A stretch of DNA of 60,656 nucleotides from a virus. A program made the position numbers and the translations under genes. Of this stretch, positions 1 through 60,656 are shown piece after piece (the stretch's first letter is position 1; every line of letters begins with the position of its first letter). The stretch covers positions 1-60,656 of IMG/VR virus record IMGVR_UViG_3300044699_000035; one strand, 5' to 3'. Below the pieces are notes generated by a model that did no database searches, was not told where the DNA came from, and worked only from the letters and a program-made list of their open reading frames with translations.

Positions 1-671
1 AGTGGCCGAGAGCGGGTAGGGAGCATGACCCTACGGTGTACGCATCGTTACGTAGCTGATACGGGATTGGTATTGGCGCGTGCCAATCAACTGGGCCTGA
101 TCCTGTGGTAACACATGCAATTCGTAAGATCGCGCCGTGCAGTTTGCGCGAATGTCGGGTGGAGTACTTTCATGGCCTACGCATATGTCAGGCACCTCGC
201 CAGGTGCGGCGCCTGACGTATTCCGCGTCTGCGTGATGGCGATCAAAGTACTTGGGCAGGCGTGGCATCCCGGGTCAGGATGCCCATACACGGCAGCGTG
301 TGGCTGTACGCGACGAGGGCGACGTTGTGGTTGATGAAGCCGACACCTATACCGATAATCGTCACGATTCCACCCCGAGCTCACGCAGACGTTGGCCGGT
401 ACATGCACTGGCCTACGTCAGTTGACTGCGCACTTTGGATATGGCAGGCGACGGCAATCGGACCGTATTGTTGCCAGGCCCAAACAAGTGGAGCCCCAGC
501 TACTGGCTAGTACTGCGGCGTGGTCTTTCAGGACGGCCATGCGGGTACGATGCACCAGAGATCCTGACCGAGCAGAGAATTCCCGCAGGCTTACATGCCG
601 AACGGCAGAAGCGAAGGTACTGTCGTAAGAAGTTAACGCCTTGGGCAAGCGATATCAAAGACTTCGCGACC
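1..671. other. Left end with no confidently callable gene
   Basis: Short open frames exist on both strands but none has a recognisable domain or a consistent coding pattern. The best small candidate is a + strand ORF at 25-111 (28 residues, start preceded by GTAGGGA). A frame around 305-420 with an acidic stretch (GDVVVDEADTY) may be part of a damaged gene. Neighbouring genes are full of one-base frame breaks, so a real gene may be hidden here. Confidence 0.4.
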
Positions 672-877
672 ATGGACACGACCCAGTGGGACGTCGTCGT
701 TCGCCCCCTACTGGATGGGCTCGGAGAAGTTGGTGCTGGAGGAACTGGACAACCCCGAGTTCAGCTTGCAGGTATACGGGGCGTTGCAACAGCTGCACAC
801 CGAGAACAACTGTTGGAAAGGAGTGCTTATCGCATTTACAAAAAGTGTACGAATACGAAGTCAAACGGAAGAACTAA
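672..877 (+). CDS. Small hypothetical protein, frameshifted
   Basis: Three reading frames join into one plausible small protein. It starts MDTTQWDVVV at 672, continues as EKLVLEELDNPEFSLQVYGA in a second frame (from about 715) and ends LQKVYEYEVKRKN with a stop at 877. I do not recognise the family. It lies 20 bases upstream of the MoxR-like ATPase and is probably in the same transcript. The two frame changes (near 705 and 815) fit the indel pattern seen throughout this part of the sequence. Confidence 0.4.
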
Positions 878-897
878 TCACTGAAAGGAATAGCATC

Positions 898-2012
898 ATG
901 AGCGACGACGCAAGTGTCATGAGTTTCGAAGCAACCGTAGCTGCTGCAGTCCGTGCCTTCAAGTCGGGCATGGGCAAGAAGTTGCGTGCAGTATTCATCG
1001 ACGGGCCACCGGCGTGGGCAAGAACGCGACCGCATCGTACATCGCGCAAGGGTGGGGTTGAAGCACATCTTCATGCTGAAGATGGCGCACCACGAGGTAC
1101 CCGACATTGCCGGTGTGCCGGTGCCGAAGGACGAGACGCAGCGCACGCACTACTACCCAGCGCCGACATGCTGCCCCCGCAGGAGCCGAACGAACCGTAC
1201 CTCATGTGGTTCACGACGAGGCGACGGACTGCAACTGGGCCAGCAGAATCTCATGTGCCAGATGGTGCACGAGAACCGGAATTCACAACTACATCTTTCA
1301 CCCGAACACCTGTCACTTGCTCTTCCGCAACAGGGTGCAGGACCGCAGCGGTGCGAACCGATCGTCACCAAGCTGGGCAATCGATGCGCGCACTACACCA
1401 TGCAGCCCACGTGGACGAGTTTGTTCAGTACGGTGCCCGTCACGGTGGAACCGACGTTGCGTGCGTTCATCAAGATGCGCGGCGAGGAGCGGATCAATCC
1501 GTCGGACAACAAGGCCAAACGCAACCGACGGACTTCAACTCGTTCGACCCGACCGACCCGGCACAGATGGCCAAGCCTCAGTTCGCGAGCTCGCGCAGCT
1601 ACGAGTTCGTTCAGCGACTACCTGAAACTACGTCGATGAGCACGAGCCCGGGCTGGACAGCGGCACGTTGTCGAGCGAGATCGCGGGCATGGTGGGTACG
1701 CCGGTGGCACTGCGATCTCCGGCTTCCGCACGTGGCGGTGACCATGCCTGACCCCGACGCCATCCTCGCAGGTAAGCGGGTTGCGTTCCCGTCCAAGCAA
1801 GAGGTGATGTGGGCGTTGAGTCTGACGCTGGCATCGAAGGTCAAGAAGGAGAACGTGAAGCACATGCATGCGTACCTGGGTCAGGGTCCGCACGAGTTCC
1901 TGGCCCTGGCTGCACGCATCGCCTTCGATACAAGGGTGGCAGCGCTGGCCGGCAACGACTTCAACGCCATGATCGGGGACCCGAAATCAAGGCGATGTTC
2001 AGCGCAACGTAA
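898..2012 (+). CDS. MoxR-type AAA+ ATPase, frameshifted
   Basis: This is a predicted AAA+ ATPase of the MoxR type, a class of chaperone-like ATPases that usually work with a VWA-domain partner. The start at 898 (MSDDASVMSF) follows GAAAGGAATAGC. After about 40 residues comes a P-loop, which reads GPPGVGKNA once one missing base near 1010 is restored. A Walker B-like DEATDCN lies near 1215. The rest of the reading (HIFMLKMAHHEVPDIAGVPV, then MLPPQEPNEPYLM, ending IKAMFSAT) needs several frame changes between 1010 and 1990. The P-loop shows Asn where Ser or Thr normally coordinates magnesium; this could be a base error. The DUF3150-like gene and the metallopeptidase/VWA gene follow on the same strand. 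Family assignment rests on motifs and context. Confidence 0.7.
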
Positions 2013-2029
2013 GAGTGCGCTTGTTAGCG

Positions 2030-2047
2030 AGTGCTAACTTTAGCACT
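2030..2047. promoter_or_regulatory. Palindromic operator-like site 1 (AGTGCTAACTTTAGCACT)
   Basis: This is one of five copies of an inverted repeat with arms GTGCTAA and TTAGCAC. This copy has one extra T in the centre. It begins 18 bases after the AAA+ gene stop and ends 16 bases before the next ATG (2064). A TATAAC at 2047-2052 could serve as a -10 element. There is no T-tract, so a terminator is unlikely. Confidence 0.7.
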
Positions 2048-2063
2048 ATAACCTGGAGAAATC

Positions 2064-2933
2064 ATGAACCGTTAAAGAATCAAGGTGCAAGACAAGGCAA
2101 ACCATCGTCGTACTGAACTGCGCGTTCAGCTGGGTACCGTCACCGACAAGGAGATCACCGATAAACCACGCAAGCGAAGGGAGCGACGAGGGGTTCACTG
2201 CGCGTACGTAAGACTCTGCTCCCGCAGGCATCGGTGTCTTCTCGAAGCCGTGGGCCATCACCGGGGAGTTCTATCGGTGGCACTCTCGCAAGACGTACTC
2301 GAGCCCGATCGAAGGGCAGCGGATCATGCCGGTCGCGTTCTACATGGACTACATGCAGCAGTTCGGGAAGCGAAGGCTGCGGGCCGGGCAGCCCTTGCCG
2401 CGCTTATGGATGGGTATGTGGGTGCAGTAGAGCAGGCGAAGCATTACTCGGTGCATCGTTCAAGGCCGACGACTACCCGCCAGTCGAGGAGCTTGCGCAC
2501 TACCTCATAGTTCGACGTGCGCTTCTGCCTGTGCCTGCCGGTGACCACATCATGAAACGCACTAGGTGCGGGCGTGGCTGCTGAGTGGACGCCTACGTGG
2601 CCGAGATCATGCAAGCTGCAGCCAACGATGCGAAGGAACTCTGCGCAAGGCAGTCGCACGCATGGCCGATCGTTGAGCAAGAAGGACGGGAAGATCTACG
2701 ACAGCATGACCGACTACATCAACGAACAGGCGAAGGATACGCCGCTCATCGCAGGGCTGGCCGACGACCCCGAACTCAAGGTCATGATCATGAAGTGAAG
2801 GACACCCTGGCAGGGTACGACGCCGACACGTTCAGGGATACAAGGGTGCGCGCACTCCAGGTGGCGCTGCGGCGATGGATATTCTCAGAGATGGGGGATG
2901 AAGAACGTTTACTACATCGCCGCCAACAAGTAG
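2064..2933 (+). CDS. DUF3150-like phage protein, frameshifted
   Basis: The start at 2064 follows a good ribosome site (CTGGAGAAATC). The continuous protein is recovered only by joining frames: FSKPWAITGEFYRWHSRKTY (about 2240), then YMDYMQQFG, then ALAALMDGYVGAVEQAK, then FKADDYPPVEELAHY (about 2460), then VDAYVAEIMQAAANDA (2585), and finally MKNVYYIAANK with a stop at 2933. The pattern of an alpha-helical protein with a DYPPVEEL segment and a position between a MoxR ATPase and a VWA protein resembles DUF3150 phage proteins. That match is from memory of the family, so the name is tentative. The gene lies directly downstream of operator site 1. Confidence 0.5.
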
Positions 2934-2937
2934 AGGA

Positions 2938-3219
2938 TGTGGGCATCGCACCGCACCGAGAAAGCAGCTGCGCGCTGCATCCGCACGTAATTCTAGCCAC
3001 GGCAATGGTGCAGGTGTGGCCTATGCCGAAACAACCGACTTAGTAAAGGGCCTAAATGAAAAACGAAACTCAGTAGTGCCAAGCATCGGTCGTGGTCGAG
3101 ATGGACAACGACCAGATGAAGATGTTGACGCGGGTAGCGAAGAAGGATCAAACGCTACCACCTGGGCTGGTGCCATCCGCCAGCTGATCAGCGAAGCCGA
3201 TCGGAGGAACAAGAAATGA
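2938..3219 (+). CDS. Small hypothetical protein(s), frameshifted
   Basis: A start at 2938 (MWASHRTEKAAARCIRT) runs through a frame break near 2990 into AYAETTDLVKGLNEK. The stretch to the stop at 3219 (MDNDQMKMLTRVAKKDQT, then LISEADRRNKK) may be the same protein or a second small one starting at 3056 or 3101. It is charged and probably helical. No family was recognised. Confidence 0.3.
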   Translation, partial: CGHRTAPRKQLRAASARNSSHGNGAGVAYAETTDLVKGLNEKRNSVVPSIGRGRDGQRPDEDVDAGSEEGSNATTWAGAIRQLISEADRRNKK

Positions 3220-3338
3220 AAGACTACTCGCACTGCCCCGGCTACCCGGGCGGCACGTTCTCATCGCCTGCACCATCGGACTACTGCGCCGACATGCCAG
3301 TGCATGCAGTGGCCAGAAACCATCTTCACTATGGTTAG
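3216..3338 (+). CDS. Small hypothetical protein (40 aa)
   Basis: The start codon overlaps the previous stop (ATGA at 3216-3219), a sign of translational coupling. The protein begins MKDYSHCPGYPGGTFSSP and is rich in Cys, His, Pro and Gly. An alternative frame from about 3280 gives more cysteines (CQCMQWPE), so the 3' half may be shifted. Function unknown. Confidence 0.35.
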   Translation: MKDYSHCPGYPGGTFSSPAPSDYCADMPVHAVARNHLHYG

Positions 3339-3384
3339 TGCTGCTCGCAGTGGCAGTCCTAGTTCTCATTCGTAGGAGAAGTCA

Positions 3385-4580
3385 GTGCAACTAGACCAAG
3401 ATGCAAACTGCGAAGGGCAAGCTGGCCTTGCACGCTGGCTTCTGGCTGGCACTGGCGTCGAACTGCAGTGGGGGTGACATGAAGGTGACTGCCCCGGCGG
3501 TGTGGCTGCGACCAACGGGCGCAAGGTGTTCTACAACTCCGACGTGCTGAACGAGTGGCCGATGGGTGACGTCGTGTTCGTGGCCCTGCACGAGATCATG
3601 CACAACATGCTGTGCCACCTCGTTCGCTTCGGTGATCGGGACAAGCAGATCGCAGGCATCGCCATGGATATCGTGGGCAACAACATCCTGCGCAAGATGT
3701 GTGGCGAACTGCCGAACCTGAAGATGACTGTGCCCGCATCGGCATGTCTGCCGAACTGTTCAACGTGCCACCTGACCTGACGTTCGAGGAGACGTACAAC
3801 CTGCTGATAAAGAACGCGGAGAAGATCGGCGGCGGCATGGGCAACGGGTCAGCCGCGGGTCCTGGCTCAGGCTTCGACGCACACGAGCCGATGGCCGCGA
3901 GGATGGCAAGCCGCTGACCAGCGCGCAGAAGGAAGCGGTGGAGAAGGAGTGGAAGGTAGCCGTGCAGGCGGCAGCGCATATGGCGCGCAGCATGGGCAAG
4001 ATGCCCGGGTTCATGGAGGAATTCATCGGCGAGTTGATCAGCCGAAGATCGACTGGCGTGCACAGCTGCGCCACTGCATGGCCAAGGTTACCCACGATGA
4101 ATCTTCTTACAGAAGATTTAACCGGCGTCATCTGTCACGGGGCCATGTACCTGCCGGGGCGGTACAACGAGCGCATCGAGAGCATCGCTTACTTCTGTGA
4201 TACCTCTGGCTCATAAGCTCAGAGGAATTTCGCGCAGCCAAGGGTGCGATGGTCGACATACTCGAGGAGTTGAAGCCGACCAAGATCTTCTTCGGCCAAT
4301 GCGACACGCGACTGCATGACGTAGTGGAGCTCACGCCCGACGATCTCCCGCTACCCGCACTCACGGTCAAGGGGCGTGGGGGCACGGATATGGAGGAAGC
4401 GTTCGAGTGGGCGTGCCAGAACGAGGACGAGATCGAAGCGTTCATCCTGCAGACGGATGGATATGTGCCTGCCCTCGACCGGCGCTGCACCCGAAGGTAC
4501 CGGTGATCATCATCTGCACGACGGATGCCGTGCTGCCCGCTGGCTGGGACTTCACGAACGTGGTGCGAGTGGTGTTGTGA
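3385..4580 (+). CDS. Metallopeptidase/VWA-like protein (DUF2201 type), frameshifted
   Basis: This is the probable partner of the MoxR ATPase. A GTG start at 3385 follows GGAGAAGTCA. The N-terminal part carries a zinc-binding motif, FVALHEIMHNMLCH (about 3583-3622), typical of the putative metallopeptidase domain in DUF2201 proteins. The C-terminal part has a VWA-like core: KIFFGQCDTRLHD (about 4276), GRGGTDMEEAFEWA (about 4373; the GGTD resembles a MIDAS Thr-Asp) and EAFILQTDGYVP (about 4434), ending DFTNVVRVVL with a stop at 4578-4580. At least five one-base frame changes (near 3395-3430, 3500, 3735, 3895 and 4040-4230) interrupt the frame. The order AAA+, DUF3150-like, metallopeptidase/VWA is a recognised phage gene neighbourhood. 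The role is unknown; remodelling of a host or virion complex is a guess. Confidence 0.72.
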
Positions 4581-4705
4581 AACGCACCGCTAGGAAGAAG
4601 GCGTATGTGCAGGGTCTTTCGTGGGCTGGCAGTTACGCGAACGAGTTTACCTTAACGGCCACCGTGTACACCAGCATCGACGAGCCGCTGCGCCCTAGCG
4701 CGTAA
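4577..4705 (+). CDS. Small basic hypothetical protein (42 aa)
   Basis: A GTG start overlaps the preceding stop (GTGA). The protein begins with a basic stretch (KRTARKKAYVQG) followed by SWAGSYANEFTLTATVYTSI and a stop at 4705. No family recognised. The frame is open without breaks. Confidence 0.45.
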   Translation: MKRTARKKAYVQGLSWAGSYANEFTLTATVYTSIDEPLRPSA

Positions 4706-4709
4706 GAAG

Positions 4710-4876
4710 ATGGAGCACGTTAGCATGGGCCCTGCGGGTGTACTTCAGCGAGAAGTACGGTAAGGGCGTGATGCTGGCGACCTATCGCACTAGTGATACG
4801 TGGAACTCCTGTAGCGGATAGGTCGTACTTCGATGAGGCATGGCCGATCTTCGAGTCCTATGTGAGGATGTTATGA
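4710..4876 (+). CDS. Small tandem paralogue 1 (ends WxxFxxYxRML), frameshifted
   Basis: A start at 4710 (MEHVSMG) leads after a frame break into LRVYFSEKYGKGVMLATYRT and, after another, into FDEAWPIFESYVRML with a stop at 4874-4876. The end matches the ends of the genes stopping at 5147 and 5450 (WETFMNYARML), and the FSEKY segment matches FSRKY of the third copy. This suggests an expanded family of short proteins. Function unknown. Confidence 0.4.
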
Positions 4877-4965
4877 AAGGCGCGGACTACAAAGCGGTAC
4901 GCCTATCGGATGGCGACAAACGGTGGCAACGGACGTACTGCCATGGGGTGGGAGCGTGGCAGTGA
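4873..4965 (+). CDS. Very small hypothetical protein (30 aa)
   Basis: An intact ORF starting MKGADYKAVRLSDGDKRWQ. Its ATG overlaps the previous stop (ATGA) and its stop overlaps the next GTG (GTGA). Overlaps on both sides favour a real, coupled gene, although it could instead be the N-terminal part of the next protein. Confidence 0.4.
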   Translation: MKGADYKAVRLSDGDKRWQRTYCHGVGAWQ

Positions 4966-5147
4966 AGACGATGAAGTACAAGAAGGCCAACGTCGACATA
5001 CCGATGTACCTGTGGGTAGACCAGGGCCCTGGGTGAAGTCGGCTTGCAACGGAAAGAAGCCTAACCGTGCGACCAAGCAAGTCATTCGCCGTGGTACCCT
5101 CGGTACCCTGTGGGAAACGTTCATTGAACTACGCGAGGATGTTGTGA
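4962..5147 (+). CDS. Small tandem paralogue 2, frameshifted
   Basis: A GTG start at 4962 gives MKTMKYKKANVDIPMYLWV. The frame breaks near 5030, and the end reads WETFMNYARML if one extra T near 5123 is removed. As read, the frame runs on instead (WETFIELREDVVKM). The 35-base end is nearly identical to the one at 5416-5450, so the paralogues share their C-terminal sequence almost base for base. Confidence 0.4.
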
Positions 5148-5450
5148 AGATGTTCATAGATTACGCAGCACAGAACCGAAAAGGTAGGACGCTGTGGTTC
5201 ATGCGCGGACCCATCAGCAGCAATTACGTGGAGACAGACGCGCGCGAAGTCATGTTTCCGCCGGAGACCTGGGCGTATGCGCGTGGACTTGGGCCTCATT
5301 CAGCAGAAAGTACCGCACCGTATTTCTTTTCGCCGAAGGCAACGGTGAGTTTACCGAAGGAACGCCGTGGGAAATGCAAGTCAGCACCGGGGACAATCCG
5401 CGCGCGAACAAGCGTGGGAAACGTTCATGAACTACGCGAGGATGTTGTGA
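5144..5450 (+). CDS. Small tandem paralogue 3, frameshifted
   Basis: A GTG at 5144 overlaps the previous stop. The protein begins MKMFIDYAAQNRKGRTLWF, then MFPPETWAYARG. In a second frame it gives WASFSRKYRTVFLFAEGNGE and FTEGTPWEMQVSTGDNP, and in a third it ends EQAWETFMNYARML with a stop at 5450. Its FSRKY and WxxFxxYxRML elements link it to the gene ending at 4876. No known domain. Confidence 0.42.
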
Positions 5451-5771
5451 TCGTGTATGGGAACTCGAGTTCTGCATGCCCGCCCGCAACTGGAAGTGCA
5501 GCATAGACAAACAATACACTCAACGCTCTTAACCCAACATGACTCGAACGTACGCGACTGGTTGTGGCAACGCTTGGCCCCTGGCAGAGAGCAGGCGATT
5601 ACTTCTCCCTGCTGATGACGCCGGATGGCAAGACCTTGCGAGTAAGCCACATCGCCAACGAGTTCGATGGGATGTTCAACCCCACTGTAGCTACTGCAGC
5701 GTCTCGCAAAAGAAATGTACGACCAGATCGAACCGTACCTTTACATGATCCGCACTAAGGACACAGCATGA
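5447..5771 (+). CDS. Small hypothetical protein, frameshifted
   Basis: The gene begins at a GTG overlapping the previous stop. Joined frames give WELEFCMPARNWKCSIDKQY, then DSNVRDWLWQRLAPG, then DYFSLLMTPDGKTLRVSHIA with FDGMFNPTV, and finally LAKEMYDQIEPYLYMIRTK, with a stop at 5769-5771 that overlaps the next ATG. No family recognised. Confidence 0.4.
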
Positions 5772-5887
5772 ATATTTTACTGCGAGTTGATCTGACGCGA
5801 TCCGACAGTTTCGCATTGACCGCTTGCGAACGTCAGCATCTCGCCACAGCCCCAGCACCATGCCGAGAGATGGATTCAAGCCTATAG
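5768..5887 (+). CDS. Very small hypothetical protein (39 aa)
   Basis: An intact ORF starting MNILLRVDLTRSDSFALTAC, coupled to the previous gene by an ATGA overlap. The C-terminal third could be frameshifted. Function unknown. Confidence 0.35.
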   Translation: MNILLRVDLTRSDSFALTACERQHLATAPAPCREMDSSL

Positions 5888-5950
5888 GTTTGTAGTGAAT
5901 ATCCGAATGCTACGAGTTCTACAGTCTTACTCTGAACTGGAGCAATCTCA

Positions 5951-6208
5951 ATGAAGCGACTATGGTGCGCGCTGATCACGCGCGGTGATGGTGGGTGGTG
6001 GAAGATGAACACTAGTGAAGGGGACCCTCCGATAGAGCGATCGTTCCTCTACCGGTTCAACGTGCTGCTCGAACAGCTGCATCGTTTAATGGAGAACACG
6101 ATGATGCATCGGATAGTCCACGGTCACCATCAGGTGACTCGCGTAAAGATTGAAGTGGTGGGGCCGACGATCATAGAGAAGAAGTGGCCGAAGCGAAGCG
6201 AGTGCTAA
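5951..6208 (+). CDS. Small hypothetical protein (85 aa)
   Basis: An intact ORF with a reasonable ribosome site (TGGAGCAATCTCA). It begins MKRLWCALITRGDGGWW and ends KKWPKRSEC. Its TAA stop is the TAA inside operator-like site 2 (6201-6217). The first ATPase region ends the same way at site 1 (AGCGAGTGCTAA), so the bases flanking the two sites are also shared. No domain recognised. Confidence 0.45.
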   Translation: MKRLWCALITRGDGGWWKMNTSEGDPPIERSFLYRFNVLLEQLHRLMENTMMHRIVHGHHQVTRVKIEVVGPTIIEKKWPKRSEC

Positions 6209-6217
6209 CTCAGCACT
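6201..6217. promoter_or_regulatory. Palindromic operator-like site 2 (AGTGCTAACTCAGCACT)
   Basis: Second copy of the inverted repeat, with one arm mismatch (C for T). It overlaps the stop codon of the gene ending at 6208. The sequence AGCGAGTGCTAACT is shared with site 1 beyond the palindrome itself. Confidence 0.65.
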
Positions 6218-6502
6218 GCATCCCGCTGGGAACCGTTCGGTTTCTTTCCTGATGGCACCCGTTGTGCATACCTTGGAGAGGGTGATGAAGGCAGCGTTGT
6301 CGATCGTTAGGACAAGCGGTATGATACGTTCGACGTGTGGGTAGATCTAGGCGGACCCGCCGCAAGGTCCTCCGCTGGAGACAGTTGTCCACGATAATCA
6401 CCTTGTGCTTCCGCGACCATTACGCAGTGGCATCTGTACCTGCTGCTGAAGCACGAGCGCACCGATAGTGGGCATTCTGTTGTGCAGCTATGCCAGAACT
6501 AG
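6218..6502 (+). other. Damaged coding stretch after operator site 2
   Basis: Two coding-like pieces are visible. One reads FFPDGTRCAYLGEGDEGSVV followed in another frame by KRYDTFDVWVDLGG (about 6240-6365). The other reads TITQWHLYLLLKHERTDSG, ending near 6501. They look like one or two small genes broken by indels. Neither can be assigned. Confidence 0.3.
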
Positions 6503-6603
6503 GCGATGCATACAACGACCCGGGCAACCAGCTTAAGTACATAGGCGTCCTACCAAAGGACGACGTTCTCGAAACTCTTCTTACGTACTTACCGATGCTA
6601 TGA
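6490..6603 (+). CDS. Very small hypothetical protein (37 aa)
   Basis: An intact ORF starting MPELGDAYNDPGNQLKYIGV and ending LETLLTYLPML, whose TGA overlaps the next ATG (6600). The RML/PML-type ending recalls the small paralogues at 4.7-5.45 kb, but the similarity is too short to claim homology. Confidence 0.4.
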   Translation: MPELGDAYNDPGNQLKYIGVLPKDDVLETLLTYLPML

Positions 6604-6874
6604 GATACGCGTGGATGGACAACACCCTTAGCGGTGGCACGTACCAATCGCTATATGATATTACGATCAACGACATACGCCCACTGCCGGGGACGCTGGT
6701 CGTCTTGCGGTTCAACAAGAAGGTCTTAGCGGATAAATACTACGTCGGCATCGGCGATGACTACAGCCGTGAGCCGTACAGAAACCACGACATAATCGCT
6801 AGGGGCACATGGGACGAATGCTACCCCCGTGTTCAAGTTCGCTTGTGCTATAGGAAGGACTGGTGCTGCCATGA
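6600..6874 (+). CDS. Small tandem paralogue A (CYPVFKFAC ending), frameshifted near the end
   Basis: The start at 6600 overlaps the previous stop. The protein begins MRYAWMDNTLSGGTYQSLYD and continues LVVLRFNKKVLADKYYVGIG and DDYSREPYRNHD. Removing one C near 6827 turns the end into CYPVFKFAC..GLVLP with a stop at 6872-6874, matching the next gene. A 17-base stretch, AAGGACTGGTGCTGCCA, is shared exactly with 7114-7130. Function unknown. Confidence 0.45.
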
Positions 6875-7134
6875 GATATGTACTGACGAAGGGACGGTTC
6901 CTGTATCGCGACGATGACAAGAAGTACAACGGCGAATGCCTAGCGAAGATACCGCCGGTGCCCATTCAGGGCGAGTGCCAAGTCTAGTGCAAGACTCTGG
7001 TAGGTGGGTAGCATCGGGCAACGATTTCAACTGTGAAAAGAACGAGCCGTACGACTAGCAATGGCTGGTACGTGGATACCTGCTACCCCATATTCAAGTT
7101 CGCATGTGGGTTGCAAGGACTGGTGCTGCCATGA
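6871..7134 (+). CDS. Small tandem paralogue B (CYPIFKFAC ending), frameshifted
   Basis: It starts MRYVLTKGRFLYRDDDKKYN at an ATGA overlap. The middle (SGRWVASGNDFNCEKNEPYD) and end (NGWYVDTCYPIFKFAC, GLQGLVLP) lie in other frames. It shares with paralogue A the MRY start, the EPYxN segment and the CYP(V/I)FKFAC...GLVLP tail. It lies directly upstream of the DNA polymerase gene. Confidence 0.45.
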
Positions 7135-7147
7135 TGGTGAACAACTA

Positions 7148-9040
7148 ATGACCCCTATGAACCTACCTATAATCCCCATCGACTCGAGACGTACTACGAC
7201 ACTGAGTACAGCCTCAGCAAGATCACCACTGAGGGAGACATTCGTTCCCCAAGTTTCGAGTCATCGGCCGTCAGCATCTGGAAGCCGGGTACACCCCGTG
7301 CCGTGTAGGTACACCGACCCGTTCGAGATCCGCCCATCGCATGCTGCGATCGACTGGTCCAAGCAGTGCGATGCTGGCACACAACAACTACTCGACGTGC
7401 CATCGCAGCGTGGATCTACAACTGCTACCCCGCTATGTACCTGGCTCGATGTGCATGGCGCACCGCACTACGGGGTTTTCGACCGGCGTTCAGCCTTGCC
7501 AAGCTGCTCGAAACCTCGCAGCTGGGGAAGAAGGGCGACGAGGTGGTGCGTGCGATTGGGAAGCGACAGAAAGACTTTACACCCGTAGAGCTCGCGCAGT
7601 ACGGGGTGTATTGCTGCGGTGACAACCACGGGTGCATGAACCTGTTCAACTGGCTGCTGCCCCGCACCCCGGCGAAGGAGCTTCGCCCTCATCGACGAGG
7701 CGATCCGGTGCTTCACCGACCCGCGGCTCGGCCTAAACAAGGAGATACTAAGAGAGCACTATGAGGGAGTAGTTGCTCGGAAGCAGGCGAACTATATCTG
7801 GGCGTCGAACCTTCTCGGCTGCACTGAGGAGGAAGTGAAAGATACCATCATGTCCAACGACAAGATGGCGGCAGGCGTTGGTCGAGCTCGGGGTCGACCC
7901 GCCGATGAAGATCTCCAAGACCACGAACAAGCTGGCCTACGCATTCGCCAAGACCGACGACGCGTTCGTCGCCCTGCAGGAACACGAGAACGAAGCGGTG
8001 CAGATGCTGGTGACGTGCAGGCTAGGGGGCAAGTCCACGCTTGTCGGAGACCAGGGCGGCACGCCTGCTAGGCGTGGCCGATCGCGGCACCCTGCCGGTG
8101 TTCCTGAAATACTACGCTGCGCACCCCGGCCGGTAAGGTGGAGGGGACTCGCTCAACCTGCCAGAACCTGCCGCGCTCGGGGCCGATCAAGGATTCGATG
8201 GAAGCCCCGCCCCAGCACGTCATCGTGGAGGGCGACGAGGCGCAGATCGAGCCCCGGATACTGGCGTTCATCGCCGGCCAGGAGGATGTGGTGCATGCGT
8301 TCCGTGAGTGGGATGCCTGGTCGCGGACCCTGACGTGTACTGCTACACCGCATCGGGGTTCCTCGGGCGTACCATCACGAAGGCTGAGAACCCCAACGAG
8401 CGGCAGCTGGGGAAGGTAATCCGGATTGCGCTGGGCTACGGCATGGGGATCGACCGGTTCATCATCACGGCGAAGGGTCCGGACTACAAGGTGAACCTCA
8501 CGCTGGCTACCGCCACCGCAGCGCACAAGTGGTACAAGGACAATAGCCTAGCGATCACGCAGTTCTGGAAGAATTGCAACACCGCTCTTAAGAGACTTCT
8601 CGCAGGAGAAGAGTATACATTCGGGCGTGACGGGTGTATCGTCGTGAAGGCTGACGGGATACACCTCCCGTCGGGGCGGGTGCTGCGCTACCACGGGCTT
8701 ACGCAGGGAGAGAACGACGAGTACGGCAGGCCCACGTACTGGTATCAGAACCGACGCAAGTGGGTGAAGATCCATGGTGCCAAGGTGACGGAGAACATCT
8801 GCCAGTCGTTGGCAGGTTCGGTCGTTAACGATGCATGGCTACGACTCAGAGGCACACCTCTGAAGATCGTGCTGCAGGTACACGACTCGTTGGCAGGTGT
8901 GGTGCATGAAGATCAAGCGGAGGATGCGGTGGGCTGGATGCGTGAGGCGCTGGTGGCACCCGGTGAAGTGGCTCCCCGGGTTGCCGGTGAACTGCGAGGT
9001 CGGGTACCACCGTAGCTACGGGCAGATCGTAAAATCATGA
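7148..9040 (+). CDS. Family A DNA polymerase with 3'-5' exonuclease, frameshifted
   Basis: This is the replicative DNA polymerase of the Pol I (A) family. The start at 7148 gives MTPMNLPIIPID; one missing base then gives DFETYYDTEYSLSKI, the Exo I acidic motif of the proofreading domain. Polymerase motif A is GDEAQIEPRILAFIAGQ (about 8231). Motif B is NERQLGKVIRIALGYGMG (about 8395), with the conserved Lys, Arg and Tyr-Gly. Motif C is LQVHDSLAG (about 8875). The end is YHRSYGQIVKS with a stop at 9038-9040. Frame breaks occur near 7180, 7330, 7690, 7875, 8050, 8140, 8330 and 8960. The length of about 630 residues suits phage polymerases of this kind. Confidence in the family is high because all three catalytic motifs are visible. 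Confidence 0.93.
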
Positions 9041-9114
9041 TAAGCGGTGTACGGTTAACTGGATACAAGGAGCCACGCGATTTGCTCTTGGCAGTAAAGC
9101 AGTAGGCGGCAAGA

Positions 9115-9349
9115 TGTGCGCGAATGTATTCGATCTAGCCGAAGAGTGCAGGGAGTTTATAGTGCCTCCTGGGGGTACACAATTTGCATTACAGCGTCTA
9201 CGAACTTGACACGTCGCAATATGCCCAGCACGACGGTTCTGGTTGTCGCAGTGCCTATTCGGTAGATCCAAAGTACGGCAAATTCTTTCTCTCCAAGTTT
9301 GGCATCATATACACAGAGATTTACCCCGATCGTGGTAGTTTCAACATGA
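9115..9349 (+). CDS. Small hypothetical protein, frameshifted
   Basis: It starts MCANVFDLAEECREFIVPPG. After a frame break it continues VYELDTSQYAQHDGSG, YSVDPKYGKFFLSKFGI and YTEIYPDR; a final shift gives a stop at 9347-9349. It lies between the polymerase and the nuclease on the same strand. No family recognised. The 9041-9114 gap shows nothing beyond an AAGGAG at 9067. Confidence 0.35.
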
Positions 9350-9359
9350 AAGATCTTCG

Positions 9360-10008
9360 ATGGTTGTTAAGCCAATCTCCTGGTCCTTCTCGAAACTCGA
9401 GCAGTACCGCAACTGCCCGAAGCAATACCACGAGGAGGGGGGTAACGTGTCCTCAAGAACTTCACGAGGAATACACCGACGAGCGGAAGTGGGGCGACCG
9501 TGTGCACAAGTCTCTTGCTGACTACCTCAGCAAAGGTACTCCCCTTCCGAAGGCATGGACCGTGTGGCAGGAGATCGCCGACCAGTTCCGTGCGTTGAAG
9601 GGTACGCTGTACGTAGAGAATCAATTCGCCATCGACGCGCAGTTCCATCCCTGCAACTGGAAGGATTGGGACAACGCGTGGCTGCGCGGCATCGTCGATG
9701 CATTGTGGGTAGACGGCACGGTAGCAAAGGCGATCGACTGGAAGACGGGAAAGAAGAAACCGAACTCCGATCAGCTTGCGCTGTTCGCACTGCTGGTGTT
9801 CTTCCACTTCCCTGAAGTGCAGACGGTGCGCACGATGTTCGTGTGGTTGAAGACTGCGCAGAAAGACCGGGAAGATTTCACGCGCGAGGATATACCCAAG
9901 CTGTGGGCGTTGTTCACCAACGATCTGCAGCGATTGAAGAACAGCATGGAAACGGATACGTGGATACCACGCACGTCAGGCTTGTGCAGCAAGTGGTGTC
10001 CGTGGTGA
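9360..10008 (+). CDS. RecB/Cas4-like PD-(D/E)XK nuclease, frameshifted at the N-terminus
   Basis: A nuclease of the PDDEXK_1 type, expected to act in DNA replication, recombination or repair. The likely start at 9360 gives VKPISWSFSKLEQYRNCPKQ, the typical opening of the family with its first cysteine. A frame break near 9440 follows. The helical region KWGDRVHKSLADYL leads to the catalytic core: RGIVDALW supplies the Asp, and AIDWKTGKKKPNSDQLALFA supplies the Asp-x-Lys and the following Gln. The last residues, SGLCSKWCPW, include cysteines where Cas4/AddB-type relatives bind an iron-sulphur cluster; whether one is bound here is unknown. The main frame (about 9445-10008) is intact. Confidence 0.85.
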
Positions 10009-10043
10009 CCTGGTCAGTACAACGGCAAGCGGAGGAATTGGTA

Positions 10044-10224
10044 ATGGCCAAGCTGGTGATACTCACTCTGGAATATCGTGAAGCGAAAGCTCTCGCAGCA
10101 AAACTCAACGGACAACCGGTGAACGCAAATGAAGAAGCGTACAAGGAAGGGTACCGCAAGCTCATGCAGGGATTGGTCACGGCAAATCCCTTGGAACAGC
10201 GTAAAGGCCGAGCCCAAAGCTTAG
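10044..10224 (+). CDS. Small hypothetical protein (about 60 aa)
   Basis: A good ribosome site (CGGAGGAATTGGTA) precedes MAKLVILTLEYREAKALAAK, then EEAYKEGYRKLMQGLV. A one-base shift near 10200 gives the ending VKAEPKA with a stop at 10222-10224. Without the shift the frame would run into the next glycine-rich gene. Helical and charged; family not recognised. Confidence 0.5.
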
Positions 10225-10246
10225 TTTGGGTAAGAAGGATTTCACC

Positions 10247-10552
10247 ATGGAAGGCTGGTTCACAGTTCCCCGCTGGTGTAAGCGCGGTGCACTTGAGCAT
10301 GGCAGGCGGAGGGGGTGGTGGCGCTGCTTCTTATGGTGCCGGTGGAGGAGGTGCAGCTGCCACATGTCACCGTCACGCTACCCCCGCATCTGGCCCTCAA
10401 GCGGTCGCAGGCCTCATCGCATTCATGCCGCGCACACCCATCCTACCCCGATGAGATGCAGTGCTACCTCGCACTACTCGACGTACGTTACTCCCGCGCA
10501 TGGCGGCAAGCTGCCGCAACCAGTTCGTAACAACTATCAAACGTGCTCTTAA
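10247..10552 (+). CDS. Glycine-rich protein fragment resembling tail-fibre glycine-rich domains, frameshifted
   Basis: The start MEGWFTVP at 10247 joins, after one base, to PAGVSAVHLSMAGGGGGG and SYGAGGGGAA. The same pattern, F-x-VPAGVS-x-hydrophobic followed by glycine repeats, occurs in the - strand virion genes at 49.4-50.4 kb ([19 protein letters not shown]). After about 10360 the correct frame is unclear; candidates end at 10530 or 10552. A glycine-rich structural or adhesion domain on the early strand is unusual. It may belong with the hydrolase-like gene that follows. Confidence 0.35.
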   Translation: MEGWFTVPRWCKRGALEHGRRRGWWRCFLWCRWRRCSCHMSPSRYPRIWPSSGRRPHRIHAAHTHPTPMRCSATSHYSTYVTPAHGGKLPQPVRNNYQTCS

Positions 10553-10564
10553 AGGAGAATGACA

Positions 10565-11418
10565 ATGATCAAAGAATGGCTACGCAAGGTTGTCGGATGC
10601 CCCGATCCCGATACCGCCAGAACCGCCTGACCCCTAACCGTAAGCTGCTCTACGCCTACTACGGGGCCGACTCCGCGCAGATCACCTCAACGTACCAGCA
10701 CGTCAACCTCGTGCACATCGGCGCGTGGGGTGATTGGGAATCGCTACAGGGGCGCATCAACCTGATCAACGACATCGTTGCCATGGCGCAGCAAGCCAAG
10801 GGTGCCAACCTCCCGGTCATGCTGACGATGGACTTCTGCTTGTTCGAGCAGACCAACCCGCGTGTCCCACTGCCGGGAGAAGTATCGCGTACCTACATGG
10901 ATACGTTCTTCACCCGCCTGCGCAACGAGAACCTACTCGACACCGTGGTCGCGTTCTACGTCATCGACGAACCCAACATCCATGAAGTCGCCGTGTCGAA
11001 CCAGGACATGATCAACACCAACAACTGGCTGCGTGCGGTGGCGGGGTTCTATTGGGACCCGACGAAGCCGCTGCCCCTGGCCGTTATCTACGGTGCGGGA
11101 GGGGGCAACTCGATCAACAACCTGCCCGGTATCTCGACCTTCGACTGGTGTGGGATCGACAACTACGGCAGCAACATCTTCAGCAACGGACAGTACAACA
11201 CGCTCCTCTCACAGATGCGCCTCGAACAGCAGACGATCTACGTCCCCGGCGGGGCCAACCCATGGCGGGAAGATCCGATGCCGTACTACACTCGTGCGTT
11301 GCAAGACCCTCGCGTTGTGATGATCATGCCGTTCATCTGGATCACGCCGGATGGCATTGCCGGCAACGGCATGGCACCGCAGTACGAGGCCGTTGGTTCT
11401 CTGATCGTAAACCCATAG
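10565..11418 (+). CDS. Putative TIM-barrel glycoside hydrolase-like protein, frameshifted near the start
   Basis: A strong ribosome site (AAAGGAGAATGACA) precedes MIKEWLRKVVGCPDPDTAR. One shift near 10620 then gives an open frame from NRKLLYAYYGADS to the stop at 11418. The pattern of alternating strands and helices with HIGAWGDWESL, AFYVIDEPNIHEV (the Asp-Glu-Pro at a barrel strand end), STFDWCGIDNYGSN and MPFIWITPDGI resembles cellulase-type (alpha/beta)8 glycosidases. The catalytic acid would be the Glu of DEP. The family is not pinned down, and a non-catalytic barrel is possible. No signal peptide is evident. It may degrade host surface glycan or be a virion component. Confidence 0.55.
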
Positions 11419-11428
11419 GAGCACATCA

Positions 11429-11948
11429 ATGCAGTTCTTCCCAGCAAATCTGCCGTACCCGAAGTGGCCCAACGTATCCGGCATCTTCACCCTGATGATC
11501 ACGGCCGAACAAACGGGGGATTGGAAACCCGTCGAAGGCGTACTTCAAAGACCCGGCCAACAACCAGAACATCAAGGATGCGATCGGTGCAGGCAACATG
11601 TGGTACAACGCATTCAATCCGAACCCGAACGTGTACCCGACGACGCCGGCCAGCCTTGGCATGAACTGAAACGCTGCCTTGGTTCCCGTCGCCGAACGAG
11701 CAAGTCAACTCAACGGTGATCACCGTTGACGGGCGGCAAGGTGTCAGCATCAGCGAGCTCCGGCGGCATTCCGATGTGGATCTCGTTCGATCCCCACGTT
11801 TCCGAACGATGCCCGGCGGTGGACGTCGTACGGTGCGGGCAGCACCGGGTACCTCTACCCTTCCAAAGGACAGACGGTGTACTCGAAGCAAACGGGCGGC
11901 GACATCAGCGGCGTTCCCGATATCCACATGTCCGTGGAATCGCTGTAA
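11429..11948 (+). CDS. Hypothetical protein, possibly structural, frameshifted
   Basis: It begins MQFFPANLPYPKWPNVSGIF eleven bases after the hydrolase-like gene. Joined frames give YFKDPANNQNIKDAIGAGNM, then SPNEQVNSTVITVDG, then KVSASASSGGIPMWISF, and end TVYSKQTGGDISGVPDIHMS with a stop at 11946-11948. It is rich in Asn, Ser, Gly and Pro, as in beta-structured secreted or virion proteins. It ends ten bases before a strong terminator, so it closes a transcription unit. Confidence 0.45.
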
Positions 11949-11958
11949 CCTTTTCGGT

Positions 11959-11979
11959 GGGGGCGCAAGCCCCCTTTTT
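11959..11979 (+). terminator. Rho-independent terminator
   Basis: A perfect 6-bp stem (GGGGGC / GCCCCC) with a GCAA tetraloop is followed by five T. It separates the hydrolase-like unit from the nuclease/helicase gene, which starts 15 bases later with its own ribosome site (TTTGGAGCAATC). A promoter or anti-termination would be needed for downstream expression. Confidence 0.9.
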
Positions 11980-11993
11980 ATTTGGAGCAATCA

Positions 11994-14135
11994 TGGCGCA
12001 GACTTGGCTCGACAAGCCACGCGGTAACTGGTGGACGAAGGAAGCTGTGGGGTCCGTGACCCAGGCGAACGTAAGCAAGGGAGTCGAAGTCGACGGGGTT
12101 ACGCAGATGATGATCGCTGCGTACAAGCAATGGGCGGATCTGGAAGTGCTGATCAACGCGATCGACGAGGACTTCACTGTGGATCATGAAGTGATGGCCA
12201 AGATCAAAGACCGGCATTCGAAGTACAAACTTAAGATCGACCAAGCCGCAGCATGGCGGGCTGGTGTAAGTGGCGGAGTCATGACACCGGAAGGGGAGTT
12301 GAAGAAAGAAATAAAAGAAGAACTAAACTGGTGGACCCCTCTCTGGTACTACATGCCGGTGTCGTGTGGCTTCGGTAAACAGGGCATTCCCGATTTCATC
12401 ATCTGCGCTAACGGCCGGTTCCTCTCCATCGAAACGAAGGACAAGGGGAAGAAAAGAACTCCACTACAAAATTTACAGAACACCGAAATAACCTTGGCTC
12501 AGGGTATTGCTCTACTGATATTCCCTGAGGAAATCGAAAACGTTCGTAGCTATCTCGGATGTGCGGGTGTACACAACGTGCAACTACTTCCAAATAACAA
12601 ACTAGCAATACGGGTGCGGGACCCGAACGTGATCCTCACGCTGATCCCTCACGCCACGCTGCACAAAGACAACGTACTTACGATGCCGCATCGGCTCGAG
12701 GAGACGAAGGTCCTGCGTAACCTGGGCATCAAGGTGCCCGCTCCGATCATCAGCAACTACGACTGGCCGCGAGACACGCGGCAGATACCGCAGCCGTTCC
12801 ACCATCAGATCGAAACCGCGGCGTTCATGACCATGAACCGCAAGTGCTTCGTGCTGCTGGACATGGGGCTGGGGAAAACGATCGCATCGCTGTGGGCCGC
12901 GGACTGGCTGATGAAACAGGGCATCATCAGGAAGGTGCTGATCCTGTCCACGCTCTCCACCCTCGACATAACGTGGCAGCGCGAGCTCTTCCGCAATCTC
13001 ATGCACCGCAAGTCGATGGTGGTGCACGGCACCAAGCATCAACGCATGTGCGCTTTGACTGAAGACGTCGACTTCTTCATCATGAACCATCACGGCATGC
13101 TGGTGATGGGCGACGAGTTGCCGGCGCGCAACGACATTGATCTCGTGATCCTCGACGAAGCGTCGATGGTCCGCAACTCGCAGACCAAGATCTACAAGGC
13201 GTTGAAGAAGTACCTACGCCCTGATCAGTGGCTGTGGCTGCTCACCGGCCGTCCGTGTCCTGGCGGTCCCGTCGATGCATGGGCACTGGCGCAGTTGGTG
13301 TCGCCTGATCGTGTGCCCAAGTTCTTCACCCGGTGGAAGGACGAGACGATGCGCAAGGTGTCCATGTTCAAGTGGGTGCCGCGGGAAGGATCAACGCAAC
13401 GTATGCACGACGCGATGCAACCAGCGATCCGCTTCGCCAAGAAGGACTTGCCTCGATCTGCCGCCGGTCACGTACCTCGATCGCGCGTCGCCCATGTCGG
13501 ATACGCAGCAGGCGTACTACAACATGATGAAGTCGCAGATGGTGATCTACGCGCAGGAGCACCAGATAACCTCGGTCAACGCGGCGATCCTCCTCGGCAA
13601 ACTGCTGCAGATCTGTGCCGGGGCGGTGAAGACGGACGCGGGGGAGTACATCGGGCTCGACATGGCTCCGCGTCTGAACGTCCTCGACGAGTGCATGGAG
13701 CAGGCGCAGGCCAAGGTCATCGTCGTTGTGCCGTACACCGGAGCGCTGCGCCTTGTAGCCGAACACGTTCGCAAGACCTACAGCTGCGAGATAATCGACG
13801 GTAATGTGAACCGCGGTAAGCGCAAGGAAATCTTCACGGCGTTCGTGGATCACGCGCACCCACAAGCTATTGTGGCTCACCCCAAGGTGATATCCCATGG
13901 GTTGAATCTGACCCAGGCGGATCTCATCGTTTGGTTTTCTCCAGTACACTCGCTCGACATGTATGAGCAGGCGAACGAGCGCATGGCCCGTCCTGGGCAG
14001 AAGCTGGAAACCAACATCGTCCACATCGGAGGATGCCCGCTTGAGTGGGGTGTATACAAAGTGCTGCGCACCCGCGGTGCAGCACAGGAAGAATTGCTTG
14101 AGATGTTCAGGCAAGAGTTGCAATTAAGTCCGTAG
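11994..14135 (+). CDS. VRR-NUC nuclease fused to SNF2-type helicase
   Basis: The frame is open from MAQTWLDKPRGNWW to about 13455, where one indel moves it to the frame ending at 14135 (RQELQLSP). The N-terminal part (to about 12590) contains a VRR-NUC fold: FGKQGIPDFIICANGRFLSI, ETKDKGKKRTPLQ and QGIALLIF, with the Asp and Glu-x-Lys of a PD-(D/E)XK site. The C-terminal part is an SNF2-like superfamily 2 helicase: LLDMGLGKTIASLW (motif I, about 12858), VILDEASMVRN (motif II), WLLTGRPCPGGP (motif III), VISHGLNLTQADLIVWFSP (motif V) and YEQANERMARPGQ (motif VI). In other phages I know these as adjacent genes, so the fusion may be real or result from a lost base near 12590, where VQLLPNNKLAIRVRDP could be a separate GTG start. 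The role is DNA recombination, repair or replication. Confidence 0.85.
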
Positions 14136-14174
14136 TAGTTTATAGTCGTAGTAACTAGCACAGGAGGTGGGGCC

Positions 14175-14579
14175 ATGGAAATCAACACCATGGAAGAAGC
14201 CGCTTTGGCTTATCGCAAGATCGAAGAGAAGCTGGAAGCGGAGCAAGCTGCGTTCGAAGCAAAGACCGCGAAGCACAAGCAAGCAATGGAACAGCTGACA
14301 GTGGTCATGACCGCCATGCTGAACCGTGCCGGTGTCGCATCGATGAACATCCCTGGTGTAGCTGAGATCAAGCTGGTGCCGAAGCGTACCTTCGGCTGCA
14401 GTGACTGGGATGCGTTCATGACTTGGTTGGTGGAGCAGAACATGCCGGAGCTCCTGCAGAAACGTATTCATGAAGCGAACATGCAGCACGTCGTGGACAC
14501 GCACGGTGGTGGGAACTTCCTCCCCCCGGGCGTGAAAGTACACACCGTCAACACCCTGAAGGTCCTGAAAGGAAAATGA
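14175..14579 (+). CDS. Conserved phage protein of unknown function (134 aa)
   Basis: The frame is intact. The first ATG at 14175 follows CACAGGAGGTGGGGCC. The N-terminal third is a coiled-coil-like helix (EEKLEAEQAAFEAKTAKHKQ). It is followed by VPKRTFGCSDWDAFMTWLVE, LLQKRIHEANMQHVV and LPPGVKVHTVNTLKVLKG. Small proteins with this layout (helix, then a SDW..F segment and KRIH..N) are common in phage replication modules next to ssDNA-binding proteins. I cannot give a function. It sits one base before the ssDNA-binding-like gene. Confidence 0.6.
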   Translation: MEINTMEEAALAYRKIEEKLEAEQAAFEAKTAKHKQAMEQLTVVMTAMLNRAGVASMNIPGVAEIKLVPKRTFGCSDWDAFMTWLVEQNMPELLQKRIHEANMQHVVDTHGGGNFLPPGVKVHTVNTLKVLKGK

Positions 14580-14580
14580 T

Positions 14581-15691
14581 ATGACCACCGCAATCGCAAT
14601 CTTCGAGCAACCGACTACCGTACCGGCGTACCTGAAGGAGAGCCCCGTTGCCAAGACGCTGGCGACACAGATGGAAGGTGGGCTTGCCGGCCGATCGATC
14701 AACCGCATTTCTCTTCGAAATGGAAAGTTTCGGTTCAACATCAAGGGTGTCGAAGTCGGCGTGCAGCAAGGCGACAATCTCGACGTCGTGATCATCGCCG
14801 CCAACCCGGCTGTGTCGCGGATCTACTACGCAGGTGCGTACGACGCACAGGCGGAAGGTACTCGTCCCGACTGCTACTCGAGGAACGGTGAAACGCCCGA
14901 AGCTGACTCGCCCAACCGGCAAGCCGACAAGTGCGCGCTGTGTCCGCAGAACGCAGTCAACTCCTCGCGTAGTGGCCAGGGCAAGGCGTGCGCGTACAAG
15001 AAGCGCGTCATCGTGGTCGACCCGACGAACATCATGGGTACTGCGTTCGCCATGGATATCGCCGCGATGGGGCTCTTCGGCGAAGACGACAAGGCCAACC
15101 GCAAGTTCAATCTGAAGTCGTACATCGAAGCGCTCAAGGCCAACGGGTTCATCATCCCGGCCGTCGTCACGCGCATGACGTTCGACGACGAGGAGTCGGT
15201 GCCCAAGCTCCTGTTCACCCCGATGCGCGCCCTCACTGCGGAGGAGTGGGCCCATGTCGAACAGCGCGCGGTCGACCCGGTGATCAAGGAAATGCTGGAT
15301 GAGGTGCAGAACGAGGATGCGCAAGTGCCCAAGCAACAAGGCACTACCGCCGCCCTACCGCAAGCCACCGCACCAGCACCGCAACAGACGGCTCCGCAGC
15401 CCACGGCACAGCCGGTCCCGGCTGCGCCCGCCCAGCACACCCCCGCTCCCCCGCGCGCACGTCGGGGACGCCCGCCTGCGGCCGACACGCCGCCTGTCGC
15501 AGCACCGCAGCCGACGGCGGCTCCGCCTGCGGCGGCTACCGGCTGCCCCAGCCTGCCGTGCTACTCGGGCTTCGCGTTTCACGGCTCCGGCCACGGCTGC
15601 ACCGCCGCCTGCGGCACCGCCCGCTGCAGCCACCGCGGCTCCCGCTCCTGGCGGGGGGTTCACGATCGATCTCGACAACTTCGATCTGTGA
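14581..15691 (+). CDS. Putative ssDNA-binding protein, frameshifted in the Pro/Ala linker
   Basis: Residues 1 to about 240 form a compact domain with four cysteines at about 98, 118, 121 and 137 (RPDCYS, DKCALCPQN, KACAYKK), suggesting a zinc site. A long Ala/Pro/Gln linker follows. The frame slips near 15545, and the gene ends GGGFTIDLDNFDL at 15691. An acidic hydrophobic tail after a low-complexity linker is how bacterial and phage SSBs recruit partners. Its place between nuclease/helicase and primase genes fits. Without the frame correction the frame would run to 15726 with a non-acidic end. Confidence 0.65.
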
Positions 15692-15697
15692 TGCACC

Positions 15698-15991
15698 ATG
15701 ACCACCAACGACGAGGACTTCGATGACATCGAAGTAAGTGAGCCGATGCGCGGGGTGCCACTGCCCCGTGCCGGCGGGTTCCTCGGACGTTTGCGGCCCA
15801 AGCTTGAGCAGTTGACGGTGGGAATGGTGCTCGAACTAAAGAACGTGACGGCGAAGCAAGAGAAATACCTCCGGCAGAAATTGCCGGAGGTAGGTCGTTC
15901 AATGGACATGCGGTACTCGATTCGCGTGGCCACGAACTACCGCGCTCCCGCAGCTGGGAAACGCACCTTGCACGTTCATCGCGTTGAATAG
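15698..15991 (+). CDS. Hypothetical phage protein (97 aa)
   Basis: An intact ORF with an acidic start (MTTNDEDFDDIEVSEPM), then LTVGMVLELKNVTAKQEKY and a basic, beta-rich end (YSIRVATNYRAPAAGKRTLH). It begins seven bases after the SSB-like gene and is probably co-translated. No known domain; a DNA-associated role is only suggested by context. Confidence 0.55.
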   Translation: MTTNDEDFDDIEVSEPMRGVPLPRAGGFLGRLRPKLEQLTVGMVLELKNVTAKQEKYLRQKLPEVGRSMDMRYSIRVATNYRAPAAGKRTLHVHRVE

Positions 15992-16032
15992 TATCGTGCC
16001 CCCTTACCCACCCAATTTGCTGAGGACTTACG

Positions 16033-18847
16033 GTGCAGCCGACCGAGACGTTTCTTTCGCTTGTGCTGCCAACACATGGAACGCGCGTGCTATGCGAGCT
16101 CACCGATAAAGGTGTACGCAATCATACGTACGTAGAGGGAACTAGCTACACCGAAATCGCTGCTGATGCCCTGGCCATGGACGCCAAAGGGCACACCGTG
16201 TACATGGCACTAGGAGGTTTCGAGCATGAGACGGTGGCCCGCTTCAAGGGGCGCACGGCTGACAACGCGCGGTGGTTCCGTTCTCTCTGGCTCGACATCG
16301 ATGTTGGCGACGATAAGGATTACAAGACTCTCCGAGAGGCAACCGATGCATTCACGAAGTTCGTAAACGAAGTAGGGCTACCAGCACCGACGATGGTGCA
16401 CAGCGGCTACGGGTGGCATGTGTACTGGCCGCTGGTCGAAGATCTACACATCGACGACTGGCGTCCCGCCGCAGCAGGGCTGAAAGCTCTAGCTCTCGCG
16501 CGTGGCTTGCGCATCGACGCGACGGCAACGGCTGACGCTGCACGTATCCTGCGCCCCGTCGGAACGCACAACTACAAGCAAGCGCAGCCCAAGGAAGTAC
16601 GCGCGATCAAGATCAGTGAAGCGGTAGCGTTCGAAGTCTGAAGTCGCTGGTCCCTGCGGTACCTGCCGTCATCGTCGGGCACGCTGCCTAAGGCGAACGG
16701 CACCCACGTACCGGCAGCAGCGTTTGGCCTAGGTTCTGTCGACGTCTCACGACCCAGCGACTTCAGCGCACGGAAGATAATCAAGGGGTGCCAGCAATTC
16801 AAGTGGGCATCGGAGAACCAAGCCAAGGTGCAGGAGCCGATGTGGCGCGCGATGATCGGCACGCTCAAGCTGACCGACGAACCGGGGATCATCCACGAGT
16901 TCTCCAACCAGTATCCCGGATACACCCCGGCAGAGACAGAAGCGAAGGCATCGAACTGGGGCGGCGTAGGCGTCACCTGTTCGGTCCTAGAATCGTATCG
17001 CGCGGAGGGATGCGTCGGGTGCCCGCGCCGTGGGCTGATCAAGTCGCCTGCGTGGTTCGGTGCGCAGAACCAAGAGCTCCCGCCGGCCAAGATCGACGAA
17101 GCCACTGGTATGCCGGAGCACTGGCTGGTACTGCAGGACTCCCTGCACATCCGGTCCGATGACGGGCCGCAGCTTCTATACAACGGCATCATCGAGTTCG
17201 GTCAGCCGTTCAAGGAGCGGGACATGGTAGGTGGGAAGAACGACATTCAATACCTGCCGCTGATCGCGCGTACCGCACACGATCGACACGAGCTATTCCT
17301 GCACCTGGGTATGCACGCCTCGCTGCAGGAGTTGAAGAAAGCATTCTCAACAGTCGGCATCATCCCTGAAGTGCGTCAGGAGAAAGAGTTCTTCAACGGT
17401 ATGCGCGCATGGATACAGCAGATCACCGACGGCTCGACGTCAGTCAAGCCCGTTCGCCAGATGGGGTGGCAGTCGCACGAGTCCAGTGATACTGAAGCTG
17501 GCTTCGTTCTCGGCACCACGCTCTACACCCCAGGGAAGATGCAGCAAGTACGCATCGACGTCGCCGCGGAGAAGCACTCAAGGACATATGCGCCCACACG
17601 GTTCGCTGCTGCAGTGGCAGCGGGCGATCAACATGTACAACCGGCCGGAGTACGCGCGCTATGCACTCATGTCGTGGCTTATGTTCGGTGCTCCTCTGGC
17701 TCGGCTATTGGGCACTGGTATGCCTATCGCTCATTTTAATTCTCAAGGGAGTGGGCACGGAAAAACTGGTACCCAAGATCTTCTCCTATCTGGGGCTGGT
17801 AACCCTCGCGATCCTAATGGCCGCTGGACCGGTAACACTACTATTATTTCCATTTATGCGTACCTGACCGCGATGAACGGCAACGTGGCGATCCTCGATG
17901 AGACGTCAGCCATACCCCCGGAGACGCTGGGTAAGCTGATGTTCGAAGCCACGCTGGGGAGTGGGCGCAAGGCCATGCAAGGTGCGAGCGGGCAGACTCG
18001 AGATCTACCGCCGATCACCGGGATACTGTGTACCTCCGGCAACGTGTCGTTGCAGCAGCTGGCGCAGACCATGAAGGGCAACAGTGAGGCCCAGGTCGCT
18101 CGCGTGTTCGAGTTCAACGTGGTGCGCCCCGCCTTGTCGAAGGAGCAGCGCTACGCTGACGCCAAGATCTTCGAACTGGTCTACGACAACTACGGCCATG
18201 CAATGCCGGCGTACATCCAGTACGTGGTCGATCACCAGCGAGAGCTCAAGATACTCCTAGCCCATGTAGAGCAGAAGCTGGTGCAGCGGTTCGGCATGGA
18301 GAACGAGGAGCGGTTCTGGCGATCGCTTCTTACCGTGTGCATTGCCGGCGCGCTGACTGCGAACCAGCTGGGGCTGATCGACCATGACATTAACCGTCTG
18401 CTGCCCGCCGCGTACGATCACTTTTTCTACCAACGCAACGCTCTGAGCGACGAGGTGCACGGTAACCACTCGCTGTATCAGTTCGTGCAGGATAACCAGT
18501 CGTCGGTGCTGGTGGTCGACACCGATACACCTACGCAGTCGGGGCAGCTTAAGCTGGTCACCGGGCTACGCCTTCCTGCAACCCATGTCAACGTGCGTAT
18601 GCGATACGTGACCGACACGGCGGAGCTCTGGGTTGACCGTAAGTTCTTAAGGGCGTACTGTTCGGAGAAGAACCTGGACTTCCGCCTGCTCATCGCTGAC
18701 GCACAGCGGGAGGGCTGGCTTATTACGGATCAGGAGCGTAGGGATCTCGCCGCGTTCACCAAGCTAGGCACTCCGGCACGGGTCATCTGCTGTGCGTTCA
18801 ACATGAACAAAGCGAAGGACGTTGTTAACTTGATCAAGGGGCGATGA
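16033..18847 (+). CDS. AEP-type primase-helicase, frameshifted twice
   Basis: The gene starts with GTG at 16033. The N-terminal domain is an archaeo-eukaryotic primase (Prim-Pol): RSLWLDIDVGDD gives the Asp-x-Asp of motif I, MVHSGYGWHVYW gives motif II with its His, and RPVGTHNYK lies at motif III. A shift near 16640 leads to a central region containing VGCPRRGLIK. A second shift near 17620 leads to the helicase domain, with a Walker A NSQGSGHGKTGTQ (about 17740) and Walker B NVAILDETSAIP (about 17881). This resembles DUF927-type phage helicases. The stop at 18845-18847 overlaps the next start. Combined, the protein would have about 935 residues and provide priming and unwinding at the fork with the A-family polymerase. 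Confidence 0.85.
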
Positions 18848-19104
18848 TGTCGGCGAATAGTCACCAAATAAAAGGCAGTCACTACAACAAGTACGCCCTG
18901 CAGCCGTGGGATTTGTACGATGTGTGGAACATGAACCCTTTCGCCGCGCAGATCCTGAACTACATCGTGCGGTACCGGGACAAAGATGGCGTGTGGGATC
19001 TCAAGAAGGCGCGGCACTTCCTCGACAAGTGGATCGAAGTGGAAGAAGCGAAGCTGCGGCATGACCCAGCGATACCGACATTGACTGACGAGGTTAAACC
19101 ATGA
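18844..19104 (+). CDS. DUF3310 protein
   Basis: An intact 86-residue ORF overlapping the primase-helicase stop (ATGATG). Key features are HYNKYALQPWDLYDVW, LNYIVRYRDKDGVWDLKKA and HFLDKWIEVEEAK, which match DUF3310, a small family frequent in phages and sometimes annotated as a nucleotide kinase without strong evidence. Function unknown. Its stop overlaps the next ATG (19101). Confidence 0.8.
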   Translation: MMSANSHQIKGSHYNKYALQPWDLYDVWNMNPFAAQILNYIVRYRDKDGVWDLKKARHFLDKWIEVEEAKLRHDPAIPTLTDEVKP

Positions 19105-21095
19105 AAGTCGTATTCGATTCCAGCAGAGAAGTAGTAACCCTCGAAGACACCGCGGTTGTAACTCCGCCTCCGCCGCCTCCGCCTCCGCCGCCTCCGGTGT
19201 CGGCTATGCCGGTGGTCACCATCGAGCCAATGAACTCGACCATGATCGTCGCACTGAACGGTTGGTGCGGCACGAATGGGAACTACGAGCGCTTCCAGAA
19301 ATTCGATCCGTGGAATTCCGCGCCGGTCAAGATGCCGTTCGGTTGCAAGGGTGCCGCGGCGACACGCATGCTCAAGGGCCCCACGTACACCCTACGCATC
19401 TACGAGATGCCCGCGAACGTGGAGGTGCGGACCGCGACCAAAACGCTGCTGACGGCGGTCCAGTCCTCGTCGTTCGACGTCGACCTCACCGGGCTGAAGA
19501 AGGGCTGGTACCGTGCACGCATCGACTGCCCAGTGCCGGAAACTTCACCGTCCTGGTTCATCTGGGTCCGCGGGAGCGCGGCCGATCCGATGCCAACCAT
19601 GATGCCCGTGGTCGCGGGGTCGTACGAGCTACTGCATTCTCCTCAACCGGGGAAGTGGGCGATGGTGCCGGCGGAGTTCAACCCGACGATCAAACCGCTA
19701 CCGCCGCGTGCGCATGTACCCTGGCCGGGAAACGTCACGCCGTCCATGCTCTATCGCGAGTACAAGGTTCCATACAAAGGTGATGACGACATCCATCGTC
19801 CGCGCTATACGGAGGGCGTGCTCAACACGTTCAACAGTCAGAGCTACGCGTACTTCAACCTTATCGCCGAGCTCCCCACTGTGGTACTGCGCGATGGTCC
19901 GCGTGGCGTAGGTACCGTTGGTTTCGCGACGCACATCCAGACCGGGCGCAACCAGCACGACTATTTCCTGCAGCCGTGGCGTTTATGCCGACTCGATGCA
20001 GACGGCACGATCACCACGCTTGTCGGCTGGAAGCATGACGACCAAGGCAACCTCGTACTCGTCGGCGACTGGAGCGGAGTTATCGGTAAGAAGGGCATGT
20101 GGGAAGCGTGGGGTGGATGCTGGGACCCTGACTCACTGGCGCTAGACCCCACCGCTCCGCCGATCGGAGGTGAGCAACCGCATCTAGGTATAGGACCGGT
20201 GTATTACATCGCCGATACCCGCAACAATCGCATCCTCAAACTACAGTTCGGCGCGACAACCCACGCACCGCCGATCGTCACTGAATTCATCACCAACATC
20301 CTCGACCCGTTCGACGTGCAGTGCTCGCCCAACGCAAACGGTGGCGACCTGTTCGTCAGCGAGCGAATGAGCAACCGCATTGCGGTGTACGACAAGAACA
20401 CCGGTGCCTTCAAGCGTGTGCTTGCACAAGGCTTGCCTCTGGCCACCGTTAACATTAACCGCATGATAGTGCGCTCAGGAACGGATGCAGCGATACAAGC
20501 GCAGCCGTGTGTATGTCCTGAAGGGTTGTCGTTGCAGGACGGCAAGCTCCAATTCGGCAGTTGGGCGATGCGCCAGATTTACGAACTCGACGCCATCACC
20601 GGAGCGCGCCTGCGCGTTGTGGGCACGCCGGCCACCGACTCGAACACCCGTTTCTTCAAGATCGCGCAGTCGGATGGCACGACCCTCCCACGCGGCACGA
20701 CGTTCGTTGTTGGTTGGAGCGCAGTCACCAATGGCGCTCCCCAAGCGTTCCTGCCTAGCGGCCAATCCGTGATGGTCCAGAATTTGTTTGCTGGCGACAA
20801 GATCCCATCACAGGGGCGCGGCGGTTATTACGAAGCGCTGGGCTATCCGGCCAGCGTGGGGTGTGGCAATGGGCGGGTACTGTACTCCGGATCTGCGGAG
20901 GGCATCGCGCAACTCACGCTTGCACAACCGACTGATCCAGTCATCGACTACGCGAAGTACCTGCGCGGGCGCTGGGAATATCCGACACGGGGCTTGCACC
21001 TAACCCACGGGTTCCACCACTTCCCGTACTGGGGCGTGCCACCTGCCACCGGTATCTCGGCAGATATCGACTACTACATCGCGGTGAATTACTAG
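19101..21095 (+). CDS. Large Pro-rich, NHL-like beta-propeller protein (664 aa)
   Basis: The frame is open throughout. After MKVVFDSSREVVTLEDTAVV comes a run of eleven prolines (codons 26-36), a probable flexible stalk. A beta-sandwich-like region follows (YTLRIYEMPANVEVRTATKT, LTGLKKGWYRARIDCP). The C-terminal half holds NHL or SMP-30-like propeller blades: PVYYIADTRNNRILKLQ, DLFVSERMSNRIAVYDK and LQFGSWAMRQIYELD. No signal peptide or membrane helix is seen. Such proteins are usually secreted or virion-attached, so its position among replication genes, coupled to DUF3310 by an ATGA overlap, is odd. It might bind host surface glycan or be a late virion protein transcribed here. Confidence 0.6.
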   Translation: MKVVFDSSREVVTLEDTAVVTPPPPPPPPPPPVSAMPVVTIEPMNSTMIVALNGWCGTNGNYERFQKFDPWNSAPVKMPFGCKGAAATRMLKGPTYTLRIYEMPANVEVRTATKTLLTAVQSSSFDVDLTGLKKGWYRARIDCPVPETSPSWFIWVRGSAADPMPTMMPVVAGSYELLHSPQPGKWAMVPAEFNPTIKPLPPRAHVPWPGNVTPSMLYREYKVPYKGDDDIHRPRYTEGVLNTFNSQSYAYFNLIAELPTVVLRDGPRGVGTVGFATHIQTGRNQHDYFLQPWRLCRLDADGTITTLVGWKHDDQGNLVLVGDWSGVIGKKGMWEAWGGCWDPDSLALDPTAPPIGGEQPHLGIGPVYYIADTRNNRILKLQFGATTHAPPIVTEFITNILDPFDVQCSPNANGGDLFVSERMSNRIAVYDKNTGAFKRVLAQGLPLATVNINRMIVRSGTDAAIQAQPCVCPEGLSLQDGKLQFGSWAMRQIYELDAITGARLRVVGTPATDSNTRFFKIAQSDGTTLPRGTTFVVGWSAVTNGAPQAFLPSGQSVMVQNLFAGDKIPSQGRGGYYEALGYPASVGCGNGRVLYSGSAEGIAQLTLAQPTDPVIDYAKYLRGRWEYPTRGLHLTHGFHHFPYWGVPPATGISADIDYYIAVNY

Positions 21096-21103
21096 GAGCT
21101 ACG

Positions 21104-21331
21104 ATGATCGATACCGCTACCCCCGTACCAGAGGAGATAGATCACAACGCGTTCGAGGCGTGGGCTCGCATGAAGGGGCTAAGTCTCCTCGAAGGCCGGT
21201 GTGCTGCGGAGGGCAGGTATCAATCTGCCAACACGCATTACGCATGGTTAGCATGGCGCGCAAGTGCCTGCACATTTCGCCATCCTGCCGGAGTATCCAG
21301 CGTGTCAACAGAGCCGCCTGCCGAGGAATAG
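21104..21331 (+). CDS. Small hypothetical protein (75 aa)
   Basis: It begins MIDTATPVPEEIDHNAFEAW after AGGAGCTACG. The middle (RYQSANTHYAWLAWRASAC) suggests a small helical phage protein. Residues after about 55 could be shifted. No function known. Confidence 0.5.
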   Translation: MIDTATPVPEEIDHNAFEAWARMKGLSLLEGRCAAEGRYQSANTHYAWLAWRASACTFRHPAGVSSVSTEPPAEE

Positions 21332-21332
21332 C

Positions 21333-21482
21333 GTGGACCGTCTTTGGTACTGGATTCAACTGGCAATCTGGCCGCTCATTCGAGACACAGACTGCTACTA
21401 CTGTATCTTCCTTAGAGGTGTAGCAGTCGGTACGGTCGTAACGTGTATAATCACAGGAGCGATACTATGGATACGGGCTTAG
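21333..21482 (+). CDS. Small membrane protein (49 aa)
   Basis: A GTG start at 21333 is preceded by CCGAGGAATAGC. The protein runs DRLWYWIQLAIWPLI, then GVAVGTVVTCIITGAILWI, giving one clear transmembrane segment near the C-terminus and a possible amphipathic one before it. The stop lies inside the start of the next gene. Function unknown. Confidence 0.5.
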   Translation: MDRLWYWIQLAIWPLIRDTDCYYCIFLRGVAVGTVVTCIITGAILWIRA

Positions 21483-21817
21483 ATGTAGACAAGATCAACA
21501 AGACCGCGCCGCCGGTCGAAGAACATTCCGACGAAGAGCAGCGGCAGGTGTCGGGGCTGTACGAGGCGATGTGGAAACTGTTCGACGGTGTGGACCATGT
21601 AGTCGTGGCGAAAGCATGCGGGGTATTCATGGTCACGCTGATGCATGTGAGTGAGAAGTGGGGGCACATCATTCCCGGGTTCATGAATCAAATGACCATG
21701 GGTGCTAACTTAGCACTGAACCATCACAAACCAAAAGGAAATGACAATGGCGAAGAAGGCGGCGGTACCGAAGAAGCGCAAGGGGACGATCGAGGTGTGG
21801 AAGTCAAAGAAGGATAG
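21467..21817 (+). CDS. Hypothetical protein with an acidic tail (116 aa)
   Basis: It starts MDTGLDVDKINKTAPPVEEH within the end of the membrane-protein gene. The middle, VDHVVVAKACGVFMVTLMHV, is hydrophobic. Operator-like site 3 lies inside it (encoding GANLALNH) and the DUF1508 start lies 70 bases before its stop. The natural end may therefore be earlier, with the tail (DNGEEGGGTEEAQGDD) a frame artefact. Confidence 0.45.
   Translation: MDTGLDVDKINKTAPPVEEHSDEEQRQVSGLYEAMWKLFDGVDHVVVAKACGVFMVTLMHVSEKWGHIIPGFMNQMTMGANLALNHHKPKGNDNGEEGGGTEEAQGDDRGVEVKEG
21701..21717. promoter_or_regulatory. Palindromic operator-like site 3 (GGTGCTAACTTAGCACT)
   Basis: Perfect 15-bp palindrome (GTGCTAA-C-TTAGCAC), identical over 17 bases to site 4 at 59716. 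It ends 29 bases before the ATG of the DUF1508 gene (21747). No obvious TATAAT follows here. Confidence 0.7.
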
Positions 21818-21968
21818 GAAGTTCTACTTCCACCTGCGTTCGTCCAACGGGCGTATCGTGCTCCCCGCTGGCCAAGGTTACAGCCGGCGCGTGGATCTGA
21901 TCACCACCCTGCAGCATGTGTGCGACATCTTCACCGATCGTCGCTTCATTATTCAGGAGGCAGCGTGA
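21747..21968 (+). CDS. DUF1508 (YegP-like) protein
   Basis: An intact 73-residue ORF with a good ribosome site (AAAAGGAAATGACA), almost identical to that of the hydrolase-like gene at 10565. It has a basic start (MAKKAAVPKKRKGTIEVWKS), then KFYFHLRSSNGRIVLPAGQ, the YxFxLxAxNGxxIxxS-type core of DUF1508. This small family has unknown function. It starts just downstream of operator-like site 3. Confidence 0.75.
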   Translation: MAKKAAVPKKRKGTIEVWKSKKDRKFYFHLRSSNGRIVLPAGQGYSRRVDLITTLQHVCDIFTDRRFIIQEAA

Positions 21969-22105
21969 CTCCCTCAGAAGCGTATGAAAAGCTATGCAAG
22001 GAAATCAATGCCGCTACTCAAGACAAGCAACCGTATGTAGTGTTGCCTCTGGACGTAGCTAAAGCCCTTGAAGATGTAGTCGGCGGTGACTTGGAGAACA
22101 CATGA
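21965..22105 (+). CDS. Very small hypothetical protein (46 aa)
   Basis: A GTG start overlaps the DUF1508 stop, and its TGA overlaps the glycosyltransferase ATG. The protein begins VTPSEAYEKLCKEINAA and ends DVAKALEDVVGGDLENT. An intact frame with overlaps at both ends supports it as real. Confidence 0.55.
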   Translation: MTPSEAYEKLCKEINAATQDKQPYVVLPLDVAKALEDVVGGDLENT

Positions 22106-23163
22106 TCGAAATCGTAGCTGCGATGATCGTCCGCAACGAAGCCCCGGTGCTGCGTCGCTGCTTCGACTCGTTGAGGAAGGCAGGCATCAGCAAGATCATC
22201 GTCAATGACAACGGGTCTACCGACGACACGCCGAAGATCCTCGAGGAGTACGGGGTCATTCAAGTGCCGGGGCCATGGGTTGACTTCGCAACCAACCGTA
22301 ACCTAGTTCTCGGCGTGGCGCGTAGGTGGGGAGACTACGTGCTGTGCGGCATTGACGCTGACGAAGAACTGATCACGCCGGATGGCTGGGGGTGGCCTGC
22401 GCTCAACGCTGATTTGTACTCGATCTACGTACGCAACGGGAACCTGCTATACCCGCGCCATGCGTTGATCAACTCGCTGACGGGTGCGTCGTGGCAGTAC
22501 GTGATCCACGAGATCTTGATGCTGGAAGATCCCAATGCAAACGTTCCAGCGGTACCAGGACCGCACATCCTAGTACACAAAGACGGGCATCGGGCGACCG
22601 ATCCGCACGTACAACAGCGAGATCTCAACGTGCTGCTCAAGGCATGCATGGATTACCCCGAAGAGCCGCGCTACGTGTTCTACACGGCGCAGACGTTCAA
22701 GGATCTGAACTTCCTTGAGAGCGCCGCTCATTACTACCGCAAGCGCATCGACATGGGTGGGTACTACCAAGAGCGCTGGTATTCACAGTACATGCTAGGG
22801 CGCATTGAAGACTGGTGCGACCGCAACCCAATCTCTGAATACCTCAAGGCGTACGACATGAACGTAGGCCGCGTCGAACCCCTGTATCATGCCGCTGACT
22901 GGCTGCGTCGTAACCACCAGCCACGCGCTGCGTATGCCCTGGTGTCGGGGTTCCGTAAGCACATGCTGCCAGGACTGTTCGTCGAGTCCGATGTCTACGA
23001 ATGGCGCTTGCTGGATCTCATCGCATCGTGCGCATGGTGGGCTGACGAGAAAGCCGCCGGGGCTGCAGCTTCACAGGCGCTGTCGATGCGGCAGTTCCCC
23101 GAAGAACACCGGGTACGCATCGAAGCCAACGCAAAGCTATACGAGAATCTCTGGCCGAAGTAG
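22102..23163 (+). CDS. Family 2 glycosyltransferase (GT-A fold)
   Basis: An intact 353-residue protein. The start IVAAMIVRNEAPVLRRCFDS and IIVNDNGSTDDTPKILEE are the classic GT2 nucleotide-sugar binding strands, and YVLCGIDADEELI gives the Asp-x-Asp metal site. The C-terminal half is helical (YVFYTAQTFKDLNFLESAAH) with TPR-like spacing, as in other GT2 proteins carrying C-terminal repeats. It is the last + strand gene before the convergent junction and faces the - strand sugar genes, with which it probably cooperates to modify a glycan such as LPS. It is coupled to the previous gene by an ATGA overlap. Confidence 0.88.
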   Translation: MIEIVAAMIVRNEAPVLRRCFDSLRKAGISKIIVNDNGSTDDTPKILEEYGVIQVPGPWVDFATNRNLVLGVARRWGDYVLCGIDADEELITPDGWGWPALNADLYSIYVRNGNLLYPRHALINSLTGASWQYVIHEILMLEDPNANVPAVPGPHILVHKDGHRATDPHVQQRDLNVLLKACMDYPEEPRYVFYTAQTFKDLNFLESAAHYYRKRIDMGGYYQERWYSQYMLGRIEDWCDRNPISEYLKAYDMNVGRVEPLYHAADWLRRNHQPRAAYALVSGFRKHMLPGLFVESDVYEWRLLDLIASCAWWADEKAAGAAASQALSMRQFPEEHRVRIEANAKLYENLWPK

Positions 23164-23255
23164 TCGCCCCGCAGGCGCGCTCGGGTCCCCCTCCACGGGG
23201 GTTCATGATTGGGTATCCAGGGGGGCGTACCTTAAGCGCGCCAAGCCCCCCACTC
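23164..23255. other. Convergent intergenic region with GC-rich hairpins
   Basis: Between the + strand glycosyltransferase stop and the - strand methyltransferase stop lie CCCCC-TCCAC-GGGGG (23190-23204) and GGGGGGC...GCCCCCC (about 23220-23251). No T-tract follows either stem, so bidirectional termination is plausible by position but not proven by sequence. Confidence 0.45.
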
Positions 23256-23916
23256 TCACGCCGACATGAACACGATCCACGTATTCTCAACGTGGAATAG
23301 CGGCCAGCCCTGCTCCTGCTTCTCGTCCAGCACCGACTTGACGTCCACCGTTCCCAGCGTGTGGTAGTCGTGCCAGATAATCAATCCACCCTTACGCACC
23401 ACCTGCAACGACAGCATCGTGTCGGCCAGCACACCCGATCGCGAGTGGTCCCCGTCGATGAACGCAGCGTCACAGATCGGAAGATCCGTAGGGTGCACGT
23501 ACGCGGAGCCCTGCGGGTGCAACAGCAGCTGGAAGCGCGGTCCATCATCACCAACTCCCCCGGCCGATCCGGCACCTCGCCGCGCTGAACTTCCTTCGGC
23601 GTGACGAACCCTTGCGGTACATCGATGCCCACGTAGCGCTCGATCCCTGGAACGTATTCCAAGATCGCCTGTGCGGTACGCCCGACGTTCACTCCCGAAC
23701 TCCAGCACTGCCTTCGGCTTCACCGTGGAGATCAACCCGCACAGCACTTCGAGCTCGCCTGGGTTCATGAACCGCCGCGGCCGGTTGGTCCAGTCGATCA
23801 CCGGCATCGGGATCGCACGCTGCGGCACCCTGGGTGATAAGCGGCGTGAGCGCCTGGGAGACACCAGCTGCGACCTTCCTGCGTTCCACCGGGCGGTGGT
23901 TCATCCTCATCGGCAT
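23256..23916 (-). CDS. SAM-dependent methyltransferase (Methyltransf_24-like), frameshifted
   Basis: The likely start at 23916 (MPMRMNHRPVERRKVAAGVS) overlaps the stop of the previous gene. A shift near 23825 leads to VIDWTNRPRRFMNPGELE, then KAVLEFGVNVGRTAQAILE (SAM-binding loop, spanning another shift near 23690), RYVGIDVPQGF, and CDAAFIDGDHSRSGVLAD followed by VRKGGLIIWHDY. These match class I methyltransferases that act on sugars or small molecules. It ends HVENTWIVFMSA. It is the last gene of the - strand glycan cluster. Confidence 0.75.
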
Positions 23917-24871
23917 AGCATTTCCTTCAGGGTGTGAACGACGAAGCCCTCGTCGGGGGGTGTGCACGACTCGAATATCAATGGTCGATCTTCCAGTTCG
24001 TTCCATGGGGTGACCGGGATGTCGAACTCTTCGCACGCGGTAGCGCGCGTGTCGATCGCCACCATGCGTACTTTGCATCCTACGGATGCAGCTGGGATCG
24101 CCGCGTGCAGCCGGTACGCTAGAACATGGTCGCACCTGCTGTACAGCCGGAGCAGGGAGTGCGCGTCGTTGATCAGCCTGACGTCGGCAAACCCCTCGCC
24201 GCGCGCCCACAGGTAGTCGTCCCAGGTCGAAGCAATCAGCCGTGTGGGCAGGTGCCGGTTCATCCGGTTGCGGATCTCGACCAGCACCTCCCGGGCACGC
24301 GCACGGTTCCACATCCCCACCAGCATGATCGCGTCGTACTTCCGCTGCAAGTTCCCGACCGGCATCTCCTCCCGCGCCCAATAGCTCGAGCAAGGCAGTT
24401 GCTTGCAGTCGGCGTTGGCCAGCCCATAGACCGCCGTCATCAGGTTGTCGCGGGTGATGCGCGCGTGGATCGCCTTGGCGTATTTCAGGTACTCCACGTT
24501 GCGTGGCTTCTCCGCTATCGCCTGCGCCATGACCGCCACCGACGGCTCCCCCAGGCTGTACGCTGACCCAGCCCACCCGTCGATCACGGCGCACGCCGGC
24601 CGCTTGCAGGGCCATCAGGCGCAGCCAGATCCCCCCTTCCCACCACGCATCGTCAGACAGGGTGAACCGCGGGTTGCCGCATATGATCGCAACGTCGCAG
24701 GTGGCTGCAGCGGCCCAGTGCACGGCGTTGTCCTGCATCATGTCGACCGTGATGAACTCAGCCTCAGCGACCGCCTTGCGCACCAGCGCCTTGATCCCGG
24801 CGGTGATCATGTACCAGCCAGGGTTGGAATCCGGACCCCAGGGTCAACGGGGTAATCAGGGCAACTCGCAA
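23907..24871 (-). CDS. Polysaccharide pyruvyl transferase-like protein, frameshifted
   Basis: The N-terminal start is probably TTG at 24871 (RVALITPLTLGSGFQPW), overlapping the GT9 stop. Shifts near 24815 and 24590 lead to ITAGIKALVRKAVAEAEF, then GWAGSAYSLGEPSVAVMAQA. The C-terminal part contains YDAIMLVGMWNRARARE, FADVRLINDAHSLLRLYS and the signature VLAYRLHAAIPAASVGCKV, the R-x-H element of the polysaccharide pyruvyl transferase fold. It ends VVHTLKEMLCR. It is expected to modify a surface glycan, but this fold also includes non-pyruvyl enzymes. Confidence 0.65.
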
Positions 24872-25830
24872 TGCTCCTCCACGAAGGTAAGGGCGCGGTT
24901 GATGGCGAGCGGCACGTTGATCGCCTTCTTGTGTGCGTGCCGGTGATCGAAGCAGTTGCAAGGCTCGATCGGGTCGATCCCCAGCGTAGGTGCGAACTTG
25001 GCCCCGTCCTTGATCGTCATCGAACTCTCGTGCCCACCGAACACGGTGATGCTGGGCGTGCCCACCGCCTGCGCCAGGAGCGGCGCGAAGCCTGGGGAGG
25101 AGAACACGAGATCAGCGTAACCAAACAGCGCAGCCATTTCCTCGAACGTGAGCTCACCGTGGTGGAGCTCGACGTCAGCGATGATCGGAACGCCAGAGAT
25201 CCACTCCTTGTCCGGTACTAAGTCAGCAACAGATACCACGAAGAAGTCTTTCCGCAACGAATACAGTATGTCGTAGTACGCCCGCGCGTCGGGGTTCCGG
25301 CCGCGGCACCCTTCCCACTCCGTACGCTCAACGAGAGGCCGGTACACCATGATCGGCTTGGTGGTGAAGAAACGATCGATGCGATGATCGGCGAGCCGCA
25401 GCCAGGGCTCCGGCACCGGCAGTCGGAAGTCCGCAGTCGCCATATCACAGCCGGCGTTGTGCACCATGGCCGCGAAGATCGACCCGTACCGGCGCACGTC
25501 GGCCCCGGTGTACCACACGCGGATCTCCATCGGGGTCCAGGGCAACGCGGTGGCGGTGTAGCGCGCAGCTTCCCGCAAGGCGTTCTTAGCCTGCGTGCGC
25601 AGCGCCGTGGCCTTGGGCACGAGATGCAGGCGCTCGCCTACTAGGTCGTGGTACACCGACGGCCAGGGTGTCTCCAGATACACCGGCTTGCGCTCCATCA
25701 GCTGACGCACGATGGCTCTCTGATGAATATTGTCGCCCAGCCCGTGCATGCCGTGCACCGAGATCGCCTCAGCCTTGGGCAACGGCTTCGCTCCACGGTG
25801 AATCGGCCGGTGCCTCACATCAATAGGCAT
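24856..25830 (-). CDS. Family 9 glycosyltransferase (heptosyltransferase-like)
   Basis: An intact 324-residue frame. The N-terminal GMHGLGDNIHQRAIVRQL resembles the GLGD loop of ADP-heptose:LPS heptosyltransferases. The C-terminal half has EEMAALFGYADLVFSSPGF and AVGTPSITVFGGHES, the usual donor-binding end. A conserved-looking EPCNCFDH follows. It lies in the glycan cluster just after a DUF115-like gene. The substrate is unknown. Confidence 0.75.
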   Translation of the reverse strand: MPIDVRHRPIHRGAKPLPKAEAISVHGMHGLGDNIHQRAIVRQLMERKPVYLETPWPSVYHDLVGERLHLVPKATALRTQAKNALREAARYTATALPWTPMEIRVWYTGADVRRYGSIFAAMVHNAGCDMATADFRLPVPEPWLRLADHRIDRFFTTKPIMVYRPLVERTEWEGCRGRNPDARAYYDILYSLRKDFFVVSVADLVPDKEWISGVPIIADVELHHGELTFEEMAALFGYADLVFSSPGFAPLLAQAVGTPSITVFGGHESSMTIKDGAKFAPTLGIDPIEPCNCFDHRHAHKKAINVPLAINRALTFVEEHCELP

Positions 25831-25834
25831 GACT

Positions 25835-26491
25835 CTAGATCTCCCGTTCGAAACACGTCAGCGCTGTTGACGTAGTGCAGTTGATCACCCGCACGCCCTC
25901 GCTGGCGAGCTCCGGTGCCATGCTGTTCATGGCGTTGATCCAGTATGGGAAGTTGCGCACCGGGTTCAGCGGTGCCGGGTGCTCACCATGCCAATGCGCC
26001 ATACCGTCGGTGTCCTGCATATCGTAGCCGACTAGCAGCACTAACTTGGCCCCGAACAGGTAGGCGAGGTTCAGGAGCACATGGCCACTATTGCCCCCGG
26101 AGAACACGAGATTCGGCGCACGCGAAAGCCCAGGCTCGTCACTATGTCGTACATGATGGAGTCCATAGCGGTGGGCGAACCAGCGATCCTGGGTCCAGCA
26201 CTCCCCGTGGAATCCATGAACGACGTTAGCGTGATGTACCTGCCACCAGGAACAATCACCAGCGTACAAGATATCGGCATCGGGAAGTCGCTCCCAGGAG
26301 TTGTTGGCCACCATCAGCTTCCAGCCAAAGGTCATGCGCTGCATCGACCGAAGCATCTTCGCTTGCTCGATACTGAAGCTGGGGCCGCTGGCCACGCAGA
26401 TGATGCGCGTCCAGTCACGATGAATCGGCGTTGCGGGAATCCCCTTCGGCGGGCCCCCACGACCCTTTGGTCTGCGGCGAAGCAGGACCAT
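25835..26491 (-). CDS. Phage protein with a GPSF nucleotide-sugar-like fold ('norphogenetic'/DUF115-like)
   Basis: An intact frame; its ATG overlaps the Rz1 stop (TAATG). Key segments are IICVASGPSFSIEQAKML, KLMVANNSWERLPDADILYA, GDCSWWQVHHANVV and LVLLVGYDMQD. Phage relatives are often called norphogenetic protein. The fold recalls DUF115/MptE-like and sialyltransferase-type enzymes. Its place between lysis genes and glycosyltransferases suggests it belongs to the glycan cluster but shares the lysis transcript. Confidence 0.6.
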   Translation of the reverse strand: MVLLRRRPKGRGGPPKGIPATPIHRDWTRIICVASGPSFSIEQAKMLRSMQRMTFGWKLMVANNSWERLPDADILYAGDCSWWQVHHANVVHGFHGECWTQDRWFAHRYGLHHVRHSDEPGLSRAPNLVFSGGNSGHVLLNLAYLFGAKLVLLVGYDMQDTDGMAHWHGEHPAPLNPVRNFPYWINAMNSMAPELASEGVRVINCTTSTALTCFEREI

Positions 26492-26781
26492 TACTTGGTA
26501 CACTGCAGCAGCACGGCTTCCAACCTACGTAGGTACGCCTCGCGCTCGCGCGCATTGATCGAAGCAGCCGCGGCCAACTGCGCGGTGCTCGCTTTGCCTG
26601 TGTCGATCGTAACTAGTGCGGGTGCAGCCGGCAAATCCGCGACGGTGATGCACGGCTTGGCGACAACCTTCTCAACCGTAATGACCTTCGGCGGTTCACT
26701 TACTTGGAGTCGTGGCTGCTCCGGCACCGACTGACACGCCATCACGAAGAAGGGTACGCAGAATATTGTCAGCTTCTTCAC
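26491..26781 (-). CDS. Rz1-like outer-membrane spanin lipoprotein
   Basis: A 96-residue protein with a lipoprotein signal, MKKLTIFCVPFFVMACQS, in which MAC-Q forms the lipobox and lipidated Cys. A proline-containing segment follows (VPEQPRLQVSEPPKVITVEK). It overlaps the end of the Rz gene by 86 bases in another frame, the classic Rz/Rz1 arrangement. It would join the inner-membrane spanin across the periplasm to fuse the membranes at lysis. Confidence 0.8.
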   Translation of the reverse strand: MKKLTIFCVPFFVMACQSVPEQPRLQVSEPPKVITVEKVVAKPCITVADLPAAPALVTIDTGKASTAQLAAAASINAREREAYLRRLEAVLLQCTK

Positions 26782-27232
26782 AGTCTTTCTCCGTCAGCGG
26801 TGGTCCGTTCACGATGTCCTGCAGACGCTTGATCTCGGCCCGGTTGCGAGTGTTCGTTGCCTGCTCGCGGATCACCTGGGCCATGGCGGCGCGAGCCTTG
26901 TTCTGTGCGGTGATGGCGTCGGCTTCGAACTGCGAGATCGACGCTGCCTGCTCCTTCACCTGCCCTGCCAGCCGATCGTTCTCAGCTTTAAACGTAACGT
27001 TGATTGCGACGGCTTTCGCAGTATCGGCTTGTGCGTCCTTCACGTCCTGCTGCAACTTGGCCACCTGTGGCTTGTAGACGACTTCCGCCGCGACGTAGCC
27101 GTCCTTCCAGATCGAATGGTGTATGTACCACACCGCACCTACGACCAAGCCCAGGAGCGCTGCGATGATAGCTACCTTGATCCAGATACCCAGTCCCGTG
27201 AACCAGCCTAGCATGACGTAATCCCCAGCCAT
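26696..27232 (-). CDS. Rz-like inner-membrane spanin
   Basis: The start chosen is MAGDYVMLGWFTG at 27232. The frame is open further upstream, where it overlaps the transglycosylase. A transmembrane helix (WIKVAIIAALLGLVVGAVWY) is followed by a long periplasmic coiled coil (QQDVKDAQADTAKAVAINVT, ISQFEADAITAQNKARAAMA) and LTEKDCEEADNILRTLLRD. The topology and the out-of-frame overlap with the lipoprotein gene identify an i-spanin. Confidence 0.78.
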   Translation of the reverse strand: MAGDYVMLGWFTGLGIWIKVAIIAALLGLVVGAVWYIHHSIWKDGYVAAEVVYKPQVAKLQQDVKDAQADTAKAVAINVTFKAENDRLAGQVKEQAASISQFEADAITAQNKARAAMAQVIREQATNTRNRAEIKRLQDIVNGPPLTEKDCEEADNILRTLLRDGVSVGAGAATTPSK

Positions 27233-27847
27233 CAGTGCGATAACGATACTCAAGAGTATTGAGAATGCGATCAGGGTAGCCGCGATTCTCTTTGAAGTTC
27301 GCCGCGCTGCGCCCACTGTTGAACCTCTCTACATTATCGAACCACCTCGTTACGTCCGCTCCGTTCACCTTGGCTAGCTGTACATCCTTCTGCAACCAGC
27401 CTAACCCTCCGTTGTAGCTAGATAGCACAAACGCCATACGTTCGCAATGGTTGAACGAGGGGGGTACCCGGTCGTAGAGCCACTTGTTGTACTCGACCAG
27501 CGCCCTTATCGCCCAGGTGGGGTTATTCGGTTGATTGTCCTGCAGCGCCTTGTACGTCCCGCTGATCCAGCCCGCGGTCGACGGCATGAACTGAGCAAGG
27601 CCAGCTGCACCACCGGGGAGGTGGCGTCAGCACGCCAGCCTGACTCTTGGTGGATCTGGGCAGCGAATGTAGAAATGGGGGCATCGAGCCCCCATACCAT
27701 GCGTGCATTGCGCACGAGCTCTCGCTTGTACTTACCCGCATCAGGCGGGATTTGCCCCTGCGCAGGGAACGCGACGAACATCCACGATATCAGAGCTACG
27801 ACACACCATAACGCGAGTCGTAGAGCTTGGGTGGTACGGTAGTTCAC
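26988..27847 (-). CDS. Lytic transglycosylase endolysin with signal peptide, frameshifted
   Basis: A GTG start at 27847 overlaps the holin stop. The N-terminus, LRLALWCVVALISWMFVAFP followed by AQGQ, is a signal sequence or signal anchor. The SLT-type catalytic region, FAAQIHQESGWRADA, carries the catalytic Glu. One shift near 27595 then gives GLAQFMPSTAGWISG and VLSSYNGGLGWLQKD, with an NRGYPDRILNTLEYRY ending. The true stop is uncertain: as read the frame runs to 26988, deep into the Rz gene, but the family normally ends soon after this motif (about 27230). It would cleave peptidoglycan after holin action. Confidence 0.8.
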
Positions 27848-28153
27848 GCAGCAAGGGCGAACGCAATCATGCCGCCGACGATGTACCCCATGCGACGATT
27901 CTTCGCTGCGTCCTGTAGCGTCTTTGTCGCGAGCTCGTCAACGTGTCCTTCGGCCCAGACGTGTGCCCAGAATCCGAGGATCGCCCCAGCAGTCAACAAA
28001 AGAACTTTGTATAGCGTGACGGGTACCTGTTGTGGAGACACTGAGTAGATAACCCAGGTCAGGGCCGATCGTCATGATCCACGCCGGCCACAGTCGGAAC
28101 AGCTTGCCGAACCACCTGAGTACATCATTAAACGACGGAACGTATTTACCCAT
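27844..28153 (-). CDS. Putative holin, frameshifted
   Basis: It begins MGKYVPSFNDVLRWFGKLFR, then WPAWIMTIGPDLGYLLS. After a shift near 28035 it continues with a membrane helix (YKVLLLTAGAILGFWAHVWA), a charged loop (DELATKTLQDAAKNRR) and a second helix, MGYIVGGMIAFALAA. A two-to-three-helix, roughly 100-residue protein directly upstream of the endolysin fits a holin. Start and stop overlap the neighbouring genes. Confidence 0.7.
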
Positions 28154-28437
28154 TAGTCCGATCCTTTCGGCTCCAGCTTCACGACCCGAAGCTCGATCGC
28201 GTGTTGCTCATCCTTGACCATGCGATGCACTTCCGATAGCGACACCCCGAACTTGTGAAACTCGTTCTCAAGCTTCGCTTCCAGCTGCGCCATCCGCGCT
28301 TCGAGATGTTCCGCCTTGTTGTAGTTCTTGATTACGATCCAGGTAACAACGGACACCAGCACCCCTCCGCACAGAAGAAATGCAGAGATGAAAACCTTAA
28401 GCAGGTACAGGGTAGTCTCGAGATCCAAGATCATCAC
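28153..28437 (-). CDS. Membrane protein with coiled coil (lysis-region)
   Basis: An intact frame of 94 residues. One N-terminal helix (LLKVFISAFLLCGGVLVSVV) is followed by a coiled coil (HLEARMAQLEAKLENEFHKF). The start is GTG at 28437 or ATG at 28434. It could be an accessory lysis protein or anti-holin; this is inferred from position only. Confidence 0.6.
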   Translation of the reverse strand: MMILDLETTLYLLKVFISAFLLCGGVLVSVVTWIVIKNYNKAEHLEARMAQLEAKLENEFHKFGVSLSEVHRMVKDEQHAIELRVVKLEPKGSD

Positions 28438-28782
28438 TCACTGACGAAAGAAAGCTACTACGACTGCTACAGCTGAAACAGCAACGCTGAGGATACTAAA
28501 CAACAGCGCCCGATTGTCCTTACCCCCGCTATCCACCCCATCCCGTCGATCCATGCGTGCAGATAATGCCACGATCATCGCCGTTAACGCATCAAACCGG
28601 GCAGTCGCTTCAGTGCGCAGCATCATGATCTTCGTAGAATCAGACAGCGCGGCACGAAACTCGTTTACAGTCTCGAACCGCTTGTTCGTTTGCTCTTTGA
28701 ATTCGGTAACGGCGAGTTGATCCGTTGCCCGTAAGTCAAGGATGTATTGTCTTAACGACTCAACGTTCCATATAGTAGACAT
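28438..28782 (-). CDS. Small protein with C-terminal membrane helix (lysis-region)
   Basis: An intact frame of 114 residues. The N-terminal two thirds are helical (SLRQYILDLRATDQLAVTEF, EATARFDALTAMIVALSARM), and the C-terminus is a membrane helix (LLFSILSVAVSAVAVVVAFF). Phages often carry such a soluble-helix/C-terminal-anchor protein next to the holin. Function not established. Confidence 0.6.
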   Translation of the reverse strand: MSTIWNVESLRQYILDLRATDQLAVTEFKEQTNKRFETVNEFRAALSDSTKIMMLRTEATARFDALTAMIVALSARMDRRDGVDSGGKDNRALLFSILSVAVSAVAVVVAFFRQ

Positions 28783-28860
28783 GATGGGTGGCCCCGGGCA
28801 TCAGCAGGAAGGTATCAGGTGGGGATGACCGCCTTGCACTAGCCGAGCCGGGGCCATTGA
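28783..28860 (-). other. Short intergenic gap with a 9-bp inverted repeat
   Basis: TGGCCCCGG (28789-28797) pairs with CCGGGGCCA (28848-28856) across 50 bases, and GGTGG/CCGCC can pair inside. It lies between two - strand genes. It has no T-tract and does not fold as a tRNA. Confidence 0.4.
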
Positions 28861-28983
28861 TCACTTTTTCTTCTTGGCCTTCTTCTTCATCATCGCCATC
28901 TTGTCGTCGCCCTTGGGGTACGCCTTCTTCCCCATCGGGGCCTTGCCCTTGTCGCCCATCGCAAACGGGTTCTTGCCAGCCAT
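28861..28983 (-). CDS. Very small lysine-rich protein (40 aa)
   Basis: A clear ribosome site (CCAAGGAGATTGAC on the - strand) precedes MAGKNPFAMGDKGKAPMGKK, ending MMKKKAKKKK. It is about 35% lysine, with a KKxKKKK tail, so DNA binding or packing inside the virion is possible. It follows the giant virion gene with a one-base gap. Confidence 0.65.
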   Translation of the reverse strand: MAGKNPFAMGDKGKAPMGKKAYPKGDDKMAMMKKKAKKKK

Positions 28984-28984
28984 G

Positions 28985-31900
28985 TCAATCTCCTTGGGGG
29001 ATCGCTCGATCCCGCATTTCGTTATACCTCCGAATACCCTCAAGCAACCGCTCTCTAGCACGCTCGTTAAGGATGTCTCGTTGCTGCTTCGACATTAGCC
29101 CCGAGCCCTTAAACATGCTGCTAATGTCGGACTTTATCTTATTCAACATACCGGCGCTACGCGCCAGCACTTGGTCCTCTGGCGACAGGTTGGCGATGCC
29201 CTGCCCCTTCGCCACTCCTGGCTTACCCTCCGCGAGGAACTTGGCGCGTGTGGCCTTAGCCAGCAATTCGTCGAACTGCTCTTGATCGTAGAACGGTGTG
29301 GCGTTAGCAGTCAGCCGGCGCATGATGGGATTGACCACATCGCCCGGGTACTTGGACTCGCGCCCACCCGCGATATCCCGCATGAATGCGTACGTCTCGG
29401 TCAGCGGATCGAAGTAGTTGTGGAGCAGCTTGAGCTCCTGCGGAGCCATGTCGATAGCCCCACCCGTTACGCGGTACAGTCCTCGAGCCACGTTCACCGC
29501 GAGCTCGTTCTCGTTGGCACCGCCCATCTCTGACTTAGGAATCCCTTGAGCCAGCTTCTCCTTTTTGCCAGGAACGATCGGATTCCCAAACACGTTCTTG
29601 TCGTTGCCGATCTGCGCGATGGGCAGTATCGCGGACGGCAGTAGCGATTGCAGAAGGAAGTTCCACGCGTCAGCCTTGTGCCCTGCCACCTCCTGTTGCG
29701 GTACATTCCCCGGCCACGCGTTGTTGATGATGCTAGTCACGATGCGTGATGCCGTGTGCGCGCCACTGGTATTGCCGCGGTTGTATTCGCTGAAGGCGTG
29801 GCCCATCACGTAGAACGGCGAGATCTCCTGCGACAGCGACATAGCCCAGCCGCCCTCTTTCAGGAATACCTTGTTGTCCTTCATCTGATCCGACACTTTC
29901 ACCGACTTGGGCTTACCGTCCTTGTCCTTATCACCGTCCTGCTGCGCGTTGCCGATGAGGTACCCGAGCAGCGTGATACCAGCCAGCACCGCCGCTGCCT
30001 TGCTCACACCCATACGCTCGAGTGATTGCGCCAGCGCCGTCAAGCCCTGCATCTTGGCGTTGCCGAAGATCCACCAACTCGACAGATTGTTCGCTCCACG
30101 TTGCTCGAAGTTCACCGATGCGGTCTTCGCCGCATGTGCTGCGAACAGGCGCGCCTCTTTACGGTTTTCCGCCGTGTCCGGACGCCCACCCATGTACGAG
30201 TCGTACGCTGCCTTGTACATCGAGAACCGCGGCACCGATTCTGAGATCTGCGCGACCAGCGAGATAGCTTCGAATGCCTTGGACTGCGCGTGCTTACGCA
30301 TCGCGTTCATCCCACGCCACGATTGCGTCGGCTTGAAGTACGTATCGAGATCGTTGGTGAGTACCTTGAGCCCGACGTAATCACGATGACTGATGAACGC
30401 GCCGTCTTCCTTCGCCTGCTTGTACAGCCCCGTCGGCTCTTGCCCCGCCAACTCCGCCATCACGTTCTTCGTCACCTCAGCCAGATTCGCCGGGTTGGCA
30501 AGCTGCACATTAAACTTAACGCGCGATACACCCGGGGGCAGGTTGACGTTCGCTGCCTGAATGTCGCGCTGCACGTTGCCGAAGGGGAACGCCAGATTCG
30601 CCGACGTCTTACCAACGGCAATCAGCCGATTCATCCACGACGAAACAGACATCAACGCTGTGATGGCGCTATTACGATCCGCGCCGTGGTATGGAGACAA
30701 TGCCTTCAACAGCACCGGGTCGTTAGCGATCGTGATCGGCACTCGCAGGCCGTTCTCGTAGAAGAACGTCGAGTTTGGATCGAACATGTGGCTGTCCATC
30801 GTCTCGCTCAACGACGCCGTTTCGGGGTCGTACGTAACCTTGACCCCAGTCCCCACCGTACCCACCGGTTCGCCGTTCTTCCCTGCCTTGGTGTTGATCA
30901 CACCATTCTTACGCATTAGATCCGCTACGGACTTGGTAATCCGGTTCGTCTCTCCCTGGTTGATCGTGCGATGCAGTTGCTCAACAATGCGCCGGAATGA
31001 TTGGTCCGTCTTGACGTTCAGCCCGGTAGCGATCTTGCCCGTCGTAGTCTTCTCACCATACTGCAACGGTACGTAGTAATCGTACGACGCCTTGATTGCT
31101 TCCGCAACGTCACGCGAATAGCGACCATATTGCGCAGCTATATCGGTAATGGCGTTAGTCAACGCCCGAAGCCTAGGCGCGAACTGCTGCTCCACAGCCT
31201 GCACATACGCCGGGTTTGAATTACGTTCGCTGGTCAGCGCATTCTCTGCCGCAGTGCGCTTCGCTATGTACTCTCCATTACGCTTATTTTGCGTAGCGAT
31301 GTCATCCTTGCCACGCATCGTCTGGTGGATCTTCTTCGTCATGCGCTCGATGATGTGCAGGTTCTTCGTAGTCTCCTCGAGATCCTCCTGCGTCTTACCG
31401 AAAGCGTTCGATGATATCGCGGCCTACCTTCGCCGCTGGCTTTACGTATTGTTCCTCCGCTCGAGTCAGCGCATTCTGCACGCGTGTGTTGCGCAGCGTT
31501 GCGGTAACCCCTACGTTCTCAGATGGACGAAAACCTCCGGCGCGCTGCACATCGCCGATCGCTTTGACCGGGGCCAGCGTGTCCTGCCAGTTGTAGCGGA
31601 AGTTGCCGACTGGTTCATACCCGACCGCGGTGGGCGTATTCGACGATGGCTTAACCGTGCCAGCCTTCGGCGCAGTAGTCTCGAATCCCTTGTTGTTGAT
31701 GTACCGCTGGACTTGATCCTTGGACAGACCCTTGTAAACCTTCGCATCCGGATCGGTGCGTACGTCACCCTCAGATTCGTAGTACGTCCAAGTGCCGTCC
31801 TTCTGCATGAACGCCCGCTGCGCGGAGATCCCCCTCCGGCGAAAAGCCCACCAAGCGCTTCTCAGTATTCGTCGGTATTCCCGGCGTGATGCGCGTATCT

Positions 31901-34632
31901 GCGGCCGGTGCGATTACCTCAGACCCGGCGGCGCGCATGTAGTCTTCCACCTCCGCACGGGTCATCTTTTCGATCTTCGTAGCTGGGTCGCCACGGGGAT
32001 CGTTGACCGTAGCGTAGAGGGTATACGTTGCGTCGGGCTTGCCCTTCGGCTGGTACGCGATGTACGTACGTGCGCCGTCTTTCATTCCTACAATCGCTGT
32101 CGAGGGGACGGCAGCACGCCGCTTCTCGGCGAGCTTCGCCGGAGAATCCAGACGAATACTATCGGCCTTAGACCCCGGTCGCATTTCATAAGAACGTCGC
32201 GCAAATCCAGTCGGCCCATACTGCACGCCGCTGAATAGGTTACTCGCCGTCAACAAAACTTCAGACAGCACGCTATCCGATTTCTCGATACCGAGGATTT
32301 CCATCACCAGCCGCTTGAACGCCTGCCACACCGTCGTCGCGGTACCCGGCAACTTGAGCTTATTCAACTCCTTCTGAAAAGCACCCCGCGTCAACGCTTC
32401 GGCGACGAACTCGTATACGTTGGTCAGCCCATACCCAACATCGGTACCCGCAAGTCCGGGTACGCGCGCCTCGACGTACGCGCGCAGGGCTTCCAGTTTT
32501 TTACGTGCTTGTACATGTGCCGCTGTTTGTGGCTCCAGCAGCAGCCCCATCGTCGCAGCATGAACGTATTCATGTAGCACAGCTTCCAAAGACGCGGTGT
32601 TGGGGTTGACTATGATCTCAGGCCGAGTCCCAATTACTGCACCATTCGCATCACGCAGGCGTGTTACACGATACGTCGCTGCATCAGGATGAAATGCATC
32701 GAACGTAATGGGTGGCAACTTCAAACCCAATGCACGGATCTGATTTGCGACTAACCGCGCCATGGGTGACTGCATAACGCTGCCCAAATACTGCAGTACA
32801 GAGGCTGTATCTCCACGCAACGCTTGCAACTGGCCGGCATTCAAAAACTCTGACTCGTCCGCGGTGCGCTCACGATTGCTGTCGATAACGTCGTTCAGGT
32901 CATCATCGTAGTTCCGACCAGGGTATGTCTCTTCGTACTTCTCCTTGGTCATCACCGGCAGATCAATCTGGCGCTGGCGCTCCGCCGCTTTCTTCAGGCC
33001 CCGATTTCCTCGAGGGCGGCGAGTATCGTCGGCGACGACTCGATTGCCCGCTTCACTTCCTCCAGCAACTGGGCCGCTCTCTCGGGTGAGTCCACGGTTT
33101 GTAGTTCCCGCTTGAGGGCCGCGAGCACGTAGGCCACCTCCGGGTTGGACTTGAGGAGCTTGAGCACTGCCTGCAGCTTGGCTAGATCCAAGCCCTCCAA
33201 GTTGACGGGCGAGGGAGCCGAGATCGGCGAAAGGGACGGACTCTCCACGGGTAAGCCCGCGTCGGGCGTGGACAATGGGGGCCTTAACAAGGGGGTCGTC
33301 GTCGGCCTCGATCGCCGCTGCAGCGGGGGTGGTTGGTTGCGCCGTAGTTGGTTCGGTGGCATTGGTGACACCTCCTTCAATCGCTGCTTGGATCTCCAGC
33401 GCCAGCGCTGAAGCAACAACCGAAGGCACCTGCTCCGGCGTAATGTTGAGTTCTTGTGCGATGTTGATCTTGCGAACCGGGTCCTTGGGCAGAATGCGCG
33501 ACATCGCCATCAGCGCATCGGTCAACGCTTCCGCACCTGTCTCGCGGGACAACGCGAGCCCGTCGATCGAATCCGCAATCGCAGCCTGCCGTTGCGTTGC
33601 CGGTGCCGCCACTACGTTCGCAATGGCGTCCATCTGCTCTTTGCTTTCGAGCACGACGCCGTGGTCCGCAAGCCACTGATTCACGTTCTCCGGATTACGG
33701 ATATCAAGCTGTGCGAACTCCGGCGCATTGCGCGCCTCGAACTGCGCCTGCTCCATTGCTTCCGGCGTACCTACACCAAGCGGGCCCGCCACCAACGGAG
33801 GATTCGGCTGATACTCGAGCCTACGACTGGCGAGGATGCGACCCTCTGCATCGGTGATGATTTCGGCCGGCGCGCGAATCGTAAATCTCTTCGATGCCAG
33901 GAACACCGACGTCGATGTTGGTCGACGGTACTTCACCGGGCACCTCGCCAGGAACCGGCGGGATGGTGATCTCTTCAATGCCGCTCTCGCCCACACTAAG
34001 CATGGGTGGCGCGCGACCACGCAGCACGTTGACGGCGGTTGCACGCCGGGGAACGAACCGGGAAGATCCCCTTCCTCGAAGTCTCCTACCGTATCGGTGA
34101 GCTCCGGCACATCACCGGGCACGGAACGGGCGGCGCAATGGATTGCGAAACTCACGTACAGCACCAGCGCCTTCGAGCACGGCGTCAGGGAAGAATCCCA
34201 ATAGCGCTTCGTCGATGACGGCACGGGATCAAACGGCTTGCCTGCGAGTACATTACCAGTCGCCTCGCCCGCACCGCTCATTACCGCACCTGCGCCAAGC
34301 CCGCCCGCCACCGCACCGCCCGCACGCAGCGGACGCCCCGCGCGTAACGTCTTTGCAGCCACCCGGCCAATCCCCAGCGACACAGCAGCCGCAGCAGAAT
34401 CGAAGGACGCGGTACCGAAGCCGTGCGCCGCAGCCTGCTCGCGCAACCGCGCGTACACCCCAGGCTGCTGCAACATCGCTTGCACTGCCACAGCGTCGTT
34501 TATGTCAACGTGCTGCCGCTGCGCTTCTTCGATTATGTTCTGCAGCAACTCCGCGCCAGTGTCCAACGCGAACGAAGATGCCGCCGTCGCCGCAGGAGTT
34601 GCGCCAGGAGAGGGTACGAGCAACGCTGCCAA
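28985..34632 (-). CDS. Giant polyvalent virion protein (zincin-like and LPD38 regions), frameshifted
   Basis: Two long open frames (34632-31771 and 31342-28985) are linked by a third (31808-31395). Together they give one protein of about 1,880 residues, an expected internal or ejected virion protein. The N-terminus is hydrophobic and Gly/Ala-rich (AGGAVAGGLGAGAVMSGAGE). A Zn-protease-type motif, LEAVLHEYVHAATMG, lies near 32580. Two related modules follow (KMTRAEVEDYMRAAGSEVIA and GLSKDQVQRYINNKGFETTA). The C-terminal 785 residues match the LPD38 style of phage polyvalent proteins (NLAFPFGNVQRDIQAANVNL, ALLAGITLLGYLIGNAQ-like helix, SLSQEISPFYVMGHAFSEYN). Compensating shifts between about 33830 and 34030 mask a Pro/Glu-rich linker (IPPVPGEVPGEVPSTNIDV). 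Single or multiple polypeptides cannot be settled until frames are corrected. Confidence 0.75.
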
Positions 34633-35734
34633 AACAGCGCCAATAACGGGAAACGCTTGAGCGATTGATACACTGCTCGTTAAGCAAAGCCCATCGGTTC
34701 CTGCACAGCAGGACGACAGGAAGTCTTAGCGTCGTATACAAGCTGCTCCAAGCACTGGGCGCGTTGCGGATCTCCCACACTCGCACGACGAGCCCAGATC
34801 AACGCCACGCGGGGACTACTGGCGTATCGGTAGCAGCGGCCACAGCACGCTGTGCGACATCTTAATATCGCCGTTACATTCGCTTGTTCGCTGCACCTAT
34901 AGCATTAGGGCCGCTCGAAAGGCCACCGTGAACGACTCACAAAGATTCCCAGCCCGACCGTAATCCGCTTTCCGCGCGGTACCCTGCTTCATGAAACTCT
35001 GCACGTGTTGATTTCATCTGGGGCGTACCCCATTCGCTGCAGGTGGAACGGCCGCGCTCCGCTTGACGTAATCGTCGTAGGCTTCGTGTGGAGAACTCCG
35101 CCCGCAGCCTGTACATAGTCGGCCAGTCGACGATGTTCGTTCAGCTTCGGCCAATGTGCTTCCCTGTTCCTGCGCTTGCGTCCTAGGGCGTGCTGCTCGC
35201 TGCAGCCAGGCGTCGTGTATGCTTGTTGCCGGCGTGCAGAATTTCCTGCTGACGCGCGGCTCATCTGGCACCACAAGCCACCAGCTTCGCGCGGTACTAG
35301 TCCCCCCACAACCCTGTGGGCATGTATCCAAAGGAATCAGGCATTGGAGTAATGTCGTGAACATAGCTCGTCTTCAACAAGGCTTTGGTTGTACGCATGC
35401 ACATTCCCGCTTCGTCAGTGATCCGCGCACCGGTCCGTGGCCTGGACGGTCGGCAACGCAAATGCCTTTTGCAGCCCCTAGCCCCGTTCCACCGCAAACA
35501 AATCGCTCCACTTAAGCGTTCGCACCCTGCCCACCCCCGGTCCGCACCAGCCAGCGGCGGATCGGCTCCGAATACCCGAAGATTATCCGGCTTGGCCTCC
35601 CTGCACATGAACGGTGCGATGTCGTTGAGCGGGACGATGGAGTGGTCCTAGCGCGTGGACGTAGGGTACCACGTCGATTGATGTCCGTCGGTGGCATCCT
35701 TCGCCTTCTTCGCCTTGATACGCTCGATCTCCGC
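34633..35734 (-). other. Damaged coding region of the virion module
   Basis: Coding-like pieces on the - strand include GDPQRAQCLEQLVYDAKTSC with a stop near 34688, DYVQAAGGVLHTKPTTITSS (about 35080-35140) and GGTGLGAAKGICVADRPGHG (about 35440-35500). They fall in different frames and cannot be assembled into a reliable protein. No domain recognised. + strand frames here look random. Confidence 0.35.
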
Positions 35735-41937
<6,203 letters not shown>

Positions 41938-43064
41938 TAGGCATTAGGGCCCGGCACCCCCGCTTCCACAACGTGGAACTCTGTGCTACTCCCCTGCACG
42001 ATGTGCGCATCGGCCCACGGGCCCGCGCCTACAGCGCCCACGAGTAGATCTGGATTGCCGCCGATATGTACGGTGCCCGCCGGCCACTGGTTTTGCACTC
42101 CGGTCGACGCCGGACAGCGTGATGTTCGGCTGGAAGTTCCTGGTCGACCGGAGCCGCGTTGCCGTACAAACGCTCGCGTCGTAGCTGTTCGAAATCACGA
42201 GCTCGAGCACCGCTTCAGGCACCGGATCGCTGCCGAAGTTGACCACCACCGAAACTATCACCTCCATCGCTGCGTCCTGCAGCAGCGTCGTGCGCGGTTG
42301 CCCGCCCTGGTCGATGACTTCGAGGATGGTGTTCGCAGGCACGCGTTCGGGTAGGTGCGGTACCGGTTCGTCATGTTGATGACGCCGAGCTCCACCTGAT
42401 TCTCCGACGGGAGGATGTACAATCTCACCATCGCGCCGCGCACCCAGAACTCATCGGTACTGCCCTGACCCGAGATGCGCATCCACGCCGACCCATCCCA
42501 GTACCACAGTGCCGCCGTGTCGGTGTCGACATAGAACGCGACGTTCCCGTTCGGCGTCCCCGACGGATCTCCCGAGCCAGAGAGCAGCCCCTGGTTGATG
42601 TTGCCGAGCTCGATCCAGCTGGTGCCGTTCCAGTACCAGATGCGATGCTGCAGGTACCACACTGCATAGATCACGTTGGCCGTGTGGAGCCTGCGCCGGT
42701 ACGTCGTCGACCTGGATCGTGTTCGGCGGGATCACCGACGAATCGAACAAGCTGATGAACGTCTGCGTGACGAGCGCCTGCACCTGGGCGTTGTTCCAGG
42801 CAACCTTGACGCACGCGCCCGCGGGAACGACTTCGCCGTGGTGAAGTCCTGGCCACGCTCCACGGTGATCGTGTCGTTCACGATGATGCCGGTGTTTGTG
42901 AACTTGACGATCTCGACCAGAGTTACGTCCTCGATCGTGAGGTACACGTAGTTCCGGTGCCGATGTTGAAATACGCACCGCCGCCCAGAGCGAGCGGGAG
43001 AGACGTGCTCGACGGGGTGATCGGCGCGCGGAGGGTGGTACGCGCAAAATTCGGAACGACCAGC
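41938..43064 (-). CDS. Virion structural protein (neck/tail region), frameshifted
   Basis: It starts MLVVPNFARTTLRAPITPSS after AGGAGACGGAC. Joined frames give GNYVYLTIEDVTLVEIVKFT, then NDTITVERGQDFTTAKSFPA, a repeat-like pair (HRIWYWNGTSWIELGNI and AALWYWDGSAWMRISGQ), then NTILEVIDQGGQPRTTLLQD, and end SSTEFHVVEAGVPGPNA. Shifts lie near 42975, 42680, 42335, 42115 and 42050. Tandem beta-rich WYW(N/D)G segments suggest a surface or neck decoration. The family is not named. Confidence 0.55.
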
Positions 43065-43077
43065 ATGTCCGTCTCCT

Positions 43078-44363
43078 AGATTGAACCCACGATATCGTCG
43101 CCCGCGATATGGAACGCTGGCGTGCAGCTAAGATTACAGTTCCCGGTTCAGGCGGTACCACCGGGTCAATGACTCGAAGTACGGTGGTGCTAACCCGCAC
43201 TCCGTTGCAGGCGGGGTCTGTCTCACACGCCAAGCCGCCCACCACACCCTACCCACCGTGTCCAGCATCGAGCACTCACCACGACCGCAGTCCTCTAGCG
43301 TGTACTCGTTGTAGCAGCCGTCCGCAACATCTCGCACTTCGGGATGCGGAACAGGATCGAGATAGCAATACTTGCAGTCACGAACACATCGCCTACGTAC
43401 AGCCCGGGGCACTGCGCAGTGAACGTCGAATCCCAGTAGAAGCCGACGAATCCGGTAGCCGTACGCTGGAACGCGTTGTAGCCACGCGATCAGGTTGTTG
43501 CACCCACGCAAGCGGATCTCGATGTAAATCTCCACCCGCGCCGGATCGATCTGGTGCCGTCCTGCGGGCTGGCCAGCAACCGAATGAACGTCTTCGATTA
43601 CGGCCGGCGTGATCGTGATGTAATCGCAATCCGCATAGCGCCTGCGCATCGGAACGCACGGGCCGCAGTTCGACACGCACCACGCCGCGTCCAGATTGCC
43701 AGGACCCGGATACAACGGCGGGGGGATGAAGCAGTTCGTACCGCAGTTCTCGCCGCTCAAAAGTAGGCCCCCTCATCAGGATCGGTCCTGTGGTGTGCTC
43801 CATCACGCGCTTATTCTTCGCTCGCGTAACACCGATTTGGTACTGCAGACTCAGCTGCCGGCCGAGCCCGATGTTCGTGTAGTCCTGCTTCGGCTGCATC
43901 AACAGGCGCGACGCTGCGCCGTCAGCGATCGTGTCGGAATACTCTTCGTACAGAATGTCGGGGAACTCGCAGCAAGACTGCAGCGGTGCCAGCCACATCG
44001 ACACCTTGCACCACGATGGGCACGTCGGGTACGGCGCAGGCGCGAGCATGAGCGTCTTGGCGTTAGGCACCGATACCGAGAACGGCCCGCACGCACACGT
44101 CCAGCTACCCTGCGTCGCGATGAACTTGCGCCCCTGCACGTCGACCAGCTGACGCACACGACGCGCGTCTGCTCAGGTGCCAGGAGCGGGTAATCGGCTA
44201 CCCCGTACTGGAGTTCGAATTCCTGCTCGTACTGCCAGACGCCACCACGCTCGCACAGATCGATGATCGTGCGGCGAATGGCATCCTCAGCAACGGCATT
44301 GCCGGCTTGGTATGGCCCTCGTACTGGGTCTCGCCAACGAACTCAGACAGTAGACGCGCCACT
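43078..44363 (-). CDS. Cysteine-rich phage neck/structural protein, frameshifted
   Basis: The likely GTG start at 44363 reads ARLLSEFVGETQYEG. After a shift come EDAIRRTIIDLCERGGVWQY, YPLLAPEQTRV, then VDVQGRKFIATQGSWTCACG, KVSMWLAPLQSCCEFPDILY, CDYITITPAVIEDVHSVAGQ, YIEIRLRGCNNLIAWLQRV and CKYCYLDPVPHPEVRDVADG, with an end CTPAFHIAGDDIVGSI at 43078. Many cysteines occur (CGPCVP, CKYC, DCGRGEC). The place directly after a DUF6682 adaptor suggests a head-to-tail connector component. Family not identified. Confidence 0.5.
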
Positions 44364-44383
44364 TACAGTCTCCCGGGAACTAG

Positions 44384-45034
44384 CTGCTACTGGCACCGCG
44401 TTCTTATCACGCGGAGGTACCCGAGGAACTGCATGAATGCTGCTGTAGTGCGCTTGCGGACCGAGCTTGGGAGTCCGACGACTCCGTATCCTTGGCGAAC
44501 GCACGATACAGCACCCAGTCTTTCAACGCTTCCTGGTACATCTCCGGCGTCGTGTTGGCCTCACCACTGCGTCCGTCAATGCGGTAGTCGGACGGGGGGC
44601 CAGCTGTACGAGCGCCATGACTGCCGCCGTGGGTGAGCTCTCCGGCGCAGCAGGATCTACGAAGAAAGACGAATCGCTCTCGGGGTGTATGGTATAGGAC
44701 CGCACCACATACCTACCAATCACGCGTGCCTGCGCATGATGGCTGTCCAAGTGCACGGGCCGCGGTAAACGATCCTTGACTAATGGAATCGCCAGGGGAG
44801 CCGTCGGAATTGAGGTTGTAGAGAATATCGATGAGATGCGAATACTCCTGCGGAACCGTCTGCACCACACCAGCAGCCAGCCCCAGCGGGACGTAGCTGT
44901 AATACAGTGTGGGCTTAAGCGCCGCGATCTGCGCGATGGCCCCAGTCAAGTAGACAAGCAACTCCGACTCGGCCACCGAACGTACTCCGGATCAGCCAAC
45001 TCGAAGTTGCATGCCGCTACGACGGTGCCGGCGA
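44384..45034 (-). CDS. DUF6682-like head-tail adaptor protein, frameshifted
   Basis: It starts LLAGTVVAACNFELADPEYV near 45034, then after a shift ESELLVYLTGAIAQIAALKP, AAGVVQTVPQEYSHLIDILY, LVKDRLPRPVHLDSHHAQA, YTIHPESDSSFFVDPAAPES and PEMYQEALKDWVLYRAFAKD, ending AAFMQFLGYLRVIRTRCQ. This order (ELL..L..A...I..L.P, a Pro-rich middle, then YRA.AKD) matches the DUF6682 phage adaptor family as I know it. It would sit between portal and tail proteins in the neck. Confidence 0.65.
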
Positions 45035-45047
45035 GTAGCATCGCTTA

Positions 45048-45373
45048 CGCCTGCGGGAGCCCTGACACTTCGGGTACCGCTGCGTCCTTGGCGTGTTCAG
45101 CTTCCGCCGCCGCGAATTCCTGCGGACTCATGTTGGTGAGCTCGTTCAGCGTCACGCCCCAACGCTTGGACAGTTCCAGCCGTTCATCCGGTGACATGGT
45201 GATCGGCGAACGCAACAGCACCGGCTTGTCTGCCATCTTGTGCGTCGACGGATCGGGCTTCGCGCAGAACTGCAGCTGCCCCGACTTCACCATCTCGTCG
45301 AGGTACGCGTTGTACGGGTACACCATCTGCCGTCGGTCACATACTTGCCAACATCCGATTGCGGTTGCATGCC
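45048..45373 (-). CDS. Hypothetical virion-region protein (about 107 aa), frameshifted
   Basis: A ribosome site (GGAGGGGTGGGC) precedes MQPQSDVGKYVTDGR. One shift then gives MVYPYNAYLDEMVKSGQLQF, SPITMSPDERLELSKRWGVT and MSPQEFAAAEAEHAKDAAVP. A helical, acidic C-terminus. It lies between the capsid-adjacent protein and the adaptor. No family recognised. Confidence 0.55.
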
Positions 45374-45435
45374 CACCCCTCCTAAAAAGACGGCGGAAGC
45401 TCGCGCCCCCGCCGGTTAAAGCACACCACGGGAGA

Positions 45436-46069
45436 TTACGCGTTACCGTTGAAATCGTACGAACCCCAGTCGACGACTCCGCCTGCGCGATCACAAACAG
45501 ACCGCCCAGGTTGCCGCCGTCCGCGGCCGAAGTACCCGGCACCGCCGTGACTTCGAACGCGATCATCGACGTCTCCAGCAGGTTCGCAGTGGCCGCAGCA
45601 CCTGAGCGCTGAAGAAGATGCCTTCGTCCGCACCGATCGCATTGACCGCCAGCGGCGAGTTGGTACCCGCAGTCAGCGCAATGGTCGACGTCGGCGGCGT
45701 GTTGACGCACACGTCCTGCCGGCGGCAGATCGTCATGACGAGCCCGGTGACCGGGATCACGACTTGTGCTTCGACGTACTCGAGTCGGCTGTACGGCGTA
45801 ATGACGATGAGGTTGATGAAGTCTCCCACCTCGACGTCGACACCGGTTGCCAACAGCGCTTGGTACCAGTCGTAATCCTTCTGGTCCACGACGCTATCGA
45901 TGCCGCCATCCGGGGTACGGGGGCGGAAGTCCAGCTGGCGCGTCACCGCATACGACCGGCGACGTTGGTGGTCAGCATAGCCAGTGATCACGCAAGGAGA
46001 GTTCTGCGGGACGATCCGGTTGTTGCTGTTGCCTGCGAGCCCACCCATGAACAGGTTGTACTCAGCCAT
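45436..46069 (-). CDS. Capsid-adjacent structural protein (about 210 aa), frameshifted near the end
   Basis: It starts MAEYNLFMGGLAGNSNNRIV. An internal stretch KDYDWYQALLATGVDVEVGD is followed by SRLEYVEAQVVIPVTGLVMT. Shifts near 45605 and 45475 lead to NLLETSMIAFEVTAVPGTSA and an end VVDWGSYDFNGNA. Beta-rich, and directly after the coat gene in transcription order, so it may be a head decoration or second capsid protein. Confidence 0.55.
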
Positions 46070-46099
46070 GATGCATTCCTTTCCTGATGAGGGGGTGGG

Positions 46100-47049
46100 T
46101 TAGGCGAACGTCGCGTACAGGCCCGCAAGCCCTTCCGCCTGGATGACCTTGGAACCGTACACGGTCATGCCCTGGAGGTAGATGTCCCACGAATCCTTGT
46201 CGTTGTCGATGATGCGCGTCTCCTCGATTTGCATCGCGAAGGCCGTTGCACCACGCCAACCGGCAACAACTTCGTACACCGTGTCGCCGCCGTCGACCGT
46301 GCTGAACACGTTGTGCGAGATGTACACATCGAACCCGGCGATCTTGGCGGGGATCTTCCCGTTCAGAACCGCATTCGATGCGACTTCGCAGCACGCGCCA
46401 GCCAGCCCTGCATTGGCCGACAGCATCGGCGAATTCAGCAGGATCGGCAGCGCCACGTCGGGCAGCACGATGAACAGATCTTCCATCGGCAGGCACTGCT
46501 CGCGCAGCACGCCGGCTACCTGGGTGAGCACCTGCCAGATGTTGGCAGCGGTGATGTCGACCGGTGCGCCGACTGCGCCGAGATTGTACGAGTGCGTACG
46601 AACGCCGGCCGTCGTGCCCTTGTTCTGCGGGTCCGCTTCGACGTACATCTGGGCCAGGAGTTCCTGGTCGATGGCTTCGCCGATGTTGTACGACGCGGAC
46701 TTCAGAAGCGACGTCTGCCACGCATCCCAGTTGCAGATCTGCTTGACGTCGATCTTCGAGATCTTGACCGAGAACTCGAGCTCGCGGTCGACGACCATCG
46801 TGACCGGACACGTATCGATCGTGTCGTGCTTGATCGTGCTGTCCTTCTGCCCGCGACGGATACGAACCCGCGGCGAACGGAAGAAGGTGATCTGGTCACC
46901 GCACTTGTTGAGTTCACCACTGTATTCCGTGGTGGTGACGTCCGCGTACGTTGACGAGCAGTAGAACTGCTCGACCAACTTCGACGAGAACATCGGAGGG
47001 ATCAGTGATCCCGAATACTGGGGATACCCAGCAGCTGCGGGACGGCCAT
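46100..47049 (-). CDS. Major capsid (coat) protein, P22-type
   Basis: The main frame from 46993 is intact (MFSSKLVEQFYCSSTYADVT, EYSGELNKCGDQITFFRSPR). The true start is probably MAVPQLLGIP at 47049, joined by one indel through YSGSLIPP. Typical coat-protein features are ELEFSVKISKIDVKQICNWD, EAIDQELLAQMYVEA, FIVLPDVALPILLNSPML and GFDVYISHNVF, with an end KVIQAEGLAGLYATFA. The arrangement scaffold then coat, the length of about 315 residues and the (F/S)SKLVE..Y opening fit the HK97-fold coat family that includes P22-like proteins. Confidence 0.85.
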
Positions 47050-47068
47050 GTGTAGCTCCTTGAGTGGT

Positions 47069-48152
47069 TACCGGATTTCTGCGTCCATTTCGACATTGCC
47101 CGTGGCATAAGACTCATCCCACGAGCACGAAACGCTTCCCACTCCGGCTTCGGCATCCGCTTCGACGTGAACTTCCGAAGGTTCGCCAGATACTCGGATG
47201 CCTTGATCTTGGGGGCACCGGGTTTTTCGGGGGGAGCGTCTGCGCCGGTCTTTCCAGGGACCGCCAGAGAATCCACGTGGGTGCTACCTTTCGGTCGTCG
47301 TAGAACGCACCGATCAGCGTCCGAATCGAAGCTGCGTCCGAGAGCCCGCGATAGTGGTTAAGCAAACGCCCGATGGTGTAGCCCTTCCCCGTATCCTTCG
47401 CGAGGTAGGCTTGCCAGTCGGAAGTCTTCTTCACCGTCTCGAAATCTGGAAAGTACGGATGAACTTCCGTCCGCAAAAACTCCATCTCCCGAGCCTGCAT
47501 CGCATGCGCTGTCGTGACTTCCGCTGCGCTCTGCAGCGGGGGCAACTTCTTCTTCCAGCACCTTCACTCGGCCTAGCGCCTTCTCCAACACTGCCAACCG
47601 TTCCACCACAGGATTGAGAACCTGCGATAGAAGCGACTTCGAAATGCGACGCACGTAGTCTTCGGTGTCCGGATCGAACTTCTCTTTCATCGCTGGCGAA
47701 ATATCCGCGTCCTTCAGCGACTCAAGAACCTTCGACACCCCTTCCGATCCTTGCTTGTCGGCAAGTTCAGCGATCTGCGCCTTCTGCGCATCCAGCTGCT
47801 CCTGTTGTTCCGTAAGCTTGTTTTCCAAGAACGTGCGGTTCTGGTTGACAACTTCGAGTTGGCGCTTGGTGTTTTCCGCTTCAGCCGCAGCCGCCGACGC
47901 CCGCCCGTTCGCTGTAGATAGCGCCTCTTCCAGCTGACGAATACGCCCTGCATCGGGTGCAGGCTCCGCCGGAATCGGTTGTACGGTGGGCGCTGGGGTC
48001 GCAGGTGCAGGCGACGGAGTAGGCGTAATCGCTTGAGGCGACTCCACCTGAACCGCTACGGGAGCGCCACTATTCGGATCGATACCCCGAGCCGTTAGTT
48101 CGGCCGCTTCGCGGTCGCGTCGTTGCAGTGCTGCAGAGGGGACACCAGCCAT
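47069..48152 (-). CDS. Scaffolding protein, frameshifted in the C-terminal part
   Basis: A ribosome site (AGGAGAGAATTCAA) precedes MAGVPSAALQRRDREAAELT. A Pro/Ala-rich linker is followed by a long coiled coil (RIRQLEEALSTANGRASAAA, FLENKLTEQQEQLDAQKAQI), then KEKFDPDTEDYVRRISKSLL. Shifts near 47530, 47290 and 47110 lead to MEFLRTEVHPYFPDFETVKK, IKASEYLANLRKFTSKRMPK and an acidic end GNVEMDAEIR. The acidic helical make-up and the position immediately before the coat gene identify a scaffold. Confidence 0.8.
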
Positions 48153-48202
48153 TTGAATTCTCTCCTGTCTGGGGCCTCAAGGGAGCCCAGATATCGAATG
48201 GA

Positions 48203-48405
48203 TTACGGTTTCCATAGCTTTAAGAGCGCACCAAGAATCTGCGACCGGCCTTGTGCGACCCGAAGCATGACTGCATCGGGTTGCGCTTCCAGCTGGTCAC
48301 GAGTGTGTTCATGCGCCTCTCTCAGATATGCCACAAACAGCTGCCCTCTGGCCGCGACGCGAGGCGTTGCATTGCCTCACGTTCATCAGCAGTCGGAGCT
48401 CTCAC
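48203..48405 (-). CDS. Small phage protein (about 67 aa), frameshifted
   Basis: A GTG start at 48405 overlaps the previous stop (GTGA). It reads APTADEREAMQRLASRPEG, then after a shift FVAYLREAHEHTRDQLEAQP and VAQGRSQILGALLKLWKP. Small helical proteins with this EREA..RLA...EG pattern and an AQGR..IL..LL end are common before phage scaffold genes. Function unknown. Confidence 0.55.
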
Positions 48406-48554
48406 TTACGTCCGCAACAGGTGCTGGACGGAGCCGGCCGGGGCGCTGCGCCCTGGGGCTTAGGCACCGACAGCTTGCCAAGGGGCCGACTCGTCTTAGC
48501 GACGGTAGGCTTCGGCAACATGTGCGGAGGGGAGGTACCGCCACCAAATGCCAT
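48402..48554 (-). CDS. Very small Pro/Lys-rich protein (50 aa)
   Basis: The start chosen is MAFGGGTSPPHMLPKPTVAK at 48554, because AAGGAG lies nine bases upstream; an earlier ATG at 48563 abuts that site. It ends PSSTCCGRK. Low complexity, basic. It is coupled by GTGA to the next gene. Confidence 0.5.
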   Translation of the reverse strand: MAFGGGTSPPHMLPKPTVAKTSRPLGKLSVPKPQGAAPRPAPSSTCCGRK

Positions 48555-48626
48555 GGGAATCATCTCCTTAGAACGCCCCTGCGACGGCTGGAGCCGCGCC
48601 CATCATGGGCAAGCAGTTCGAAGTTG

Positions 48627-49387
48627 TCAAGCAATCCATTCCACCAGCAAGTATCCAGGGGCTCCGTCGCCACCAAGAGTGAGGATGTACGAATGGGTCG
48701 CGCCCGCCCCACCGCCACCTGCGCCGTACGCTGTGATAAGCGCTGAATATCCAGGGATGTGCGGTCCCCCGCCTGCGTGGTTACCCCCGGCACCGCCCAT
48801 CCCGTAAGGCGACGATGCACCACTGCCGCCCCCGAACACGCCGCCGTTAGGAGCAGACCCCCAGCCGTTGATCGCAGGCGCGCCCACACCCGGGGGGCCA
48901 GCGTCGAGGACTGTGCCGCCACCGCCCGCCCCACCGCCGATGCGGTAGCCAGATCCGAAGAACCCGCGCGCCCCTGACGTTTTCTCGCCAACGCGAGGCG
49001 CACCGAACGCCCCACCACCGTAGCCGCTCATCGGTTGCGAAGTGACAGAACTCAGCGCACCCCTCCGCCGCCACGGATGATGAACGAGCCGAACAACGTA
49101 TCGCCACCATTAGCACCCGGCGCGAGAGGCACCGATCCTGCGTTGTTTCCTCCAGCACCACCTATGCCTACAACCACGGTGATCGCCGCCAACGGCGTGA
49201 CCTTGAACGGCTGTCGATGCACGAACTCACCAGAGCCGCCACCAGAGTTACCCTTTGCCTGGGTTGCTCTGTGGTGGAGCCGAACCACCGCCGCCCCCAC
49301 CAATCCCGTGAGCATCACCAACGACACCCCCGCCGGAACGACGAACACTCCGTTGGCGGTGAACGCTTGGGATTGAGTAGTCGGCAT
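48627..49387 (-). CDS. Glycine-rich virion protein 2 (fibre-associated), frameshifted
   Basis: It starts MPTTQSQAFTANGVFVVPAG VSLVML (written in two parts), with the F-x-VPAGVS module seen in the upstream gene. Glycine-rich runs follow (GGSGEFVHRQPFKVTP, VVGIGGAGGNNAGSVP, GGGAGGGGTVLDAGPPGVGA), and it ends PGYLLVEWIA. Shifts near 49315 and 49060. The closing PGY(L/V)L(V/I)xW motif matches the end of the previous gene, so the two are tandem paralogues. Glycine-rich sheets of this type occur at the tips of phage fibres. Confidence 0.65.
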
Positions 49388-49390
49388 TTA

Positions 49391-50441
49391 CGCGACCCAC
49401 ATGATCAGCACGTACCCCGGCGCACCAACACCACCCGCGTTGGTCGATCCCCGACAGCCCGCCTGCGCCGCCACCACCCGAGCCGTACGCCACCGCAGCG
49501 CCACCAGCACTGCCGCCGTTACCACCGACACCACCAGGTACCATAGATCGTGCTCGAGCCGCCGCCACCGCCGCCCTGGCTGCTGACCGCCACACCACCG
49601 GCAGCGCCTGTGTACGCGCCGCTACCAGCCCCGCGCGCCCCCGCACCGATCGTCGTAGCGCCGGCACCACCCGCACCACCACCGAAGTAGCAGTTGCTCT
49701 CCGCTGTGCCGATCGCGCCAGCACCGACCCCACCGATACCGCCAGCCACGCCGCCACCGTTGCCGCCGAACGATGTCGAACCGACACCACCCAAGCCACC
49801 GTTAGCGATCACGTACCCAGCGACCGAACTGAAGCCCGCCTGTCGCACCAGTCGCCGTGCCGCCACCAGCTGGCGCTCCTGCACCGCCGACACCAACGAC
49901 AACTGGAACCTGCGGACAGGGGCGTTACAAAGATCGGGAACGACGCGATGAACTCACCTGCTCCACCACCTCCGCCACCGGCCGCGCCGGCACGCGTTCC
50001 ACCGCCGCCACCTGCACCGATCGCCGTAATCCAGATCGCCGATACGCCAGCAGGAACATTGAACGTGCCGCTCGACAGAAATTCTTGCCCGCGCAATATG
50101 CCGTTACCCGCGGCAGCGGTACCCGTTGCACCGGTTGGCCCTGTCGGTCCAGTAGGACCCGTTGGACCCGTTGGACCCGTTGGACCCGTCGCGCCTGCGC
50201 CAGGACCGGTGGGACCGGTTGGACCCGTTGGACCCGTAGCACCTGCGCCAGGACCGGTGGGGCCCGTTGGTCCGGTTGCACCCGTACCCGCAGGGCCAGT
50301 TGGCCCCGTAGGACCTGTCGGCCCAGTAGCTCCAGTGGCACCGTTACCGACAGCCCCAGTGGGTTGCACGCAGCATTCTTGACACTGCCCGCAGCCACCA
50401 CAGGACGGAGTTGGGCACGACGATCGATGGGTAGTAACCAT
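49391..50441 (-). CDS. Collagen-like and glycine-rich virion protein 1, frameshifted
   Basis: After a Cys-rich start ([16 protein letters not shown]) comes a Gly-x-y collagen-like repeat ([17 protein letters not shown] and onward, about 50350-50120), then [20 protein letters not shown], the glycine-rich module ([17 protein letters not shown]), and after shifts near 49900 and 49540 more glycine repeats, ending GYVLIMWVA at 49391. Such Gly-Pro-Thr repeats form trimeric stalks in phage fibres. The antisense proline-valine frames are shadows. Confidence 0.7.
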
Positions 50442-50448
50442 CACATCC

Positions 50449-52266
<1,818 letters not shown>

Positions 52267-52279
52267 CATTTGGCTGTGC

Positions 52280-52976
52280 TCAGAAGTTGGGGAATGCAGT
52301 AGTCGGAACAGGAATCGTCGCGCCAGTGAAACCGCGTCCACTACCGACGGTAAGACGGAAATCGTCGTAGTGGCCAGGAGCAGGACCAGTACCGAAAGAT
52401 CCTTGCCCCAAACGCAATGGCATCCCTATGTACGTCGTTCCATCGGTGTAATTCGAACCAACTTGCGCTGCGGTCCCGCCACCGAGAGTGCCCCTGTACA
52501 TCCGCGTGGTCCCGCTTACACGAGCGACCGCGATGTACTGCCATGCTGCTGCCGTCATCACTGACCCCGTGATTCGATCCGCGGAACTCACGTAATAGCG
52601 CAGCGATGTTCCGTTCGCGTAGATCGCCGGATACGCACCTTCAGAAGCGGGACGCCCGTCGAAGTAAACCTGTGATCCAGTGTTGTTCGTCGGACGGACC
52701 CATAGCTCGATCACGAAATCATTACTGCCAATGGCGTAGTTTGCATTGCTTGGCGCATTGACATTGTTGTTGCTGGGAACGCTGACGCTCGCAGTCCCAA
52801 ATGCTTTTTCCGACGTGGATAGAACGGAAGCCCCACTAGGACCAAAGGCATTCGCGCCGATAGTTTGCGGAAACGAGTTGCTGCCATTCGCTCCATCAAA
52901 GTGCGTCAGGTGCTTGACGAACGAGATGAAGGGTCCGAACGCCCAATCATCAACAGCGCTGCATGAGGAGCCGCCA

Positions 52977-52977
<1 letters not shown>
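52280..52977 (-). CDS. LamG/concanavalin-like lectin-domain virion protein, frameshifted at the start
   Basis: The start at 52977 overlaps the previous [19 protein letters not shown], then after one shift [20 protein letters not shown]. The domain body, [40 protein letters not shown] and [20 protein letters not shown], matches Laminin_G_3-type lectin folds. It would decorate the tail or bind carbohydrate. Confidence 0.75.
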
Positions 52978-54251
<1,274 letters not shown>

Positions 54252-54252
<1 letters not shown>

Positions 54253-56448
54253 TACGCTCTCCCGTTATTCAACTGCTGGACCACCGGACCTGCCGCCCCA
54301 CTGCGACCATCTGGCATCGGTACGAGCCCGGTGCCTTGCCCCGGAGCCTGCGGAACTTGCGCAACTTGCCCTGGTCCCTGGGGCGGGGGTGGTGCACCTA
54401 GCGCGGGCGGAACCCCAGGGCCTTCACCGCCCGGTGGTAATGCTCCCGGTGGAAGTCCGCCGCCGGCGGCTTCCATCAGTTGCTCTTCAAGCTTCGGATC
54501 GGGAATGATGTCGTCGATCGGCAGATCGGAAGACTTCATCACTTCACGAAGCAACGTCGCGATACCCGACTTCGGGATGATCCCAGTCGGAATAAACGGT
54601 GCCAATACCTGCAACGTCTCCAGTCGTTTGCCGGCCGCAGTCTCACGCGCCAGCACCGACGTCGGCCCACGAGCCTGCACCTGCGCGTCAACCTTGATCG
54701 CAGGATCTGGGTCATACATCATGTTGTAGTTGTAGAACGCCGAGATCAGGGGCTCCAGCACATCCTGCTCGATGTTCACGATCACCTGCTTGATCCCCTT
54801 CGCCGCGTTGCCCATCAGCATCGCGAGCCCGCCTACCGTCTTGCCTGCACCGGTTACCGCGGGATTGCCGTACGCGTACGCGGGAATCCCCGTCGCGTCG
54901 TCGCACTTCTTGATCTCTTCGTTGATCAGGGACTCGAGCTCGCCTGCGTGGAGATCGATGTTGTGGAAGTGGTAGGCCGGCTTGTCGCTGCCTAGAAGAC
55001 TGGGCTCCACCACCTTGATCATCGCCGGAAGAATCTCCTCCGGAGCCTGCTGCCCACCGAGACGAGACTGATCAACTTCAGCGAACGGTCCTGACGCAAG
55101 GCCCATGTTCCGGCGCAGTGCGCGATACGCGCTGTTGATGATCTGCTGGTTCGGTCTCATCAGCATCGGCACCGAGCGCCCCACCATGGAGCCGGGGACC
55201 TTCTCGTACGACGTCACGTAGTACGGGCGCTGCTTCATCGGATCGGGGTTGAGCACCGCGCGCACACAGATCCCGCCGATCACCCACAAGTCCGCTTCGT
55301 ACATCGCCTGCGGATCGTCGACCTTTAGCCCCCATCCCTGCAGCAAGTCGCCACGCACGCCGCCCCAGAAATTCAGCGTGTCGATCGTGTCGCCCGTGGT
55401 GAGCGTCAGCATCGTCTGCCACTCCAGCTGCTCGCGCTGGGTCGTGGTCTGGGTCAACTCCTGGTGGCCGTTGATGTAAAAGTCTAGCGCTTCTTTCAGC
55501 TTCTTGTCGTTGAAGTTCGGCATCCCCTTGCAGTCCACCAACGCCTGCCGGGACATGTGCATGACTTCGACGAGGTAACCCTCCTGCGGGCTCACCGACC
55601 AGGGAGCGAAGTAGTAATCGAACGGAGATACCCGCTCCACGTTCAACGTAGCTTCCGACGTCGCGATCGGCGTGCCGCCGTCCCACTTCAACCGCCGTTG
55701 TTTCTTCACTACCGGTGCCTTCAGCACCGCGTACGGGTACACCATGAGATCGGAGATGAACGACTGCAGCACCGGGATGAACTTGCAGTCGACCAACTGA
55801 TCGTCGATCTTGCGCTGCATCTTGTCCGTGCCCTGCTTCGCTTGGTCCATCAGCGCGCGGTAGGCAATGTCCCCAAGCTCGCCGATCCGCTGCCGGAGCG
55901 CCGCCTCGTCGAGGGGTGCGCCGAACTTCTGAATTTCCTTCTTCACCTGCTCAACCACCATGTCCTTCACCATCTGCGGGACGTTGGGGATTGGGGTCGG
56001 GAGCCAGGGACCAGACGCGATCCCCACTTGCTGTGAGGATGTCGGTCAGCCACGCTTCACCCGCTCGACACTTGGTCGCGGTAACCCCGAAGAAGGTCAG
56101 GATCGTGTTGTTCTGCATCGCCGCGAGCTCGCCCGGGTCGTACTCGTTCCGGCGTTGGCGCAGGCATTGCAACAGCAGGTTGTCGATCACGGTGCGCGAA
56201 TTCATCGCCTGCACGAAGCAGGAGCGCGCGTACGCGCCCAGGGCGCAGATCGTTTGTTCAGACCCGGCTGATGTCGGCGTAGTGCCGCCGGGGTCGAGTG
56301 TGCCCTTATTGGACCCGGCGGGTGTCGCCGTGACCGGCACGTTCATTGGCAGGTTCGATCCGGGGGTAACGCCCCCCTTCTGCGCCGGAGTGCCTTGCGC
56401 ACCTCCGCCTATCACCTGCCCGTTAAATCCGCTGCCGACGAGCGCCAT
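54252..56448 (-). CDS. Portal protein, frameshifted once
   Basis: The start MALVGSGFNGQVIGGGAQGT at 56448 follows CAAGGAGAGTTC. One shift near 56000 (…LAPTPIPNVPQMVKDMVV) joins it to the long frame ending at 54252. Features include KKQRRLKWDGGTPIATSEAT, RVSPFDYYFAPWSVSPQEGY, RPYYVTSYEKVPGSMVGRSV, LMRPNQQIINSAYRALRRNM, DATGIPAYAYGNPAVTGAGK and AMLMGNAAKGIKQVIVNIEQ. These match large podovirus-type portals (about 730 residues), followed by a Pro/Gly/Gln-rich tail. It forms the dodecameric DNA gate and lies right after the terminase gene. Confidence 0.88.
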
Positions 56449-56497
56449 GAACTCTCCTTGTGCCCCCACCGGCAGCGCACCATATCACGCGGTTCAA

Positions 56498-60656: not shown

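Follow-up and report, generated by a model that had tools for sequence, protein, structure and literature searches.

A cassette of MoxR/midasin-clade ATPase, DUF3150 and DUF2201 metallopeptidase-VWA genes shared by a phage and conjugative plasmids

The stretch of DNA analysed here, referred to as the window, comprises positions 1 to 60,656 (60,656 bases) of IMG/VR virus record IMGVR_UViG_3300044699_000035, in which a module of three genes is located at 898-4580 (Table 1). The genes lie in a row on one strand, the arrangement that defines the cassette, in the order ATPase-DUF3150-DUF2201. The reading frames of this region are badly broken, with the result that no single ORF spans any of the three proteins and each can be read only across many frameshifts. 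Gene pieces were stitched across frames and searched against Pfam and PHROG profiles. So that the result would not depend on stitching by hand, the raw window DNA was also scored by frameshift-tolerant alignment against profiles built from intact relatives only. Controls were 80 segments from elsewhere in the window and, per gene, 60 dinucleotide shuffles; the highest score reached over all controls and all three genes was 24.3 bits. Chance or a sequencing artefact as the origin of the matches was ruled out by the shuffle controls, and in a plain six-frame search of the whole window the DUF3150 and DUF2201 matches were confined to the 898-4580 region. Sequence comparison thus confirms the three products of this region as a MoxR/midasin-clade AAA+ ATPase, a member of DUF3150 and one of DUF2201, and the Walker, HExxH and MIDAS residues are all present when the window is read across its frameshifts.

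Table 1. Features of the three-gene module in the window
Feature	Position	Strand	Remarks
Gene 1, AAA+ ATPase of MoxR/midasin clade (phrog_1297; N4 gp24 homologue)	898..2012	+	Frames broken
Operator-like palindrome AGTGCTAA-CT-TTAGCACT, full AGTGCTAACTTTAGCACT	2030-2047		Between genes 1 and 2; perfect 8-bp arms
Gene 2, DUF3150 (PF11348) protein	2064..2933	+	Frames broken; start and stop approximate
Gene 3, DUF2201_N metallopeptidase with C-terminal DUF2201 VWA (phrog_1314; N4 gp25 homologue)	3384..4580	+	Frames broken; start 3384 or 3401
HEIMH zinc-binding motif (HExxHxxxxH)	3589..3603	+	Read directly from sequence
MIDAS motifs of VWA domain: DTSGS (about 4195), GRGGTD (GGTD about 4380)	4190..4395	+	Read directly

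The original prediction of a chaperone-type MoxR ATPase as the first gene is borne out: the stitched protein matches phrog_1297 ("ATPase") at 3.6e-31, and frameshift-aware alignment yields 67.4 bits over 991-1878 with 13 frame changes, against a control maximum of 20.6. The Walker A motif is found near 1001-1029 and Walker B (DEATD) near 1215, and the sensor Asn and Arg finger align with those of relatives. The columns of Walker A and B, the sensor 1 Asn and the Arg finger are invariant or nearly so in alignments A2 and A6, and sensor 2 is conserved in the alignments of relatives as well; in the plasmid ATPases, Walker B has DD in place of DE. The AAA_5 family had no match in the raw window, and the ATPase of one intact relative (L064) scores above the AAA_5 cut-off. 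The closest solved structure by sequence profile is that of midasin (1.8e-22), an AAA+ protein which works with its own MIDAS domain. The features of the P-loop AAA+ core of the MoxR family are therefore found in the ATPase, which is predicted to form an ATP-hydrolysing ring that would act with a VWA partner.

The second gene, proposed to be of DUF3150 style, scored 62.3 bits over 2079-2889 with 11 frame changes, covering columns 8-284 of the 291 in the model (control maximum 20.1), and GGAG lies immediately upstream of its ATG at 2064. The Pfam DUF3150 model returned no match on the broken window sequence. This assignment is supported by the intact relatives L018 and L064, which score 29.2 and 25.4 bits, above the Pfam cut-off of 24.9; gene 2 and its relatives are aligned in alignment A3. 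The DUF3150 protein is predicted to consist mostly of long helices. The two AlphaFold models, covering DUF3150 and DUF2201, have mean pLDDT values of 79 and 80. Searches of solved structures with DUF3150 and with DUF2201 produced no matches.

Both motifs claimed for the third gene, the HEIMH zinc motif and a VWA-like GGTD site, are present, and the stitched protein matches Pfam DUF2201_N (1.1e-30) and DUF2201 (6e-16) and phrog_1314 (2.8e-76). Profile matches were also obtained in the window without stitching, and frameshift-aware alignment to DUF2201 gave 230.9 bits over 3502-4467 with 5 frame changes. The three His residues of HExxHxxxxH, the third being a candidate ligand, are invariant in 7-phage and 40-sequence alignments, as are the Asp/Ser/Ser/Thr/Asp columns of the MIDAS. 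The window shares HExxHxxxxH with 97 members of a set of 108 distinct DUF2201 proteins, and peptidase activity is predicted from this motif. There are natural members in which HExxH is gone (one Paraburkholderia group, L179-L181) or altered to HEDEGH (L011, L013, L016, L018, L020 and L024), indicating that cleavage is not essential everywhere. Pfam detected metallopeptidase and VWA domains instead of the HNH domain of the phrog_1314 label, and reference records thus mislabel the second protein of the pair as an HNH endonuclease. Gene 3 is matched by 482 phage records; a pattern search with a short gene 3 peptide and nucleotide searches of the phage collection had no matches, and the sequences in the 7-phage alignment varied too much to yield a usable search pattern.

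The portal protein of the window phage is closest to those of Rhizobium phage RHph_TM3_14A and HMO-2011-like phages, and an N4-like identity was rejected because both its portal and its replication genes indicate an affinity with HMO-2011-like/Rhizobium TM3_14A-like phages; the phage is not a Schitovirus. Trees placed the window without firm support. As expected from the original prediction, the three genes occur together in relatives. At 68 of 80 viral DUF3150 loci they are contiguous on one strand in the order DUF3150-ATPase-DUF2201, usually no more than tens of bases apart, and in 32 of 33 Burkholderiales contigs they are contiguous in the window's order. The window's order was also seen on a Variovorax plasmid and in five of the first six DUF3150 records inspected in the plasmid and phage collections, and conjugative plasmids carry the cassette in this order. 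Because the Pfam DUF3150 model missed even known Burkholderia members, an alignment profile was used instead in the genome search, which detected DUF3150 in only one of 398 Pseudomonadota genomes, that one being the query's own; the cassette therefore belongs to mobile elements. DUF3150 is absent from nine of ten phages tested, including N4 and RHph_TM3_14A, the nearest isolated relative, and the small genes that separate the two pair members in Presley, XC38 and RHph_TM3_14A yielded no homologue of gene 2, suggesting that DUF3150 is not always needed. The cassette or pair adjoins DNA polymerase/helicase genes in the window, in RHph_TM3_14A, Vibrio D505, Acinetobacter XC38 and Presley.

The module had been put forward as undescribed, with a hypothesized role in takeover or defence. 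It is not wholly so, because the ATPase/DUF2201 pair corresponds to N4 gp24/gp25 and a similar pair has been published from jumbo phages; for the third gene, no description as a partner of the pair was found in the literature searched. N4 gp24/gp25 (phrog_1297/phrog_1314; Schitoviridae) are a homologous ATPase and DUF2201 protein in the same order and with the same active-site residues as in the window, although N4 lacks DUF3150 and identity is only 22% for the ATPase and 26% for DUF2201. Both marks of this pair, a match to the ATPase and a nearby DUF2201 protein with HExxH and MIDAS, are found in the window. Hundreds of sequenced phages, the model phage N4 among them, have this two-gene core, and its products are core proteins of N4-like phages with no known function (PMC4193335). 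In group 2.2 jumbo phages, a MoxR ATPase accompanies a VWA protein that has a metallopeptidase fused at its N terminus (Iyer et al. 2021, PMC7824862), the same two-part architecture as in the window, likened here by description, with no third subunit described. All three genes are found in the window's order on Burkholderiales and Rhodovastum plasmids and in Synechococcus phage MinM2, where each is labelled on its own as a hypothetical, ATP-binding or VWA-like protein; their DUF2201 proteins are at best about 31% identical to that of the window, and no description of the three-gene cassette of these plasmids and MinM2 was found in the literature searched. The parallel drawn with RavA-ViaA of Escherichia coli holds at the level of a MoxR ATPase with a VWA partner and chaperone-like logic. 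It does not extend to family membership, as RavA- or ViaA-specific Pfam domains were found neither in the window proteins nor in relatives, and the window differs in the peptidase domain of gene 3 and in its third gene. VMAP ternary conflict systems also join MoxR and VWA to a conserved third component (PMC7159879), but no VMAP or effector domain was found, and bpMoxR reached just 11.3 bits (cut-off 27) in one relative.

We put at about even the chance that the three genes specify one ATP-driven protein-remodelling machine of mobile elements, whose work in this phage would most likely fall early or midway in infection and concern a host complex or the replication of phage DNA rather than virion building. 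Gene 1 would form the MoxR/midasin-type AAA+ ring, and gene 3 would be the effector arm, the zinc-peptidase domain at its N terminus cutting or gripping the target, to which a metal-bound acidic contact at the MIDAS would let its VWA domain couple the ring. Gene 2 may act as a dedicated adaptor, broadening or fixing the choice of target, in which case elements with the two-gene form would manage without it. That the three proteins form a complex we infer from gene linkage only; their ATPase and peptidase activities, the adaptor role and the timing in the window phage are likewise presumptive. The presence of the same three genes together on conjugative plasmids suggests that the machine probably serves early takeover of the cell rather than construction of the virus particle. 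A more specific and less probable version, offered tentatively, is a three-protein, mobile-element-specific AAA+ unfoldase-peptidase with DUF3150 as target adaptor; shortly after entering a cell, phages and conjugative plasmids alike would use it to eliminate or disarm one and the same class of host protein. A three-gene form common to both kinds of element moves the question from virion building to what both require of a newly entered host, and opens it to testing in a standard laboratory phage.

In the published proposal for the jumbo-phage pair, it acts in virion assembly, by analogy with a MoxR-VWA system that Acidianus two-tailed virus needs to assemble its tail (PMC7824862). A chaperone for virion assembly that also processes structural proteins by proteolysis would fit the pair's core status in N4-like phages and the second structural module near the gp24/gp25 homologues of roseophage RPP1 (PMC4193335). 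We regard this as unlikely, since the cassette with its DUF3150 gene is carried by conjugative plasmids, which make no virions, its genes sit in the replication block away from the capsid and portal genes, and N4 gp24/gp25 are middle, not late, transcripts (PMC4193335). Carriage by conjugative plasmids is also compatible with a helper of conjugation or of type IV secretion assembly that phages would have recruited to serve some unrelated complex, at the membrane or in DNA transfer: the Burkholderia plasmids have PRTRC genes on one side of the cassette and type IV secretion genes on the other, with VirB/Tra genes following directly downstream in the same orientation. Other cassette plasmids lack such neighbours, however, 20 of 44 plasmids were typed as non-mobilizable, and phages possess no such apparatus, making this the most remote of the readings considered.

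Restriction to mobile elements would also suit a machine that disables a host defence protein or guards its carrier against other elements, with the conserved third gene as a possible target adaptor, and the two-gene form does have DUF262 and/or Sir2 genes nearby on Synechocystis pSYSA and one Sphaerotilus plasmid. These defence-like neighbours are limited to the two-gene form and to two cases, and the PADLOC defence models matched a single ATPase, only over a P-loop stretch of 34 residues (mads_8, 1.5e-5). The pair is, moreover, part of the core gene set in N4-like phages, while anti-defence genes are usually patchy; a role in defence or counter-defence is accordingly judged unlikely. A metal-chelatase partner of the CobS/CobT type that would borrow host CobN and so increase cobalamin, a role proposed for viral CobST clusters, is disfavoured and considered very improbable. 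The same general AAA+ and VWA-MIDAS architecture is found in CobST pairs of tailed viruses, in which cobT often carries a mistaken peptidase annotation (PMC8651126), and gene 1 weakly matches phrog_249 ("porphyrin biosynthesis", 0.006), far below its match to phrog_1297. Gene 3 and its intact relatives, however, carry the conserved HExxHxxxxH and match DUF2201_N/DUF2201 above cut-off, with no CobT family domain detected in any of them.

The operator-like site proposed between genes 1 and 2 is a real palindrome, with a putative operator role. Its motif, GTGCTAANTTAGCAC, has four further copies in the window against 0.08 expected by chance, and none of 100 shuffles reached four.

The window, an IMG/VR virus record of 60,656 bases, has so many broken reading frames that a single ORF encodes none of the three proteins. 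Stitched peptides nonetheless identified gene 1 as a match to phrog_1297 "ATPase" (3.6e-31) and gene 3 as a match to DUF2201_N (1.1e-30) and DUF2201 (6e-16) in Pfam and to phrog_1314 (2.8e-76); no significant match to the gene 2 peptide was found in the databases searched. To make the identification independent of stitching, the raw window DNA was scored by frame-change-tolerant alignment against profiles made solely from intact relatives. All three profile scores listed below exceed the control maximum of 24.3 bits, the best value among 80 other window segments, taken from either strand, and 60 shuffled sequences for each gene, and the original prediction of a MoxR ATPase, a DUF3150-like protein and a metallopeptidase-VWA protein is thus sound for all three genes. 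The DUF3150 call for gene 2 rests on relatives with intact frames, whose Pfam scores of 29.2 and 25.4 bits are above the cut-off of 24.9.

Profile matches, repeats and other features located in the window
Feature	Position	Remark
ATPase profile match (gene 1)	991-1878	67.4 bits
DUF3150 profile match (gene 2)	2079-2889	62.3 bits; almost entire model covered
DUF2201 profile match (gene 3)	3502-4467	230.9 bits
Palindrome RGTGCTAACTTAGCACT	2030-2047, 6201-6217, 21701-21717, 59716-59732, 60473-60489	2030 copy has one extra base
Near-duplicate stretches	4854-5450 and 6825-7134	about 260-304 bases apart
Long C, G and A runs	36100-36460	include C16G14 and poly-A stretches
Collagen-like GPTGPTG repeats	49812-53023 (-)	seen in translation, in probable tail-fibre genes

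In gene 1, the Walker A and Walker B motifs, the sensor and the arginine finger line up with their counterparts in six phage ATPases. In gene 3, neither the MIDAS residues nor any of the three HExxHxxxxH histidines vary in a seven-sequence alignment including six phages or in 40 further sequences. The zinc motif is kept in 97 of 108 distinct DUF2201 proteins; it is lost in a Paraburkholderia group (L179-L181), and HEDEGH replaces HExxH in six viral contigs (L018 and its relatives L011, L013, L016, L020 and L024). These natural losses suggest that cutting is dispensable in some DUF2201 members. The HEDEGH form is an apparent one-residue insertion in the motif. Members of the phrog_1314 family, like RefSeq records such as NC_008720 gp25, carry the name "HNH endonuclease", which looks wrong, because those examined have a DUF2201 metallopeptidase and VWA domain and no HNH domain.

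DUF3150 homologues were found adjoining the ATPase/DUF2201 pair in environmental viral contigs, and when one of these was used as query, DUF3150, ATPase and DUF2201 genes were consecutive on one strand in 68 of 80 loci; the other 12 were mostly cut off by a contig end, the clearest exception being L122. The window's own order, ATPase-DUF3150-DUF2201, recurs on plasmids of Cupriavidus, Burkholderia, Rhodovastum, Simplicispira and Variovorax and in Synechococcus phage MinM2, with other genes intervening in MinM2 and Simplicispira. All but one of 33 Burkholderiales contigs share this order. The gene 3 tblastn search matched 482 phage records, and DUF3150 was present in only one of ten phages tested (MinM2). 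Because DUF3150 is linked to the pair in some carriers and absent from nine of these ten phages, the cassette exists in two forms, one with two genes, which is common, and one with three. Of 44 plasmids matching DUF3150, 16 were typed as conjugative; among 398 Pseudomonadota genomes, a sample of one per species limited by a loose first screen, the only match was the query's own. A Candidatus Manganitrophus plasmid (L072) shows a different assortment, with DUF3150 adjoining a different AAA ATPase, DUF1257 and DUF2997, and no DUF2201. In the ATPase tree, roseophage CRP-7 groups with the Rhodovastum plasmid (support 97/92), which suggests exchange between phages and plasmids; the tree does not firmly place the window itself. 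The ATPase/DUF2201 pair is already known but uncharacterised. A full-text search of 5.39 million papers, a collection that includes only a minority of subscription-journal papers and preprints, gave no paper on DUF3150, and no description of the constant third gene or the plasmid form was found.

The nearest solved relative of the ATPase profile is midasin (1.8e-22), where a MIDAS domain grips assembly factors and the AAA+ ring exerts the pull on them. By analogy, gene 1 would be the motor and the gene 3 VWA domain the hook, with the peptidase domain attached, and DUF3150 could be an adaptor, which its predicted fold of long helices and a short strand region would fit (mean pLDDT 79, pTM 0.57).

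For the jumbo-phage pair, a role in virion assembly has been proposed (PMC7824862). As a general role this is opposed by three observations: the three-gene cassette is carried by plasmids, some of them conjugative; most of the phages examined have their copies among replication genes, not among capsid genes; and gp24/gp25 of N4 are transcribed as middle genes (PMC4193335). The N4 pair is homologous to window genes 1 and 3, although an N4-like identity of the window phage was rejected: its portal matches best the RHph_TM3_14A group of Rhizobium phages (32% identity) and the HMO-2011-like phages. The RHph_TM3_14A block runs ATPase, small genes, metallopeptidase, DNA polymerase I, RecB-type exonuclease, VRR-NUC and SNF2 helicase, and the window has the same order, with DNA polymerase, exonuclease and helicase following the cassette. 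Gene 3 matches DUF2201 rather than CobT, which disfavours a CobST reading (PMC8651126). Counter-defence is a possible role, hinted at only by the restriction to mobile elements and by the defence-like neighbours that the two-gene form has on two plasmids. DUF262 genes lie near the MoxR/VWA pair on both Synechocystis pSYSA (L189) and a Sphaerotilus plasmid (L190), the latter with a Sir2 gene as well; a defence link of this bacterial pair is possible.

The repeated palindrome looks like an operator for a phage regulator. TATAAT directly follows the 59716 copy, and GTGCTAANTTAGCAC has four matches in the window at two or fewer mismatches against 0.08 expected; no exact match to the palindrome was found in the 188 loci examined. 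The long homopolymer runs suggest uncorrected sequencing errors and are probably a sequencing or assembly artefact, consistent with the broken frames. The near-duplicate stretches may represent either a real gene duplication or an assembly error.
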